The notes beneath the pieces were generated by a model. That model ran no database searches, was not told the DNA's origin, and was given only the letters and a program-made list of their open reading frames with translations. Source: Leucobacter chironomi DSM 19883 (GTDB taxonomy: Bacteria > Actinomycetota > Actinomycetes > Actinomycetales > Microbacteriaceae). From it: a stretch of 64,000 nt of DNA. This document shows, piece after piece, positions 1-64,000 of this stretch. Location of the stretch: the NCBI RefSeq assembly GCF_000421845.1, contig NZ_ATXU01000003.1:1-64000 (forward strand), read 5' to 3'. Within the stretch, counting starts at the first letter, position 1. Each line of letters starts with the position of its first letter. Position numbers and translations under genes: made by a program.

Positions 1-239
1 GGGACAGCGACGTCGATGGTGCCGACGCGGGTGTCCAGGTCGCGGTGGCGGTAGCCGTTGCGCTGGGCGAGGCGGTCAGGGCTGGGTTTGCCCCATTCCG
101 CGCCGACCACGGCGTCCGCGTCAGCGGACAGCAACGCGTTGATCATCGTTTGCAGCAAGCTGCGCATCAGATCAGGCGACGCGTCCAACAATGCTTCGCT
201 GAGCACGCCGGCAGGGTCGACAATATGAGGAGCGGTCAT
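1..239 (-). CDS. IS256-family transposase, N-terminal 79 residues, cut by window edge
   Basis: Translation of the minus strand from the ATG at 239 gives a protein starting MTAPHIVDPAGVLSEALLDA and containing the stretch GAEWGKPSPDRLAQRNGYRH, which is typical of the N-terminal region of IS256/mutator transposases (the ...R-NGYR-R... segment before the DDE domain). These enzymes move the element by cut-and-paste or circular-intermediate transposition. The catalytic DDE residues lie beyond the left edge. The frame is intact as far as it can be seen, so I cannot tell whether the whole gene is functional. Confidence 0.85.
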   Translation of the reverse strand, partial: MTAPHIVDPAGVLSEALLDASPDLMRSLLQTMINALLSADADAVVGAEWGKPSPDRLAQRNGYRHRDLDTRVGTIDVAV

Positions 240-356
240 CGTGATGACTCCATTCGAGTGAGAAGTAGAGAGCTTTCTCGAAGGATCACACGGTGACCGC
301 GCTTACGTCGTGAACGACGAGCCTGGCCACCGCGAGCTACACCACTTTATGGGGCA
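1..356 (-). mobile_element. End of an IS256-family insertion sequence (partial)
   Basis: The minus-strand frame at the left edge is the start of a mutator-type transposase, and about 115 bases of non-coding sequence lie upstream of its ATG. The boundary near 356 is a guess: the motif at 337-356 (ctacaccactttatggggca) resembles the outer ends of related elements as I remember them. The other terminal inverted repeat and any target duplication lie outside the window, so the end cannot be confirmed here. Confidence 0.5.
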
Positions 357-715
357 CCACTCATCGGCCCCGACCTCCCGACAGTGTTTCCACCGGAATG
401 CGGTGGAAGTGATGTTCGTCAGTTTCTCCTTGCGTCGTTCGATCGTGCTTGATTTCTCACGTGTGAGGTTAGGAGACGCGTACCCCGTTCTATCGTTGAG
501 AAATTGAGGAGTCGCTCGACCTCAATCTTCGCTTCGGGCACTTGGACCACTCAGCCCGCCTCTCAGATTGATCATCAATCTAGCCTCGGCGGCACTATCA
601 GTTCCCACCATCAATGACTGACTCACCGCGCATTCCCACTCACGTTCCGACTTCTTCGTAAACGCTTGGCACTTGAGGGCGACTACCCGCGTACTGCTCG
701 CACTTTGGGGTGACC
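357..715. other. Non-coding stretch with two small palindromes
   Basis: No convincing coding frame is seen between the IS end and the zinc-finger gene. Two inverted repeats stand out. Arms ATTGAGG/CCTCAAT lie at 503-509 and 520-526. A near-perfect palindrome at 565-581 has arms AGATTGAT/ATCAATCT around one central base. Either could be a terminator stem or an operator. The zinc-finger gene ends at 716 and reads toward this stretch. Confidence 0.4.
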
Positions 716-1438
716 TTAGATCGAGTGGTCGCTACTCCCAGTCCCCTTGCTACGCGACCAGGAACGCACCCTGCAACGGTCCGAACAAAATTTTGCACGA
801 CTGTTCCTGGGCGTAAACATCGCGTTGCAAGCTTCGCAAGGGCGCTCCTGATGCATCACGCGGCTCCGTTGGCAGGCTCGAGTCCTGCACTTTGCGGAGC
901 AAAATCGGTGATCCTGTCTAAGTCGAAAGAAGCGCTCGGCGCACTCACTCCGGGAGCACTTCATAGTTGCGGCTTCGTATCGCTTCCGCGCTTCTGCTGC
1001 CTGCTTTCGCTGATCTTTTCGTACGCATTTCTCCGAGCAGAATCTCCGTTGACGAGCGGAGGTGACAAAAACTCTTCCGCACCGTTCCAGCTCGCAAGAT
1101 CTCGTGTAGAGATTTGACTCATCTATCGGCATGGCAGCATGGGCAAGCGCATTGCGTGGGTGACGCTCTCTTCGAAACTCACGGTACGCAAAGTGGTGTT
1201 CTGCTGCTGAACGATACGCACCCGAAGGAATTCGATTCCCGTTCTCATCCACTCGTTGTCGAATCGCCTGGCTGCGCTCATTGACCCAGCGCTCCTCCGC
1301 GGATGATTTCCATGCCGTACAGCGTTCTAACGGATCGGAGTCAGGCGAATCGTTTGCGCCCTTATGCTTCTTCGCCCGTTCGGCGCGGATCTTTGCTCTG
1401 ATTCGAGCTTCAAATTCGCTCTGGCTTCGGGTCTTCAT
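716..1438 (-). CDS. Hypothetical protein with three FCS-type zinc-finger motifs
   Basis: A 240-residue basic protein of unknown function. The first ~100 residues are charged and probably helical. The C-terminal half holds three spaced Cys4 units with the FCS signature: C115/C120 with C134/C138, C161/C166 with C180/C184, and C201/C204 with C218/C222. The second pair is always in the form FCSxKC or FCSDRC. Such treble-clef or MYM/FCS-like fingers bind zinc and usually nucleic acid or protein, so a DNA- or RNA-binding role inside the element is an inference. The ATG is at 1438. Composition is lower in GC than chromosomal neighbours, as expected of the integrated element. No homolog is recognised. 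Confidence 0.6.
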   Translation of the reverse strand: MKTRSQSEFEARIRAKIRAERAKKHKGANDSPDSDPLERCTAWKSSAEERWVNERSQAIRQRVDENGNRIPSGAYRSAAEHHFAYREFRRERHPRNALAHAAMPIDESNLYTRSCELERCGRVFVTSARQRRFCSEKCVRKDQRKQAAEARKRYEAATMKCSRSECAERFFRLRQDHRFCSAKCRTRACQRSRVMHQERPCEACNAMFTPRNSRAKFCSDRCRVRSWSRSKGTGSSDHSI

Positions 1439-1633
1439 ATAGCTCCTTTACGGAAGATGCACTCGCAGACAACCTCGAATGCCAGTGGTGTACGGAGAAA
1501 CAGTCGGTCGGCAGGATTGCAGTGAGCCGAGCGGCCAACAGCAGATTGAGAAGGTTGGGCCGGCTGGAAAGCGCAAGCAGCCAAGTGAAAAGCAGGCAAC
1601 AGCGCGGATGGCGTTGGAGACGGTCCGTTGTTC

Positions 1634-2359
1634 TTACTTGATCTTCAGCCGCTTCACCTCCCCGGGTAGTGGTTCTCTCGCGTCCAGCCAATCGTCGACA
1701 GCCTGAAATTCTTCTGGCATCGGAAGCCCCCTCGCAAATATGCCGAGTTGTGGGTGTACTGACTCAATATTCACTGGGAGAGGAGGGCAACGAACCGATA
1801 AACCGCGAAGCACTTCGTCAACGAAATGAGCATCTCGATTTAGATACACTTGCAGACTGGACACCTTGTACTCTGTGCGCTGAATCGAGCGGAGGCAGTC
1901 CGCAAACGTCTCAACAAAGTAGTCGGATTCCACACCATAACCCCATTCGCGAAGCGTCCAGATAGATGCCCCCGCACCCGGGAAATGCATCGACAGCTCG
2001 CTTCTCAGAATTTCCGCGCGTCGATCCAGAGCGTATGAAAACACATACGCGAAGTCGTACCCAGCACACCTCTCACTCACGCGCCGACGCCATCCGTTGA
2101 GCGCCTGATAGCCGTCACCGTGCTCCCAACCCATGGCCTCCTTGACGATTTCGTAGTCGATACGGTTCAGCAGTGGTTCTGATTCGAGTTGCGGGAAGAC
2201 GGCGTCGACCTCCATGAACAGCACACGCACCGACTTCTTGACCTTTCGAAACCGACCACTTTCGACCGCGCTCACACCTTCGTAAGCAAATTTCTCTTCT
2301 TCATTCATTTCGAATCCCCTTGCCACTTCGCGCAGTCGCGCCGTCTTTCTCTGATTCAT
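1634..2359 (-). CDS. Hypothetical protein of the integrated element, 241 aa
   Basis: An acidic, soluble protein with no recognised domain, signal peptide or membrane segment. The start at 2359 is preceded by GAGAG about 8 nt upstream, a reasonable ribosome-binding site. The gene begins 28 bases from the first unit of the iteron array at 2388-2503, so the array lies in its promoter region and may regulate it as well as acting in replication. It reads away from the replication-type gene 2526-2954 in the same direction. Function is unknown. A plasmid copy-control or replication accessory role is only a suggestion from position. Confidence 0.55.
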   Translation of the reverse strand: MNQRKTARLREVARGFEMNEEEKFAYEGVSAVESGRFRKVKKSVRVLFMEVDAVFPQLESEPLLNRIDYEIVKEAMGWEHGDGYQALNGWRRRVSERCAGYDFAYVFSYALDRRAEILRSELSMHFPGAGASIWTLREWGYGVESDYFVETFADCLRSIQRTEYKVSSLQVYLNRDAHFVDEVLRGLSVRCPPLPVNIESVHPQLGIFARGLPMPEEFQAVDDWLDAREPLPGEVKRLKIK

Positions 2360-2387
2360 TCATTGATCTCTCACTTATCTATAGGGG

Positions 2388-2503
2388 GCGGTTTATGTCG
2401 CCCGTCAGGTGCGGTTTATGTCGCCCCTGGGGCGCGGTTTTTGTCGCCCCTGGGGTGCGGTTTCTGTCGCCCGTCACGACCGGCAACGGGCGACAAAAAC
2501 CGC
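2388..2503. repeat. Iteron-like array: four 23-bp direct repeats plus one inverted copy
   Basis: The core GCGGTTTNTGTCGCCC occurs at 2388-2403, 2411-2426, 2434-2449 and 2457-2472, with starts exactly 23 bases apart, about two helical turns. A fifth copy in inverted orientation (GGGCGACAAAAACCGC) lies at 2488-2503. Only the base after GCGGTTT varies among the cores, and the 7-bp linkers differ. Constant core, constant phase and one inverted unit are typical of protein-binding iterons at plasmid replication origins or autoregulated rep operators. The array sits between a replication-type winged-helix gene and the next gene's start. Confidence 0.8.
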
Positions 2504-2525
2504 ACTACCTCGACACAGAATTCCC

Positions 2526-2954
2526 TCAGTTGGTGCGCTCAACTTGCCCGCAAACCGGGCAAGGATGGCGGCTCATCCATTCACGATCGCGATGCCGAAT
2601 CTCGCAGGGAACGAGCAAGCGGTATTCGTTGGTACTACTGTGATGCCCGCCGCGACGGGTCACGGCGACGAGCTTCGCATTCTCAAGCACTGAGATTTTT
2701 CGATCAATAGTCCGCACCGTGCACCCCAGCCTCTCGGCCGTATGAGCGCGACCGGGAAACGCATAACCGTGTTTGGTTGACTCGCGCAATGCGAAGAAAT
2801 GAAGCAGGGCTTTCTCGCTTGGTGTCAGCGGTTTGAGCGCAGGGACGCGTCGATCAAGCCTCTGCCTGTGGCGTGCCCAAGACTCGGCTTCTACATCGGT
2901 CAACTGGCGCAAGATGATGTGCGAGGTCGTCCATGTCATCGCCGACTTAGACAC
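2526..2954 (-). CDS. Winged-helix protein, probable replication initiator or regulator of the element
   Basis: A 142-residue basic protein. Residues about 40-115 read as a helix-turn-helix or winged-helix domain: a TPSEKALLHFFALRE helix, then TAERLGCTVRTIDRKISVLE as the recognition unit, then a beta-wing ending NEYRLL. This layout is common in plasmid and phage replication proteins and in DnaD- or RepA-like N-terminal domains. The C-terminus has a CPVCG motif without a partner pair. The start is GTG at 2954. An ATG at 2939 is an alternative, and neither has a strong ribosome-binding site. The stop lies 23 bases from the iteron array, which supports a role in binding it. At this length it is short for a full Rep protein. 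Confidence 0.55.
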   Translation of the reverse strand: MSKSAMTWTTSHIILRQLTDVEAESWARHRQRLDRRVPALKPLTPSEKALLHFFALRESTKHGYAFPGRAHTAERLGCTVRTIDRKISVLENAKLVAVTRRGGHHSSTNEYRLLVPCEIRHRDREWMSRHPCPVCGQVERTN

Positions 2955-3111
2955 GGACCACAGCGTAAATCCACCATTTCCCCGAGGAGCCCTTCGGGCG
3001 CTACGACACGACGTGTAACCTCGGAATGGATTGGTGTGCTTGCAAGGCGGCTGATCGTGACCCCGGTGTTCGTTGGCGCGATGCCGGGGTCTTCAATTCT
3101 CAGAGTGTCAG

Positions 3112-3327
3112 TCATTTGCGCACCGCTGTCCCCGTCATTGCAGAGCCCGCGATCCAGGCCAGAACCTCACCGCGCTCGTAGCAGACAGTGCGGTCGGTTG
3201 GCTTGTAGAACCGAGGACCCTTAGATTCAACAAGGCGCAGTTGCGCGAGTTTCGCTTTCGTCATCCCGGGAATAAGTTCACACACCTGAGCCGGCGTGAT
3301 GTATTCCGGAGTAAGCGCTGTGGTCAT
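3112..3327 (-). CDS. Small excisionase-like helix-turn-helix protein
   Basis: A 71-residue protein with the pattern TPAQVCELIPGMTKAKLAQLR, then FYKPTDRTVCYERGEVLAWI. This is the MerR-like winged helix seen in AlpA/Xis-type excisionases and small regulators: first helix, recognition helix, short wing and a final helix. Such proteins bend DNA at att sites to direct excision, or act as small transcription factors. The ATG at 3327 is preferred. A GTG at 3357 would add ten residues. It is divergent from the XRE gene and integrase, so the intergenic region 3328-3461 is the likely control region for integration versus excision. Confidence 0.65.
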   Translation of the reverse strand: MTTALTPEYITPAQVCELIPGMTKAKLAQLRLVESKGPRFYKPTDRTVCYERGEVLAWIAGSAMTGTAVRK

Positions 3328-3399
3328 TTTCGTTCTCTTTCCATTCGCAGATTCCACTTTTCAGAGGTGGTGATCCAGAAGCATACACGCGGGTAGTTA

Positions 3400-3413
3400 T
3401 ATTCGGGTATTCG
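3400..3413. promoter_or_regulatory. Direct repeat TATTCG x2 in the AT-rich divergent promoter region
   Basis: TATTCG occurs at 3400-3405 and 3408-3413 in the AT-rich spacer between the excisionase-like gene and the XRE regulator. A possible -10 box (TTATGAT-like) lies just downstream, near 3417-3423. It could be an operator for the XRE protein. Support is weak, since the motif is short. Confidence 0.3.
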
Positions 3414-3461
3414 CTGTTATGATTTACGCAACGGCCTATCTTGAAAAGGTGACAAGCACTT

Positions 3462-4037
3462 ATGAGCAATCGCGCTAACGTCGCTGCTGAGGACTTCACA
3501 CTCGCGCAAAAACTCAGAGAGCGTCGCGAACGTTTGGGTCTTTCGCAAACGGAAGTTGCGACTCTCATATCCGACGCGGGCATACGAATGAGCCAAACCG
3601 CTATGTCTCGAATCGAGAAAGGTGAGCGCGCGCTCACCGTCGGAGAAGCTCTCGTATACGCTTCGGCGCTTCAAACGACACTTGAGGAATTACTCAGCTC
3701 AGACAAGATTGACGAAATAATCGCTGATGGCCTGGCGACGTTGCGAGCTCTGGAGACATCTCGAAGAGGCGCCATGAAGTCGCTCCACGAGCATTGGGAA
3801 CAGATGCGCCAACTCCGTCGAATCCTATTGGACGCATTTGATCTCCAGGAAGATGCCGCAACGTCCGACGCGCAGCGAGAACGACTTACGACACAACTCA
3901 TAGATCGTGCAATCGTTCAAGATCCTGACGCTCACGAAGACGCCGAACTCCGAATTGCACGCGCGCTCGACGCGCTCGAGAAATCAACGATCAACGAGAT
4001 GATCATCACGGTCGAGGGGGGCCGCTACAACCTCTGA
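3462..4037 (+). CDS. XRE-family helix-turn-helix regulator of the integrated element
   Basis: A 191-residue protein. Residues about 12-70 form a Cro/C1-type HTH (LRERRERLGLSQTEVATLI ... MSQTAMSRIEKGERALTVGEALVYASAL). The C-terminal ~110 residues are charged, helical and probably mediate dimerisation. It likely represses or coordinates element genes. An AAAGG box lies 12 bases before the ATG, somewhat far. The TGA overlaps the integrase ATG by one base (TGATG), so the two are translationally coupled and regulator and integrase are made together. Confidence 0.8.
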   Translation: MSNRANVAAEDFTLAQKLRERRERLGLSQTEVATLISDAGIRMSQTAMSRIEKGERALTVGEALVYASALQTTLEELLSSDKIDEIIADGLATLRALETSRRGAMKSLHEHWEQMRQLRRILLDAFDLQEDAATSDAQRERLTTQLIDRAIVQDPDAHEDAELRIARALDALEKSTINEMIITVEGGRYNL

Positions 4038-5152
4038 TGGGCAGCATCCACTCGTATGAAAACGCTGCGGGACAGCGGCTGTATCGCATCATCTACCGAC
4101 GACCAGACAATAAGCAGACACAGGAGCGGGGATTCAGGCGGAAACGAGACGCCGAGCTTCGGCTCGCCGAAGTTGAGGTCACCAAGGCTCGCGGCGAGTA
4201 CATTACCCACAGCGACGGTCGCGTGAGTATCGACGAGCTCGGGGCCACCTGGCTCACCTCCAAACAGGGCGTACTGAAACCATCTAGCTTCGCATCGCTT
4301 GAGGCTTCCTGGAAGAACTACGTGGCCCCACAATGGGGACATCGGGCCGTGACGAGCATCCGCCACTCAGAGGTGCAGAGTTGGGTTTCGGGGATCGGCA
4401 AGAGTGCCACTGTAGTCGCACGCGCCTACGGCATTCTGGCGAGCATTCTCGATACTGCTGAGCGTGATCGCCGCGTGGCGAGCAACGCCGCTCGCGGTGT
4501 GGCACTCCCCCGCAAAGTGTCCCAGAAGACGCGTCGATACCTCACACACCAGGAGCTCTGGGCTGTGGCCCGTGCCGCGAAACAGCATGAGGCTCTGGTG
4601 CTCACGCTCGGATACTGCGGCCTTCGCTGGGGTGAGCTGATCGGCCTCCGCAAGTCGGATATCGATTTCATTAAGGGTCGAATCAACGTAACGCGCAATG
4701 TGGTGGAGGTCGATGGAGAGTTTCACCTTGGGACCCCGAAGACGCATGAGGCGAGAAGAGTCCCAGTCCCTGCTGAAGTGCTCACGAGGCTCGAACATCG
4801 GTGCAAAACGAAGCAGCCGTCCGACATCATCTTCGACAACGGGTACGGCGGACACATGAAGCGGGTCCGGGCGAGCGAGGGGTCGAAGTCTTGGTGGAAG
4901 ACCGCTCTGGATGACGCCGGCGTTGAACGGTTAGTGCTGCACGACCTGCGCCACACTGCGGCATCACTCGCTGTGAGTGCTGGTGCGAACGTCAAAGCGG
5001 TCCAAAGAATGCTCGGGCACGCGTCCGCTGCGATGACCCTCGACGTGTACTCAGACCTGTTCGATGACGACCTCGAAGCGCTCACTGAGCGCCTTGACGC
5101 TGCGATCGCTTCGCAAGGTGTTGCCAGTTTGTTGCCAGAAGCTCGCGGGTAA
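4037..5152 (+). CDS. int: Tyrosine-family site-specific integrase
   Basis: A 371-residue phage/ICE-type tyrosine recombinase that would join the element's att site to the chromosomal site. The N-terminus (about 1-60) has an Arm-type DNA-binding pattern (YRIIYRRPDNKQTQERGF). A SAM-like core-binding domain follows at about 65-150 and the catalytic domain at about 165-350. Visible catalytic residues are R197 (GLRWGEL), H302 and R305 in HDLRHT, H328 in MLGHAS and nucleophile Y338 in DVYSDLF. All are present, so it should be active. The gene points at the 3' end of tRNA-Ser, 67 bases away, which identifies the tRNA as the integration target. Confidence 0.95.
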   Translation: MGSIHSYENAAGQRLYRIIYRRPDNKQTQERGFRRKRDAELRLAEVEVTKARGEYITHSDGRVSIDELGATWLTSKQGVLKPSSFASLEASWKNYVAPQWGHRAVTSIRHSEVQSWVSGIGKSATVVARAYGILASILDTAERDRRVASNAARGVALPRKVSQKTRRYLTHQELWAVARAAKQHEALVLTLGYCGLRWGELIGLRKSDIDFIKGRINVTRNVVEVDGEFHLGTPKTHEARRVPVPAEVLTRLEHRCKTKQPSDIIFDNGYGGHMKRVRASEGSKSWWKTALDDAGVERLVLHDLRHTAASLAVSAGANVKAVQRMLGHASAAMTLDVYSDLFDDDLEALTERLDAAIASQGVASLLPEARG

Positions 5153-5158
5153 AACAAA

Positions 5159-5205
5159 AGAACCCCCGGAACTCCGTTGATTTCTCAACGATGTTCGGGG
5201 GTTCT
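5159..5205. terminator. Strong hairpin between integrase and tRNA-Ser
   Basis: Outer arms AGAACCCCCGGAAC and GTTCGGGGGTTCT flank an inner stem CGTTGA-TTTC-TCAACG (5175-5190). The structure lies between the convergent ends of the integrase gene and the tRNA, so it could end transcription from both sides. Confidence 0.8.
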
Positions 5206-5219
5206 ATGTGTTGTTCGAC

Positions 5220-5265
5220 TGGCGGAGACGGGGGGATTTGAACCCCCGGTCGAGTTTAACCCCGA
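5220..5265. other. Probable attachment site at the 3' end of tRNA-Ser
   Basis: Integration beside the 3' end of a tRNA normally leaves an att core overlapping the T arm and acceptor stem. Here the integrase abuts that end, so the core should lie in about 5220-5265. I see no second copy of this stretch in 1-5200, so the distal att site is expected beyond the left edge. The boundaries are inferred. Confidence 0.5.
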
Positions 5266-5311
5266 CCCTTCATTAGCAGTGAAGTCCGTTCGGCCGCTCC
5301 GGCACGTCTCC
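5220..5311 (-). tRNA. tRNA-Ser (anticodon GCT), CCA encoded
   Basis: The minus strand folds as a 92-nt class II tRNA. The acceptor stem is GGAGACG/CGTCTCC, the discriminator is G, and CCA is encoded. The anticodon loop CTGCTAA gives GCT, reading AGC/AGU serine codons. A long variable arm (GGGTCGGGGTTAAACTCGACC region) is as expected for tRNA-Ser. The gene is intact although it serves as the element's integration site. Confidence 0.95.
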
Positions 5312-5372
5312 ATACGCGAACAACGTCACCCATTCTAACCGGACGATCCGGCCCATCGGAAATCGCCTGGGT

Positions 5373-6659
5373 TCAGCGCCCATCCGCCGAGCGCAGCGCG
5401 CGCTCGTAGACCTCGACCATGCGGACGGTCTGGGCCGACTGCAGGAATCGGCGCCCCTCGGCTTCGGGCACGCGCAGCGGATCGGGATCCGCGGTCCCGA
5501 TTCCCTCCGCGCCCCGCTCGCCAGCGCCGGACCGAACCCCGACCGCCAGCTCGCAGACCGCGAGCCGCAGCGTATCTGCGAGCGCCTCCACGCTCGCATC
5601 GGCGACCCGCCACTCGACCGAGGCGTCGACGTCGTCGGCGATCTCAGGGTCGCAGAAGATGGTGGGCGTGCCGAGCGCGGCCGCCTCGAAGGGGGTGAGC
5701 CCCTGCGTCTCGAAGCCCATCGAGGTCTGCACCAGCGCGTCGGCGTCGCGCAACGCGGCGAGCGCGTCGCGGTAGGGCACGGGTCCGGCGACGGTGACGC
5801 GGTCCGCGAGGCCGGCGCGTGCGATGCGTTCCCGCACGCGGGGCAGCAGCAGTCCGGCGCCGTGCAGCACGACGTCCGCGTCGATCTCGGCCAGGGCGAT
5901 GGCGTCGATGAACTCGAGCACCCGCTTCTCGTGGCTCATGCGCCCGAGCCACACGAGGCGCGGCCGGCTGCGCGGCGAACGCGGCGCCTCGCGCACCTCG
6001 GCGATGGCCTCGTCGTCGACGCCGCCGCGCGTCACGCGCACCTCGGCGGCCACGCCGTGCCGCTCCAGCTCGTCGGCGAAGTGGCGCGACGGGGCGGTGA
6101 CGACCGTCGCCTCGGCGGCGAGCTCGGCGAGGTAGCGCCAGGCGCCCCTCGCGCGGCCCGCGACCGCCCCTCGCACCCGGCCGAGCACGAGTCGCCGCCA
6201 CACCCGCAGCCCCCCGAAGGCGAGCGGGGCGAGCGGTGTGACGGCGCGGGTGCCCTCATCGACGTGGTTGTGCATCGTGTGCACCACCGGCAGCGCCCCG
6301 GGCAGGCCCCGGGCGGCGCCGAGCCCGCGGGCGGCGCGCAGCCCGATCATCGCCCCCCAGAAGTCGCCCTGCACGTGCACGAGGTCGACGGGCGGCAGCT
6401 GCGCGAGCGCTGCGGCGAGCGCACGGTCGGTGCGCCGGCCCGGCCAGGCGATGCCGTACTCGCGGTCGCGGGTGATCGGCCGAGAGGGCAGATCGACGTA
6501 TGCGCTGTCACTCGGCGTGTAGCCCTGTCGGTGCAGCGCGGGCGCAGCGATGGTGACGCGGTGCCCCAGCCGTTCGAGGTATCGCCGCTGCAGGCGGATC
6601 GCCACCTGCACGCCACCGAGCGAGTCGGCGTGCTGATCGGTGACGACGAGCACGTGCAT
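5373..6659 (-). CDS. Family 4 glycosyltransferase
   Basis: A 428-residue GT-B fold glycosyltransferase. The N-terminal Rossmann domain begins MHVLVVTDQHADSLGGVQVA, with the glycine-rich acceptor-side loop. VVHTMHNHVDEGT follows, and the C-terminal donor domain has RLVWLGRMSHEKR and the FETQGLTPFEAAALGTP motif, where the EX7E glutamates bind the nucleotide sugar. Such enzymes in actinobacteria mannosylate or glucosylate lipids such as phosphatidylinositol or diacylglycerol. The donor and acceptor cannot be read from the sequence. The ATG at 6659 lies 2 bases after the stop of the upstream GT4 gene, so the two form an operon and may act in sequence on the same glycolipid. Confidence 0.85.
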   Translation of the reverse strand: MHVLVVTDQHADSLGGVQVAIRLQRRYLERLGHRVTIAAPALHRQGYTPSDSAYVDLPSRPITRDREYGIAWPGRRTDRALAAALAQLPPVDLVHVQGDFWGAMIGLRAARGLGAARGLPGALPVVHTMHNHVDEGTRAVTPLAPLAFGGLRVWRRLVLGRVRGAVAGRARGAWRYLAELAAEATVVTAPSRHFADELERHGVAAEVRVTRGGVDDEAIAEVREAPRSPRSRPRLVWLGRMSHEKRVLEFIDAIALAEIDADVVLHGAGLLLPRVRERIARAGLADRVTVAGPVPYRDALAALRDADALVQTSMGFETQGLTPFEAAALGTPTIFCDPEIADDVDASVEWRVADASVEALADTLRLAVCELAVGVRSGAGERGAEGIGTADPDPLRVPEAEGRRFLQSAQTVRMVEVYERALRSADGR

Positions 6660-6661
6660 GG

Positions 6662-7840
6662 TCAGGCGTCGCCCCGGTACAGCGCCTCGAAGGTGTCGAG
6701 GGTGCGGTCGATGTCGTGCACCTGCACGGCGGCCAGCGACGCCCGCTGCATGCGCTGGAACTGCTCGGGCGCGAGCCGCAGCACCGCCTCGATCTGCTCG
6801 GCGAGCTCGCGGTCGTTGCCGGCCTGGAAGAGGTGACCGTTCTCGCCCTCCTGCACGAGGTGCGGCAGGGCCATCGCGTTGGCGGCGACGATCGGCAGCC
6901 CGGAGGCCATTGCCTCCATCGTCGCGATCGACTGCAGTTCGGCGATCGAGGCGATCACGAACACGCTCGCCTCGGTGAGGTGGGCGCGCAGCTGCTGGTC
7001 GCTCACCCGGCCGGTGAAGCGCACGCGATCCGCGATGCCGAGCTCGGTGGCGAGCTTCTCGAGGTTCTTGCGCTGGTCTCCGTCGCCGACGACGGTGAAG
7101 CTCACCTCGAGCGCGGGATCGATGCGCGGGATCGCGCGCAGGATCACGTCGATCTCCTTCTCCAGCGTGACCCGGCCGACGAACACGAGCCGGTTCGCGG
7201 TGCGCGGTTCGAGGTCGGCGGTGTAGTCGGAGGCGCGCAGGCCGCAGCTGACGGGCAGCACGCCACGGCGGTGGGTGTTGCGCTCCAGGAAGTCGGCGGC
7301 GCGGCGCGTGGGCGTGGTGACGGCGGCGGCCCGGGTGAGCACACGGTCGGCGTCGTTCCAGCCCCAGCGCACGAAGACCCGCTTCGCCCGCTCGGGCAGC
7401 AGCGTGAAGTCGAGCACGTTCTCGGGCATGACGTGATTGGTGGCGACGATGCGGATGCCGCGCTTGGCGCCCTCCTTCGCGAGGGCGCGCCCCACGACGA
7501 TGTGCGACTGGATGTGGATGACGTCGGGCCGCGCGGCGTCGAGCAGTTTGCGGGCGTAGGAGCGGGCCCGCCAGGGCAGCACGAAGCGCAGCCAGTCGTG
7601 CGGATACCACCGCCAGCTGGTCCACCGGTGCACCGTCATGCGCTCGCCCTCGACCGTCTCCGTGAAGCTGCCGGTGCGGTTCGCCCGCTTCGAGGGCGCC
7701 GCCACGTGCACGTCGTGCCCGCGCTGTACGAGCCCCGCCGCGAGGCGCTCGGCGAAGCGCGCCGCCCCGTTGACGTCGGGCGTGAAGGTGTCGCATCCGA
7801 TGAGGACTCGGAGCGGCTGCTGGCGATCGGTGGTGCTCAC
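6662..7840 (-). CDS. Family 4 glycosyltransferase, PimB/MgtA-like
   Basis: A 392-residue GT4 enzyme. Motifs in order: VLIGCDTFTPDVNGAARF (N-terminal loop), HIQSHIVVGRAL, VATNHVMPEN, LVFVGRVTLEKEIDVIL (start of the donor domain) and SIAELQSIATMEAMASGLP (nucleotide-sugar-binding EX7E). The sequence resembles actinobacterial glycosyltransferases that transfer mannose or glucuronate to lipid anchors, but the exact acceptor is unassigned. I chose the GTG at 7840 (product starts MSTTDRQQ) over the upstream start at 7891, because the first 17 extra residues are unlike the family. It is the first gene of a two-gene unit with 5373-6659. Confidence 0.85.
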   Translation of the reverse strand: MSTTDRQQPLRVLIGCDTFTPDVNGAARFAERLAAGLVQRGHDVHVAAPSKRANRTGSFTETVEGERMTVHRWTSWRWYPHDWLRFVLPWRARSYARKLLDAARPDVIHIQSHIVVGRALAKEGAKRGIRIVATNHVMPENVLDFTLLPERAKRVFVRWGWNDADRVLTRAAAVTTPTRRAADFLERNTHRRGVLPVSCGLRASDYTADLEPRTANRLVFVGRVTLEKEIDVILRAIPRIDPALEVSFTVVGDGDQRKNLEKLATELGIADRVRFTGRVSDQQLRAHLTEASVFVIASIAELQSIATMEAMASGLPIVAANAMALPHLVQEGENGHLFQAGNDRELAEQIEAVLRLAPEQFQRMQRASLAAVQVHDIDRTLDTFEALYRGDA

Positions 7841-7989
7841 GGTGTGCGGGAGTCCTTCGGTCGATGAGGCGTTGCCGGTGGGCGAACGCACTCAAGTGTA
7901 TGCAGCGTCGCCTCCGAATCGACGCAGCAGGGCCCCGAGTCGGCGCACCGGCGCGGGCCGCGGACGACGCGGGCCGGGACCAGAGCGGA

Positions 7990-9291
7990 TCAGCCCGCCG
8001 ACGGGGTGCGGGGCCCGGACGGATCGGGATCCGCATCGGGATCGCGGCCGGCCTCCCACCGCAGACGCGGAATGTAGCGCGGGATCCACCGCGCGAATCC
8101 CACCGCGCCGGCGACCGCGAGCATCCCCGTGACAGCGCTCGCGAGCGGCAGCGACACCGCGGCGATCGCGGAGACCGCGAGCGGCGCCGTGGCACCCCCG
8201 AAATCGGTGAGCGTGCGCCACGCGGCGAGGTAGGGCGCGGGGTTCTCGCGCGGGGCGAGATCTGCGCCGAGAGTGAGCAGGATGCCGCTCGACAGGCCGT
8301 TGCCGATCCCGATCACGACCGCGCAGCCCATCAGCCACCAGACCGCGCCGGGGAGATGGTGCGTGGTGGCGAGCACCAGGAAGCTGAGCGCCATCGCGAC
8401 AGTGGCCGGCAACGCCGCCCAGAGCCGCCCGAAACGGTCCATGACCTGGCCGCTGGCGTAGAACAGCGCGAAGTCGATCGTGCCCGCGATGCCGACCACG
8501 AGCGCGACGCCCGTCGCGTCGAGACCGATCGAGACGCCCCACAGCGGCAGCAGCACATCCTTCACGGAGCGCAGCCCCGACAGGATCGCGGCGGAGCCGC
8601 CGATGCGCAGCAGCGGGGCGCGGCCGATGCGGATCGCGGCGAGCATGCCGTCCGATCCTCGCGCGGCCTCGGCTCCCCGACCGGGGACCGTACCGCCGCC
8701 GGGGCGGTCGGAGAGCAGCCGCTCGGGATCCGGCGCGAACCCCACGAGCAGCGCGGTGAGGGCGAGGCAGACCACGAACGCCCAGACAGGCGCCTGCTCG
8801 TCTCCCGTGAGTCCGAGCAGGCCGGCCGCGAGAAACGGCCCCGCGAACCGTCCGAAGCGGTGCGATCCGCCGATCAGCGACAGCGCCCGCGCGCGGAACG
8901 AGACGGGGACGCGGGTGGTCATGAGCGAGTGGCGCGCGAGCCCGAACGCCGACTCGGCGAAGCCGATCACGAAGACCGAGGTGCCGAGCACGGCGAGGCC
9001 GGGGGCGAGCGCGACGCCGAGCGCGCCCGCGAAGGCGACGCCCGAGGCGATGAGCATGGCGATCCGCTCTCCCGCCCGCGCCACGAGCCAGCTCGCCGGC
9101 AGGTTGCCGAGCAGGCGGCCGACGACCGCGGCCGAGGCGATCACCCCGGAGAGGCCCAGACCCGCGCCCTGCGACACCGCGATGACGGGGACGATGGGCA
9201 GCATCGCGTAGGCGCCGAGGGTGAACAGGATCGTCGGCCCGTAGATGCTCGGGGCGAGACGCAGCAGCAGATCCCGTGTGGCGTTCGACAT
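7990..9291 (-). CDS. MFS transporter
   Basis: A 433-residue membrane protein with about 12 hydrophobic segments and MFS loop motifs (ASWLVARAGERIAML after TM2; GQVMDRFGRLWA in the second half). A charged central loop (DPERLLSDRPGGG...) separates the two six-helix halves. The substrate is unknown; drug or metabolite efflux is typical for this general class. The ATG at 9291 is preferred, with GGAG five bases upstream and a TACCCT box just before it. It reads in the same direction as the glycosyltransferases but is separated from them by 149 bases. Confidence 0.85.
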   Translation of the reverse strand: MSNATRDLLLRLAPSIYGPTILFTLGAYAMLPIVPVIAVSQGAGLGLSGVIASAAVVGRLLGNLPASWLVARAGERIAMLIASGVAFAGALGVALAPGLAVLGTSVFVIGFAESAFGLARHSLMTTRVPVSFRARALSLIGGSHRFGRFAGPFLAAGLLGLTGDEQAPVWAFVVCLALTALLVGFAPDPERLLSDRPGGGTVPGRGAEAARGSDGMLAAIRIGRAPLLRIGGSAAILSGLRSVKDVLLPLWGVSIGLDATGVALVVGIAGTIDFALFYASGQVMDRFGRLWAALPATVAMALSFLVLATTHHLPGAVWWLMGCAVVIGIGNGLSSGILLTLGADLAPRENPAPYLAAWRTLTDFGGATAPLAVSAIAAVSLPLASAVTGMLAVAGAVGFARWIPRYIPRLRWEAGRDPDADPDPSGPRTPSAG

Positions 9292-9416
9292 GTCGACTCC
9301 AGGGTACGCCCGCGGCGGCCGCGCGCCTCTCACGGTGCAGCCTCGGCGCACTAGGTGTTTTCAGCCAGCGTCCTTAGGGCCTGGTGCTGGAGACATGAGT
9401 CGAGCACGCTGGTTCG

Positions 9417-9740
9417 GTGCCCAACATTCACTCGGAAGCCGCGCTGAAGATCGGTCGCCGCGTGCGGGAGATCCGTCAGCACCTCGGCATCTCGCTCGAA
9501 GATCTCGGCGAGCTCTCCGAGATCAGCTGGACCAGCATCGGCAAGATCGAGCGCGGGGTCTCCAGCCCGACGGCCGAGACCCTTGTGCGCCTCGCCACCG
9601 CGCTCGAAGTCGACCCCGGCAGCTTCCTCACCGGGCTCACCGCCGACGACTACGGCGTGCGCCTGCACCAGCTCTCGGCCCGCGATCTCATCCGGGCGCG
9701 CGCCGAGCAGGGCGGCCAGCGGCGGCGGCGCAAGGCCTGA
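9417..9740 (+). CDS. Small XRE-family regulator
   Basis: A 107-residue protein made almost entirely of one Cro/C1 HTH domain (IGRRVREIRQHLGISLEDLGELSEISWTSIGKIERG ... ETLVRLATALEVDPG), followed by a short Arg-rich tail. The start is GTG at 9417. No good ribosome-binding site is visible and no upstream in-frame ATG exists. Targets are unknown. It is convergent with the methyltransferase gene, with a 48-base gap. Confidence 0.8.
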   Translation: MPNIHSEAALKIGRRVREIRQHLGISLEDLGELSEISWTSIGKIERGVSSPTAETLVRLATALEVDPGSFLTGLTADDYGVRLHQLSARDLIRARAEQGGQRRRRKA

Positions 9741-9788
9741 CCGCCGATCCGGCGTTCAACCCATCCGCCCGGAAGCCCAGCCAGCGCC

Positions 9789-10919
9789 TCAGCGACGCGT
9801 CGCCGACAGCACCGTGAAGGTGCGATCGCGGGCCACCTCGCGCACCGGGCCGATCTCGCGCTCCACGAGCGGCCGGTATCGCAGGTGCGAGTTGAAGACG
9901 AGACGCAGCTCACCGCCGGGCGCGAGCGCGCGGCGGCACGCACGGATCAGACGGTGCGCCACTCCCGCGTGCACCGTCGACCCCGTGTGGAACGGCGGAT
10001 TGAGCAGGATCAGCTCCGCCCACCCGTCTGGCACGGTCTCGAGCGCATCGGCGCGGTGGATCACGACTCGGCCCTCCACACCCGCCTCCGCGGCGGTGAG
10101 CCGGGCGGCGGCGACCGCCGCGGCCGACTGGTCGGTCGCGATGATCTCGGCGGCGGGCCAGCGCCGCGCCGCAGAGACGGCGAGCACGCCGTTGCCGCAG
10201 CCGAGGTCGACGACGCGGCCGGGCGCACGCATCCCGGGATCCCCGAGCCCGGCGAGCAGCAGGCGGCTGCCGTGGTCGAGCGTCGCACCCCCGAAAGTCG
10301 CCCCGAACGCCGCGACGCGGAACGCGAGCGCCGGATCCGCCCCCCAGCGGGGAAACGGCGCGGGGCCTGCTTCGCGCGGTTCGCTCGCGCTCAGCACGCG
10401 GGCCTTGCGACGCCCGAGCCCCGCCGAGACCTCGCCGAAGTAGCGGCCCAGCACCTCGTTCTGCGTGCGGGTCATGTGCTTCACGCGCCCGCCGGCAACC
10501 ACCCGCACCTCGGGGTGCGCCCAGCGCGCGATCGACCAGGCGATCTCGTCGAGCGCATCGAGGCCGCGCGGCAGCTGCAGCAGCACGAGCCGCGCGCCGC
10601 TCAGCAGCGGTTCGCCGAGCGGGTGCGAGGCGTGCAGACCCGCGAGCCCGAGGCGTTCCGCGTTCGCGGTGAGCGCGCGCTCGCCGAGCAGCGGATCCTG
10701 ATGCACGCGGATCCCGCGCGCACCGAGAGCGGCCGCGCCGAGAGTGAGCGCACCGTGGCGGTCGCCGATCACGACGATCTCGCCCTCGCCGACGCGGCGC
10801 AGTTCGTCTGCCGCGGTGTCGAGGATCAGCTCGTCGGCGGAGTCGTGCGCCTGCAGCTCGGGAGCGTCGAAGTCGGGCTCGCGCGAGAGCCGCGCGAAGA
10901 GCGCCGCTACGGCTTCCAC
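9789..10919 (-). CDS. Class I SAM methyltransferase, RsmC/RlmG-like
   Basis: A 376-residue protein with the two-domain layout of the RsmC/RlmG family: a degenerate N-terminal methyltransferase-like half and a catalytic C-terminal half. The latter has VVDLGCGNGVLAVSAA as the SAM-binding motif I and LLNPPFHTGS as the NPPF motif that positions a target amino group. Known members methylate N2 of guanine in rRNA, so an rRNA guanine-N2 methyltransferase is likely; the target base is not readable. It starts at GTG 10919, inside the 3' end of hspR (13-base overlap), so it may be co-transcribed with the heat-shock operon. Confidence 0.85.
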   Translation of the reverse strand: MEAVAALFARLSREPDFDAPELQAHDSADELILDTAADELRRVGEGEIVVIGDRHGALTLGAAALGARGIRVHQDPLLGERALTANAERLGLAGLHASHPLGEPLLSGARLVLLQLPRGLDALDEIAWSIARWAHPEVRVVAGGRVKHMTRTQNEVLGRYFGEVSAGLGRRKARVLSASEPREAGPAPFPRWGADPALAFRVAAFGATFGGATLDHGSRLLLAGLGDPGMRAPGRVVDLGCGNGVLAVSAARRWPAAEIIATDQSAAAVAAARLTAAEAGVEGRVVIHRADALETVPDGWAELILLNPPFHTGSTVHAGVAHRLIRACRRALAPGGELRLVFNSHLRYRPLVEREIGPVREVARDRTFTVLSATRR

Positions 10920-11329
10920 ACGACGACCTCGGCGTTGCGCCGCACGCGGGTGCCGCGGCGCAGGGTGATGACCTCCCCGCCCGCGGCACCGGCGGCGAAC
11001 ACGCGCCGCTCGGGCCGCTGCAACCGCTCCTCGGCGAGAGCGTGCTCGAGGTCGTGCACGCGGCCTTCGAGCTCACGCACACGATCCTCCAGGCGCAGCA
11101 CCTGGCGGATCCCCTCAAGGCTGAGGCCCTCGGCGGAGAGCCGCGATACCTCGCGCAGTCGCGCCACATCGTGCAGCGAATACCGGCGAGTGTTGCCGCG
11201 CGTGCGCTGCGGCGACACGAGCCCGATCCTGTCGTACTGCCGCAGGGTCTGCGGGTGCATCTCGGCGAGCTCCGCGGCGGCGGCGATCGCGAACACGGGC
11301 GTGTAGCGATCCATCTGAGGTTCGGCCAT
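10907..11329 (-). CDS. hspR: Heat-shock repressor HspR (MerR family)
   Basis: A 140-residue MerR-type protein. The N-terminal winged helix reads AAELAEMHPQTLRQYDRIGLVSPQRTRGNTRRYSLHDVARLREV, followed by a coiled-coil dimerisation helix (LRLEDRVRELEGRVHDLEHALAEE). HspR binds HAIR operators and represses the dnaK operon, using DnaK as co-repressor. It is the fourth gene after dnaJ, so it autoregulates through the HAIR sites upstream of dnaK. I use ATG 11329. A GTG at 11338 is possible, but the GAGAG box suits the ATG better. Confidence 0.95.
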   Translation of the reverse strand: MAEPQMDRYTPVFAIAAAAELAEMHPQTLRQYDRIGLVSPQRTRGNTRRYSLHDVARLREVSRLSAEGLSLEGIRQVLRLEDRVRELEGRVHDLEHALAEERLQRPERRVFAAGAAGGEVITLRRGTRVRRNAEVVVWKP

Positions 11330-11343
11330 GGGATTCACCGCTC

Positions 11344-12306
11344 TCAGCCGCGGGCGCGCGACAGGAGATCCTCGCGCGGGTTCTCCCGGGGCTCCACCTC
11401 GCGGAAGGCCTCGAGGGCCTCGCGGGCCTCCTCGGAGAGGTGCGACGGTACAACGACCTGCACCTCGGCGAGCAGATCGCCGGTGCCCTTGGAGCTCTGC
11501 ACGCCGCGACCCTTGACCCGCAGCACGCGCCCGCTCGGCGTACCCGGCTGCACCTTGAGGCGCACGGGGTCGCCGCCGAGGGTCGGCACCTCGACGGTCG
11601 CCCCGAGCGCGGCCTCCGAGAAGGTGATCGGCAGCTTGAGGCGCAGGTTCTGACCGTCGCGCTCGAACACGGGATGCTTACGAACGCTCACCGTCAGGAT
11701 GATATCGCCCGCCGGCCCGCCGTTCGGGCTGGGATCGCCCTTGCCGCGCACCTTGATCTTCTGCCCGTCCGAGACGCCGGCCGGGATCTTGACCTTCACC
11801 GACCCGTTGGGGGTCTGCAGCGTGACGGTCTTGCCCTGCACCGCGGTCTCGAAGTCGAGCGTGGTCGTGGCCTGGATGTCGCGCCCCGGCTGCGGACCGC
11901 TGGGGCCGCCGCCGAACAGGTTGAAGATGTCCTCGTAGCTCTGACCACCCTGCGGGAAACCGCCCTGGTAGCTGAAGTTGCCGCCGCCGCGAGCACCACC
12001 GAACATGCCGCCGAAGATGTCCTCGAAGCCCTGGCCGCCGCCCCCGCCCGAGGTGAAGCGGGCGCCGCCGGCGCCCATGGCGCGGATCTGGTCGTACTCG
12101 GCCCGCTGCTCCTTGTCGGAGAGCACCGAGTAGGCCTCGCTGATCTCCTTGAACTTCGCCTCGGCGACGGCGTCACCGGGGTTGGAGTCGGGGTGGTGCT
12201 TGCGGGCGAGCTTGCGATACGTCTTCTTCAGTTCGGCCTCGCTCGCGTCTTTCGAGACGCCGAGGATCGCGTAGAAGTCCTTTTCGAGCCAATCCTGACT
12301 AGCCAT
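11344..12306 (-). CDS. dnaJ: DnaJ-type co-chaperone lacking the zinc-finger domain (CbpA-like)
   Basis: A 320-residue J-domain protein that would stimulate DnaK ATPase and deliver substrates. The J domain occupies about 8-75 with the HPD motif (ARKHHPDSNPG). A Gly/Phe-rich linker follows at about 82-130 (FEDIFGGMFGG repeats), then two substrate-binding beta domains. No CXXCXGXG repeats are present, so it is a class II or CbpA-type J protein rather than a zinc-containing DnaJ. Its ATG overlaps the end of grpE by 8 bases, which suggests translational coupling in the dnaK-grpE-dnaJ-hspR operon. No disulfide or zinc-dependent chaperone activity is expected. Confidence 0.93.
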   Translation of the reverse strand: MASQDWLEKDFYAILGVSKDASEAELKKTYRKLARKHHPDSNPGDAVAEAKFKEISEAYSVLSDKEQRAEYDQIRAMGAGGARFTSGGGGGQGFEDIFGGMFGGARGGGNFSYQGGFPQGGQSYEDIFNLFGGGPSGPQPGRDIQATTTLDFETAVQGKTVTLQTPNGSVKVKIPAGVSDGQKIKVRGKGDPSPNGGPAGDIILTVSVRKHPVFERDGQNLRLKLPITFSEAALGATVEVPTLGGDPVRLKVQPGTPSGRVLRVKGRGVQSSKGTGDLLAEVQVVVPSHLSEEAREALEAFREVEPRENPREDLLSRARG

Positions 12307-12913
12307 CTGCCCCCACCGCCACCGCTACCTTGGCGGGGCGCAGCTCGACGTCGCCGACGCGGTACCCCCGCTCGATCACGTCCAGAACGGTCTGCTGCTC
12401 GGTGCCGGGCACCGGCACCTGCGCGATGGCCTCGTGCAGCTGCGGGTCGAAGGGCTCGCCCTTCTCGCCGTAGCTCTCGACGCCGAGACGCTCCATGGTG
12501 CCGCGGATCTTCTGCGCGATCGTGAAGAAGGCGGATCCCTCGACGAGATCGCCGTGCTGCTCGGCCCGGTCGAGATCGTCGAGCACCGTGAGCAGCGGGG
12601 TGACCGCGGCGGCCACGGCGCGCTGCTTGTCGAGCTGCGCGTTGGCCTCGGTGCGCTTGCGGTAGTTCGCGTACTCCGCGGTGAGGCGGCGCAGATCTTC
12701 GAGGTACGGGTTCTCCTCGGCGTCGGCGGCCTTCGCGGCGACCTCGTCGGCGGCCTTGGCGTCCGTGTTCTGGTCTGCGTTCAGGATGTCATCGACGGTG
12801 AACCCGTCTTCCTGCGGCACGGGGCCGGAGGCGTTCGCCTCCGGCCCCGTCGTCGCAGGAACATCGTCGCTGTTCGGCTCTTCGCCCGGCGTGCGCTGTC
12901 CCTGTGCTGCCAT
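12299..12913 (-). CDS. grpE: Nucleotide exchange factor GrpE
   Basis: A 204-residue GrpE. An acidic disordered N-terminus (about 1-65) precedes the long helix (LEDLRRLTAEYANYRKRTEANAQ) that forms the coiled-coil dimer. The C-terminal beta domain ends VLDVIERGYRVGDVELRPAKVAV, the family's signature. It releases ADP from DnaK. Its start is 2 bases after the dnaK stop and its end overlaps dnaJ. Confidence 0.97.
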   Translation of the reverse strand: MAAQGQRTPGEEPNSDDVPATTGPEANASGPVPQEDGFTVDDILNADQNTDAKAADEVAAKAADAEENPYLEDLRRLTAEYANYRKRTEANAQLDKQRAVAAAVTPLLTVLDDLDRAEQHGDLVEGSAFFTIAQKIRGTMERLGVESYGEKGEPFDPQLHEAIAQVPVPGTEQQTVLDVIERGYRVGDVELRPAKVAVAVGADG

Positions 12914-12915
12914 GG

Positions 12916-14939
<2,024 letters not shown>

Positions 14940-14984
14940 TCCCAGGGTTCACCTGAGGCCCCCCTCGCGTTCTCCGCGATCGAG

Positions 14985-14990
14985 TACAGT
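14985..14990 (+). promoter_or_regulatory. -10 box TACAGT, probable leaderless start of the UMF1 gene
   Basis: TACAGT is followed by six bases and then the ATG at 14997. Transcription would start at or within a base of the ATG, and no ribosome-binding site is present. No clear -35 is seen. Confidence 0.6.
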
Positions 14991-14996
14991 GACCCC

Positions 14997-16322
14997 ATGA
15001 CCGAGACCGCGTCGGATTCCGCGCTGCACGAGAATCACCTGCACGACCCCGCGGCCCCGCGCGTCAAGAAACGCACGATCTTCGCCTGGTCGCTCTGGGA
15101 CTGGGGATCCGCCGCCTTCCAGGCCGTGGTCACGACGTTCGTCTTCACCGTCTACATCACCTCGGCCTCGTTCGGCCCCGAGGAGCAGACCTCGGTCGCC
15201 CTCGGCGCCACGCTCTCGATCGCGGGCATCGCCGTCGCGCTCTTCGCACCGCTCTTCGGCCGGCTCACCGACGCCACCGGCCACCGCAAGCACTCCCTCG
15301 CCGTCACGACGGGCATCGTCGTCGCCTGCACCGCCCTCATGGTGCTCGTGGCTCCGGCGCCGGAGTACTTCGTGCTCGGGCTCGTGCTGCTCGCGGTCGG
15401 CAACATCGCCTTCGAGTTCGCGAGCGTCAACTACTACTCGATGCTCACCCAGCTGTCGACGACCCGCAACGTGGGCCGCGTCTCCGGCTTCGGCTGGGGC
15501 ATGGGCTACCTCGGCGGCATCGTGCTGCTCACGATCGTGCTCGTCGGCTTCATCCTCCCCGACACCGGCTGGTTCGGCGTCACCAGCGACGGCGGCTGGA
15601 ACGTGCGCGTCGCCATGGTGGTGTGCGCGCTCTGGTTCGCCGTCTTCGCGATCCCCACCTTCTTCGCAGTGCCCGAGGTCTCGGCCGACCGCAACCGCCG
15701 GGTCGTGGGCGTGGTCGCGGGCTATCGCGCGATCTTCCGCAGCATCGGCCAGCTCTGGCGCTCCTCCCGCCACACCCTGTTCTTCCTCATCGCGAGTGCG
15801 ATCTTCCGCGACGGCCTCGCCGGCATCTTCACCTTCACCGGCATCGTCGCCTCACTGTCCTTCGGTTTCGATCCCGCCACCGTCATCATGTTCGCGATCG
15901 CGGCGAACGTGATCTCGGGCCTCGCCACCATCCTCGGCGGAGTGGTCGAGGATCGCTTCGGCGCCAAGAACGTCATGACGGTGTCGCTCGTGCTGCTCGT
16001 GATCGCCCTCATCCTGATGTTCGCCCTCGCACCGCTCGGCGCCCCCGCGTTCTGGACCGTGGGCCTCTTCGCGACGATCTTCGTGGGCCCCGTGCAGTCA
16101 TCGAGCCGCAGCTTCCTCGCCCGCCTCACCCCGCCCGGCAAGGAGGGCGAGATGTTCGGCCTCTACGCCACGACGGGCCGCGCAGTCTCCTTCCTCGCAC
16201 CGCTCGCCTTCACCGTCGCCGTCGCCCTCGGCGGGTCGACGATCTTCGGCATCATCGGCATCGCCCTCGTGCTGCTCGTCGGCCTGGCGGTCCTCATTCC
16301 GGTGCGGGTGCCGACCGCCTGA
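14997..16322 (+). CDS. MFS transporter, UMF1 type
   Basis: A 441-residue integral membrane protein of about 12 segments. The N-terminus FAWSLWDWGSAAFQAVVTTFVFTVY is the hallmark of UMF1/Atg22-like MFS proteins (WDW...F-V-TF-F-Y). FGRLTDATGHRK is the MFS loop 2 motif and SRSFLARLTPPGKEGEMFGLYA the conserved loop in the second half. Members are implicated in amino-acid efflux in fungi; bacterial substrates are unknown. It is divergent from dnaK and shares its HAIR-containing intergenic region. The start is probably leaderless. Confidence 0.88.
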   Translation: MTETASDSALHENHLHDPAAPRVKKRTIFAWSLWDWGSAAFQAVVTTFVFTVYITSASFGPEEQTSVALGATLSIAGIAVALFAPLFGRLTDATGHRKHSLAVTTGIVVACTALMVLVAPAPEYFVLGLVLLAVGNIAFEFASVNYYSMLTQLSTTRNVGRVSGFGWGMGYLGGIVLLTIVLVGFILPDTGWFGVTSDGGWNVRVAMVVCALWFAVFAIPTFFAVPEVSADRNRRVVGVVAGYRAIFRSIGQLWRSSRHTLFFLIASAIFRDGLAGIFTFTGIVASLSFGFDPATVIMFAIAANVISGLATILGGVVEDRFGAKNVMTVSLVLLVIALILMFALAPLGAPAFWTVGLFATIFVGPVQSSSRSFLARLTPPGKEGEMFGLYATTGRAVSFLAPLAFTVAVALGGSTIFGIIGIALVLLVGLAVLIPVRVPTA

Positions 16323-16374
16323 ACCCGCGCGCCACCGGCCGCAGCGGCGAACAGCGCCACGGCCGCAGCAGCGG

Positions 16375-16380
16375 TACCCT
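16375..16380 (+). promoter_or_regulatory. -10 box TACCCT, probable leaderless start of the Pif1-like helicase
   Basis: TACCCT, six bases, then the GTG at 16387. There is no ribosome-binding site, which fits a leaderless mRNA. Confidence 0.55.
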
Positions 16381-16386
16381 GGACCG

Positions 16387-17673
16387 GTGGCACGCCCCGA
16401 CCTCTCCCCCGAGCAGCTCGCCGTATACGAGCGCATCGAGCACACCCGCGAGCACATCTTCGTGACCGGCCGCGCGGGAACGGGCAAGTCGACGATCCTC
16501 GGCCACCTCTCCTGGAATACGAGCAAGATCATCGCGGTCTGCGCCCCGACTGGCGTCGCCGCGCTCAACGTGGGCGGCCAGACGATCCACTCGTTGCTGC
16601 GCCTGCCCACCGGCATCATCGCCGACCACGACCTCGACCAGCCCGCCGAGCTCAAGAAGATGCTCGCCTCCATCGACACCCTCGTCATCGACGAGATCTC
16701 GATGGTCTCCGCCGACCTCATGGACGCCATCGACCGCTCCCTCAGGCTCGCCCGCGGCAAGAAGCACGACCCCTTCGGCGGGGCGCAGATCATCATGTTC
16801 GGCGACCCGTTCCAGCTGCCGCCCGTGCCTCCCCGCGACCCCCACGAGCGCGCCTACTTCGCCGACACCTACCGCTCGCTGTGGTTCTTCGACGCCAAGG
16901 TGTGGGCGACGACGCCCATGTCGGTGATCGAGCTCAACGAGGTGCACCGGCAGCGCGACGACCGCTTCAAGCAGATCCTGGGCGCGGTGCGGCACGGCGT
17001 CGTGGCCGAGGATCAGGCGAACGAGCTCAACGCCGCCGGCGCACGCCCCGCTCCCCGCGACGTGATCACCCTCGCCACGACCAACGCGACCGTCAACCGC
17101 ATCAACGCCGAACGGCTCGCCGAGATTCGCGGCTCGTCGCTGCGCGCCGTCGCCGAGGTCAACGGCGAGTTCCGGGAGAACACCTATCCCGCCGACGAGG
17201 TGCTCGAACTCAAACCGGGCGCGCAGGTCATGTTCCTGCGCAACGACCCGGACGGGCGCTGGGTGAACGGCACCATCGGCACCGTGTCACGGGTCGACGG
17301 CACCGTCTGGGTGGAGGTGGATCGCGAGGAGTTCGAGGTCGAACCGACGACCTGGGAGCGCTACCGCTACCGCTACGACGCCGAGACGAAGAAGCTCGAG
17401 AAAGAGGTCGTGGCCGAGTTCGAGCAGTTCCCGCTGCGCCTCGCCTGGGCCGTGACCGTGCACAAGTCGCAGGGCCACACCTACGACGCCGCCGTGGTCG
17501 ACCTCGGCCCGCGCGCCTTCAGCGCGGGGCAGACCTACGTGGCGCTCAGCCGGGTGCGCTCCCTCGACGGGCTGTTCCTCAGGCGACCGCTGCAGCCGCG
17601 CGACGTGATCGTCGACCCCAACGTGGTGCGCTTCTTCGCGGAGCGCGGCGCAGACAAGGGCGCGGCTTCCTGA
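16387..17673 (+). CDS. Pif1/RecD2-like superfamily 1 helicase (AAA)
   Basis: A 428-residue SF1B helicase. Walker A is GRAGTGKSTIL (about 28-37), motif Ia CAPTGVAALNVGGQTIHS, Walker B LVIDEISMVSADLMD, motif III MFGDPFQLPPV. Motif V/VI is AWAVTVHKSQGHTYDAAVVDLG followed by GQTYVALSRVRSLDGL. These are the Pif1 family signatures. The enzymes unwind DNA 5' to 3', including G-quadruplexes and recombination intermediates. No extra domain is seen, so it is a compact bacterial Pif1. The GTG start is leaderless by position. It is convergent with the heme oxygenase gene across a strong hairpin. Confidence 0.9.
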   Translation: MARPDLSPEQLAVYERIEHTREHIFVTGRAGTGKSTILGHLSWNTSKIIAVCAPTGVAALNVGGQTIHSLLRLPTGIIADHDLDQPAELKKMLASIDTLVIDEISMVSADLMDAIDRSLRLARGKKHDPFGGAQIIMFGDPFQLPPVPPRDPHERAYFADTYRSLWFFDAKVWATTPMSVIELNEVHRQRDDRFKQILGAVRHGVVAEDQANELNAAGARPAPRDVITLATTNATVNRINAERLAEIRGSSLRAVAEVNGEFRENTYPADEVLELKPGAQVMFLRNDPDGRWVNGTIGTVSRVDGTVWVEVDREEFEVEPTTWERYRYRYDAETKKLEKEVVAEFEQFPLRLAWAVTVHKSQGHTYDAAVVDLGPRAFSAGQTYVALSRVRSLDGLFLRRPLQPRDVIVDPNVVRFFAERGADKGAAS

Positions 17674-17738
17674 CAGGGTGCGGATCCGGATCCCGGATCC
17701 ACCGCGCGTCGCGGCCGCCGGCGCAGCCGAGAGCCGCC

Positions 17739-17785
17739 AGGGCCGGGTGCTCCCGGCGCGGGCGGGCCGGGAGCACCCGGGCCCT
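17739..17785. terminator. Bidirectional terminator-type hairpin
   Basis: Arms AGGGCC-GGGTGCTCCCGG and CCGGGAGCACCC-GGGCCCT, with a GC-rich loop of about 10 bases, lie between the convergent helicase and heme oxygenase genes. The stem is nearly perfect over 18 pairs. No long T run follows. Confidence 0.8.
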
Positions 17786-17789
17786 GGGG

Positions 17790-18845
17790 TCAGGCCGCGA
17801 CGGTGTCGCGCGCCTTGCCGAGGTCGATGAAGACGGCCGTGTTGAAGGCGTAGGCGGCCCGCACCTCGTCGAGCATGCGCGACTGCTCCTGCTCGTCGAG
17901 ATCGGCGCCCAACGCGTCGAGCGAGGCCCGGTACTCGTTCTTGAAGTCGACGAGCGAGCCCAGCGCCTCAAAGTCGTAGAAGGCGATGCCGTCGCGATCC
18001 AGCCCGTGCTGCTTGGCGACGCGCTTCGCGATCATCTGACCGCCCGACAGGTCGCCCAGGTAGCGCGTGTAGTGGTGGGCGACGAGACCCGCGGCCCACC
18101 CCTCCTCGGCGATCTCGCGCATGCGGGCCGCGTAGGCCACGGTCGCCGGCACCGGCACGATACGGTCGCGCCAGTCGTCGCCGACGAGGTGGCGCAGATC
18201 GGCTTCGAGGGCGGGCATGCGCACGAGGCCCGCCACGTGGAACGGCGCGAACGCCGGATCGGCGGCGAGGCGGTCGGCGCTCTCCTCGAGAGCCTCGTAC
18301 ATGTAGTAGTGCTGCGCCACGAGGTCGATGTAGTCCTGCAGTGTGCCCTTGCCGCGCATGATGTCCTCCATGAAGGTGGCCCCTTCGCTGTCGGAGTGAT
18401 CCGACCAGGAGCTCTCACGGATCACCGCGGAGAACGGCTTCTCGCCCGACGCCTCGGACTCCGCCGCGGCATGCCGGCCCTTCGGGGCGCCGTGCGGGTG
18501 GGCGTCGCCGTGGCCGTGCGCGTCGCCGTGGGTCGAAGCGCTGCCGTGCTCCTCGCGCGCGGGCACGCCGAGCTTCTCGCAGGCGGCGTTGTAGAGGGCC
18601 ACGACCTCGCGGCGGATCTGCGGCCGCTCCGAGATCGAGCCGCCGGGCCACGGGATCGACACCTCGCGCTCGCCCGCGGCGTCCGCCACGAGCCAGACGC
18701 CCGCCTCGCCCGTCACGCCCACCATCCGGCTCGACACCGCATCGGGGGCGCCGAACGCACGGACGATCAGCAGATTGTCCTCCGGATGGTCGCCGTTCAT
18801 GTGTCCGGTCACTGCGGCGATCACGTCATCTGCAAAGCTCATCAC
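17790..18845 (-). CDS. DUF2470-heme oxygenase fusion with a His-rich linker
   Basis: A 351-residue protein. Residues 1-95 form a DUF2470 domain (VIAAVTGHMNGDHPEDNLLIVRAF), a heme-utilisation-linked fold. Residues 100-125 are a linker with seven histidines. Residues about 137-351 are a biliverdin-producing heme oxygenase of the HmuO type. Aligned by eye with HmuO, H150 (SDHSDSEGATFM) is the proximal heme ligand, and RYLGDLSGGQMIAKRV is the distal-helix GDLSGG signature. It would open heme to release iron, CO and biliverdin in the cytosol. A DtxR-like iron box and a -10 lie immediately upstream, so it should be induced under iron limitation. The GTG at 18845 fits a leaderless transcript. Confidence 0.92.
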   Translation of the reverse strand: MMSFADDVIAAVTGHMNGDHPEDNLLIVRAFGAPDAVSSRMVGVTGEAGVWLVADAAGEREVSIPWPGGSISERPQIRREVVALYNAACEKLGVPAREEHGSASTHGDAHGHGDAHPHGAPKGRHAAAESEASGEKPFSAVIRESSWSDHSDSEGATFMEDIMRGKGTLQDYIDLVAQHYYMYEALEESADRLAADPAFAPFHVAGLVRMPALEADLRHLVGDDWRDRIVPVPATVAYAARMREIAEEGWAAGLVAHHYTRYLGDLSGGQMIAKRVAKQHGLDRDGIAFYDFEALGSLVDFKNEYRASLDALGADLDEQEQSRMLDEVRAAYAFNTAVFIDLGKARDTVAA

Positions 18846-18851
18846 CGTCCC

Positions 18852-18857
18852 ATCTTA
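18852..18857 (-). promoter_or_regulatory. -10 box of the heme oxygenase gene
   Basis: TAAGAT on the minus strand, six bases before the GTG at 18845, consistent with leaderless transcription. The iron box begins two bases upstream of it. Confidence 0.6.
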
Positions 18858-18858
18858 C

Positions 18859-18877
18859 TCAGGCAAGCCTTACCTGG
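18859..18877. promoter_or_regulatory. DtxR/IdeR-type iron box
   Basis: The 19-base site TCAGGCAAGCCTTACCTGG matches the DtxR consensus TTAGGTTAGCCTAACCTAA at 13 of 19 positions, counting by eye, including the AGG and CCT cores and central GCC. Its position just upstream of the -10 would let iron-loaded DtxR/IdeR block transcription. Confidence 0.75.
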
Positions 18878-18960
18878 TAAGCCCGGCCGCCGCACTCCCA
18901 GCCGCGCGCACTAGAATCTCGTGTGTTCTTCGTGTTCCGAGCCGAGATTGGCGGTCGAGT

Positions 18961-20238
18961 TTGATCCCGAGACTTGCACAGCGCACCCGCTTCGCGGCCG
19001 TCGCGCTCCTCGCGACAGCCGCACTCGGCCTCACCGCGTGCACCGGCGGATCCGCGGCCGCCCCGTCAGGCGACGTGGCGACCCTCGACCAGGGCCTCTC
19101 CACCAGCATCGACGACGCCATCGCCACCGCCATGCAGCAGAGCGGCTCCACCCAGGCCGTCGTGGGCGTCTGGTCCGGCGACAACGCCTACGTGCACGGC
19201 TACGGCGACGGCGTCGACGGCAGCAGCCTGATCCGCGGCGCGCAGGCCACCCAGCCGGTGATGTGCGCGCTGCTGCTCGACTTCGTCGCAGACGGCACCG
19301 TCACGCTCGACCGCCTCGTCGAGAAAGACCTCACCCGCCAGTCGGGCATCGACGAGGTCACCTACGATCAGCTCTGCGGCATGACCTCCGGGCTCGCCGA
19401 CTACAAGGCGACCATCGCCGACGTCTTCGTCAACAACCCCACCCGCCCCTGGCCCGAGCAGGAGCTCATCGCGCAGGGCCTCGCAGGCTCGCCGCTCCCG
19501 TGGCCCGGACGCGACGTGAACGTCTCCGACACCAACGCGCTCGTGCTCTCCCGCGCCCTGCACGTGAAGACCGGCGAGGCCATCTCCGATCTGCTCAAGG
19601 CCCGCGTCTTCGAGCCTGCCGGCATGGGTTCGAGCTACTTCCCCGGCCTCACCAGCACCTCCATCAGCGGCGACACGCTCTCCGGCCTCGCCTACCCGTC
19701 GAGCGGCGGCGCGCCCGTCTGCGAGGCCGGTGTCGCCGAGAAGCCCGATGTTTCGCCCTCCATGCTCGGCGGCGCGGGCGCCACCGTCACCACGGTGACC
19801 GACCTCAAGAACTTCTACGAGCACTACTTCGACGGCACCTTCGGCGGCAAGTCCGCGCAGCGGGTCACCGAGACCGTGCCGCTGCAGAACCCCGAGCGCG
19901 ACGCGGACGGCAACCCCACCAGCGAACCCGACGCCGCAGCCGGCGAGTGGGCGTTCGGCACTGAGAAGATCGGCCCGTTCTTCGGACGCAGCGGCGCGAT
20001 CACCGGCACCCTGACGGCCGCCTACCACGATCCCGAGTCCGGGTTCTCGGTGGTCGTGGCGCTCAACAACTCCTCCGCCGGAGCCGCCTTCGTGAAGACG
20101 CTCGCCTTCGAGCTCGCCGCGCTCGCGACCGAGGCGGGCGCCGGACCCGAGCTGACGTGGACCGCCGCACAACAGGCCGAACTCCTCGCAGCAGCAGCCA
20201 TCTGCCAGGCCCCGCCCGAGGGCGAAGCCACCGAGTAG
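18961..20238 (+). CDS. Lipoprotein related to serine beta-lactamases, catalytic motifs degenerate
   Basis: A 425-residue exported lipoprotein. From the TTG at 18961 it has a short basic N-region, a hydrophobic stretch and the lipobox LTAC. The rest follows the class C beta-lactamase/serine hydrolase layout (ALLLDFVADGTVTLDRLVEKDL, LCGMTSGLADY, ARVFEPAGMGSSYFPGL, AYHDPESGFSVVVALNN). Aligned by eye, the active-site residues are replaced: SxxK reads QATQ, YxN reads VSD, and the H/KTG position reads RSG. It is thus probably a non-catalytic binding or scaffold protein at the cell surface. No better start exists; upstream in-frame codons run into the heme oxygenase promoter. Confidence 0.8.
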   Translation: MIPRLAQRTRFAAVALLATAALGLTACTGGSAAAPSGDVATLDQGLSTSIDDAIATAMQQSGSTQAVVGVWSGDNAYVHGYGDGVDGSSLIRGAQATQPVMCALLLDFVADGTVTLDRLVEKDLTRQSGIDEVTYDQLCGMTSGLADYKATIADVFVNNPTRPWPEQELIAQGLAGSPLPWPGRDVNVSDTNALVLSRALHVKTGEAISDLLKARVFEPAGMGSSYFPGLTSTSISGDTLSGLAYPSSGGAPVCEAGVAEKPDVSPSMLGGAGATVTTVTDLKNFYEHYFDGTFGGKSAQRVTETVPLQNPERDADGNPTSEPDAAAGEWAFGTEKIGPFFGRSGAITGTLTAAYHDPESGFSVVVALNNSSAGAAFVKTLAFELAALATEAGAGPELTWTAAQQAELLAAAAICQAPPEGEATE

Positions 20239-20268
20239 CCGGCGACCGGCGACCGGCCCGCGCACTGC

Positions 20269-20274
20269 TATAGT
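20269..20274 (+). promoter_or_regulatory. -10 box TATAGT of the tRNA-Gly gene
   Basis: TATAGT lies 20 bases before the tRNA 5' end. No clear -35 hexamer is seen in the GC-rich sequence upstream. Confidence 0.5.
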
Positions 20275-20294
20275 TGGTGCGGCGCTATCGCCCT

Positions 20295-20368
20295 GGGATC
20301 GTCGTCTAATGGTAAGACATCAGCTTCCCAAGCTGAGAACGCGGGTTCGATTCCCGTCGGTCCCTCCA
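20295..20368 (+). tRNA. tRNA-Gly (anticodon CCC), CCA encoded
   Basis: Acceptor stem GGGATCG/CGGTCCC, anticodon stem TCAGC/GCTGA with loop TTCCCAA giving anticodon CCC, T arm GCGGG-TTCGATT-CCCGT, and encoded CCA at 20366-20368. It reads GGG codons. Confidence 0.95.
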
Positions 20369-20402
20369 CTTGCGGAGGAGAAGATCTCCCTTCCCTCCAC
20401 TT

Positions 20403-20430
20403 CAGAAGGCCCGCTTCGGCGGGCCTTCTG
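20403..20430 (+). terminator. Perfect 12-bp hairpin after tRNA-Gly
   Basis: CAGAAGGCCCGC-TTCG-GCGGGCCTTCTG is a perfect 12-pair stem with a stable TTCG tetraloop. It lies 34 bases after the tRNA and before the methyltransferase gene. Confidence 0.9.
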
Positions 20431-20505
20431 CGTATTCCGGCGGCGTGACCGCGCAACGCTGACGCGTTGCATTGAGCGGCCGGCCGGGATGGGAGAATGG
20501 TGACC

Positions 20506-21834
20506 ATGTCTTCACGCGAACACTCCGCACACACGCCGCTCGAGATCGGCGAGACGATCGAGCTCGACGTCACCGGGATCGCCCACGGCGGGGTGAGCGT
20601 CGCCCGCCATGAGGGGCGCGTCGTGTTCGTCTCGGACGCGATCCCGGGTGAGCGGGTGCGCGCCCGGGTGACCGACGCGAAGAAGAAGTCGTTCGCGCGC
20701 GCGACGACCGTCGAGGTGCTCGACGCCTCCGCGGATCGGCGCGACCACGTGTGGGCCGAGGCCGCGCTCGACCGCGATCCCGAGGATCGGGCAGGCGGTG
20801 CCGAGTTCGGCCACATCTCCCTCGATCGCCAGCGCGCGCTCAAGGCCGAGGTGCTGACCGACGCGATGCGGCGCTTCGGCGACGTCGAGCTCGCAGCCGA
20901 GGAGGGCGAGGATCTCGCCGAGGCGCTCGCCGAGCTCGTCGAGCCCGCACCGGGCGACGACGAGAACAACGGCCTCGGCTACCGCACGCGCGTGCGCCTC
21001 CACGTCGATCCCGAGACGGGCGCGGTCGGCCCCTACGCGGCGCGCAGCCGCCGCGTGATCCCGGTCAAGTCGCTGCCGCTCGCCAGCGAGGGCATCGCGC
21101 AGATCGCCCCGCTCGGCGAGGCGATGCCGGGCGTCGCCACTGTGGATCTCATCGATCCTGCCGCCGCCGACTCGCGCATGCTGATCGGCCTCGCAGGCGA
21201 GAAGACGCGGGCCGGCGAGAACGACACGATCCACGAACTGGTCGAGGATCGTGGCTTCCTCGTGCGCGCCGGCGGATTCTGGCAGGTGCACCGCGAAGCG
21301 CCCGCGGTGCTGTTCACGGCGGTGCGCGACGCGATCGCCGACCTCATCGACGACGGCCGTTTCGATCCCGCAGCCGGTAACCTCGATCTCTACGGCGGCG
21401 CCGGTCTGCTGGCCGCCGCGATGGCGGAGGCCGCGGGGCCCGGCCTCAAGGTGACCACGGTCGAGTCGGAGCCCGGCGCGACCGACGACGCCGCCGAGAA
21501 CCTGTCGGAGCTGGTGGGCGCGCTCGCGCTCACCGCCCGCGTGGATCGGCATCTGGCCGAGCTGCTGCGGGCCTCGGCCCCGGTGCGCGACCGGCTGCGT
21601 CGCGGCACAGTGGTGCTCGATCCGCCCCGCTCCGGCGCGGGCGGCGGCGTGACCGGCCAGCTCGTCGAGCTCGCCCCGGCGAACATCGTCTACGTCGCGT
21701 GCGACCCGGTGGCGCTCGCCCGCGACACGAAGACGCTGCGGGAGTCCGGCTACGAGCTGACGGGCCTGCGCGCGTTCGACATCTTCCCGCACACGCACCA
21801 CTTCGAGAGCCTGGCGACCTTCCAGCGCGCATAG
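20506..21834 (+). CDS. TrmA/RlmD-family RNA uracil-C5 methyltransferase without Fe-S cysteines
   Basis: A 442-residue protein. An N-terminal TRAM/OB fold (about 10-70: IELDVTGIAHGGVSVARHEGRVVFVSDAIPGERV) binds RNA. The C-terminal SAM domain has NLDLYGGAGLLAAAMAEAAG as motif I, VVLDPPRSG (DPPR), IVYVACDPVALARD (catalytic Cys) and FPHTHHFESLATF at the end. It would form m5U in tRNA or 23S rRNA. The four-cysteine Fe-S cluster of E. coli RlmD is absent, as in many Gram-positive members. I chose ATG 20506 because GGGAG lies ten bases upstream; the ATG at 20497 would be too close to it. Confidence 0.9.
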   Translation: MSSREHSAHTPLEIGETIELDVTGIAHGGVSVARHEGRVVFVSDAIPGERVRARVTDAKKKSFARATTVEVLDASADRRDHVWAEAALDRDPEDRAGGAEFGHISLDRQRALKAEVLTDAMRRFGDVELAAEEGEDLAEALAELVEPAPGDDENNGLGYRTRVRLHVDPETGAVGPYAARSRRVIPVKSLPLASEGIAQIAPLGEAMPGVATVDLIDPAAADSRMLIGLAGEKTRAGENDTIHELVEDRGFLVRAGGFWQVHREAPAVLFTAVRDAIADLIDDGRFDPAAGNLDLYGGAGLLAAAMAEAAGPGLKVTTVESEPGATDDAAENLSELVGALALTARVDRHLAELLRASAPVRDRLRRGTVVLDPPRSGAGGGVTGQLVELAPANIVYVACDPVALARDTKTLRESGYELTGLRAFDIFPHTHHFESLATFQRA

Positions 21835-21838
21835 CGGC

Positions 21839-21860
21839 GCGGGGGCGTTCGCGCCCCCGC
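21839..21860. terminator. Perfect 9-bp hairpin between convergent genes
   Basis: GCGGGGGCG-TTCG-CGCCCCCGC, immediately after the methyltransferase stop. The cupredoxin gene converges from the other side. Confidence 0.85.
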
Positions 21861-21931
21861 CGGTTCGGCCGCCAGGGGCGGTTCGACGGCGCGGGGCGGG
21901 CTGCCTGGGAGGAGAGCCGTGCGGGAGGCGG

Positions 21932-22312
21932 CTACTGCGCGCTGACCCGCACGACGCCCGTCATCTCGGGGTGCACGGAGCAGTCGTAGTCGAAGTCGCC
22001 GGCCTCCTCGAAGAGGTGGGTGTAGCTGCCCTCGGTGATGAGCTCGCTCACGAAGCTGCCGTCGGCGGCGACGACGTCGTGCTCGGCGGTGCCCTCGAAC
22101 ACCCAGCGCACCGCGGTACCGGCCGAGATGTCGATCTCGGCCGGCACATAGCGGTTGTCGATGACGTGCACCACGACGTCGGTCTCGACGTCGTCCGACG
22201 GCACCGCAGCCGGCTTCGACGCGGAGCACGCCGTCAGGCCGACGAGCGATCCCGCGCCGAGCGCGCCGAGCATCATGGCGCGGCGGGTGATCTCTGAGGT
22301 TTCACGGAACAC
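21932..22312 (-). CDS. Cupredoxin (plastocyanin-like) lipoprotein
   Basis: A 126-residue exported blue-copper protein. The N-terminus has a twin arginine (ITRRAMMLGAL) and a lipobox LTAC, so it is probably exported by Tat or Sec and lipid-anchored. The type 1 copper ligands are visible as H in GTAEHDVVA and C, H and M in DYDCSVHPEMTG. It likely carries electrons at the outer face of the membrane. Its partner is unknown; the neighbouring quinone reductase LpdA is cytosolic and need not interact. Confidence 0.9.
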   Translation of the reverse strand: MFRETSEITRRAMMLGALGAGSLVGLTACSASKPAAVPSDDVETDVVVHVIDNRYVPAEIDISAGTAVRWVFEGTAEHDVVAADGSFVSELITEGSYTHLFEEAGDFDYDCSVHPEMTGVVRVSAQ

Positions 22313-22390
22313 GGTGCAACTCCTGGGGTTGGAAAACGGGCGCGGACGGAGACGCGGCGCGACGGCGGAACGCCGTTGCGCCGTCGCGAC

Positions 22391-23830
22391 TCAGTGACGA
22401 TGCAGGGCGCGGGCGGCGTCGGTGATGGCCCCCGTCATCGACGGGTACACGGCGAACGCCGAGGCGACCTGGTCGACGGTGAGACGGTGCTCGACGGCGA
22501 GCGCGAGCGAGAAGATGAGCTCGCTGGCGCGGTGGGCCACGATGACGCCGCCGATCACCGTTCCCGAGGCCTTCCAGGCGAAGAGCTTCACGAAGCCGTC
22601 GGTGAAGCCGATCATCTTCGCGCGCGGGTTCACGCTGAGCGGCACCGTGTGGGTGACGTGCTGGGCGAGCCCCTCGGAGTCGGCAAGGGTGCGCTCGTTC
22701 CAGCCCACAGTCGCGATCTCGGGATAGGTGAAGACGTTGGCGGCCACGTTGCGAAGGTCGATCGGTCGCACGAAGTCGCCGAGCGCGTGCATGATCGCGG
22801 TGCGGCCCTGCATGGACGCGACCGAGGCCAGCGGGAAGAAATCGGTGCAGTCGCCGGCGGCGTAGATCGAGGGCACCCCCGTGCGGGCGACCTTGTTGAC
22901 CCGGATGTGCCCGCTGTCGGTGAGCTGCACGCCCGCCTCCTCGAGGCCGAGACCGCGGGTGTTCGGGATCGAACCGACCGCCATGAGGCAGTGCGAGCCC
23001 TCGATGGTGCGGCCGTCGGAGAGGGTCACGAGCACGCCGTCGTCGCTGCGCACGACGGAGTCGGCGCGCGACTTCGACATCACGTTCATGCCGAGGCGCT
23101 TGAACTCGCGCTCGATCACGGCGGCGGCGTCCGGGTCCTCTCCGGGCAGCACCTGCTCGCGGCTGGAGACGAGCGTGACCTCGGCCCCGAGGGTGCGGTA
23201 GGCGTTGGCGAACTCGGCCCCCGTCACGCCCGAGCCGACCACGATGAGGTGCTCGGGGATGGCGGGCAGGTTGTAGAGCTGCTTCCAGGTGAGGATGCGT
23301 TCGCCGTCGGGCTTCGCCGAGTCGAGCTCGCGGGGGCTGGATCCCACCGCGACGACGATCGTGTCGGCCTCGACCCTGTCGAAGTCGGTGCCCCCGTCGC
23401 CGGCGGCCGTGGAGACGAGCACCGCGCCGGGGCCGTCGAGGCGCCCCTCCCCCTGCACGACGCGCACGCCGGCGTTCTCGAGGCTGTGCAGCATGTCGAC
23501 GGACTGCGCACCGGCCATCGCGAGCAGGCGCTTGTTCACCGCGGCGAGGTTGACGGCGATCTCGGGCCGCACGGGCTTGCCGTCGCCGCCAGGCACGAAG
23601 GCCTGCACGCCGAGACGCCCGGAGTCGCGCACGGCCTGCACGCCTCCGGCGGTCGCGATGAGGCTCTTCGAGGGCACGACGTCGGTGAGCACTGCGGCCC
23701 CGCCCACGCCGGCGCGCTCGATCAGGGTGACTTCGGCGCCGAGCTGGGCGCCCGCGAGCGCCGCCTCGTATCCGCCGGGGCCGCCGCCGAGCACGGCGAT
23801 CCGATGCTTCCGTTCATACGCTTTCGCCAT
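22391..23830 (-). CDS. lpdA: NAD(P)H-quinone dehydrogenase, LpdA (Rv3303c) type flavoprotein
   Basis: A 479-residue pyridine-nucleotide-disulfide-family flavoprotein. FAD motif: IAVLGGGPGGYEAALAGAQLG (about 11-30). NAD(P) motif: LIVVGSGVTGAEFANAYRTLG. ASIYAAGDCT-type FAD motif: PSIYAAGDCTDFFPLAS. The redox-active CxxxxC is missing; the segment reads GAAVLTDVVPSK. This is the pattern of the mycobacterial LpdA quinone reductases rather than lipoamide dehydrogenases. It would reduce quinones and limit oxidative stress. I chose ATG 23830: a TAGGAT box lies seven bases before it, suggesting a leaderless transcript. Confidence 0.9.
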   Translation of the reverse strand: MAKAYERKHRIAVLGGGPGGYEAALAGAQLGAEVTLIERAGVGGAAVLTDVVPSKSLIATAGGVQAVRDSGRLGVQAFVPGGDGKPVRPEIAVNLAAVNKRLLAMAGAQSVDMLHSLENAGVRVVQGEGRLDGPGAVLVSTAAGDGGTDFDRVEADTIVVAVGSSPRELDSAKPDGERILTWKQLYNLPAIPEHLIVVGSGVTGAEFANAYRTLGAEVTLVSSREQVLPGEDPDAAAVIEREFKRLGMNVMSKSRADSVVRSDDGVLVTLSDGRTIEGSHCLMAVGSIPNTRGLGLEEAGVQLTDSGHIRVNKVARTGVPSIYAAGDCTDFFPLASVASMQGRTAIMHALGDFVRPIDLRNVAANVFTYPEIATVGWNERTLADSEGLAQHVTHTVPLSVNPRAKMIGFTDGFVKLFAWKASGTVIGGVIVAHRASELIFSLALAVEHRLTVDQVASAFAVYPSMTGAITDAARALHRH

Positions 23831-23837
23831 GTCTTCC

Positions 23838-23843
23838 ATCCTA
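23838..23843 (-). promoter_or_regulatory. -10 box TAGGAT, probable leaderless start of lpdA
   Basis: TAGGAT on the minus strand, then seven bases, then the ATG at 23830. Confidence 0.5.
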
Positions 23844-24061
23844 GGCGCTGCGCACCGCGACGGGCGTTTCCGGACGGGCCGGAAGCCGCCTGCGGAATAG
23901 TGAGGCAATCCGCCGAAAAACAGGGGAAATCGTTGCAGATGACGCTGTTCACTTCCGTTCGCCTCCGAGTACCTGTCGGGGCATTCGCAACGCTCTAGGA
24001 TCGATCTCGGCATCGCGAGTGGGCGCCGGTTGAACGATGAAGTTGGGAAGGACGACTGCAC

Positions 24062-26836
24062 ATGACGAGGATCGAGCACGGGATCCCCTTCGCCGAGACG
24101 CCGGACCAGAGCCTCAGCGCCCCGCGACCACCCCGCAGCACCGGATCCGCCGCCCTCGAACGCGATCCCGGCATGCCGCCCAGCACTTGGCGGTTGCGGA
24201 GCGACGCGTGGGAGTACCTGCGCTTCGCGGTGAAGCGGCTCGCGATCGGTGGCGAAGACGCCGAGGCGCTCGCCGGCGACAGCGAGATCCACCGCAGCCT
24301 GCGAGCCCTCGAGACCATGGAGATGTACTGGGCCGGCTTCGGGCAGCGCTACGTGCGCGGCATCGGCGAACTGCTCGATGCCGGCGACTACCGCACCGCC
24401 CTCGACCGCATCGGCCGCGTCGTGAACCGCCTGCGCGGCGACACCGTACCCGACGAGCCGCGCGACGAGCACCTCGACGAGCAGGAGCGGGCCGAGGTCG
24501 CAGCGGACACCGACGCCCGCCCCCGCTTCGAAGTGCTCGTCGTCGACGAGACGACGCCCGCCGACCGCGACCTCATGCGCTCCGAAGCGCTGCGGCTGCG
24601 CGGATCCGCCGACGCCTTCACCTACGAGTTCGTGGTGGTGCCCTCCGCCGACGATGCCGTGGCGGCGGTGCTCACGAACCCCAACATCCTCGCCTGCGTG
24701 GTGCGGCCGGGCTTCAGCGACCGCACCCGGCAGCGCCTGAGCCGCGATCTCACCGAGACGATCAGGCTGGCCCGCTCCGAGGTGACCACGGGCCGCACCT
24801 CCGAACGATCGTCGCTCGCCTCGGTGCAGCGGGTGCTGGGGCTCGCCGACACCCTCGCCGCGATCCGCCCCGAACTCGACCTCTACCTCATGGCGGGCGC
24901 GCACATCGAAGACCTCGCGGGGGCGCTCACGCGCCGCTTCCGCCGGGTGTTCCGCCGCGAGGATCAGCTCGAACTGCACCTCTCGCTGCTGCGCCGCGTG
25001 TCTCACCTCTACGACACCCCGTTCTTCTCGGCGATCCAGGATCACGCGCGCCGCCCGGTCGGCGTCTTCCACGCCCTCCCGATCGCCCGCGGCGGCTCAG
25101 TGGTCAACTCGAAGTGGATCCGCGACCTCGCCGACTTCTACGGCCTCAATCTGCTGCTCGCCGAGACGAGCGCCACCTCCGGCGGCCTCGACTCGCTGCT
25201 CGCCCCCACGGGAGCCATCAAGAAGGCGCAGGATCTCGCCGCACGCGCCTTCGGGGCGAAGCACACCTTCTTCGTCACCAACGGCACCTCGACCGCGAAC
25301 AAGATCGTGCACCAGGCACTCGTCAGCCCCGGCGACGTGGTGCTGGTGGATCGCAACTGCCACAAGTCGCACCACCACGCCATGATGCTCACCGGCGGCC
25401 GCGCCGCCTACCTCGAGGCCTACCCGCTCAACGACTTCGCGTTCTACGGCGCCGTGCCCCTCGACCGCATCAAGCAGCTGCTGCTCGACTACCGCGCCGC
25501 CGGCCGCCTCGACGAGGTGCGCATGGTGACCCTCACCAACTGCACCTTCGACGGCATCGTCTACGACCCCGAGCGGGTCATGGCGGAGTGCCTCGCGATC
25601 AAGCCCGACCTCGTGTTCCTCTGGGACGAGGCCTGGTTCGCGTTCGCCGCGTTCCACCCGGTGACCCGCCGCCGCACCGCGATGGCATCGGCCAAGAACC
25701 TCGAAGAGCGTCTGAAGACCTCCGCCCACGCGGCCGCGTACCGGGCCCAGCAGCAGCGCCTCCACAGCGCCGACGGCACGCCGGCGCCCGACGAGGTGTG
25801 GCTCGAGGAGCGGCTGGTCCCGAGCCCCGACGCCCGCATCCGCGTGTACGCCACCCACTCCACCCACAAGACGCTCACCGCGCTGCGGCAGGGGTCCATG
25901 ATCCACATCTACGACCAGGACTGGGTGCGCGAGGCCGAAGAGCCCTTCCACGAGGCCTTCATGACCCACACCTCCACCTCGCCGAACTATCAGATCCTGG
26001 CGTCGCTCGACCTCGGGCGGCGGCAGGTGGAGCTCGAGGGCTTCACGCTGGTGCAGCAGCAGCTCGACCTCGCCACCAGCCTCTCGCAGGCGATCGCGCG
26101 GCACCCGCTGCTGCGCCGCACCTATCGCGTGCTCACCGCGAACGAGCTCATCCCGGCAGCGCACCGCGAGACGCGGCGACCCATGCCGCTGCGAGACGGT
26201 CTCGCCTCGATGTGGCAGGCGTGGGCGGCCGACGAGTTCGTGATCGACCCCTCGCGCGTGACCGTCGAGATCACGCGCACCGGTGTCGACGGCGACACGT
26301 TCAAGCACGAGCACCTCATGAACCGATACGGCATCCAGGTCAACAAGACCAGCCGCAACACCGTGCTCTTCATGACGAACATCGGCACCACGCGCAGCGC
26401 GATCGCCTACCTCATCGAGGTGCTCGTGAAGCTCGCGGAGCGCTTCGAGGAGGATCGGGCGCAGCGCGATCCCGAACTCGCCGAGGCCGCGCTCGCAGCG
26501 GAGGCCCCGATGCCCCCGCTGCCCGACTTCAGCGCCTTCGCGCCGGGCTACGACGCACCCGGACTGCCCGACGGCGACGTGCGCACCGCGTTCTTCCGCG
26601 GCCAGCAGCGCCGCCACATCGAGCATGTGATGCCCGGCGAGCTGCGCGAGCGGGTGGGGCGCGGCGAGCAGCCGGTGTCGGCGGGCTTCGTCACACCGTA
26701 CCCGCCCGGCTTCCCCGTGCTCGTGCCAGGCCAGATCATCACCGCCGAGGTGCTCGACTTCATGGCCGTGCTCGACACCCGCGAGATCCACGGCTACGAC
26801 CCGCGGCGCGGCTACCGCGTGCTGCGCGCCGAATAG
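24062..26836 (+). CDS. Large Orn/Lys/Arg-family PLP decarboxylase
   Basis: A 924-residue fold type I PLP enzyme. An N-terminal region of about 280 residues contains a receiver-like wing domain (FEVLVVDETTPADRD). The PLP core has TSATSGGLDSLLAPTG, TFFVTNGTSTANKIVHQAL and LVFLWDEAWFAF (Asp for the pyridine N). The Schiff-base lysine is K603 in the STHKTLTALRQGSMIH block. The C-terminal domain carries TPYPPGFPVLVPGQIIT. It should decarboxylate lysine, ornithine or arginine to a di- or polyamine; the substrate is not readable. PNP follows 10 bases downstream with its own possible promoter. Confidence 0.9.
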   Translation: MTRIEHGIPFAETPDQSLSAPRPPRSTGSAALERDPGMPPSTWRLRSDAWEYLRFAVKRLAIGGEDAEALAGDSEIHRSLRALETMEMYWAGFGQRYVRGIGELLDAGDYRTALDRIGRVVNRLRGDTVPDEPRDEHLDEQERAEVAADTDARPRFEVLVVDETTPADRDLMRSEALRLRGSADAFTYEFVVVPSADDAVAAVLTNPNILACVVRPGFSDRTRQRLSRDLTETIRLARSEVTTGRTSERSSLASVQRVLGLADTLAAIRPELDLYLMAGAHIEDLAGALTRRFRRVFRREDQLELHLSLLRRVSHLYDTPFFSAIQDHARRPVGVFHALPIARGGSVVNSKWIRDLADFYGLNLLLAETSATSGGLDSLLAPTGAIKKAQDLAARAFGAKHTFFVTNGTSTANKIVHQALVSPGDVVLVDRNCHKSHHHAMMLTGGRAAYLEAYPLNDFAFYGAVPLDRIKQLLLDYRAAGRLDEVRMVTLTNCTFDGIVYDPERVMAECLAIKPDLVFLWDEAWFAFAAFHPVTRRRTAMASAKNLEERLKTSAHAAAYRAQQQRLHSADGTPAPDEVWLEERLVPSPDARIRVYATHSTHKTLTALRQGSMIHIYDQDWVREAEEPFHEAFMTHTSTSPNYQILASLDLGRRQVELEGFTLVQQQLDLATSLSQAIARHPLLRRTYRVLTANELIPAAHRETRRPMPLRDGLASMWQAWAADEFVIDPSRVTVEITRTGVDGDTFKHEHLMNRYGIQVNKTSRNTVLFMTNIGTTRSAIAYLIEVLVKLAERFEEDRAQRDPELAEAALAAEAPMPPLPDFSAFAPGYDAPGLPDGDVRTAFFRGQQRRHIEHVMPGELRERVGRGEQPVSAGFVTPYPPGFPVLVPGQIITAEVLDFMAVLDTREIHGYDPRRGYRVLRAE

Positions 26837-26839
26837 GCT
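26834..26839 (+). promoter_or_regulatory. -10 box TAGGCT overlapping the decarboxylase stop codon
   Basis: TAGGCT includes the TAG stop of the decarboxylase. Seven bases follow before the ATG of the phosphorylase gene at 26847, which suits a leaderless internal transcript. Confidence 0.45.
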
Positions 26840-26846
26840 GGTGGGC

Positions 26847-27671
26847 ATGAACGACGCGCAGGATCACGCAGCCTCCATCGACGACCCCGCGGCTCTCGCG
26901 GCCGAGGCCGCCGCCGCCATCGCCCGCCTGACGGGGGTCGATCGGCACGATATCGGTCTCACCCTCGGCAGCGGCTGGGGCAAGGCCGCCGACGTGATCG
27001 GCGAGACCGTCGCCGTGATCCCCGCCGAGCAGGTGCCCGGCTTCCACGTCTCGGGCGTGCCCGGGCACTCAGGCACGCTGCGCTCGATCCGCCTCGCGAG
27101 CGGCAAGCACGCGCTCGTGATCGGCGCCCGCACCCACTTCTACGAGGGCCGCGGCGTGCGCGCCGTGGTGCACGGCGTGCGCACCGCGGCGGCCGCCGGC
27201 GCGACGACCATGATCCTCACCAACGGTGCCGGCGGCATCGACCCCGCCTTCCGGGCGGGCGAGCCGGTGCTCATCTCGGATCACCTCAATCTCACCGCCG
27301 CATCGCCGATCGAGGGCGCGAACTTCGTCGATCTCACCGACCTCTACGCGTCGCGGCTGCGCGACCTCGCCCGCGAGGCGGAGCCGGCGCTGCAGCAGGG
27401 CGTCTACGTCCAGCTGCCCGGCCCGCACTACGAGACGCCCGCCGAGATCCACTACCTGCGCGTCATCGGCGGCCAGATCGTGGGCATGTCGACCGCACTC
27501 GAAGCGATCGCCGCCCGACAGGCAGGCATGGAGGTGCTCGGGCTCTCGCTCATCACCAACCCCGCCGCCGGCATGGGCGATCCGCTGAGCCACGAAGAGG
27601 TGCTCGCCGAGGGCAAGGCCGCCGAGCCGCGCCTCGCCGAGCTGCTCTCCCGCGTCGTCGCCCGGCTGTAA
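26847..27671 (+). CDS. punA: Purine-nucleoside phosphorylase
   Basis: A 274-residue trimeric-type PNP that cleaves purine (deoxy)nucleosides with phosphate. Conserved segments: LTLGSGWGKAADVI (phosphate loop), PGHSGTL, RTHFYEGRG, LTNGAGGIDPAFRAGEPVLISDHLNL, PGPHYETPAEI, GMSTALEAIAARQAGMEVLGLSLITNPAAG. It supplies (deoxy)ribose-1-phosphate, complementing the thymidine phosphorylase and phosphosugar mutase elsewhere in the window. An upstream GTG at 26841 is a less likely start. Confidence 0.95.
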   Translation: MNDAQDHAASIDDPAALAAEAAAAIARLTGVDRHDIGLTLGSGWGKAADVIGETVAVIPAEQVPGFHVSGVPGHSGTLRSIRLASGKHALVIGARTHFYEGRGVRAVVHGVRTAAAAGATTMILTNGAGGIDPAFRAGEPVLISDHLNLTAASPIEGANFVDLTDLYASRLRDLAREAEPALQQGVYVQLPGPHYETPAEIHYLRVIGGQIVGMSTALEAIAARQAGMEVLGLSLITNPAAGMGDPLSHEEVLAEGKAAEPRLAELLSRVVARL

Positions 27672-27680
27672 ACGCGGCGG

Positions 27681-27721
27681 GGGGCGGATCGCATACGTTC
27701 GTACGATCCGAGCCCCGTTTT
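27681..27721 (+). terminator. Rho-independent terminator after the phosphorylase gene
   Basis: Arms GGGGC-GGATCG and CGATCC-GA-GCCCC flank a loop CATACGTTCGTA, followed by GTTTT. Confidence 0.85.
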
Positions 27722-27807
27722 CGGTGGGAACGTCTGGGGCGTCGGGGCGCGCCCGGCGGCTAGGCTGAACAGCGTTGCAGGCAGAGTCGCCACTCAGAGG
27801 AGAGCAT

Positions 27808-29127
27808 ATGCAGTCGGTCGACGTCGTGGTCATCGGCGCCGGGTTCGCGGGCCTCGTGGCCTCGCGAGAACTCGGCCGAGCAGGATTCGAGGTGGTGACG
27901 CTCGAAGCGCGCGACCGGATCGGCGGCCGCACCTGGACCGACCACCGCCTCGGCCACGACCTCGAGATGGGCGCCAACTGGATCCACTGGGTGCAGCCGC
28001 ACGTCTGGGCCGAGGCCACCCGCTACGGCCGCGAGATCGTGCGCAGCCCCGCCGCCGAAGAGGCGTACTGGCGCGGCGCCGACGGCACGCCCCGCAAGGG
28101 CGGCCTCGCCGAGTTCATGGCGCTCATCGACGAGGGCCAGCAACTGGTGATCGACGACGTGCGCGAGGCGATGCCGCGCGGCACCGAGCCCACGACGGGC
28201 CGCATTCAGGAGCTCGACGCGCTGAGTCTCCAGGATCGCTTCGACGCGCTCGACCTCGACCCCGAGGCGCGCGCCGCCAACGAGTCGGTATGGGTGGGGC
28301 ACGTCAATGCGCCCCTCGACCAGGTCGGCCTGTCGAGCGCGCTGCGCTGGGTGTCCGCCACCGGCGGCCACTGGCAGCTCATGCACGAGGCGTCGGCCAC
28401 CTTCCGGGTGGTCGACGGCATGCGGGGCTTCACGAATCGCGTCGCAGCCGACGTGCCCGGCGAGATCCGCCTGAACACCACCGTCGCCTCGGTGACCCGT
28501 CAGGGTGACGGCGCCGACGCGCACGCGATCGTCGAGACGGCCGACGGTGAGCAGATCCGCGCCCGCCGCGTCGTGACCACCCTGCCCGTCAACGCGATCG
28601 CCGGGATCCGCTTCGATCCGCCCCTCCCCGAGGTGTGGCAGCGCCAGAACACCGAGACCGTCGCCTCGCAGGGCACGAAGGTGTGGATCCGCGCCCAGGG
28701 CCACCTGCCCCGCTTCTTCGCATACGCCAGCCAGCACGACCCCATCTCGGTGCTCAAGGCCGAGTTCTACTGCAGCGACGAGCATGGCGACTCCACGATC
28801 CTCGTCGGCTTCGGCCCCGACCACACCCGCATCGACCTCGACGATCTGGCGGGCATTCAGGCGGCCGTCGACGCCTGCCGTCCGGGCGTCACGGTCGTGG
28901 AAGCCACAGCGCACGACTGGATGACCGACCCGCTCGCCCGCAACACCTGGATGACCCACCGCCCCGGCCAGCTCACCCGCGACCTCGCCGAGCTGCAGCA
29001 GCCCGACGGCGTCGTGCACTTCGCCACGACCGACAACGCGAACCTCTGGGGCGGCTTCATCGACGGCGCCATCGAGAGCGGACTGCGGGAGGCCCGCCGG
29101 ATCGCCGAAGCGCTCGCTCCGCGCTGA
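27808..29127 (+). CDS. Flavin-containing amine oxidase
   Basis: A 439-residue FAD enzyme of the monoamine oxidase/putrescine oxidase family. The FAD motif VVVIGAGFAGLVASRELGRAG is followed by LEARDRIGGRTWTD, then the substrate domain. The C-terminal FAD contact is HFATTDNANLWGGFIDGAIESGLREA. It oxidises a primary or secondary amine to an aldehyde with release of H2O2; the substrate is unknown. ATG 27808 has the ideal AGGAGAG box upstream. The gene belongs by content to the amine-metabolism region, convergent with the amidohydrolase gene across a complex hairpin. Confidence 0.88.
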   Translation: MQSVDVVVIGAGFAGLVASRELGRAGFEVVTLEARDRIGGRTWTDHRLGHDLEMGANWIHWVQPHVWAEATRYGREIVRSPAAEEAYWRGADGTPRKGGLAEFMALIDEGQQLVIDDVREAMPRGTEPTTGRIQELDALSLQDRFDALDLDPEARAANESVWVGHVNAPLDQVGLSSALRWVSATGGHWQLMHEASATFRVVDGMRGFTNRVAADVPGEIRLNTTVASVTRQGDGADAHAIVETADGEQIRARRVVTTLPVNAIAGIRFDPPLPEVWQRQNTETVASQGTKVWIRAQGHLPRFFAYASQHDPISVLKAEFYCSDEHGDSTILVGFGPDHTRIDLDDLAGIQAAVDACRPGVTVVEATAHDWMTDPLARNTWMTHRPGQLTRDLAELQQPDGVVHFATTDNANLWGGFIDGAIESGLREARRIAEALAPR

Positions 29128-29134
29128 GCCGCGA

Positions 29135-29209
29135 GTTGCGGCGCTCACCGATGTTTCGGACGGAGACGTGGGAATCGATCCGAAACACGGCTGAGCTCCG
29201 CAACATCGG
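29135..29209. repeat. Nested inverted repeats between convergent genes
   Basis: Perfect arms GTTGCGG (29135-29141) and CCGCAAC (29198-29204) enclose TGTTTCGGA (29152-29160) and TCCGAAACA (29179-29187). An alternative pairing is CCGATGTT (29148-29155) with AACATCGG (29202-29209). It may be a bidirectional terminator or a REP-like element. Confidence 0.6.
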
Positions 29210-29226
29210 CGAGCCCGACCCGCCCC

Positions 29227-30906
29227 CTACCCCTCGAAGACGACCCGGCCGTCGACCACGGTGAGGCGGATCGGCACCTCGGGCAGCTCATCGGGCGAGA
29301 CCGCGACCGGGTCGGCGCCCCACACGGTGAGGTCTGCCACCGCGCCCTCGGCGAGCACGCCGCGATCCGCATGCCCGCGGGCGCGCGCCGGCCACAGCGT
29401 GTAGGCCAGCAGAGCCTCCTCGCCGCTCAGCCGCTGCGACGGCTCGAACACGTGCGCCGACGCGTCGCCCGGGGTGTGCCGCCCGCGCGCCCACGCCATG
29501 CCGATGCGCGGATCGTACTGGGCGACGGGCCAGTCCGAGCCCAGCACCAGGGTGACGCCCGCCTCGATCACATCGCGCACCCGGTACCCGGTCTCGTCGC
29601 GGCCCTCGCCGAGTCGGGCCGCCCAGCCGTCGCTGTGGTCGGCGGCGCGCCACTGCATGTGGAGCGGCTGCATCGACGCCGTGACGCGGGCGACCGTGCC
29701 TGCATCCCCGCTCGCCGCGCAGTCGCGCAGCTGCTCGACGTCGGCGTCCGAGAGCACTTCGAGGTGCTCGATGGAGTGGAACGGCAGACTCGCGCGCGCG
29801 GGCAGCGAGGCGTACACGTCGAGCACCCGGCTGACGGCGTAGTCGCCCACCGCGTGCGTCGCGATGAGCATCCCGGCGTCGTGGTAGGCCCGCACCACCT
29901 CCGCGAAGCGCTCCCAGGAGGGCCAGAATGCCGAGCGGCCGTCGCCGCAGCTGTCGGGGGTGTGCAGCCAGGCGGTGCCGGTGTCGATCACGCCGTCGCT
30001 GAACAGCTTGATGGCGCCCGTCTGCCAGAGCCGGCCGCGACGATCCTTGGCGGCGATGACGCGCGCCACATCATCGTCGGTGTCGCCGACGGCGTGCCAG
30101 TGATGCACGGTGACGCGGTGGTCGAGCTCGCCCCGCGCTTCGAGTTCGCCCAGCAGCTCGACCGTGCGTTCCTTGCCGTCCATGATGGCGCCGCCCGTGA
30201 GGCCTGTGGCGGCCAGGCGCCGGAACATGTCGCGCAGGGCGTCGCGCTCCGCGTCGGGCGAGGCCTGCGGAGCGGCCGCGAAGAGCAGATTGTAGGCGGT
30301 GGGCTCGCGCAGCTCCCCGGTGGGGGTGCCGTCGGCGTCGACCACGATCTCGCTCGCGTCGTCGAAGTCGCGGGCCCCGGTGATGCCGGCTGCGGCGAGC
30401 GCGGGGGCCGTGCCGAGGGCGGTGTGCAGGTCGTAGCAGATGAGGGCGACGGGCCGGCCGGGTGCCGCGTCTTCGAGCAGGGCGCCTCGCAGGCCGCCGG
30501 GGCCGCCGGTGTCGTGGGCCGCGTGCTCGAAGGGCTCGTACTCGAGGTTCCAGCCGCGCAGCCAGGCGCCCTCGGGCAAGCGCTCATGCTCGGCGGCGAT
30601 GGCGGCGCGCAGCTCGTCGAGGGTGCCGAGGCCTCCGAGGTCGATCCCGGCGGTCACCTCGGCCGCCCAGTGGGGGTGGGTGTGCCCGTCGAAGAGGCCG
30701 GGGGTGACGGTGGCTCCGGCGACGTCGCGCACCTCGATGCCGTGCTCCTCAGCGGCGGCGCGGATCGTGTCGTCGTCGCCGAGCGCGGCGATGCGGCCGT
30801 CGCGGATGAGCACCGCGGTGACGGCTGTGTCGGCGGCATCGCGGTCGGTGTTGGTGCGCAGTCGCGCCCCGATGACGGCGAGGTCTCCTCCGGTGGTGGT
30901 GTGCAT
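29227..30906 (-). CDS. YtcJ-like metal-dependent amidohydrolase
   Basis: A 559-residue amidohydrolase-superfamily enzyme. PGLFDGHTHPHW gives the N-terminal HxH metal ligands. GAIKLFSDGVIDTGTAW, LIATHAVGDYAV, FHSIEHLEVLS and LVLGSDWPVAQYDP supply the remaining ligands and the final Asp. The small beta domain frames both ends (AVLIRDGRIAALGDDD ... LTVVDGRVVFEG). It hydrolyses an amide, cyclic or imine bond of an unknown small molecule. Its place upstream in coordinates of the amine-oxidase-type genes, on the same strand, suggests a step in the catabolism of an N-containing compound. No signal peptide is present. Confidence 0.85.
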   Translation of the reverse strand: MHTTTGGDLAVIGARLRTNTDRDAADTAVTAVLIRDGRIAALGDDDTIRAAAEEHGIEVRDVAGATVTPGLFDGHTHPHWAAEVTAGIDLGGLGTLDELRAAIAAEHERLPEGAWLRGWNLEYEPFEHAAHDTGGPGGLRGALLEDAAPGRPVALICYDLHTALGTAPALAAAGITGARDFDDASEIVVDADGTPTGELREPTAYNLLFAAAPQASPDAERDALRDMFRRLAATGLTGGAIMDGKERTVELLGELEARGELDHRVTVHHWHAVGDTDDDVARVIAAKDRRGRLWQTGAIKLFSDGVIDTGTAWLHTPDSCGDGRSAFWPSWERFAEVVRAYHDAGMLIATHAVGDYAVSRVLDVYASLPARASLPFHSIEHLEVLSDADVEQLRDCAASGDAGTVARVTASMQPLHMQWRAADHSDGWAARLGEGRDETGYRVRDVIEAGVTLVLGSDWPVAQYDPRIGMAWARGRHTPGDASAHVFEPSQRLSGEEALLAYTLWPARARGHADRGVLAEGAVADLTVWGADPVAVSPDELPEVPIRLTVVDGRVVFEG

Positions 30907-30939
30907 GGGGCTCCTTCGGTGTGGGTGGGGCGTGCGGGG

Positions 30940-32106
30940 TCAGTGCCGGCCGATGGCGTCGAAGCGCTCGCGGGGCGCCATGTCGCCGAAGCGGCGGGGA
31001 TCCCAGTGCTCCTGGAACTGCGGATCCCCGGTCCCGCCGGCGACGAGCTCGGCGAGGTACTCGCCCATGAAGGCGGCGTACTTGAAGCCCTCGCCCGAGT
31101 CGCCGCAGGCGAGCACGACGCTCGGGTGGGTGCGGCCGATGATGAAGTCTCCGTCGCCGGAGTCGGTCCAGGTGCAGACCTGGGTCGCGAGCACCCGCGG
31201 CACGATCGCGGTGAGGTCGCGTGCGACGCGGGCGCGGATCCGCTCGGTGCGCTCGGGCTGCTCCGCACGGTCGAGGTCGTCGCCGAGGGTGCCGGCGGCG
31301 AGTCGCCGCAGCGGCTCGTCGAGCCCCACCTTGTACCCGGCGGCGCCGTCCGGCATCGCGTAGACACCGGGCTCGTCGTCGCTGGGGCAGTCGACGAGGC
31401 CGGGCAGATCGGGGGCGGGCGGTGAGCAGTGCGGATCGCCGAGGTGCACCACCTGCTCGATGTAGGGCGTGAGCGGCAGCGAGAGGTCGAGCCCTGACAG
31501 CAGCTCGCGGGTGCCCGGCCCGGCGGCGACGAGCGCCTGATCGGCTTCGAAGGTCTCGCCGTCGGCGGTCGCGATCCGCACCGAGACGTCACCCGGGGTG
31601 ATGCCCACGACTCGCGTATCGGGGCGGTAGTCTCCGCCGGCGGCGACGAAAGCGGCGAGCGCGCTCCGCAGCAGACGGTCGGCGAGCACCACGCCGCCCT
31701 GTTGGACGAACAGGGCGTCGCGGCCGTCGGGGCGCAACCCTGCGAAGACCTCGCCCACCCGATCCGCGGCCACCCGCTCGACCGGCTGGTCGATCGCGGC
31801 GAGCGCTTCGGCCACGGCCGGGAGCGAGAGGTCATCGCGCCAGAGCAGCCCGGTGCGACGGAACACGGGGGCGCCGAGCCGGTCGCTCAGCCGCTCCATG
31901 GCGGCGAGGGTGCCGAGCATCGCGCGTGCGCGCCAGAGCTGCGTGTCGGCGAGGCGCCAGAGCCGCGAGGTGCCGCCGCTCGATGCGAACGGCCCGCCCG
32001 GCGCGAAGCGTTCGAGCAGGGTGACGCTCCAGCCGAGATCCTGCAGTCGCAGCGCGGCGGGCAGGCCCCAGGCGCCCCCGCCGATCACGATCGCGCGCAT
32101 GCCCAC
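30940..32106 (-). CDS. Sarcosine oxidase/N-methyl amino acid oxidase-like flavoprotein
   Basis: A 388-residue FAD oxidoreductase of the DAO/MSOX family. The N-terminal motif is AIVIGGGAWGLPAALRLQDLGWSVTLLE. The segment ATQVCTWTDSGDGDFIIG corresponds to the region where monomeric sarcosine oxidase links its flavin covalently to a Cys. GDSGEGFKYAAFMGEYLAELV is the C-terminal FAD contact. It likely oxidises a secondary amine such as an N-methyl amino acid, yielding H2O2. GTG 32106 is favoured by AGGA seven bases upstream; ATG 32100 is an alternative. It lies between the amidohydrolase and cupin genes on the same strand. Confidence 0.88.
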   Translation of the reverse strand: MGMRAIVIGGGAWGLPAALRLQDLGWSVTLLERFAPGGPFASSGGTSRLWRLADTQLWRARAMLGTLAAMERLSDRLGAPVFRRTGLLWRDDLSLPAVAEALAAIDQPVERVAADRVGEVFAGLRPDGRDALFVQQGGVVLADRLLRSALAAFVAAGGDYRPDTRVVGITPGDVSVRIATADGETFEADQALVAAGPGTRELLSGLDLSLPLTPYIEQVVHLGDPHCSPPAPDLPGLVDCPSDDEPGVYAMPDGAAGYKVGLDEPLRRLAAGTLGDDLDRAEQPERTERIRARVARDLTAIVPRVLATQVCTWTDSGDGDFIIGRTHPSVVLACGDSGEGFKYAAFMGEYLAELVAGGTGDPQFQEHWDPRRFGDMAPRERFDAIGRH

Positions 32107-32115
32107 GGCGCCGTC

Positions 32116-32472
32116 CTAGTCGTCGATGACGGTGTAGTGCTTGCGCAGCGGCTCGTGCACGCGCCAGACGCCCTTCCACCCGGAGGGCATGACCATCACG
32201 TCGCCGGGGCCGAACTCCTCGGGCTGCTGGCCCTCCACCTCGATGGTGACCCGCCCGGAGAGGATGGTGCAGATCTCGGTGTAGCCGTTGCGTTCGGCGG
32301 TGAAGTCGCCGGGGGTGCACTCCCACAGGCCGGTGTCGATGCGGCCGTTCGACCAGGTCGATGCCGAGACCTCGGTGAGGCCCTCGGTGAGCGCGGTCGG
32401 CTTGGGGGCGTGGGGGCCGAGCTCGACGGCGGCGGTGCCGTGGGTGGCGTGGGTGCGGATGATGTCGTTCAT
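32116..32472 (-). CDS. DUF861/EutQ-like cupin protein
   Basis: A 118-residue single-domain cupin. STWSNGRIDTGLWECTPGDF starts the barrel and ILSGRVTIEVEGQQPEEFGPGDVMVMPSGWKGVWRVHEPLRKHY is the typical DUF861 core. Such proteins accompany amine and amino-acid oxidases, but their chemical role is not established. ATG 32472 is used. The gene sits in a run of four same-strand genes, between two flavin oxidases. Confidence 0.85.
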   Translation of the reverse strand: MNDIIRTHATHGTAAVELGPHAPKPTALTEGLTEVSASTWSNGRIDTGLWECTPGDFTAERNGYTEICTILSGRVTIEVEGQQPEEFGPGDVMVMPSGWKGVWRVHEPLRKHYTVIDD

Positions 32473-32514
32473 CGGTGTCCTTATTCTCAACGGTCGGGTC
32501 GCGACGGCGGCGGA

Positions 32515-33885
32515 TCAGTGGCGTCCGGTGACCACGTCAGCGATATGGGCGATGGGCGAGGTCGTGGCGCGGCCGGCGAGCTCCGCCCGGTCGGCGACGC
32601 CGTAGGCCGCGTACAGGCCCTTGGTCGCGATCCAGCGCAGCGGCTCGGGCTCCCACTTGCGCACCCGGTGGTTCACCCAGGGCAGCCCGGCGATCTCGGT
32701 GTCGTTGCCGAGGATGAGATCGGTGATGGTGCGGCCGGCCAGGTTGGTCGAGGTGACGCCGGTGCCGACGTAGCCGCCGCCCCACGCGATGCCGGTCTGG
32801 CGGTCGAGGCCCACGGTCGCGGCCCAGTCGCGGGGTACGCCGAGCACGCCCGACCAGACGTGGTCGACGCCGGCGCCCCGGGTGGCGGGGAAGAAGCGGT
32901 GCAGGATCTCGCTCAGCGTGTCGACGGTGACGGGCGGGGTCTGGCCGTCGGTGTCGGTCTTCGACCCGAACTTGTAGGGCACCCCGCGCCCGCCGATCGC
33001 GATGCGGTCGTCGGCGGTGCGCTGCGCGTACATGTAGACGTGCGCGAAGTCGCCGAGCACCTCGCCCTGGTTCCAGTTCAGCTCGTCCCACACCTCGGGA
33101 GCGAGCGGCTCGGTCGCGATGAGCGACGAGTTCATGGGCAGCCAGAGCCGGTGCAGGCCCTTGAGGTTCGCGGTGAACCCCTCGGTGGCGCGCACGACGT
33201 ACTCGGCCGACACCGTGCCGTGGGTGGTGGTCACCCGGTGGGGCGCGATCTCGACGACGCGGGTGCGCTCGTAGATCTCGACGCCGAGCCGCTCGACGGC
33301 GTCGGCGAGGCCGGCTGCGAGCTTGGCGGGCTGGATCCGCGCCGCGTGGGGGTGCCACACCGCTGCCCGCGTGTCGGCGACATTGATCTTCGCCTTCGCC
33401 GCGTCGGCTTCGAGGAGTTCGAGGTCGGTGTACCGCCACGCCTGCTCGGCGGCGGCGAAGGCGCGGATGCGCGCCTCCTGGGCCGGGGTGTAGGCGACGT
33501 TGAACTCGCCGCCCTTCTTGATGTCGGCGTCGATCCCCTCGGCCGCGGCGACCCGGATCACCTCGTCGACGGTGTCGTTCATGGCGCGCTGGAATCGCTC
33601 GGCGGCGTCGCGGCCGTGCGTGGCCTCGTACTGCTCCCGGCCGCCCGTGATCGCGGCGGTCAGCCAGCCGCCGTTGCGGCCCGAGGCGCCGTAGCCGACG
33701 TGGCGCTGCTCGAGGATCACCACGCGCAGTTCGGGGCGGGCCTGCTTCAGGTAGTAGGCGGTCCAGAGGCCGGTGTAGCCGGCCCCCACGATCGCGACGT
33801 CGGCGGTGAGGTTCCCGGGCAGCTCGGGGCGCGGCTTGGGCGCGCCGATCTGCTGCCACCAGTGGGACACGTTGCCGTTGATCAT
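32515..33885 (-). CDS. PuuB-like FAD-dependent amine oxidoreductase
   Basis: A 456-residue DAO-family enzyme resembling gamma-glutamylputrescine oxidase. It has DVAIVGAGYTGLWTAYYLKQA (FAD), QRHVGYGASGRNGGWLTAAI (the GASGRNGG loop shared by PuuB-like enzymes) and GGGYVGTGVTSTNLAGRTITDLI (C-terminal FAD contact). It would oxidise an amine or its glutamyl conjugate to an aldehyde. No PuuA, PuuC or PuuD homolog lies in this window, so a canonical Puu pathway is not shown. Its ATG overlaps the stop of the XRE-cupin regulator by four bases (ATGA), so regulator and enzyme are co-translated. Confidence 0.88.
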   Translation of the reverse strand: MINGNVSHWWQQIGAPKPRPELPGNLTADVAIVGAGYTGLWTAYYLKQARPELRVVILEQRHVGYGASGRNGGWLTAAITGGREQYEATHGRDAAERFQRAMNDTVDEVIRVAAAEGIDADIKKGGEFNVAYTPAQEARIRAFAAAEQAWRYTDLELLEADAAKAKINVADTRAAVWHPHAARIQPAKLAAGLADAVERLGVEIYERTRVVEIAPHRVTTTHGTVSAEYVVRATEGFTANLKGLHRLWLPMNSSLIATEPLAPEVWDELNWNQGEVLGDFAHVYMYAQRTADDRIAIGGRGVPYKFGSKTDTDGQTPPVTVDTLSEILHRFFPATRGAGVDHVWSGVLGVPRDWAATVGLDRQTGIAWGGGYVGTGVTSTNLAGRTITDLILGNDTEIAGLPWVNHRVRKWEPEPLRWIATKGLYAAYGVADRAELAGRATTSPIAHIADVVTGRH

Positions 33886-34520
33886 GCGAGGTTCCTTCGT
33901 TGTCGGGTGATGCGTGTCTCGTCGGACGTCGGCGTGTGCGGGGCCTCGTCCGGAGTGGGTGGGCTGTTGATCCAGAGGATCGCGGCGGGGGCGTCGGATT
34001 CGTTGACGACCCGGTGCGGCACCGAGCTCAGGAACTCGATGGAGTCGTCGGTGTCGAGTTCGTAGCGAGTGCCGTCGAGCTCGAGCACCACCCGCCCCTC
34101 GGTGACCACGACGAACTCCTGCGAGTTGCCGTGGGTGTAGGCGTCGGGTCCGGTCGAGCCGCCCGGTGGGAAGCGACCGGCGTAGATCTCGAGGTTGCGC
34201 AGCGGAGGCAGGGCGACCACGTGCTTCTCCGCACCGGCGAGCGGCAGGGTGGGCCGGTCCGCGGCGCGCAGCACGCCGCGCGTGTGGGCGGCGGTGTCGT
34301 CGAGCAGCTGGGCCGGCGCGACGCCGAGGGCCGCGGCGACTTTGCGCAGCGAGGCGACGCTCGCGTTCGTGTGCCCGTTCTCGAGCTGGCTGAGGAAGCT
34401 GGAGCTGACGCCGGCGGCCGCGGCGAGGGCCCGCAGACTCATGCCGCGCAGCTGGCGGAACGATGCGACGCGACGGCCGAGGGCGTCATCCCCCGGGGTG
34501 TCGCGCGGTGCCGCGCCCAT
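33882..34520 (-). CDS. XRE-cupin transcriptional regulator, PuuR-like
   Basis: A 212-residue regulator with an N-terminal Cro/C1 HTH (FRQLRGMSLRALAAAAGVSSSFLSQLENGHTNASVASLRKVAAALGV) and a C-terminal cupin (YTHGNSQEFVVVTEGRVVLELDGTRYELDTDDSIEF ... HRVVN). Regulators of this layout sense polyamines or amino acids and repress adjacent catabolic genes. ATG 34520 has GAGGAG two to three bases upstream, which is rather close; homology supports the start. It heads the unit regulator-PuuB-like-cupin-SoxA-like-amidohydrolase. A 7-bp-armed palindrome lies upstream at 34558-34576. Confidence 0.88.
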   Translation of the reverse strand: MGAAPRDTPGDDALGRRVASFRQLRGMSLRALAAAAGVSSSFLSQLENGHTNASVASLRKVAAALGVAPAQLLDDTAAHTRGVLRAADRPTLPLAGAEKHVVALPPLRNLEIYAGRFPPGGSTGPDAYTHGNSQEFVVVTEGRVVLELDGTRYELDTDDSIEFLSSVPHRVVNESDAPAAILWINSPPTPDEAPHTPTSDETRITRQRRNLA

Positions 34521-34557
34521 GGCTCCTCCTCGATGCCGCGGCCGGAGCCGCCTGATC

Positions 34558-34576
34558 ACTGAACAATGCGTTCAGT
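34558..34576. promoter_or_regulatory. Palindrome, candidate operator of the XRE-cupin regulator
   Basis: ACTGAAC-AATGC-GTTCAGT is a perfect inverted repeat in the AT-rich spacer between the regulator and the divergent transporter. It lies 38 bases from the regulator's start codon, where an autoregulatory operator would be expected. This is inference. Confidence 0.55.
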
Positions 34577-34662
34577 ATTCTTTTCACAACGTACATCAGC
34601 GCCGGCGTCGGCGCAAGCGGCTGGAGTCGCCCGGCCGCCCGCGGAGCGGCTGGGCGCGGGCG

Positions 34663-34668
34663 TACACT
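34663..34668 (+). promoter_or_regulatory. -10 box TACACT upstream of the MHS transporter
   Basis: TACACT would start transcription near 34675, leaving a leader of about 100 bases before the TTG start at 34778. The leader contains the small ORF at 34704. Confidence 0.45.
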
Positions 34669-34703
34669 GGTGTGCAGTTCCTCACGAGGGAGCTGCCCAG
34701 TCA

Positions 34704-34844
34704 ATGGCGCTGAGCCATCGACACTCCAACGACGTTGCGTGGCCGGCGCATCACCGCGATCGAAAGCTGCTCCAATCTTGTCCGCCACCTCCGCCACCTC
34801 CGCCAGCCGGGTCGACGCGCCCCGCAACTCGCCGTCGCGCGTGA
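34704..34844 (+). CDS. Candidate upstream ORF with eight consecutive prolines
   Basis: A 46-codon frame with ATG at 34704 and a GAGGGAG box 11 bases upstream. The product has a run of eight prolines at residues 27-34 (SCPPPPPPPPAGS). It overlaps the start of the transporter gene out of frame. The same bases, a 9-base tandem repeat, encode SATSATSAS in the transporter, so the polyproline may be a by-product of that repeat. If translated, it would stall ribosomes at the transporter start. Confidence 0.25.
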   Translation: MALSHRHSNDVAWPAHHRDRKLLQSCPPPPPPPPAGSTRPATRRRA

Positions 34845-36187
34845 TCCTCGCGAGCCTCATCGGCACGACCATCGAGTTCTACGACTTCTACGTCTACGCC
34901 ACCGCGGCCGTGCTCGTCTTCCCCGTGCTCTTCTTCCCCACCGGCAACGACACCACCGCCCTGATCGCGTCCTTCGCGACCTTCGGCGCGGCGATGCTCG
35001 CGCGGCCCATCGGCGCCGTGTTCTTCGGGCACCTCGGCGACCGCCTCGGCCGCAAGACCACCCTCGTCGCATCGCTGCTCACGATGGGCATCGCGACATT
35101 CCTGATCGGGCTGCTGCCCACCCACGAGAACATCGGCGTCTGGGCGGCGGTGCTGCTGCTCGTGCTGCGCCTCGCGCAGGGCTTCGCGATCGGCGGCGAG
35201 TGGTCGGGCGCCGCACTCGTCGCCACCGAGAACGCCCCCGCGGGCAAGCGCGCCTGGTACGGCACCTTCCCGCAGCTGGGAGCCCCGCTCGGCTTCATCA
35301 TCGCCAACATGCTCTTCTTCGTGATCAACAACGCGCTGGCCGATCCCGAGCACCCCGGCGTCGCCTCCGAAGCGTTCCTCGACTGGGGTTGGCGCGTGCC
35401 GTTCCTGTTCTCGGCCGTCATGGTGATCGTCGGCCTCTGGGTGCGCCTGAAGCTGGTCGAGTCGAGCGCCTTCGAGAACGCCAAGCAGGGCGGCAAGGTG
35501 ACGCGCATGCCGCTCGCCGTGGCGTTCAAGCACCACTGGAAAGCGCTGATCCTCGGCACCTTCGCGATGCTCGCGACCTACGTGCTGTTCTACCTGATGA
35601 CGTCGTACACGCTCACCTTCGGCACCCGCCCGGGCCTCGAGGCCGCGCAGACCGCCGCCGAGGCTGCGGGAGCGCCCTTCGACGCGGCCGCCTACGTGCC
35701 CGGCCTCGGGTACAGCTACAACGAGTTCATCCTGATGCTCGTGTTCGGCGTGATCTTCTTCGGCATCTTCACACTCGTCTCCGGTCCGCTCGCCGACCGC
35801 TTCGGCCGCCGCCGCACGCTCATCGCGGTGACCGCGGCGATCGCCCTCTTCGGCTTCACCTTCGTGCCGCTGCTCGGCGGCGGCACCGCGGCGGTGATGT
35901 TCTTCCTCGCGCTCGGCTTCACCCTCATGGGCCTCACCTTCGGGCCGATGGGCGCGTTCCTGCCGGAGATGTTCCCCACCAACGTGCGCTACACGGGATC
36001 GGCGGTGGCCTACAACGTGTCGTCGATCCTCGGCGCGGCCCTCGCGCCGATCATCGCGGTGTGGCTGTGGGGCCTCGCCGACGGCAGCCCCGTCTTCGTG
36101 GGCATCTACCTGACCGGCGCCGCAGTGCTCACCCTGATCTCCCTGATCCTCGCCCCCGAGACCAAGGACATCGACATGGAGGCGTAG
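34778..36187 (+). CDS. MHS-family MFS transporter (proline/betaine/carboxylate type)
   Basis: A 469-residue protein with about 12 membrane segments. The opening ASLIGTTIEFYDFYVYATAAVLVFPVLFF, GHLGDRLGRKTTL and LRLAQGFAIGGEWSGAALVATENAP are signatures of the metabolite:H+ symporter family (ProP, KgtP, ShiA). GPLADRFGRRRTL is the repeat in the second half. It imports an osmolyte or organic acid; amines or their products are possible here. The TTG at 34778 gives the usual ~30-residue N-terminus before the first helix. It is divergent from the PuuR-like regulator, probably within its control. Confidence 0.85.
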   Translation: MSATSATSASRVDAPRNSPSRVILASLIGTTIEFYDFYVYATAAVLVFPVLFFPTGNDTTALIASFATFGAAMLARPIGAVFFGHLGDRLGRKTTLVASLLTMGIATFLIGLLPTHENIGVWAAVLLLVLRLAQGFAIGGEWSGAALVATENAPAGKRAWYGTFPQLGAPLGFIIANMLFFVINNALADPEHPGVASEAFLDWGWRVPFLFSAVMVIVGLWVRLKLVESSAFENAKQGGKVTRMPLAVAFKHHWKALILGTFAMLATYVLFYLMTSYTLTFGTRPGLEAAQTAAEAAGAPFDAAAYVPGLGYSYNEFILMLVFGVIFFGIFTLVSGPLADRFGRRRTLIAVTAAIALFGFTFVPLLGGGTAAVMFFLALGFTLMGLTFGPMGAFLPEMFPTNVRYTGSAVAYNVSSILGAALAPIIAVWLWGLADGSPVFVGIYLTGAAVLTLISLILAPETKDIDMEA

Positions 36188-36238
36188 GGCCTCCTGGGGG
36201 CGCCCCTGGACCCTCCCCTGGGTCTCCCCTCCCCCATA

Positions 36239-36304
36239 GACGCCGAAAGGCGGATTTCGCAGCTGAACCTCCCGGTTCGCCTGCGGAATCCGCCTTTCGA
36301 CGTC
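36239..36304. terminator. Long hairpin between convergent transporter genes
   Basis: Arms at 36239-36262 and 36281-36304 pair over 22 of 24 bases (core CGAAAGGCGGATT with AATCCGCCTTTCG). The loop holds a second stem GAACC-TCCC-GGTTC. It lies between the MHS transporter and potA, so it can serve both as a terminator. Its length is also REP-like. Confidence 0.8.
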
Positions 36305-36314
36305 TGCAACGACC

Positions 36315-37505
36315 TCAGGTCGTCGACTCGCCCGCTTCGCCGGTGTTTACGAGCAGCACGCCCGAGGGGATGCTCCACATCATGGCGACCTCGTCGCCGC
36401 GGTTGTGGATGCGGGCGTCCTGTCCGAGCCGCACCGCCCCCTCCGTGCCGTCGGGCAGGCGCACCGTGTAGCGGCGCGACGCCCCGAGGTAGGTGACGTC
36501 GGTGATGGTGACCGGGATCGAGTTCTCGTGCTCGCCCGCGGGCGTGCCCGCCGTCTCGAGTCGCAGGTTCTCGGGGCGGATCAGGATCGCAAGGTCCTCA
36601 TGCGTCGACTGGCCGTCCGCCACGACGCGGTGACCGGCCACCTCGATCGCGGTGCGGCGATCCCCGTCCCGCACGCCCTTGCCGAGCAGCACCGTGGACT
36701 CGCCGAGGAAGCGCCCCACGAACAGGGTCTGCGGCGCCTCGTAGAGATCCTCCGAGGTGCCGACCTGCTCGATGCGGCCGTTGTTGAAGACGGCGATGCG
36801 ATCCGACATCGACAGTGCCTCCTCCTGGTCGTGCGTCACGTAGACGAAGGTGGATCCGACCTCGCGGTGGATCCGCTTGATCTCGCCCTGCAGCCACTCG
36901 CGCAGCTTCTTGTCGAGCGCGCCCAGCGGCTCGTCCATGAGCAGCACGCGCGGCTCGTAGACGAGGGCGCGCGCCAGGGCGACGCGCTGCTGCTGGCCGC
37001 CCGACAGCTCCGACGGGTAGCGGTCGCCGTAGTCGCCCATGCGCACCATCCCGAGGGCGTCGGCGACCATCTGCTTCTGCTGCTCCTTGCCGATCTTGCG
37101 GCGCTGCAGCGGGTAGGCGATGTTCTCGGCCACCGTCTTGTGCGGGAACAGCGCATAGTTCTGGAACACCATGCCGATGTCGCGCTTGTGCGGGGGCAGC
37201 TTCGCGACGGGCTTGCCGTAGATGTGCAGGTGCCCCTCGGTGACCGAGGTGAAGCCGGCGATCATGTTCAGCGTGGTCGTCTTGCCGGATCCCGACGGGC
37301 CGAGGAAGGTCATGAACTCGCCGGGCTCGATCACGAGGTCGATCTCGTCGACCACGGTGCTCTCGCCGTAGCGCTTCGTCACCTGGCTGAGGCTGATGCC
37401 GGCCTCGCCGATCTGGTGGATCGCCGAGGTGTTCAGCCCCTCGGCGCGCAGCTCCTGCTCGTGCCCGTCGGGCACGGGGATCTCGTTGTGAGTCATAGCG
37501 TTCAC
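36315..37505 (-). CDS. potA: Polyamine ABC transporter ATP-binding protein
   Basis: A 396-residue ATPase. Walker A GPSGSGKTTTLNMIAG, Q-loop MVFQNYALFPHKTV, signature LSGGQQQRVALARAL, Walker B LLMDEPLGALDKKLREW and the TOBE-type C-terminal domain place it in the PotA/spermidine-putrescine group. It powers import by PotB and PotC. Its GTG at 37505 overlaps the potC stop (GTGA), supporting translational coupling; an ATG at 37496 is an alternative. It is the last gene of potD-potB-potC-potA. Confidence 0.92.
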   Translation of the reverse strand: MNAMTHNEIPVPDGHEQELRAEGLNTSAIHQIGEAGISLSQVTKRYGESTVVDEIDLVIEPGEFMTFLGPSGSGKTTTLNMIAGFTSVTEGHLHIYGKPVAKLPPHKRDIGMVFQNYALFPHKTVAENIAYPLQRRKIGKEQQKQMVADALGMVRMGDYGDRYPSELSGGQQQRVALARALVYEPRVLLMDEPLGALDKKLREWLQGEIKRIHREVGSTFVYVTHDQEEALSMSDRIAVFNNGRIEQVGTSEDLYEAPQTLFVGRFLGESTVLLGKGVRDGDRRTAIEVAGHRVVADGQSTHEDLAILIRPENLRLETAGTPAGEHENSIPVTITDVTYLGASRRYTVRLPDGTEGAVRLGQDARIHNRGDEVAMMWSIPSGVLLVNTGEAGESTT

Positions 37506-38287
37506 GCTACCGGTCGCTTTCTCTTCCGCGTGGCGAACTGGGCGATGAGCATCACGATCACCGAGGTGAGCATCGTGATCACCGCCACGGCAGCCACCGT
37601 GGGGTCATTGGTCTGGGTGACGCTGTTGAAGATCTTCACGGGCAGCGTCTGCAGGGAGGGGGACTGGATGAACAGCGAGAGGATCACCTCGTCGAACGAG
37701 GTGACGAACGCGAACAGCGCGCCCGCCGTCACACCCGGCGCGATGAGCGGCAGGGTGATGCTGAAGAAGGTGCGCACCTTGCCAGCGCCGAGCGAGGCCG
37801 AGGCCTGCTCCAGCCGGGGGTCGAGTCCCTGCAGCGACGCCATCACGTTGGTGATCACGAGCGGCATCGACACGATCGTGTGCGCCAGCACGAAGCCGGG
37901 CAGCGTGCCGAGCAGATCCATGCGCAGGAACAGCGAGTACAGGCCCACCGCGAGCACGATGCCGGGCACGATGAGCGGCAGCAGGAAGTACCCCTCCATG
38001 AGGCCCTTGCCCCGGAACCGCACCTTCGAGAGCCCGAGCGCCGCGAGCACGCCGACCGCGGTCGCCACGATCATCGTGAGGATCGCGACCTGCAGCGACG
38101 AGCCGAGCGCCTGCAGCCAGGACGGGTCGGTGAAGAAGTTCTCGTACCAGCGGGTCGAGAAGCCCTTCGGCGGGAAGTTGAACGAGGAGGCCTCGTTGAA
38201 CGACATCGGGATGATGATGAGGGTGGGCACGATCAGCCACAGCACGATCAGCGTCGCGAAGACGCCGAGGATGCGCTTCGAGGTCAT
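37502..38287 (-). CDS. potC: Polyamine ABC transporter permease PotC
   Basis: A 261-residue inner-membrane permease with about six helices. The EAA-type cytoplasmic loop reads LEQASASLGAGKVRTFFSITLPLIAPGVTAG. The N-terminal SFNEASSFNFPPKGFSTRWYENFF segment is typical of PotC. Its ATG shares one base with the potB stop (TGATG). The frame continues far upstream across potB without homology; that part is not coding. Confidence 0.92.
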   Translation of the reverse strand: MTSKRILGVFATLIVLWLIVPTLIIIPMSFNEASSFNFPPKGFSTRWYENFFTDPSWLQALGSSLQVAILTMIVATAVGVLAALGLSKVRFRGKGLMEGYFLLPLIVPGIVLAVGLYSLFLRMDLLGTLPGFVLAHTIVSMPLVITNVMASLQGLDPRLEQASASLGAGKVRTFFSITLPLIAPGVTAGALFAFVTSFDEVILSLFIQSPSLQTLPVKIFNSVTQTNDPTVAAVAVITMLTSVIVMLIAQFATRKRKRPVA

Positions 38288-39186
38288 CAGCGGTTCACCC
38301 CCGGGAAGAGGCTGCCGCCGCGGTTGAGCCGCGACACGATCACGAGGATCAGCACCGTGCAGACGAGCAGGAAGATGCCGAGCGCGGTGCCCTGACCCCA
38401 CATCAGGAACACGCTGATCTGCTGCTGGATCAGCGCCGAGATCATGATCTCCTTCGAGGATCCCAGCAGCGCCGGGATGATGTAGAAGCCGAGGCCGAGG
38501 ATGAACACGGTGACCCCGCCCGAGAAGATGCCCGGCTTCGACAGCGGCAGGTAGACCGTGAAGAACGCGGTCACCGGGTTCGCGCCCAGGTTCGAGGCCG
38601 CGGGCAGCAGCCGCTTGTCGATCTTCGCCATCGACGAGTACAGGGGCAGCACCATGAAGGGGAGCAGCACCTGCGACATGCCGAGAGCCACGCCGAAGGT
38701 GGTGCGGATCAGCGGGATCGGACCGATCCCGAACCATGCGGCGAGCAGACCGTTGATGGGGCCGGTGTCCTGCAGCAGCACCATCCAGGCGAGCGTGCGC
38801 ACGAGGATCGAGGTCCACAACGGCATCATGATGAAGAGCTGCATGAGGTTGCGGGTGCGATCCGAGACGATGGTCATCAGGTAGGCGTACGGGTACGCGA
38901 GCAGCAGGCACACGATCGTCACCAGGATCGCGGTGCCGAAGGTGCGCAGCACCACATTGAGGTTCGCCGGGGTGGTGACCAGCCAGACGTAGTTCTGCAC
39001 TCCCGGCTGCGGGTCGGTGACCGAGCGGATGAACACATCCACCAGCGGCGCCAGGAAGAACAGTGAAACGATCACGAATGCCGGGACGAGCAGCAGAAGC
39101 GGGCGCCAATTCCTCGGCCCCCGCTTCCGCCGTCCGGCATCCGCACCTGAGACCGCGATGGTCTCGGTGACAGTGCCTTCGCTCAT
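38287..39186 (-). CDS. potB: Polyamine ABC transporter permease PotB
   Basis: A 299-residue permease. An N-terminal cytoplasmic tail (RRKRGPRNWRP) is followed by about six helices. The EAA loop reads LLPAASNLGANPVTAFFTVYLPLSKPGIFSGG, and LYSSMAKIDKRL precedes it. It pairs with PotC. It starts three bases after the potD stop. Confidence 0.92.
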   Translation of the reverse strand: MSEGTVTETIAVSGADAGRRKRGPRNWRPLLLLVPAFVIVSLFFLAPLVDVFIRSVTDPQPGVQNYVWLVTTPANLNVVLRTFGTAILVTIVCLLLAYPYAYLMTIVSDRTRNLMQLFIMMPLWTSILVRTLAWMVLLQDTGPINGLLAAWFGIGPIPLIRTTFGVALGMSQVLLPFMVLPLYSSMAKIDKRLLPAASNLGANPVTAFFTVYLPLSKPGIFSGGVTVFILGLGFYIIPALLGSSKEIMISALIQQQISVFLMWGQGTALGIFLLVCTVLILVIVSRLNRGGSLFPGVNR

Positions 39187-39189
39187 GAT

Positions 39190-40320
39190 TTAGTTCCCGG
39201 TCGCCCATCCGGCCCAGGCGGCCGACAGCGCGTCGTAGTTCTCGACCCAGAAGTCGACGTTCGGGGCGATTCCCGTGTCGAGGTGCTCGGTCGTCATCCA
39301 CTCGGTGAGCAGTTCGTCCATCTGCGGCTTCGCGTCGACGTTCACCCCGCCGTAGGAGGTGAGCTCGGTCATCTTCGCCTGCTGCTCGGCGCCGATCGAG
39401 TAGTTCACGGCGGCGAAGGCGGCCTGCTTGTCCTTCACGCCCTTCGGGATGCCGTTCGAGTCGACCATGATCATCCACTGGTCCCACATCGGGGCGACGG
39501 GGGCGCCCGCGTTGGCGGCGCCGTAGCCGCGGCCCGACCACACGAGGCCCATCACGGCCTCGCCGGCTTCGAGCTGCTGCTGCGCCTGCGCTCCGGTGGT
39601 CCAGCCGATCACGTCGTTGCCGAGGTCGCGGTACATGTCGAAGGCGCCCTCGATGTCCTCGGGCTTCAGCTTCTTCACGTCCTTGCCCTGCGCGGTGAGG
39701 GCGAACTCGACCGTCTGCGGGTCGACGTAGGTGGACTGGCTCACCGTGCGCTTGCCGGGGAACTTCTCGGTGTCGAAGAAGTCGGCGGCGCTCGTCGGCG
39801 GGTTGTCGCCGAACTTATCGGTGTTGTACACGACCACGAGGCCGTAGAGGATCTGCGGGACCATGCACTCGTCGGTGATGGTGCCCTCGGGGATCTTCGA
39901 GGTGTCGATCTGCGAGTAGTCGTACTTCTCGTAGAGGGTGCCGCAGCCGCGCGCGGTGTCGAACTGGGTGGTGTTGACGATGTCCCAGCTGACGTTGCCG
40001 CTGTCGACCATGGCCTTCAGCTTGCCCGCGTCGAAGGCGTCCTGGTTGAACTTCGCGCCCGACGCCTCGGCGAACGGGTTCCACAGCGCCTCGGTCTGGC
40101 CGTCCTGGAAGACGCCGCCGGATCCGGCGAAGGTGAGCGTGACGCCGTCGAGGGCGCCCTCCTTGATCTGGCCCGCCACCGGGGTGCCGAGGTCGCGCTC
40201 GGGCGCGGGCTCCTCGTTGCCGCCTCCGCCGCTGCACCCGACCAGCGCGAGCGCGAGCGCCGCCGAACCGGCGACGAGCGAAACGCCGCGACGAGTCTTC
40301 GGGTCTCTGAGAATTGACAT
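39190..40320 (-). CDS. potD: Polyamine-binding lipoprotein, PotD-like
   Basis: A 376-residue extracellular binding protein. It has a basic N-terminus, a hydrophobic stretch and the lipobox LVGC, then a Gly-rich linker and a type II periplasmic-binding fold (WDIVNTTQFDTARGC, YGLVVVYNTDKFGDNPPTSAADFFDTEKFPGKRTV). This PotD/F pattern binds putrescine, spermidine or a similar cation; the ligand is inferred from the family and the neighbourhood. ATG 40320 has AGGAAG upstream; GTG 40332 is also possible. It is the first gene of the importer operon. Confidence 0.88.
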   Translation of the reverse strand: MSILRDPKTRRGVSLVAGSAALALALVGCSGGGGNEEPAPERDLGTPVAGQIKEGALDGVTLTFAGSGGVFQDGQTEALWNPFAEASGAKFNQDAFDAGKLKAMVDSGNVSWDIVNTTQFDTARGCGTLYEKYDYSQIDTSKIPEGTITDECMVPQILYGLVVVYNTDKFGDNPPTSAADFFDTEKFPGKRTVSQSTYVDPQTVEFALTAQGKDVKKLKPEDIEGAFDMYRDLGNDVIGWTTGAQAQQQLEAGEAVMGLVWSGRGYGAANAGAPVAPMWDQWMIMVDSNGIPKGVKDKQAAFAAVNYSIGAEQQAKMTELTSYGGVNVDAKPQMDELLTEWMTTEHLDTGIAPNVDFWVENYDALSAAWAGWATGN

Positions 40321-40630
40321 GAACTTCCTCACTTCATCGTGATGGTCGCGCGGCTCCGGGCTGCGTGGGCGGCTCCGGGCTGCGCTGCGGTCGGGCGGGT
40401 GGTCCGCCCTGCCGCTTCCCGAACCTAGCTGCCGGAATCGAAGCCCGCCCCGCCCCGTTACCCCTTCGTTACCGCTGCGGGAGATCTTTCATAGCTTCGT
40501 ATGGCGGGCCCGGCGACGGTAGTACGAACATAAGGTTTCGCCTCCGAGTATGCCCGCGGAGGGCTCGGCGACCCGCCTCGGTCCTTAGCATGGGTGTTCG
40601 GGCACCGCTCATCGTTCGAGGAGGAACGCA
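40321..40630. promoter_or_regulatory. Divergent control region between potD and an amine oxidase
   Basis: About 310 bases without a gene. It holds a 19-base tandem repeat (core GCGGCTCCGGGCTGCG at 40350-40365 and 40369-40384), and a short direct repeat CGTTACC at 40456-40462 and 40467-40473, one helical turn apart. Several weak -10-like boxes occur. A 14-mer at 40537-40550 is shared with the decarboxylase upstream region. Regulators of both flanking genes probably bind here, but no operator is assigned. Confidence 0.45.
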
Positions 40631-41860
40631 ATGGACATCGTCGTCATCGGAGCCGGTCTCGCCGGCCTCACCGCCGCGTGGGAGCTGGAGAAGGCCGGCC
40701 ATCGATGCACCGTGCTCGAAGCGCGGGATCGCGTCGGGGGCCGCACCTGGTCGCAGCGCCTCGGCAACGGCGAGGTGACCGAGCGCGGGGGCGAGTACGT
40801 CTTCCCCACCGAGTTCCCGATCCGCCGACTCGCGGCCGAGGTGGGCGTGCCGATCATGTCGCACAACGTGCGCTACGGACGCCGCACCGTGAACGGGCGC
40901 GTGATCTCCTTCGCGGAGCTCGGCGAGACGACCGCGCTCGTGCGCGACACGCTCGCCCGGATGATCGCCGACGGCGAGCGCGGGGTGTCGCTGGAGCGCG
41001 CCTTCGCCGAAGCGCTCGGCGCCGGCTACCGCCTCGACCCCGTCTACCGGCGCACGACCACCTCGGCGGCGGCCGATCCCGCTCTCGTCAGCGCTGAGGC
41101 GGTGCTGCTGCACGAGTCCTCGACCGCCGGCGGCTACGTCGAGGACGGCGGGCGCTTCGTCGGCGGCAATCAGGCGCTCTCGCTCGAGCTCGCGCGGCGC
41201 CTCGGCGACCGCGTGCGGCTCGAGCATCCGATCGCGGCGATCGAGCAGTCGGAGACCGCGGTGCAGGTGACGCTCGTCGACGGCACGCGCCTCGACGCCG
41301 ACGCGGCGGTGCTGGCGGTGCCGCTGCCGATCCTGCGGGAACTCGATTTGGGCTTCGCGCTGCCGGACGAGCAGCAGCGCGCTCTCGACCACCGATTCAT
41401 GGGGGTCGCTGCGAAGCTCGGCGTGCCCCTCTCGCGCGTCGACGACGACATCGCGCTGCAGAACCCCGATCACACCTGGTGGTCGTGGCGCTCGCTGTCG
41501 ATCGACGGCGAGCATCGCATCTCGGCGCTGTCGTCGTTCGCCGGCGGGCCGTTCGCGCTCGACGCGCTGGGGGCCGCCGACGGCGCCGACGGCTGGGTCG
41601 CCGCGCTCCGGCAGATGCGGCCCGAGCTCGAGATCGACGGCGAGGTGCTGCTCACCACCTGGGCGGACGATCCGTGGACCCGCGGCTCGTACACCGCGCC
41701 CGGTCTCGACTGGGAGGCGGCGGACGCCCGCGTCTTCGAGCAGCCCGCCGGCCGCGTCGCCATCGCCGGCGAGCACACGGGGCTCGCCCAGTCGCTCTCG
41801 GGCGCCGTCGACTCGGGCTACCGGGCGGCCGCAGCGATCGAGCGCGCTCTCCGGTCATGA
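40631..41860 (+). CDS. Flavin-containing amine oxidase, second copy
   Basis: A 409-residue FAD amine oxidase. IVVIGAGLAGLTAAWELEKAGHRCTVLEARDRVGGRTWS binds FAD. The C-terminus has AIAGEHTGLAQSLSGAVDSGYRAAAAI. It is related to but clearly different from the enzyme at 27808-29127. It would oxidise an amine imported by the divergent PotDBCA system. GAGGAGGAAC gives an excellent ribosome-binding site. The PucR regulator follows 28 bases downstream. Confidence 0.88.
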   Translation: MDIVVIGAGLAGLTAAWELEKAGHRCTVLEARDRVGGRTWSQRLGNGEVTERGGEYVFPTEFPIRRLAAEVGVPIMSHNVRYGRRTVNGRVISFAELGETTALVRDTLARMIADGERGVSLERAFAEALGAGYRLDPVYRRTTTSAAADPALVSAEAVLLHESSTAGGYVEDGGRFVGGNQALSLELARRLGDRVRLEHPIAAIEQSETAVQVTLVDGTRLDADAAVLAVPLPILRELDLGFALPDEQQRALDHRFMGVAAKLGVPLSRVDDDIALQNPDHTWWSWRSLSIDGEHRISALSSFAGGPFALDALGAADGADGWVAALRQMRPELEIDGEVLLTTWADDPWTRGSYTAPGLDWEAADARVFEQPAGRVAIAGEHTGLAQSLSGAVDSGYRAAAAIERALRS

Positions 41861-41876
41861 CGCGCCCCGGCAAATG

Positions 41877-41882
41877 TACGCT
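41877..41882 (+). promoter_or_regulatory. -10 box TACGCT, probable leaderless start of the PucR gene
   Basis: TACGCT, six bases, then ATG 41889. No ribosome-binding site. Confidence 0.5.
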
Positions 41883-41888
41883 TGACTC

Positions 41889-43058
41889 ATGACCTTCACC
41901 GTGAGGTCGCTTCTCGACCTTCCCGCCGCTCGCACGGTGTCGCTGACACCGGGCATCGGGGAGGAGCGCGCCATCACCTGGGCGCACGTGTGCGAGCAGC
42001 CCGATCCGTGGCGCTGGCTGGGTGACGGGGCGCTGGTGATGACGACCGGGATCGGCGTGCCGCGCACGACCGACGAGCAGTGCGCCTACCTGCGCGGCAT
42101 GCAGGCGGTCGGGATCGCCGCGGTGACGGTCGACGAGCACATGATGGGCGGCTCGTTCACGGAGCCCGCACTCGCCTACGCTGCCCACATCGGCTTCCCG
42201 GTGCTGTCGACCGAGCACGAGGTGCGCTACATCACGCTCGCGATGTCGGTCGCGGAGGCCGTGCAGCGCAGCCGGGACAAGCTGGTGCAGCAGACTGAGC
42301 AGCGCTACGGCGCGCTACTGCTCGCGGAGCTCTGCACCGGCGCGATCCCCGGTCCCGCAGCCGCACGCCTGCTCGAACCGCACGGTATCCGGCAGCCCTC
42401 GCTGGTCGCCGTCGCGCAGGGGGCCGGCGGACGGGCGGTGCAGCAGCAGATCCGGGACGCCTTCGCCGCGCAGCACCTGCCCGTGCTCACCGTCGCGGAG
42501 GGCGATCAGCTCGTGCTCCTCGCCGAGGCCGGCGAGCCGCTCGCGCAGGCGCTCGATGCGGTCGCCGTGGCCGGCACCCGCATCGGGGCGAGCACCCCCT
42601 TCGAGGATCTCGGCGAGCTGCTGACGGCTCTGCAGCAGGCCCGCAGCGCGCTCATCCGCAATCATCTCGCGAGCGGCGTGCTGCACTTCGGCGAGCACGA
42701 GAGCACCTCGTTGTTCCTCCCCAGCAGCGCCGAGCAGCTGCGCCGCATCGCGAATCAGGTGCTGGGCCCGCTGCGCACCTACGACATGCAGCGCGGCACG
42801 TCGCTCACGCAGACGCTGCGCGTGTTCCTGGAGGAGAACCGCAGCTGGGTGCGCGCCGCCGAGCGTCTCTTCGTGCACCGGCAGACGCTCATCGCGCGCA
42901 TCTCGCGCATCGAGAAGATCATCGACCGCGACCTCTCCTCGATCGAGGACACCGCCGAGTGCTGGCTGGCGGTGCAGGCCGCGATCGGCTGCGGCGATCT
43001 CGAACCCTCCGAACCGGTGGCCGCGGCGCCCGCCGGGCTGCCCGACGAGGCCGGCTGA
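41889..43058 (+). CDS. PucR-family transcriptional regulator
   Basis: A 389-residue activator. The N-terminal PucR domain (VRSLLDLPAARTVSLTPGIGEERAITWAHVCEQPDPWRWLGDGALVMTTG) probably senses a nitrogen metabolite. The C-terminal HTH reads LRVFLEENRSWVRAAERLFVHRQTLIARISRIEKI. Such regulators control purine, amine and amino-acid use. It likely regulates the adjacent amine oxidase and perhaps the divergent pot operon. The start is leaderless by position. Confidence 0.9.
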   Translation: MTFTVRSLLDLPAARTVSLTPGIGEERAITWAHVCEQPDPWRWLGDGALVMTTGIGVPRTTDEQCAYLRGMQAVGIAAVTVDEHMMGGSFTEPALAYAAHIGFPVLSTEHEVRYITLAMSVAEAVQRSRDKLVQQTEQRYGALLLAELCTGAIPGPAAARLLEPHGIRQPSLVAVAQGAGGRAVQQQIRDAFAAQHLPVLTVAEGDQLVLLAEAGEPLAQALDAVAVAGTRIGASTPFEDLGELLTALQQARSALIRNHLASGVLHFGEHESTSLFLPSSAEQLRRIANQVLGPLRTYDMQRGTSLTQTLRVFLEENRSWVRAAERLFVHRQTLIARISRIEKIIDRDLSSIEDTAECWLAVQAAIGCGDLEPSEPVAAAPAGLPDEAG

Positions 43059-43128
43059 ACGCCCGCCCCGCCGCCGGAATGGTAGCTTGAAACGACCGCG
43101 ACACTCGTGGCGGGAAGGGAGAACCGCG

Positions 43129-44955
43129 ATGGCACTGCCCGATGAGGCAACGCAGGGGAATGGCGGATCCGAGCGCTTCGAGGAAGTGCTGCTCGACCGC
43201 ATCACCGAGGCGAGCGCCTGGGCCGAGCAGGACATCGATCCCGAGACCCAGGCCGAGACGAGGCGCCTCATCACCGCGACGCTCAACGGCGACGCCGAGG
43301 CGGCGACCGAGCTGAGCGAGGCGTTCGGCGGCAGGCTCGCCTTCGGCACGGCCGGCCTGCGCGGCAGGCTCGGCGCGGGCCCGCGGCGCATGAACCGCAC
43401 GGTGGTGTCGCAGACGAGCGCCGGCTTCGCGGCCTATCTCCTGGAGCGCGCCGCCGCCGGCCGCACCGCCGCACCGCCGTCGATCGTGGTCGGCTTCGAC
43501 GGCCGCGTCGGCTCCGCCGTGTTCGCGCGCGACACCGCCGAGGTGATGGCGGGCGCCGGGGTGCGCGTCTTCCTGCTGCCCGAGGCGGGCCCGACGCCGC
43601 TCACCGCTTTCGCGGTGCGGCATCTCGGGGTGTCGGCCGGGGTGATGGTGACCGCGAGCCACAATCCGCCCCGCGACAACGGCTACAAGGTGTATCTCGG
43701 CGACGATGACGGCGGATCGCAGATCGTTCCCCCTGCCGACGCCGAGATCGCGGCCCACATCGAACGGGTCGCGCAGGCCGCCGTCTCTCAGCTTCCCCGA
43801 TCCACCGACTACACCGTGCTGGGGGGCGGCGTCGCGGACGCCTACATCTCCGAGACCGCGGCCGCGCTGCTCGGCGGACTGCCGCAGCGCCCCGAGGCTC
43901 CGGGGGTCGCCGTCGGCGCCGACACCGGGCTGCGGGTCGCCTACACCGCGATGCACGGCGTCGGCTCCGACCTCGCGCGACGCGTGTTCGCCTCGACCGG
44001 GCTGCCCTCGGTGGTGCCGGTGCGCGAGCAGGACCGGCCTGACGGGGCCTTCCCCACGGTCGCGTTCCCGAACCCGGAGGAGCCGGGGGCGCTCGATCTC
44101 GCATTCCGCACCGCCCGCGGCATCGACGCCGACCTCGTGGTGGCGCACGACCCGGATGCCGACCGTCTCGCGATCGCGCTGCCGCACCCCGACGAGGAAT
44201 CCGGCTACCGCCGTCTCACGGGCAACGAGCTCGGGCTGCTGCTCGGCTGGCGTGCCGCCGAGCGCGAACGGGTGCGCGCTGCGACCGCCGGCACTCCCTC
44301 CTCGGGCGCGCTCGCCTGCACCATCGTCTCCTCGCCCGCGCTGGGTGCGGTCGCCCGCGAGTACGGTCTCGACTATGCCGAGACGCTGTCGGGCTTCAAG
44401 TGGGTGTCGCGGGTGCCCGGGCTCGTGTTCGGCTTCGAGGAGGCGCTCGGCTACCTCACCCACCCCGAGATCGTGCGCGACAAGGACGGCATCTCGGCCG
44501 CGGCCGATGCGATCGCGATGGCCCGCGAGGCGGCGTCCGAGGGGCGCACGCTGTGGGATCTGCTCGACGACGCGAGCGAGCGCTTCGGGCACTTCGCGAG
44601 CGGTCAGATCACGCTGCGGCTTCCATCCATGGCGGCGGCGTCGGCGCTCGCCGCGCGGGTGCGCCAGGATCCGCCGACCGCCTTCGGCGACGCCGAGGTG
44701 GCCTCCTCGCAGGATCTGCTGGTGCCGGGCCTGGCCGAGGTGCCAGCCGATGTGCTGCGCTACGACCTCGCCGACGGCTCCCGCGTGATGATCCGCCCGA
44801 GCGGCACCGAGCCCAAGCTCAAGATCTATCTCGACACTTTCAGCGACGAGGGCTCGGCCCGGGCCCGGCGCACCGCCGCCGAGCGTTCGCTCACCGATCT
44901 GGAGCGCGCGGTGCGCGACTACCTCGACCGGCTCGCGGAGGACGGCGAGGAATGA
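43129..44955 (+). CDS. Phosphoglucomutase/phosphomannomutase-family phosphosugar mutase
   Basis: A 608-residue alpha-D-phosphohexomutase. The catalytic serine loop is TASHNPPRDNGYKVYLGDDDG, the metal loop DPDADRLAIA, the sugar loop FGFEEALGYLTHPEIV, and the phosphate loop RPSGTEPKLKIYLD. It interconverts sugar 1- and 6-phosphates, or ribose 1- and 5-phosphates in some related enzymes; the latter would link the nucleoside phosphorylases to central metabolism. GGGAAGGGAG lies upstream of ATG 43129. Its stop overlaps the next gene's ATG (ATGA). Confidence 0.92.
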   Translation: MALPDEATQGNGGSERFEEVLLDRITEASAWAEQDIDPETQAETRRLITATLNGDAEAATELSEAFGGRLAFGTAGLRGRLGAGPRRMNRTVVSQTSAGFAAYLLERAAAGRTAAPPSIVVGFDGRVGSAVFARDTAEVMAGAGVRVFLLPEAGPTPLTAFAVRHLGVSAGVMVTASHNPPRDNGYKVYLGDDDGGSQIVPPADAEIAAHIERVAQAAVSQLPRSTDYTVLGGGVADAYISETAAALLGGLPQRPEAPGVAVGADTGLRVAYTAMHGVGSDLARRVFASTGLPSVVPVREQDRPDGAFPTVAFPNPEEPGALDLAFRTARGIDADLVVAHDPDADRLAIALPHPDEESGYRRLTGNELGLLLGWRAAERERVRAATAGTPSSGALACTIVSSPALGAVAREYGLDYAETLSGFKWVSRVPGLVFGFEEALGYLTHPEIVRDKDGISAAADAIAMAREAASEGRTLWDLLDDASERFGHFASGQITLRLPSMAAASALAARVRQDPPTAFGDAEVASSQDLLVPGLAEVPADVLRYDLADGSRVMIRPSGTEPKLKIYLDTFSDEGSARARRTAAERSLTDLERAVRDYLDRLAEDGEE

Positions 44956-45911
44956 TCACGCGCTGGTCCCGGGAGCACGCAGCCGAGTGGCTGTGTCGAC
45001 CGGGCGCGCGCGACAACAAGTACCGGCGCGGCGTGCTCGGCGTGCGCACGGGGTCGGCCCAGTATCCCGGGGCCGCGGTGCTGGGCGTCTCCGCCGCCTG
45101 GCGCACCGGGGTCGGCCTGCTGCGCTACGTGCCCCCGCTGGACGACGACGCCTCGCCCCACGGGCTGCCGTCGCCCGCGGCCGCAGTACTCGCGGCGCAT
45201 CCGGAGACCGTGTTCGGGGAGCCCGGATCCCGTGCCTGCGACGCCTGGGTGCTCGGATCAGGCACCGACCCGGCCGACCGCTCCTCGGCGGAGCAGTCCG
45301 CGCTGCGGCAGCTGCGGCGCGGCAGCGCCCCGCTCGTGATCGACGCCGGCGCGCTGGACCTCGCCGTGACCGCCGAGACCGATGCCGACAGCACCGCCGC
45401 GTCTCTCCCGGGCGGCGCCCCGGCGATCCTCACCCCGCACGGCGGCGAGTTCGAGCGCCTCTGGCGCGCGGCGGGCCTCGGCGAACTACCCGACGACTGG
45501 GCGCCGCGCAGCGGCGACGCCGACGACGACATCGCGCAGATCGGGCGCGCCCGCGCCGCATCCCGTCTGGCCGAGCGCCTCGGCACCACCGTGCTGCTCA
45601 AGGGCTCGCTCACGGTGTGCGCCGCGCCCGACGGCCAGATCCTGCGAGTGGGCCCCGCCACCCCGTGGCTCGCGACCGCCGGCACCGGCGACGTGCTCGC
45701 CGGCATCCTCGGCGCGCTCGTCGCTGCCCACGCCGAGCAGGTGCGGGAATCCCCCGCCGTGCTCGGCCGCCTCGGCGCGACGGCGGCCCTGCTGCACGAC
45801 ACCGCGGCCAGAATCGCCTCTGGAGACGCCGAGGCTCGCGCCGCCGGCCGTCCGATCACCGCGCTCGACGTCGCCGATGCGATCCCGGAGGCCTTCGCGA
45901 CGCTCAGCTGA
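44952..45911 (+). CDS. nnrD: ADP-dependent NAD(P)H-hydrate dehydratase
   Basis: A 319-residue ribokinase-like repair enzyme that dehydrates damaged NAD(P)H hydrate using ADP. It has KYRRGVLGVRTGSAQYPGAAVLG at the N-terminus, AILTPHGGEFERLW, VLLKGSLTVCAAPDG and ATAGTGDVLAGILGAL (anion hole and catalytic Asp). It lacks the fused NnrE epimerase domain. It is translationally coupled to the phosphosugar mutase by a 4-base overlap. Confidence 0.92.
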   Translation: MITRWSREHAAEWLCRPGARDNKYRRGVLGVRTGSAQYPGAAVLGVSAAWRTGVGLLRYVPPLDDDASPHGLPSPAAAVLAAHPETVFGEPGSRACDAWVLGSGTDPADRSSAEQSALRQLRRGSAPLVIDAGALDLAVTAETDADSTAASLPGGAPAILTPHGGEFERLWRAAGLGELPDDWAPRSGDADDDIAQIGRARAASRLAERLGTTVLLKGSLTVCAAPDGQILRVGPATPWLATAGTGDVLAGILGALVAAHAEQVRESPAVLGRLGATAALLHDTAARIASGDAEARAAGRPITALDVADAIPEAFATLS

Positions 45912-45959
45912 GCGGGCGCCCGGTCAGCCGCCGTAGCCGGCAGGCGAAGGGCGCTCGCC

Positions 45960-47264
<1,305 letters not shown>

Positions 47265-47270
47265 ACCTCC

Positions 47271-47276
47271 ACCCTA
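47271..47276 (-). promoter_or_regulatory. -10 box TAGGGT, probable leaderless start of deoA
   Basis: TAGGGT on the minus strand, then GGAGGT, then the ATG at 47264. The GGAGGT directly abuts the start codon, too close to act as a normal ribosome-binding site. Confidence 0.5.
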
Positions 47277-47316
47277 CGGCGGCGCCCCGCGCCCCGCTCT
47301 TCAATCGTCGCCGTCG

Positions 47317-47400
47317 GTATGGGATCCACCGATCGTATGCCGAAATCGGCCCAATCCGGCATATGGATGGCAGATCCCATACGAACGGCAGATCCCATAC
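47317..47400. repeat. Inverted and direct repeats upstream of deoA
   Basis: GTATGGGATC at 47317-47326 is matched by two inverted copies GATCCCATAC at 47373-47382 and 47391-47400. The latter two belong to a 15-base direct repeat GGCAGATCCCATACG-like unit 18 bases apart. Inside lie TATGCCG/CGGCATA arms and a small GCCGA/TCGGC stem. It lies 53 bases upstream of the deoA start. It could be an operator, attenuator or REP-like element. Confidence 0.6.
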
Positions 47401-47427
47401 GGAGGGGAAGAGAGACCCTCGAAGCGC

Positions 47428-48426
47428 TCAGAACACGTCGAGCACGCGCGAGCGCGCAGGATCCGGCCGCCCCAGCGCCCGGTCCTGCCCCGCCGCGATC
47501 CAGCACCCCGTCAGCAGCAGGATGCGGCAGATCACGTTGAACCAGACCAGCAGGCCGACGAGCACCGCGAACGACGCCAGCAGCGGGTTGTGCGACACAC
47601 CCCCGAGCAGCGAGGAACCCAGCACCTTCATACCGAACAGAGCCGCACTGCCGAGAGCGCAGCCCCGCAGCAGGCTCCACAGCGGCAACCGCACCTCGGC
47701 GAGCAGCCGGAAGATCGCCATGAGCACGAGCGTATCGAACACGTACATCGCACCGTAGCGCGCGATCGTACCCAGGCCGCCCAGCAACCAGCCGTCGGGA
47801 TCGCCACCCAACCACGACACGAGCAGATCGGTCAGGTTCGAGCTGAGCACCGTGAGCGCCGCCGACACCAGGATCGCCAGCAGGAAGCACAGCGCCAGCA
47901 GCAGATCGCGCAGTTTCAGCAGCACCACATTGCGGTACTGGCGCACCTCGAGCCCGAAGATGATGCGGATCGAACGGCGCGTCCCCGTGAACCACGCCAC
48001 GGCCACGTACACCAGCGCGACACCCGCGATCGCGCTGCTCCAGTCGAGGGTGCGGCTCTGCAGCAGCGCGGCCAGCGACACGGCCCCATCGTCGTCGGTG
48101 CCCACGAGGCCCGGCACGAACAGGTTGAGCTGCATGATCAGCGATTCGAGCAGCTCCGGGCGCCCGCGCAGCATGATGCCGAACACGCTGAAGCCGATCC
48201 ACAGCGCCGCGAACACCGCGAACACCGCCTGATAGCTCATCCCGGCGGCAAGCACCGATCCACCGACGTCGGTGAAGTGGAAGAAGGCGCGGAACGGGCG
48301 CGAGTCGCGCAGCCGCGACCAGATGCTCTCGCCCCGGCCGACCAGCTCGCGACCCACCGCCGAGACGCGCGACGCCCCGCGATCCCGGCCCTCCTGCGAG
48401 GGCTCCGGATCGCGGGGCGTCGTCAT
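47428..48426 (-). CDS. YihY/BrkB-family membrane protein
   Basis: A 332-residue protein with about six transmembrane segments. The pattern FRAFFHFTDVGGSVLAAGMSYQAVFAVFAALWIGFSVFGIML and the polar helix LEVRQYRNVVLLKLRDLLLALCFLL are typical of the YihY (BrkB, formerly mislabelled RNase BN) family. The function is unsettled; transport or envelope roles have been proposed. ATG 48426 is chosen; a GTG at 48444 would add six residues. The gene is separated by 37 bases from sdhB, so it may be co-transcribed with the sdh operon. Confidence 0.82.
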   Translation of the reverse strand: MTTPRDPEPSQEGRDRGASRVSAVGRELVGRGESIWSRLRDSRPFRAFFHFTDVGGSVLAAGMSYQAVFAVFAALWIGFSVFGIMLRGRPELLESLIMQLNLFVPGLVGTDDDGAVSLAALLQSRTLDWSSAIAGVALVYVAVAWFTGTRRSIRIIFGLEVRQYRNVVLLKLRDLLLALCFLLAILVSAALTVLSSNLTDLLVSWLGGDPDGWLLGGLGTIARYGAMYVFDTLVLMAIFRLLAEVRLPLWSLLRGCALGSAALFGMKVLGSSLLGGVSHNPLLASFAVLVGLLVWFNVICRILLLTGCWIAAGQDRALGRPDPARSRVLDVF

Positions 48427-48463
48427 GCCGTCGAGTGCAGCCACCCGGCGCTGGGCGCGGGCG

Positions 48464-49261
48464 CTACTTCGTCTTGCCGGTGCGGATCGCAGCCTTCACC
48501 TCGGCGATAGCCTTGGTGACCTGGATGCCGCGCGGGCACGCGTCGGTGCAGTTGAAGGTGGTGCGGCAGCGCCACACGCCCTCGGTGTCGTTCAGCACGT
48601 CGAGACGCACCTGGGCGTTGTCGTCGCGCGAGTCGAAGATGAAGCGGTGCGCGTTGACGATGGCGGCCGGGCCGAAGTACTGGCCGTCGGTCCAGAACAC
48701 CGGGCAGCTCGTGGTGCACGCGGCGCACAGGATGCACTTGGTGGTGTCGTCGAAGCGCTCGCGATCCTCGATGGTCTGCAGGCGCTCCTTGCCAGGCTCC
48801 GCGGGGGCCGCATTCGGCATGAGGAACGGGTTGACCGCGCGGTAGGCCGCGAAGAACGGCTCCATGTCGACGATCAGATCCTTCTCGAGCGGCAGACCCT
48901 TGATCGCCTCGACGTAGATCGGCTTCGAGATGTCGAGATCCTTGATGAGGGTCTTGCACGCGAGACGGTTGCGGCCGTTGATGCGCATCGCATCCGAGCC
49001 GCAGATGCCGTGGGCGCAGGAGCGACGGAACGCGAGCGTGCCGTCCTGATCCCACTTGATGCGGTGCAGCGCGTCGAGGATGCGATCCGTCGGGTACATC
49101 TCGACGTCGAAGTCCTCCCAGTACGCGTCACGACCCGACTCCGGGTTGTAGCGGCGCACCAGCAGGGTGACGGTGAACGGCTTCGGCGCGTCGGGCGCGC
49201 TGCCCGAGGCCGAGGCCTGGGTGGAGTCGACGGCGGTCGCTTCAGCGGTAGCGGTGCTCAT
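48464..49261 (-). CDS. sdhB: Succinate dehydrogenase iron-sulfur subunit
   Basis: A 265-residue subunit with three clusters. The [2Fe-2S] ligands lie in RSCAHGICGSDAMRINGRNRLAC, the [4Fe-4S] in CILCAACTTSCPVFW, and the [3Fe-4S] in CRTTFNCTDACPRGI. It passes electrons from SdhA to the membrane anchors. Its start is 3 bases after the sdhA stop. Confidence 0.97.
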   Translation of the reverse strand: MSTATAEATAVDSTQASASGSAPDAPKPFTVTLLVRRYNPESGRDAYWEDFDVEMYPTDRILDALHRIKWDQDGTLAFRRSCAHGICGSDAMRINGRNRLACKTLIKDLDISKPIYVEAIKGLPLEKDLIVDMEPFFAAYRAVNPFLMPNAAPAEPGKERLQTIEDRERFDDTTKCILCAACTTSCPVFWTDGQYFGPAAIVNAHRFIFDSRDDNAQVRLDVLNDTEGVWRCRTTFNCTDACPRGIQVTKAIAEVKAAIRTGKTK

Positions 49262-49264
49262 GGC

Positions 49265-51097
<1,833 letters not shown>

Positions 51098-51142
51098 GTG
51101 AGTCCTATTCTTCGAATCTGTAAGCCTGAGCTGCCGGGATCG

Positions 51143-51589
51143 CTACGACGCGTTGCAGAACGACGCCACGAGCGACGGGTCGGCTCCCGCGGGGCAGGGA
51201 TCGAGCGTGAACACCACGAAGGTGCCGAGCAGGATCAGCAGCGCGGCCGAGAGAAACAGCAGCACCTTGAAGGTCTTCGCGAGGCCGGGGCGGGTGACGT
51301 AGTCGTTCACGATGGTGCGCATGCCGTTGGCGCCGTGGATGAGGGCGAGCCACAGCAGCAGCACGTCCCACACCTGCCAGAACGGGTTGGCGAGCTTGCC
51401 CCCGACGAAGCCGAAGTCGATCGCGTGCACGCCGCCCGGCGTGGCGATGAGGTTCGAGAAGAGGTGGCCGAACACGAGCACCACGAGCAGAACGCCCGAG
51501 ACGCGCATGTAGATCCAGCCCCACTTCTCCCAGTTGGTGCGCTTCTTGGCGGACGCCTGCGAGCGGGGGGATTCGATGGTCATCGTCAT
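51143..51589 (-). CDS. sdhD: Succinate dehydrogenase membrane anchor subunit SdhD
   Basis: A 148-residue protein with three hydrophobic helices. HGANGMRTIVNDYVTRPG is the anchor-subunit motif carrying a heme-ligand His. It lies between sdhC and sdhA on the same strand and anchors the complex with SdhC. Confidence 0.9.
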   Translation of the reverse strand: MTMTIESPRSQASAKKRTNWEKWGWIYMRVSGVLLVVLVFGHLFSNLIATPGGVHAIDFGFVGGKLANPFWQVWDVLLLWLALIHGANGMRTIVNDYVTRPGLAKTFKVLLFLSAALLILLGTFVVFTLDPCPAGADPSLVASFCNAS

Positions 51590-51605
51590 GTCTGTCTCTC
51601 CTCGC

Positions 51606-52022
51606 CTAGTGCCCGAACACGTTCATCAGGTGGCGCGGCAGGAAGCCGGCCATCGTGATCGCCCAGGCGGCGATCACGATCCAGAACATCACGCGCTGGT
51701 ACTGGGCGCCCTTGCGCCAGTAGTCGACGAGGATGATGCGGATGCCGTTGTAGGCGTGGAACACGATCGCGCCCACGAGCGCGGCCTCGCCGAGCCCCAT
51801 GATGGGGGTCTTGTAGACGCTCATGACCGCGTTGTAGGCCTCGGGGCTGACACGCACGAGGGCGGTGTCGAGCACGTGCACGAGGAGGAAGAAGAAGATG
51901 GCGACGCCGGTGATGCGGTGCAGCACCCAGGACCACATGCCCTCGTTGCCGCGGTAGAGCGTGCCGCCCGGGCGACTCTTCTTCTTCGCCGCGGGTGCGG
52001 CCTCTGCCGTTTGGGCTGACAC
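51606..52022 (-). CDS. sdhC: Succinate dehydrogenase cytochrome b556 subunit SdhC
   Basis: A 138-residue, three-helix anchor. MWSWVLHRITGVAIFFFLLVHVLD is the SdhC signature for the quinone/heme region, and FHAYNGIRIILVDYW carries another His. GTG 52022 is preferred, with AGGAAG five bases upstream. It heads the sdhCDAB operon, divergent from the guanylyltransferase gene. Confidence 0.92.
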   Translation of the reverse strand: MSAQTAEAAPAAKKKSRPGGTLYRGNEGMWSWVLHRITGVAIFFFLLVHVLDTALVRVSPEAYNAVMSVYKTPIMGLGEAALVGAIVFHAYNGIRIILVDYWRKGAQYQRVMFWIVIAAWAITMAGFLPRHLMNVFGH

Positions 52023-52243
52023 GGGCTTCCTCCTTGGTCCTGCTTCGCCGAGCACGGCTCGGCGGCTGACAGCGCGGTCTCGGCGAGCGCGGGCGCACCC
52101 GATAGTCTCTCCAAACCGAGAATCCGCTGCGCCCCCATTATGACACCATTTCAGCGCCTCCCCCGCACGCCCGGCCCGGCGCGGAGAGACGTCGATTCAT
52201 CTGATGAATACGCGGATCCTGGCCGCTGCCATCGCGCGACCTC

Positions 52244-52249
52244 TAGGCT
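52244..52249 (+). promoter_or_regulatory. -10 box TAGGCT, probable leaderless start of the guanylyltransferase gene
   Basis: TAGGCT, six bases (GGAGCC), then ATG 52256. Confidence 0.55.
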
Positions 52250-52255
52250 GGAGCC

Positions 52256-53386
52256 ATGTCTGACGCCACCGTCCTGCGCCCCGCCATCGAGAGACTCACC
52301 TGCGTGATTCCCGCCGGAGGCGTCGGGTCCCGCCTCTGGCCCCTGTCGCGGGCGAACGCTCCGAAGTTCCTGCTCGATCTCACGGGCTCGGGCGACTCTC
52401 TGCTGCGCGCGACCTGGGACCGCCTCGCCCCTATCGCCCCCACCGAGCGGGTGATGGTCGTGACCGGCGTCTCGCATCGCGACTCGGTCATGCAGCAGCT
52501 GCCCGAGCTGCTGCCGCAGAATCTCATCACCGAGAGCGAGCCGAAGGACTCCTCGGCAGCGATCGGGCTCGCGGCCGCGCTGCTCGAACTGCGCGACCCC
52601 GACGCGATCCTCGGATCCTTCGCCGCCGACCACGTGATCCGCGGCGACGTGCTCTTCCAGCGCGCCGTCACCACCGCGGTGCAGGCGGCCGACCGCGGCT
52701 ACATCGCCACCATCGGCATCCACCCCTCGCACCCGGCGACCGGCTTCGGCTACATCTCCTGCGGCGACGCCCGCGGCGACCTCGCCCCCTTCGACGTCTA
52801 CGACGTGTCGGAGTTCGTCGAGAAGCCCGACGCCGAGAAGGCCGAGGAGTACCTCGCCCACGGCGGATACCTCTGGAACGCGGGCATGTTCATCGCGCGC
52901 GCCACCGTGCTGCTCGACCAGATGGCCCTCTCCGACCCCGAACTCGTGAGCGCGCTGCGCGAGATCGCCGCCAGCTGGGACACCGAGCGCGGTGCCGACG
53001 TGCGCGAGCGGCTGTGGCCGACGCTGCCGAAGATCGCGATCGACTACACGGTGGCGGAGCCCGCAGCCGCCGCGGGCAAGATGGTCTGCATCGCCGCTCA
53101 CTTCGACTGGGACGACGTGGGCGACTTCGCCTCGGTCGCCAACCTGCTCACCCGCGGCCGCGGCAGCGACCTCGCCGTGCTCGGCGACGGCGCGCAGGTG
53201 CTGTCGGACGCGTCGAGCGGCATCGTCGTCTCGGAGAGCGAGCGCCTCGTCGCGCTCGTTGGCGTGGACGACGTGGTGGTGGTGGACACCGCCGACGTGC
53301 TGCTCGTCACCACGAAGAGCCGCGCGCAGGACGTCAAGAACCTCGTCAACCGCATGAAGGTGGCCGGCGGCGGCCATCTGCTCTAG
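52256..53386 (+). CDS. manC: Mannose-1-phosphate guanylyltransferase
   Basis: A 376-residue nucleotidyltransferase. VIPAGGVGSRLWPLSRANAPKFLLDL is the GTP-binding motif and VSEFVEKPDAEKAEEYL the product-site motif; YLWNAGMFIARATVLL is also conserved. It makes GDP-mannose for glycolipids and cell-wall glycans. There is no fused phosphomannose isomerase domain. GDP-mannose would be the donor for GT4 enzymes such as those at 5.4-7.8 kb, if they are mannosyltransferases. Confidence 0.93.
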   Translation: MSDATVLRPAIERLTCVIPAGGVGSRLWPLSRANAPKFLLDLTGSGDSLLRATWDRLAPIAPTERVMVVTGVSHRDSVMQQLPELLPQNLITESEPKDSSAAIGLAAALLELRDPDAILGSFAADHVIRGDVLFQRAVTTAVQAADRGYIATIGIHPSHPATGFGYISCGDARGDLAPFDVYDVSEFVEKPDAEKAEEYLAHGGYLWNAGMFIARATVLLDQMALSDPELVSALREIAASWDTERGADVRERLWPTLPKIAIDYTVAEPAAAAGKMVCIAAHFDWDDVGDFASVANLLTRGRGSDLAVLGDGAQVLSDASSGIVVSESERLVALVGVDDVVVVDTADVLLVTTKSRAQDVKNLVNRMKVAGGGHLL

Positions 53387-53431
53387 CCGGCACCTGGCCT
53401 AGCCGGCCGGCGCGGCGATGGCCGCGACGCC

Positions 53432-54169
53432 TCAGCGGCGCGAGAGCAGCGAGGTCACCTGCAGGCGCCCGCTGTGGATCCAGACGTCCGAGTACTCGAC
53501 CGGGCGGTCGTCGTCGAGGTAGGTCACCTGCTGCAGATACTGCACGGGCGCCCCCTCCGGGAGCCCGAGCGCGGCCGAGACCTCGTCGGAGGCCGGCTCG
53601 GCGCTGAAGGTGCGCCGAGCCGAGGCGATCTTCAGCCGGTAGGTCTGCTCGAGCACCCCGAAGAGGCTCTGCACCCCGAAGTCCTGTTGCTCGATGCCGG
53701 GCGCGATGTCGGCGCGCACGTAGTTGTGCAGCAGCGCCACCGGCCCCTGCTCGGTGCTGCGCACCCGCACCAGCCGCAGCACGCGGCTTCCGATGCCGGC
53801 CTCGAGCAACGCGGCCACGGGCTTCGGCGGGTCCATGAGCTCGCAGGCGATCACCGCGGTCTCCGTCACCACCCCCTGACGCGCGAAGTCCTCGGTGAGG
53901 GTCGACAGCTTCTGGGCGATCGCCGGTTCGATGATCGTCGAGGTGACGAAGGTGCCGCGACCGCGCACCTGGCGCAGCAGCCCCTCCTCGATCAGCGTCG
54001 ACAGGGCCCGCCTGAGCGTCCCCCGGCTCACGCCGAGCTCATGGGCCAGCTCGGGTTCGCTCTTGAGCCGATAGTGCGGAGGCCACTCGCCGGAGGCGAT
54101 CTTCAGACGGATCCGGTCGGAGATCTGCGTGTGAATCGCCACCGGAGCGTCACGATCGATTGTGCTCAC
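53432..54169 (-). CDS. GntR/HutC-family regulator (UTRA domain)
   Basis: A 245-residue regulator with an N-terminal winged helix (PELAHELGVSRGTLRRALSTLIEEGLLRQVRGRGTFV) and a C-terminal UTRA ligand domain (RVRSTEQGPVALLHNYVRADIAPGIEQQDF ... VQYLQQVTYLDDDRPVEYSDVWIHSGRL). It is the last gene of the ribose-like operon and probably represses it in the absence of the sugar or its phosphate. GGGAGG five bases before the GTG at 54169 is a good ribosome-binding site. Confidence 0.9.
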   Translation of the reverse strand: MSTIDRDAPVAIHTQISDRIRLKIASGEWPPHYRLKSEPELAHELGVSRGTLRRALSTLIEEGLLRQVRGRGTFVTSTIIEPAIAQKLSTLTEDFARQGVVTETAVIACELMDPPKPVAALLEAGIGSRVLRLVRVRSTEQGPVALLHNYVRADIAPGIEQQDFGVQSLFGVLEQTYRLKIASARRTFSAEPASDEVSAALGLPEGAPVQYLQQVTYLDDDRPVEYSDVWIHSGRLQVTSLLSRR

Positions 54170-54260
54170 GCTCGCCTCCCATCATCTGTCGCCGGCTCGG
54201 TGCGTGCTCCCTGGATACCACCGCCCCGGGTGGCGTGTCCAACCGGGGCGGCGGATGATC

Positions 54261-54962
54261 TCAGTAGCTGACGGTGCTCTCGTCGCCGGTGTCGGTGATG
54301 ATCTTGAGCCCGGCGCTCGTGCCGAGCAGCACGGCGCCCGCGCGCAGCAGGGACAGCGCCTGGGCGTAGGTCTTGATCGAGCCCGAGGCCTTCACCTGCA
54401 CGCCGTCGCGCGCGCGCTCCACGAGATAGCGCACGCTCTCGGGGTTCGCGGTCTCGATCTGACCGCTGCTCGCGTTCTTCAAGAACGCGGCGCCCGCCTC
54501 CTGCGACAGTTCGACCGCGGCCTCGCGCTCCGCCTCCGTGAGGAGCGGCAGCTCCAGCATCACCTTGACCGGGATGCCGCTCGCCCGCACCACACCTGCG
54601 ATGTCCTCGCGGAACTCGTCGTACATGCCGCTCTTCAGCCAGCCGATCTGCACGCCGATGTCGAGCTGGGTCGCTCCGAGCCGCGCGATCTCCGCCGCCT
54701 CCGCGGCCTTGCCCGCGCTGGTCATGACGCCGACGTTGGGGAAGTCGAGGGCCGACGCGAGCTCGACGCCCGTGCCCGCCAGCTCGGAGGCGACGAGCGG
54801 CACCCACGACGCGGGGACCATCGCCGCGTTGAAGCCGTGCTCCACCGCCTCGCGCGCGTGCGCGACCATCCGCTCCTTCGTGATGCCCGTCTCGATGAGC
54901 GTGTGCTGCACGTAGGGTGCGAGCTCGGCGGGTGCGAGCGTGAGTTCCTCTGCACTAGACAA
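54261..54962 (-). CDS. DeoC-like class I aldolase
   Basis: A 233-residue TIM-barrel aldolase of the deoxyribose-phosphate aldolase family. LDIGVQIGWLKSGMYDEF, AGAAFLKNASSGQ and VQVKASGSIKT align with the D, Schiff-base K and second K of DeoC. The phosphate-loop residues differ: TSTG reads NASSG and GG reads GS in ASGS, so the substrate may not be deoxyribose-5-phosphate. GTSAGLKII at the end is kept. TTG 54962 is the start, with AAGAGA eight bases upstream. Within the operon it should cleave the phosphorylated sugar made by the PfkB kinase. Confidence 0.85.
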   Translation of the reverse strand: MSSAEELTLAPAELAPYVQHTLIETGITKERMVAHAREAVEHGFNAAMVPASWVPLVASELAGTGVELASALDFPNVGVMTSAGKAAEAAEIARLGATQLDIGVQIGWLKSGMYDEFREDIAGVVRASGIPVKVMLELPLLTEAEREAAVELSQEAGAAFLKNASSGQIETANPESVRYLVERARDGVQVKASGSIKTYAQALSLLRAGAVLLGTSAGLKIITDTGDESTVSY

Positions 54963-55009
54963 TGTCAGTTCTCTTTTCTTGTTTCGGTGGATCCGCGTAC
55001 GCGGAGAGG

Positions 55010-55465
55010 TCAGAGCTTGTCGGCGTAGTAGTCGGGAACGACGACGCCGTCGCCGCCGAACCACTTCGGCACGTCGACGCCGCAGACGAGGCCGATGTTG
55101 CCCCACGGCTCGAACGCGCCCGTGCGCACGATCACCTTCGCCTGCCGGGCGAGCTCGCCGAGCATGTCCGTGTGGCTGCGGGTGGTGAACTCGGCTCCCG
55201 CGAAGGTCTGCTGCAGCCACTCGTCGAGCCGCGGGTTGTTCGAGACCACGTCTTCGGCGCGCACGACCCCCTCCACCACGAGCTCCTGCGAGATGAGACC
55301 GAGAACGGTGCGCAGATCGGGCAGGTTCTCGGTGATGGCGAGATCGATGCGGTCGGCATCGCGCGGGATCGGGAACCCCGCGTCGACGACGAGGATCAGG
55401 TCGGTGTGGCCGAGCGTCGCGAGCGCGGCGCTGAGCTTGTCGTTCAGAATTCCTGACTTCTTCAT
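55010..55465 (-). CDS. RbsD/FucU-family sugar mutarotase (D-ribose pyranase-like)
   Basis: A 151-residue protein. MKKSGILNDKLSAALATLGHTDLILVVDAGFPIPRDADRIDLAI is the RbsD signature, with the catalytic His in GHTD. It would interconvert pyranose and furanose forms of the imported sugar before phosphorylation. The usual E. coli protein is about 139 residues. It lies between the ATPase and aldolase genes. Confidence 0.92.
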   Translation of the reverse strand: MKKSGILNDKLSAALATLGHTDLILVVDAGFPIPRDADRIDLAITENLPDLRTVLGLISQELVVEGVVRAEDVVSNNPRLDEWLQQTFAGAEFTTRSHTDMLGELARQAKVIVRTGAFEPWGNIGLVCGVDVPKWFGGDGVVVPDYYADKL

Positions 55466-55484
55466 GAGTCTTCCTCTCGGTCGC

Positions 55485-57005
55485 CTAGGCGACGGATGCG
55501 GTGGCGCCGGTCGCCAGCGCCATGATGGATTCTTCGGTCGCGGCGCCGCTGTCGATCACGGCGGCGAGCCGTCCCTCGCGCATCACCGCGATGCGGTCGG
55601 TGATGGTGAGCAGTTCGGGCAGGTCCGACGAGGAGCACAGGATCCCGACGCCCTGAGCGGCGAGGTCGAACAGCAGCTCGTAGATCTCGGCCTTCGCGCC
55701 GACGTCGACGCCGCGGGTGGGCTCGTCGAGCATGATGACGCCCGGATCGATGGCGAGCCACCGGCCGAGCATCGCCTTCTGCTGGTTCCCGCCCGACAGC
55801 GAGGTGATCCCCTGCCCCATGGTCGCGGTCTTGACCCGCAGGCGCCCCGCCTGATCCCGGGCCCGTCGGTCGAACTCGCGGCGGCGGATCAGGCCGAACC
55901 TCGTGAGCGACCGAGCTGTGAGAGCGCCGATGTTGTCGGCGACGCTCATGGTCGTCAGCAGGCCCTGGGCTCGACGCTCGCCCGGCACGAAGGCGAGCCT
56001 CCGCTCGACACTCGCGATCGGCGAGCGGGAGGCGTAGTCCTCGCCGAGCACGCGGACGGAGCCGTGACCTCCCGGCTGCGCGCCGAAGATGTTCTGCAGC
56101 AGTTCGACCCGCCCCGAGTCGGGCAGCCCGGCGACGCCCAGGATCTCGCCCGGTCGAACCGTGAAGCTCACGTCGGCGTGGCGCCGCCCGCCGAGCTGCT
56201 CGACCTCGAGCACGGGCGGCGCGGACTCGCGAACGGAGGAGGCCTGCTCGGCACGGGTGGCGAACTGGCCGAGCTCGCGACCGACCATCGCCGCCACGGC
56301 CTGCTCAGGCGTCGTCTCGTCGCGCCGCCACGAGGCGACGTGCCGGCCGTCGCGCAGCACCTCGAGCTGATCGCACAGCTCGAACACCTCGGGCATGCGG
56401 TGCGAGACGTAGATCATGGTCGTGCCGGCCTGCTTGAGCCGGCCCATCAGGGCGAAGAGCCGGGCGGCCTCCGCGGGGGTGAGCATCGCGGTGGGCTCGT
56501 CGAGGATCAGCACGCGGCAGCCGCGCGCGATCGACCGGGCGACCACCACGAGCTGCTGCGTCGCGAGATCCAGTTCGCGCACGACGGTGCCCGGGTCGAT
56601 GTCGAGATCGAGCTCGGCCAGCAGTTCGGCGGTGCGCCGCCGCATGCCGGTTTTCGAGGGGAACCAGCGGTTGCCGGGCTCGACGCCCGCGAGCACGTTC
56701 TCGGCCACCGTGCGGTCGGGCAGCAGGGAGAGCTCCTGCGGCACGATGGCCACGCTGTGCCGGGTGAGCACGGTGTTCGGGTCGAAGGACGCGACCTCCT
56801 CCCCGAACACCGTGACGGTGCCGCTGCTCGGCGGCTGCAGGCCGGCGAGGATCTTGAGCAGAGTCGACTTGCCGGCCCCGTTCTCGCCCAGCAGGGCCGT
56901 GATCTCACCCTCGGGGATGTCGAAGCTCACGCCGTCGAGGGCGCGCACCGGCCCGAAGGCGCGGCTCAGCTCGCGCACCCGGACCGCCGGCTCGATGTGT
57001 GCCAT
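55485..57005 (-). CDS. Sugar ABC transporter ATP-binding protein, RbsA-like (two NBDs)
   Basis: A 506-residue double ATPase. NBD1 has GENGAGKSTLLKILAG and LDLATQQLVVVARSIARGCRVLILDEPTAML. NBD2 has the degenerate Walker A GLPDSGRVELLQNIFG and SGGNQQKAMLGRWLAIDPGVIMLDEPTRGVDVGAK. This arrangement is standard for ribose, xylose and AI-2-type importers. It energises the permease at 58120. Confidence 0.93.
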   Translation of the reverse strand: MAHIEPAVRVRELSRAFGPVRALDGVSFDIPEGEITALLGENGAGKSTLLKILAGLQPPSSGTVTVFGEEVASFDPNTVLTRHSVAIVPQELSLLPDRTVAENVLAGVEPGNRWFPSKTGMRRRTAELLAELDLDIDPGTVVRELDLATQQLVVVARSIARGCRVLILDEPTAMLTPAEAARLFALMGRLKQAGTTMIYVSHRMPEVFELCDQLEVLRDGRHVASWRRDETTPEQAVAAMVGRELGQFATRAEQASSVRESAPPVLEVEQLGGRRHADVSFTVRPGEILGVAGLPDSGRVELLQNIFGAQPGGHGSVRVLGEDYASRSPIASVERRLAFVPGERRAQGLLTTMSVADNIGALTARSLTRFGLIRRREFDRRARDQAGRLRVKTATMGQGITSLSGGNQQKAMLGRWLAIDPGVIMLDEPTRGVDVGAKAEIYELLFDLAAQGVGILCSSSDLPELLTITDRIAVMREGRLAAVIDSGAATEESIMALATGATASVA

Positions 57006-57047
57006 GTTCGTCTTCCTGTCTCTCCGTCTGCGACCCGCCGGCCGAGG

Positions 57048-58073
57048 TCAGCCCTCGACCGTCGCCTCGCCCAGGTTGTCCTTGGTGATGAACTGGGCCC
57101 CGGTGTCGACGCCGGTGATCTCGGTGCCCTCGGTGAGGAAGTCGACGAGCGTCTTGACCGCCTGGTAGCCCTGCTCCTCGGGGTTCTGGCTGATGGTGAA
57201 CGTGACGACGCCCTTCTGGAGGAACTCGGCCGTCTGGGGCAGCAGGTCGAAGCCGACCATGCTGATCTTGCCGGTGTTGCCGGACTGCTCGACCCACTGG
57301 GCCGCCGCGGTCGTCGAGCAGCAGTCGAGACCCGCGATCGCCACGACGTCCGACTGGCCGGCCATGGTCGACTCGACGGTGTTGTAGGCCGCGTTGGGCT
57401 CATTGCCGACGTTCACCGGGCCGACGATCTCGAGGTCTGTGCCCGAGAGGCCCTCCTCGAACCCGCCGAAGCGGTCGTGCGACCAACCGGCGCCGGTGTC
57501 GAGCGAGAAGACCACGACCTTGCCGCTCGCCTCCTCGCCGAGCACCGAGACCAGCTCCTCGGCCTGGGCCTGACCCGAGGCCTTGAGATCCTGGCCCACG
57601 AAGCCCATCTGCTGCGAGTCGGGGTTGTCGGTGTTGAACGAGATGATCGGGATGCCGGCGTTGTACGCCTGCTCGATCACGGGCTTCAGGGCGTCGCTCG
57701 AGGCGGAGGAGACGGCGAGGCCGTCGACCGACTTCTGCTGGATCGCGGTCTGCAGCTCGGCGACCTGCTTCGCGGCGTCGCCGCCGGTGGGACCGATCAA
57801 CTGGACGTCGACGCCGAGCTCCTCGCCGGCGCGCTCCATGCCCGCGGTGATGGGGGTGGCGAAGGCGAGCGACGGGTCGTGGTAGCTGAGCTTGATGCGC
57901 AGCTCCTCGCCATCGTCGATCCGCTTCTGGATGTAGTCGGCGAGCTGGAAGCCGTCCGCTGAGACGGCCTCATTGCCCGTGGTGATGGCGCCGCAGCCGG
58001 TCATCCCGAGTGCGAGTGCCGCCGCCGCGATTCCTGCGACGGCCGCCTTCCTGGCAGCTGATACGAGGGACAT
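57048..58073 (-). CDS. Sugar-binding lipoprotein, RbsB-like
   Basis: A 341-residue type I binding protein with a lipobox (ALGMTGCGAI). PIIAGM-like opening AFATPITAGMERAGEELGVDVQLIGP, DGLAVSSASSDALKPVIEQAYNAGIPIISFNTD, and GAGWSHDRFGGFEEGL follow the family. The sugar-contacting residues cannot be matched with confidence to ribose. An AAAGGAG box lies upstream of ATG 58073. Confidence 0.9.
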   Translation of the reverse strand: MSLVSAARKAAVAGIAAAALALGMTGCGAITTGNEAVSADGFQLADYIQKRIDDGEELRIKLSYHDPSLAFATPITAGMERAGEELGVDVQLIGPTGGDAAKQVAELQTAIQQKSVDGLAVSSASSDALKPVIEQAYNAGIPIISFNTDNPDSQQMGFVGQDLKASGQAQAEELVSVLGEEASGKVVVFSLDTGAGWSHDRFGGFEEGLSGTDLEIVGPVNVGNEPNAAYNTVESTMAGQSDVVAIAGLDCCSTTAAAQWVEQSGNTGKISMVGFDLLPQTAEFLQKGVVTFTISQNPEEQGYQAVKTLVDFLTEGTEITGVDTGAQFITKDNLGEATVEG

Positions 58074-58119
58074 CGATGACTCCTTTGTGCTGGTGTGTCC
58101 GTTGGTGATGGTGAAGTGC

Positions 58120-59118
58120 TCAGGCCCGCGTCTTGCGCTTGCGCTGCCAGGTGTCGGCGGCGACGGCCGCGATGATCACGAGGCCGGTGACGACCGTCTG
58201 CCAGAACGACGAGATGCCGTTGATGTTGAGGATGTTCTGCAGCAGCCCGATGAACGCGACCCCGATCACGGTGCCGAGCATCGTGCCGCTGCCCCCGAAG
58301 AGCGCCGCGCCTCCGATGATCACCGCCGAGATCACGGTCAGCTCGAGACCGGTGCCCGTGACGCCCTGCACGTACGACAGGAACGAGAGGCCGAGCACGC
58401 CGGCCATGGCCGCGGTCAGGCCGGAGAGCACGAAGGCGCCCACCTTCACCCGCTTGACGTTGATGCCGACGAGACGGGCGGCCTCCTGGTTGCCGCCGAC
58501 CGCGTAGGTGTTGAAGCCGAAGCGCGAGCGCGAGAGCAGCACGACGCCGATGGCCGCGATGACGGCGAAGAAGATGAGCTGCATCGGCACGACCCCGAAC
58601 AGCCGCCCCTGCCCGAGCAGGGTGAACTCGGCTACTCCGGGCTGCGACGAGCTCAGCGAGATGGGGGCGCCGTCCGAGATGAGCAGCGTGGCGCCCCGGA
58701 ACACGCTCAGCGTGCCGAGGGTCACGATGAAGGAGGGCACCCCGAGCAGCACGACGGCCAGGCCGTTGAGGAGCCCGGCGAGCACGCCGACGGCCAGGCC
58801 CACGAGCACGGCCACCGGCCAGGCGACGCCGGCGGCGATCACCATTCCGGTGCTGATCGCCGCGAGGGCGTAGATGGAGCCCACCGAGAGGTCGATCTCC
58901 CCGTTGACGATCACGAACGTCGCCCCGATGGCCATGATGCCGATCTGCGCGATCTGCTGACCGACCGAGAGCAGGTTGTCGGCCTGCACGAAGTTGGGCG
59001 AGAGCACCGCACCGAGGATGAACAGCAGCACGAGCGCCGCGAGCACCCCCGCCTCGCGCGCGTGCACGAAGGCGCGGACGTCGAACTTCTTCTGCGGAAG
59101 CGCAGCGGTGGTGGTCAT
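58120..59118 (-). CDS. Sugar ABC transporter permease, RbsC-like
   Basis: A 332-residue membrane protein with about ten helices. FVIVNGEIDLSVGSIYALAAISTGMV and VGGNQEAARLVGINVKRVKVGAFVLSGLTAAMAGVLGLS are RbsC family landmarks. Its ATG overlaps the kinase stop (ATGA). Confidence 0.93.
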   Translation of the reverse strand: MTTTAALPQKKFDVRAFVHAREAGVLAALVLLFILGAVLSPNFVQADNLLSVGQQIAQIGIMAIGATFVIVNGEIDLSVGSIYALAAISTGMVIAAGVAWPVAVLVGLAVGVLAGLLNGLAVVLLGVPSFIVTLGTLSVFRGATLLISDGAPISLSSSQPGVAEFTLLGQGRLFGVVPMQLIFFAVIAAIGVVLLSRSRFGFNTYAVGGNQEAARLVGINVKRVKVGAFVLSGLTAAMAGVLGLSFLSYVQGVTGTGLELTVISAVIIGGAALFGGSGTMLGTVIGVAFIGLLQNILNINGISSFWQTVVTGLVIIAAVAADTWQRKRKTRA

Positions 59119-60044
59119 CGGGCTTCTCCGTTCTGGGTGGGGCGGGGCAGGCCGAGCTGTTCGGCGGTGGGCAGTGAGGGGATGACGCCGGCGACGGTCA
59201 CGGCGTGCGCGCCGGCGGCCGCGGCCAGCTCGGCGGCGGCGTCGATCGAGCGGCCGGTGGCCAGCCCGACAGCCAGGGCCGCCGTGAAGGAGTCGCCGGC
59301 GCCGGTCGTGTCGACCACGTTGGCGACCGCGTGCGCCTGCACCGGTCGCACCCCCTCGGCGTCGGCGATGAGCGCGCCGTGGCCACCGCGGGTGAGGATC
59401 GCGCACCCGCCCGTGCGCTGCTGCAGCATGGTCGCGAGCGCCACGTCGTCGAGCCCGTGGTCGGCGACCAGGCCGAGGAGCACCGGCGCCTCGGTCTGGT
59501 TCGGGGTGATCACGTCGATGTCGGCCCAGACCTCGTCGGGGAGCCGCCTGGCGGGGGCGGGGTTGAGCAGCGTACGGGTGCCGCAGAGGCGGCCGATGCG
59601 CAGCGCTGCGGCGACCGCCGCACGGGGGATCTCCATCGACACCACGAGCACGTCGGCCCCCTCGATCTCGGGGCGGAAGGCCTCGACGGCGTCGGCGTCG
59701 AGCTCGTCCAGGGCGCCGGGGGCGATCGCGATGCGGTTCTCGCCCGAGGGGTCGACCTCGATGAAGCCGACCATCGTCGGCCCCTGCGCGGTGAGGACGC
59801 GCTCGGCGTCGACGCCCTCCCGGGTCCAGAGCTCGCGGGCAGCGCTGCCGTGGGCGTCGTCTCCGATCGCGGTCAGGAAACTGACGCGCGCGCCGAGGCG
59901 CGCGGCGCCGATCGCCTGGTTGGATCCTTTGCCGCCGTGCTCGCTCGCGAAGGAGCCGCCGCTGACCGTCTCACCCGCCGAGGGGAAGCGAGGCACCCGC
60001 ATCGTGAGGCCGACGCCGTAGCTTCCGACTACCGCAATCTTCAT
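59115..60044 (-). CDS. PfkB-family sugar kinase, ribokinase-like
   Basis: A 309-residue kinase. EHGGKGSNQAIGAARLGA is PfkB signature 1; VDTTGAGDSFTAALAVGLA holds the catalytic Asp and anion hole (GAGD). LNPAPARRLPDEVWADIDVITPNQTEAPVLL is ribokinase-like. But the N-terminal ribose contact (GSxNxD in RbsK) reads GSYGVG, losing both Asn and Asp, so ribose may not be the substrate. ATG 60044 is the start. It is first in the operon kinase-permease-binding protein-ATPase-RbsD-aldolase-GntR. Confidence 0.88.
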   Translation of the reverse strand: MKIAVVGSYGVGLTMRVPRFPSAGETVSGGSFASEHGGKGSNQAIGAARLGARVSFLTAIGDDAHGSAARELWTREGVDAERVLTAQGPTMVGFIEVDPSGENRIAIAPGALDELDADAVEAFRPEIEGADVLVVSMEIPRAAVAAALRIGRLCGTRTLLNPAPARRLPDEVWADIDVITPNQTEAPVLLGLVADHGLDDVALATMLQQRTGGCAILTRGGHGALIADAEGVRPVQAHAVANVVDTTGAGDSFTAALAVGLATGRSIDAAAELAAAAGAHAVTVAGVIPSLPTAEQLGLPRPTQNGEAR

Positions 60045-60063
60045 TGATTCGCACCGAACTTCT

Positions 60064-60097
60064 TTGTACGTGGACAACTATGAACAATTACGAATAG
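60064..60097. promoter_or_regulatory. Candidate GntR operators in the sugar-operon promoter
   Basis: TTGTACGTGGACAA (60064-60077) is an inverted repeat with TTGT/ACAA arms. It is close to the AraR-type operator ATTTGTNCGTACAAAT, bound by a GntR-type winged helix. Next to it CTAT...ATAG (60078-60097) is a weaker palindrome that overlaps the -10. The GntR-UTRA protein of the operon is the likely binder. Confidence 0.55.
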
Positions 60098-60122
60098 TAG
60101 GACGATTCGGAGCGCTCGTCAA
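60094..60122 (-). promoter_or_regulatory. Promoter of the sugar kinase operon
   Basis: On the minus strand, TTGACG (60122-60117), 17 bases and TACTAT (60099-60094), a near-consensus housekeeping promoter. Confidence 0.85.
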
Positions 60123-60330
60123 GCGGCGCCCGGCACGCTCCCGAGTCGGGTCGCAGAATCCGAGTGGCGAGCACGCGGACGCGCGGTCGAGCGCGCCTCG
60201 CGCGGCGCGCGCGGCGCGGGCCGCAGCGGGCGGCCGGGCCGCAGCGCACGGCTCCGGGCGGCAGCAGGAGCGCCGCAACGCCGCGATCCCGCGACTCGCA
60301 GCCGCGATCAGAGACGAGGAACGGCGCCGA

Positions 60331-61068
60331 CTAGCACGGCGCGACGAGCGCGAAGGGGTAGCGCGCGGATCGGGCGACCCGCTTCGAGTCGTCGAGGGAC
60401 GCGATGTCGCCGCCGGCGAAGCGGTCGCCCGTCTCGTAGCCCGGGTCGCTCGACACGACGACGCGGCCGGCCGTGTTCACGAGCGTCGCCTCCGGCAGCT
60501 CTGCGACGCTCGGCAGCAGCACGCCCTCGAGCGAGGAGACGAGCACGTCGGCGCAGACGACGCCCGAGAAGCGGCCGTCGAGCAGCACCGGGATCGACGA
60601 GGTGATGGTGATCTCGTTCGAGCAGAGATAGTCGACGAAGGGGCCGGCGATGTGGCGCTCGCCGGTGGCCTGGGGCACCCGGTACCACTCGAGACGCACG
60701 AGGTCGATGGCGGCCTGACCCGGCCCGAAAGTTGATGACGCGAGCAGACTGCGCTCGGGCCCCTGCCACCAGGCGAGCGGGTTGCCCTCGGAGACGACGG
60801 CCTCACTGGCGCAGTAGCCCGCGCCGTAGAGCGGCCGGTCGGCGACGTCGAGGATCGCGTGGGCTTCCGGCTCGACGATCGCCGCGAGCTGATGCCCGCT
60901 CAGGGGGCCGTCGCTCAGCTGCTCCTGCAGTTGCGCGGCGAGGCGAGGCGCCCAGCTGTCGAGCGGCGCGAAGACGCCGTCGAAGAACTCGTCGACCGCT
61001 GCGATCCCGTCAGAGAGCGCTCGATCCGCTGCCTTCCCCACCTCAGTCACTCCCCTTCGAGCCGTCAC
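60331..61068 (-). CDS. Soluble Cache-domain protein
   Basis: A 245-residue protein without a membrane segment or signal peptide. Residues about 60-235 follow a single Cache/PDC sensor fold (GPGQAAIDLVRLEWYRVPQATGERHIAGPFVDYL, TSSIPVLLDGRFSGVVCADVLVSSLEGVLL, EATLVNTAGRVVVSSDPGYETGD). Such domains bind small ligands, usually outside the cell; here it is cytosolic. Its ATG overlaps the stop of the GntR-FCD gene by four bases (ATGA), so sensor and regulator are co-translated and may work together, near a polyamine importer. It ends with TAG at 60331. Confidence 0.78.
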   Translation of the reverse strand: MTARRGVTEVGKAADRALSDGIAAVDEFFDGVFAPLDSWAPRLAAQLQEQLSDGPLSGHQLAAIVEPEAHAILDVADRPLYGAGYCASEAVVSEGNPLAWWQGPERSLLASSTFGPGQAAIDLVRLEWYRVPQATGERHIAGPFVDYLCSNEITITSSIPVLLDGRFSGVVCADVLVSSLEGVLLPSVAELPEATLVNTAGRVVVSSDPGYETGDRFAGGDIASLDDSKRVARSARYPFALVAPC

Positions 61069-61871
61069 CGGTTGCTCCGGCGTGAGTCAAGTGTGGCACG
61101 AAACGCCTCGTCCCGCGGATCGGCGAGGAGCTCGGCGCGGAAGGCCACGAGCCAGCGCACCGAGTTGCGAACGCTCTCGCGCACCACGGCGCGGGCGGCG
61201 GCGGCGTCGCCGGCGCGGGTCGCCTCGATCTGGGCGGCGAGCGCGTCGTGGGTGTGCAGCCGCTCGCCCGTGTCGACGTCCTGCAGGCCGAGCAGCGGCG
61301 TGAACTCGGTCTGCACGCGCACGTGCTCGTTCGTGAGTCGCACCGACTGGCTGAGCGCGGCGAGTTCGAGCTGCACCTCGGTGATGCGGCGGCGCCAGAG
61401 CTCGGGCGGCAGCGCGCGGGCGGTGTCGAGGATGCCGCGCACCACGTCGAGCTCGTCGGGCGTGGCCCGGAGGCAGGCGTAGTCGGCGCAGGCGCCCACG
61501 ATCACCTCGTAGTGCACGCCCAGGTCGGCGAGCGCGACGCGGGGCATCTCCATGAGCGCGCGCGCGTTGACCTCTTCGACGGCGCCATGGCTCGACCGCA
61601 CGAAGCTGCCGCCGTGGCGGCCTCGCCTCGTCTCGATGAGCCCGCGGTGCCGCAGCGCTCCGAGCGCTTCGCGCACGGTCACGACGGCGACGCCCAGCAG
61701 GCCGGAGAGCTCCGTTTCGCTCGGCAGCCGCTCGCCCTCGGTGAAGGCCCCGACCGAGATGGCCTGCACGATGCGGGAGACCACCTGCTCGGTGCGCCCT
61801 TCTTCGCCGATCGGCGCGAAGGCGGCGGTGCGCAGGCGACTCGGAGGCGACTGCACGAGCGAACTGTTCAC
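61065..61871 (-). CDS. GntR-family regulator with FCD domain
   Basis: A 268-residue FadR-type regulator. The winged helix is RIVQAISVGAFTEGERLPSETELSGLLGVAVVTVREALGALRHRGLIETRRGRHGGSFV. The C-terminal helical FCD domain carries His residues (e.g. LHTHDALAAQIEATRAGD) that bind metal and a carboxylate ligand. GTG 61871 has a perfect GGAGG six bases upstream. It is divergent from the ABC importer and probably controls it. Confidence 0.9.
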   Translation of the reverse strand: MNSSLVQSPPSRLRTAAFAPIGEEGRTEQVVSRIVQAISVGAFTEGERLPSETELSGLLGVAVVTVREALGALRHRGLIETRRGRHGGSFVRSSHGAVEEVNARALMEMPRVALADLGVHYEVIVGACADYACLRATPDELDVVRGILDTARALPPELWRRRITEVQLELAALSQSVRLTNEHVRVQTEFTPLLGLQDVDTGERLHTHDALAAQIEATRAGDAAAARAVVRESVRNSVRWLVAFRAELLADPRDEAFRATLDSRRSNR

Positions 61872-62067
61872 CGACGACCTCCGGTCTTTCTGCGGATCCT
61901 GACGAGTTTCCCACGGTTCGAGTGGGGATTGCCTGAGCCGCAACGTGATCAAAACGTAACGTACCCGGATCGCCTTCGTCTCCAAACCTATAAACCCATA
62001 TGTTATCTTTCTAGACATCGGCCCACCAGGGCCCGGTTCGACAACGACGTTGAGGAGCATCGCCCCC
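61872..62067. promoter_or_regulatory. Divergent promoter region between GntR-FCD and ABC importer
   Basis: An AT-rich stretch at about 61945-62015 contains TATAAA, TATGTT and an ATGT-N11-ACAT repeat (about 62000-62018). Either could be part of promoters and a GntR operator. No clear -35/-10 pair can be fixed. Confidence 0.4.
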
Positions 62068-63168
<1,101 letters not shown>

Positions 63169-63248
63169 TCGCCGACCCGGATCACGGATCCGGATCCGCC
63201 CGGCCACCCCGAACCTCCAGCACCACCACTCACTACAAAGGAGTACTG

Positions 63249-64000
63249 ATGAACAAGAAACTGCTCGCCCCCGCAGCCCTGCTGGCTGCCGTGGGCCTCG
63301 CACTCTCCGGCTGCGCGAGCAGCGACGCCGGCGGCGACACCGCCGGCGGCCTGCAGATCGACGTGCCCGACGTCCCCATGATGGAGAAGCTCGGCGACAT
63401 GGAGAACGAGGTGAACATCCTCGCCTGGTCGGGCTTCGTCGAGCCGGCCTGGGCCGATCAGTTCACCGCCGACACCGGCTGCAAGGTCAACCGCAAGGTC
63501 TTCGCGACGAGCGACGAGGCCGTGCAGCTCATGCGCACCGGCGAGTACGATCTCGTCTCCGCCTCGGGCGACGCGAGCCTTCGCCTCATCGTCGACGGCA
63601 ACGTGCAGCCGCTCAACACCGAGCTCATCCCCAACTTCGGCGACGACATCGTCGAGGGCATGAAGGGCCAGCTCTACGACACGCTCAACGGCAACGTCTA
63701 CGGCATCCCGATCGGCCGCGGCGCCAACATCCTCGAGTACAACAGCGAGGTCGTCACCGAAGCGCCCACCAGCTGGGACGTGGTGTGGGAGGCCGACAGC
63801 CCCTACGCCGGCAAGATCGCCGCCTACGACAGCCCCATCTACATCGCCGACGCCGCCATCTACCTGATGGAGCACGAGCCGGACCTCGGCATCACGAACC
63901 CCTACGCGCTCGACGAGGATCAGCTCGCCGCCGCCACCGAGCTGCTCAAGCAGCAGAACAAGATGGTGTCGGAGTACTGGTCGCCCGCCACGAACGTGAC
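63249..64000 (+). CDS. Polyamine-type ABC substrate-binding lipoprotein, C-terminus beyond window
   Basis: The frame is open to the right edge (250 codons seen). It begins MNKKLLAPAALLAAVGLALS with a lipobox LSGC, then a PotD/F-like mature part (VNILAWSGFVEPAWADQFTADTGCKVNRKVFATSDEAVQLMRTGEYDLVSASGD, NVYGIPIGRGANILEYNSE, TSWDVVWEADSPYAGKIAAYDSPIYIADAAIYLM). It should bind a polyamine or related compound outside the membrane. AAAGGAG lies six bases before ATG 63249. Permease genes are expected downstream. Confidence 0.9.
   Translation, partial: MNKKLLAPAALLAAVGLALSGCASSDAGGDTAGGLQIDVPDVPMMEKLGDMENEVNILAWSGFVEPAWADQFTADTGCKVNRKVFATSDEAVQLMRTGEYDLVSASGDASLRLIVDGNVQPLNTELIPNFGDDIVEGMKGQLYDTLNGNVYGIPIGRGANILEYNSEVVTEAPTSWDVVWEADSPYAGKIAAYDSPIYIADAAIYLMEHEPDLGITNPYALDEDQLAAATELLKQQNKMVSEYWSPATNV

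Follow-up and report, generated by a model that had tools for sequence, protein, structure and literature searches.

In the 64,000-nucleotide window of Leucobacter chironomi DSM 19883 analysed here, two adjacent genes on the reverse strand encode a GntR–FCD transcriptional regulator (61065–61871; 268 amino acids, GTG start) and a soluble double-Cache (dCache) protein (60331–61068; 245 amino acids counted from the first GTG, at 61068), at the place and on the strand where the initial annotation had put them. Divergent from this pair, on the forward strand, a PotA-type importer ATPase (62068–63168; matching TIGR01187, ABC_tran and TOBE_2) is followed by a YdcS/PotD-like substrate-binding lipoprotein (63249–64000, running past the window; matching the YdcS model) and, on the contig past the window, by two permeases. 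The region between regulator and importer holds a palindromic operator candidate, AACCTATAAACCCATATGTT (61985–62004), as well as a direct repeat resembling a GlnR box, GTTAC-n6-ATCAC (61945–61960, reverse strand), found with a relaxed pattern. An Rfam scan of 60000–62300 returned no structured RNA at gathering scores, and as a search of 61860–62080 for sigma-70 promoters and terminators was empty, no promoter is placed. Beyond the Cache gene, a GC-rich stretch without a convincing gene by eye (60100–60330) separates it from a ribose-type sugar operon on the reverse strand (54261–60077), whose kinase, permease, binding protein, ATPase, isomerase and aldolase were named by eye.

The Cache gene had been read as starting with an ATG inside the regulator stop. 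Its first codon is instead GTG, which shares four nucleotides (61068–61065) with the regulator TGA in a possible GTGA overlap (61065–61068, reverse strand). Two more in-frame GTGs lie at 61050 and 61041, and the second of these has, as judged by eye, the better ribosome-binding sequence, so that the true start may be 27 nucleotides later and the overlap is not certain. Across 61 loci, an in-frame Cache start at the 4-nt overlap is possible in 25, as counted by a script that picked the start closest to the overlap spot; it is the adjacency of regulator and Cache that is conserved, rather than the precise overlap.

Matches of the Cache reading frame to Pfam lie below the model cut-offs (dCache_1, 1.3e-6 and 28.6 bits against 45; MCP-like_PDC_1, 1.1e-5 and 26.3 bits against 27). 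Despite these weak matches, the predicted AlphaFold2 model, built from 27 sequences (mean pLDDT 90.2, pTM 0.87), supports a Cache fold. In VIA-align, the top eight solved sensor domains align with it at Z 19.3–20.2 across 212–231 residues, led by McpX (Z 20.2; 3.2 Å over 221 residues), a Leptospira receptor (19.9), TlpQ (19.7), McpU (19.6), MkcA (19.4), PctD (19.3) and 3LIB (19.3); PacA follows at 18.6 and amino-acid receptors stand lower, between about 16.5 and 18. Z differences of less than 1 were treated as ties, and the fold by itself thus leaves the ligand unfixed. The best Foldseek match is the putrescine receptor McpU. The sensor domains of McpX, TlpQ, McpU, PctD and PacA share the double-Cache fold with it along almost the full chain (Z 18.6–20.2), but those domains are extracytoplasmic parts of membrane receptors, whereas the protein here is a short free domain. 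Over the first 60 residues of 61 Cache sequences, 19-residue hydropathy never exceeds 1.56, compared with 2.05 for the importer lipoprotein; the interior maximum is 2.22 in one of the 61 and 1.75 in the window copy, and this hydropathic interior is modelled as strands and a helix. A secreted or membrane-anchored protein was rejected for this lack of an N-terminal signal or helix.

The core of an amine-receptor pocket motif (dCache_1AM, the amine-type double Cache) is kept. We compared the PctD residues that are named for amine binding in the available text of PMC10104139, using a profile alignment to PctD (7prq, in which residue numbers are those of the chain plus 11, an offset derived from F188-Y189 and consistent with the remaining residues). 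W155 corresponds to W100, F188 to W128, Y189 to Y129, M215 to I155 and D235 to D174; W100, W128 and D174 are present in all 61 Cache sequences and, in a wider set of 84, in 83, 81 and 84, respectively. S217 falls on S157 or on T156, according to where a one-residue gap is placed; Ser occupies position 157 in 33 of 61 sequences. The alignment covers the core amine motif, with the R103/D133 lid pair outside the aligned region.

The hallmark of the amino-acid motif (dCache_1AA), as placed from the alignment, is an Arg two residues ahead of the WY pair in PctA. Leu126 occupies that position in the window Cache, and Arg is found there in 0 of 61 sequences and 4 of 84, ruling out an amino-acid-type motif. 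Ranking by sequence gives another picture: the Cache family profile matches the amino-acid receptor PctA best (1.8e-8) and TlpQ next, a Leucobacter-weighted profile puts a uracil receptor first and PctD second, and the Cache of a second, distant pair in the same genome (G000:C6; Cache identity 28%) has PctB as its best sequence match. Amine receptors are therefore not top-ranked by sequence, unlike in the structure ordering. We infer from the conserved core that the Cache protein is an amine binder; which amine it binds is a matter of prediction as well.

The importer gives a candidate for that amine. Its ATPase passes the polyamine family TIGR01187 (360.6 bits; curated cut-off, 355.6), bearing out the earlier naming of a divergent polyamine-type importer. 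The binding protein matches the YdcS model over its full length at 283.3 bits and falls below the cut-off of 725, so polyamine is a candidate label for the importer substrate. Conservation of the pair beside PotABCD-type genes, a check proposed in the initial annotation, could be run: among 51 diverse and mutually related loci, with neighbours found by a home-made heuristic gene caller and named after their nearest models, divergent Pot-type operons occur in 27. Nine of the 51 have a cluster with a glutamine synthetase (GS)-like enzyme and a P450, eight of these also with a PuuD-like hydrolase; nine have a CaiB-type CoA-transferase, eight of these also an acyl-CoA dehydrogenase. Both the GS-like/P450 and the CaiB-type clusters are present at three loci, and 42 of 51 loci lie beside amine-linked gene sets. 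This census excludes L110, L117, L121, L147 and L039, where the Cache gene was not called, and in a scan of ten neighbourhood representatives only a GABA transaminase passed its NCBIfam cut-off. Leucobacter-centred loci (L032–L061), counted apart, have pot genes in 28 of 29, the other (L042) being cut by a contig end.

The signal may be another small amine or amino compound rather than a polyamine—a methylated amine, a GABA-like compound or ethanolamine—and we rate this only somewhat below an even chance. Amine-type Cache domains take several amine classes, according to the available text of PMC10104139, and both the sub-threshold match of the YdcS-like binding protein and the varied catabolic contexts of the relatives fit such a signal; against it stand the ATPase, which passes the polyamine family cut-off, and the putrescine receptor McpU as the best Foldseek match.

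Regulator and Cache occur together far beyond chance. At 61 of 61 loci, the two in this genome included, the regulator lies upstream of the Cache gene on the same strand, at one locus (L015) about 0.7 kb away. A profile search found Cache matches in 41 of 150 genomes of the family, and all 53 matches have a regulator no more than 1 kb upstream. In the reverse direction, with the best 17 candidates per genome scored in most genomes, 52 of the 54 best regulator matches (E ≤ 3.9e-22) in the same 150 genomes have a Cache neighbour; at E ≤ 1e-15 the count is 53 of 76, and the 23 without Cache are nearly all weaker matches. Distances in the regulator and Cache trees correlate (r = 0.91, 62 pairs), in part through plain species relatedness. 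A tally across the phylum (16 of 296 genomes) is not taken as prevalence, as scoring covered the best nine candidates of most genomes and several weak matches sit in long frames.

The two unpaired members of the best 54 regulators are in G038, at a contig end, and in G056. The latter (L153, 9095–9904, reverse strand) is a close regulator (42% identity) and adjoins a DJ-1/PfpI-like protein, named by eye; loss of the Cache gene or a partner swap is possible there.

In at least four genomes from three families (G077, G140, G593 and G815), regulator and Cache are encoded in one reading frame. Those of G077 (L128, 7499–8965, reverse strand) and G140 (L129, 6359–7999, forward strand), two species of one genus, score 244 and 253 bits against the regulator profile and 210 and 209 bits against the Cache profile; G593 (L162, 6137–7615, forward strand) and G815 (L163, 6372–7874, reverse strand) belong to other families. 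For L129, L162 and L163 these coordinates are frame limits, with no start chosen. The fusions occupy three distinct positions in the trees: L128 and L129 group with each other, L162 is next to L117, which is unfused (support 0.98 to 1.0), and L163 lies near L134 and L140, these three grouping at 0.83 and 0.94 in two trees, with weak support for its closest sister. The single-frame forms may be fusions, or some may be ancestral and later split. The wider searches scored the best five and four candidates per genome in most genomes, and no rate was derived from them. Frames of equal length in G842, G769, G1032 and G761 (L164–L167) were rejected on finding separate genes, which limits the fusion claim to four genomes; a 540-residue frame at L014 and similar long frames were also set aside, regulator and Cache there occupying different, overlapping frames.

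Because fused relatives exist, regulator and Cache probably act as one switch, and physical contact between the separate proteins may be expected. That the Cache protein instead acts on its own in the cytosol, binding or buffering amines, and has no more than the operon in common with the regulator would suit a gene overlap that is only partly conserved, but it leaves unexplained the single-chain forms in three families and the near-strict two-way pairing among closer homologues; we consider it very improbable.

The regulator passes Pfam for both of its domains (GntR, 51.8 bits against a cut-off of 27; FCD, 29.4 bits against 24.3). Its model (pLDDT 87.1) has GntR regulators with FCD-type domains as top structure matches, and DgoR, VanR/Atu1419, DhdR and TM0439 share its winged helix and all-helical FCD bundle. 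Metal-binding FCD domains use three His (H134, H174 and H196 in TM0439), as given in the available text of PMC7674646, which also states that FadR itself binds no metal. The window regulator has E, L and S at these positions, the first of which hinges on a one-residue register choice (Glu, Gln or Leu). Unlike in DgoR, VanR/Atu1419, DhdR and TM0439, the first metal-ligand His is replaced in all 84 paired regulators, 75 of which have Glu there; the second and third His are each kept in 30, all three in none, and 48 lack every one, as do 53 of the first 61 loci. Ten other FCD regulators of the same genome keep the first His in eight, the second in eight and the third in seven, an eleventh (L087) having been left out of this control because the profile did not find it. 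Among the unpaired regulators that were read, L154 and L155 keep the first His and L153 lacks it. The usual effector site is thus gone, at least in part, from the paired FCD domain, and some relatives retain a portion of it; with the second or third His kept in 30 of 84 each, some of them might still bind metal.

These remnants bear on a reading in which the FCD domain keeps an effector of its own while amine enters as a second signal through the Cache protein. An intact FCD fold is predicted, H2 and H3 each persist in 30 of the 84, and the Glu found at the first position in 75 could still coordinate metal; yet the E, L and S of the window regulator, together with the absence of the full triad from every one of the 84, make two inputs quite unlikely in our judgement. 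The split one-component system proposed in the initial annotation, with ligand sensing supplied by the Cache protein, is favoured by the fusions, the 53 of 53 pairing, the tree correlation of 0.91, the core of the amine motif, the loss of the first FCD His and the position beside divergent Pot-type genes in 27 of 51 loci.

The palindrome at 61985–62004 has the seed AACATATGG-nn-CCATATGTT, and its pattern, allowing up to one mismatch, has no other match in the 2.96-Mb genome. Scored over the 61 upstream regions, the best palindrome reaches 12 or more out of 18 in 55 regions and 14 or more in 42, compared with 36 and 0 of 1,220 letter shuffles; as the seed came from reading these same regions by eye, the count is partly circular. 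Twenty loci from the wider search, which were not used for the seed, give 13 with a score of at least 13, against 3 of 1,000 two-base block shuffles. Where pot genes are divergent, 54 of 55 loci score at least 12; of 25 loci without them 3 do, and the remaining 22 score below 12. The one pot-type miss (L106) arises from an extra reading frame between regulator and Cache that displaced the scanned stretch. One of the three non-pot loci that reach 12 is L138, which belongs to another family, lies beside a GS-like/P450 cluster and scores 17 of 18. The position and recurrence of the palindrome make it a candidate operator for the regulator; the low scores of most non-pot loci and of the four loci with fusions (10, 10, 11 and 13) count against this.

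The nearby direct repeat is also recurrent: [GA]TnAC-n6-[GA]TnAC occurs in 41 of 60 upstream regions, whereas 50 two-base block shuffles give a mean of 1.08 and a maximum of 3. The GlnR box of Streptomyces venezuelae is given as GTnAC-n6-GTnAC in the available text of PMC10704036, from which the window copy differs in its second half, ATCAC. The genome encodes GlnR (97.5 bits) and, with the repeat, this suggests nitrogen control of the pair or the importer.

The fusions, the pairing and the decay of the FCD site speak for a single regulator split in two, whose amine sensor would be the Cache protein, and the candidate operator beside the pot operon favours repression that is lifted by amine. 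We accordingly consider it likely that regulator and Cache form a single amine-responsive regulator of two proteins that de-represses the importer. In the proposed mechanism, the GntR–FCD protein would bind the palindrome at 61985–62004, between its own gene and the pot-type operon. The Cache protein would be an amine-receptor domain moved into the cytosol that takes the amine in its distal pocket and, once loaded, may signal to the FCD domain through direct contact. The presence of amine would most likely lift repression of the importer, repression rather than activation being the sign that we infer for the regulator.

Identical parts and the same operator place permit either sign for the Cache protein, which could also be a corepressor: loaded with amine, it would tighten repression, and the importer would be turned off once the amine pool is full. 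That importers are often closed down by their product counts for this version. Catabolic clusters, for their part, are usually substrate-induced, and several relatives of the pair adjoin such clusters (GS-like, PuuD-like, aldehyde dehydrogenase and GabT), which speaks against it; we regard corepression as unlikely. De-repression by the amine-loaded Cache protein remains our preferred reading.

The arrangement, which the initial annotation had implied to be new, is already in print. A 2023 preprint (PMC10104139) describes, in its available text, stand-alone intracellular amine-Cache proteins of Actinobacteria in two-gene operons with a transcription factor; like those actinobacterial operons, the locus here has, beside a GntR gene, a Cache protein that is soluble, lacks a membrane helix and carries the amine core motif. 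The ten experimental targets given in that text were all picked from membrane receptor families. The importer, operator, FCD degeneration and fusion named here do not appear in the available text. Among the matches listed from titles and abstract openings of open-licence PMC articles, none is an experimental study of such a pair or reports a fusion. What is added here are the fusions, the degenerate FCD domain, the candidate operator and the types of neighbourhood, by which a short genomic remark becomes a mechanism open to experiment: an operator is proposed for it, its ligand class is predicted and single-chain versions of it occur in nature.

If the mechanism holds, a domain of membrane receptors can turn into the detachable sensor of a transcription factor, which would aid signal prediction for actinobacterial regulators of amine uptake and catabolism. 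The wider proposition—that recruitment of an extracellular-type receptor domain as a detachable cytosolic sensor subunit, alongside decay of the regulator's own effector site, is a general actinobacterial design—we regard as evenly balanced. Under such a design, the subunit and the regulator would have been fused several times, Cache subunits would be exchangeable for different amines, and amine uptake and catabolism would answer both to a specific signal, through the palindrome, and to nitrogen, through GlnR.

The second pair of the genome (L096; G000:C6:188000–204000) adjoins genes for a GS-like enzyme, a PuuD-like hydrolase, a binding protein and a P450, with a ferredoxin reductase and a flavodoxin also recognized by eye, a neighbourhood that looks like amine catabolism by gamma-glutamylation.
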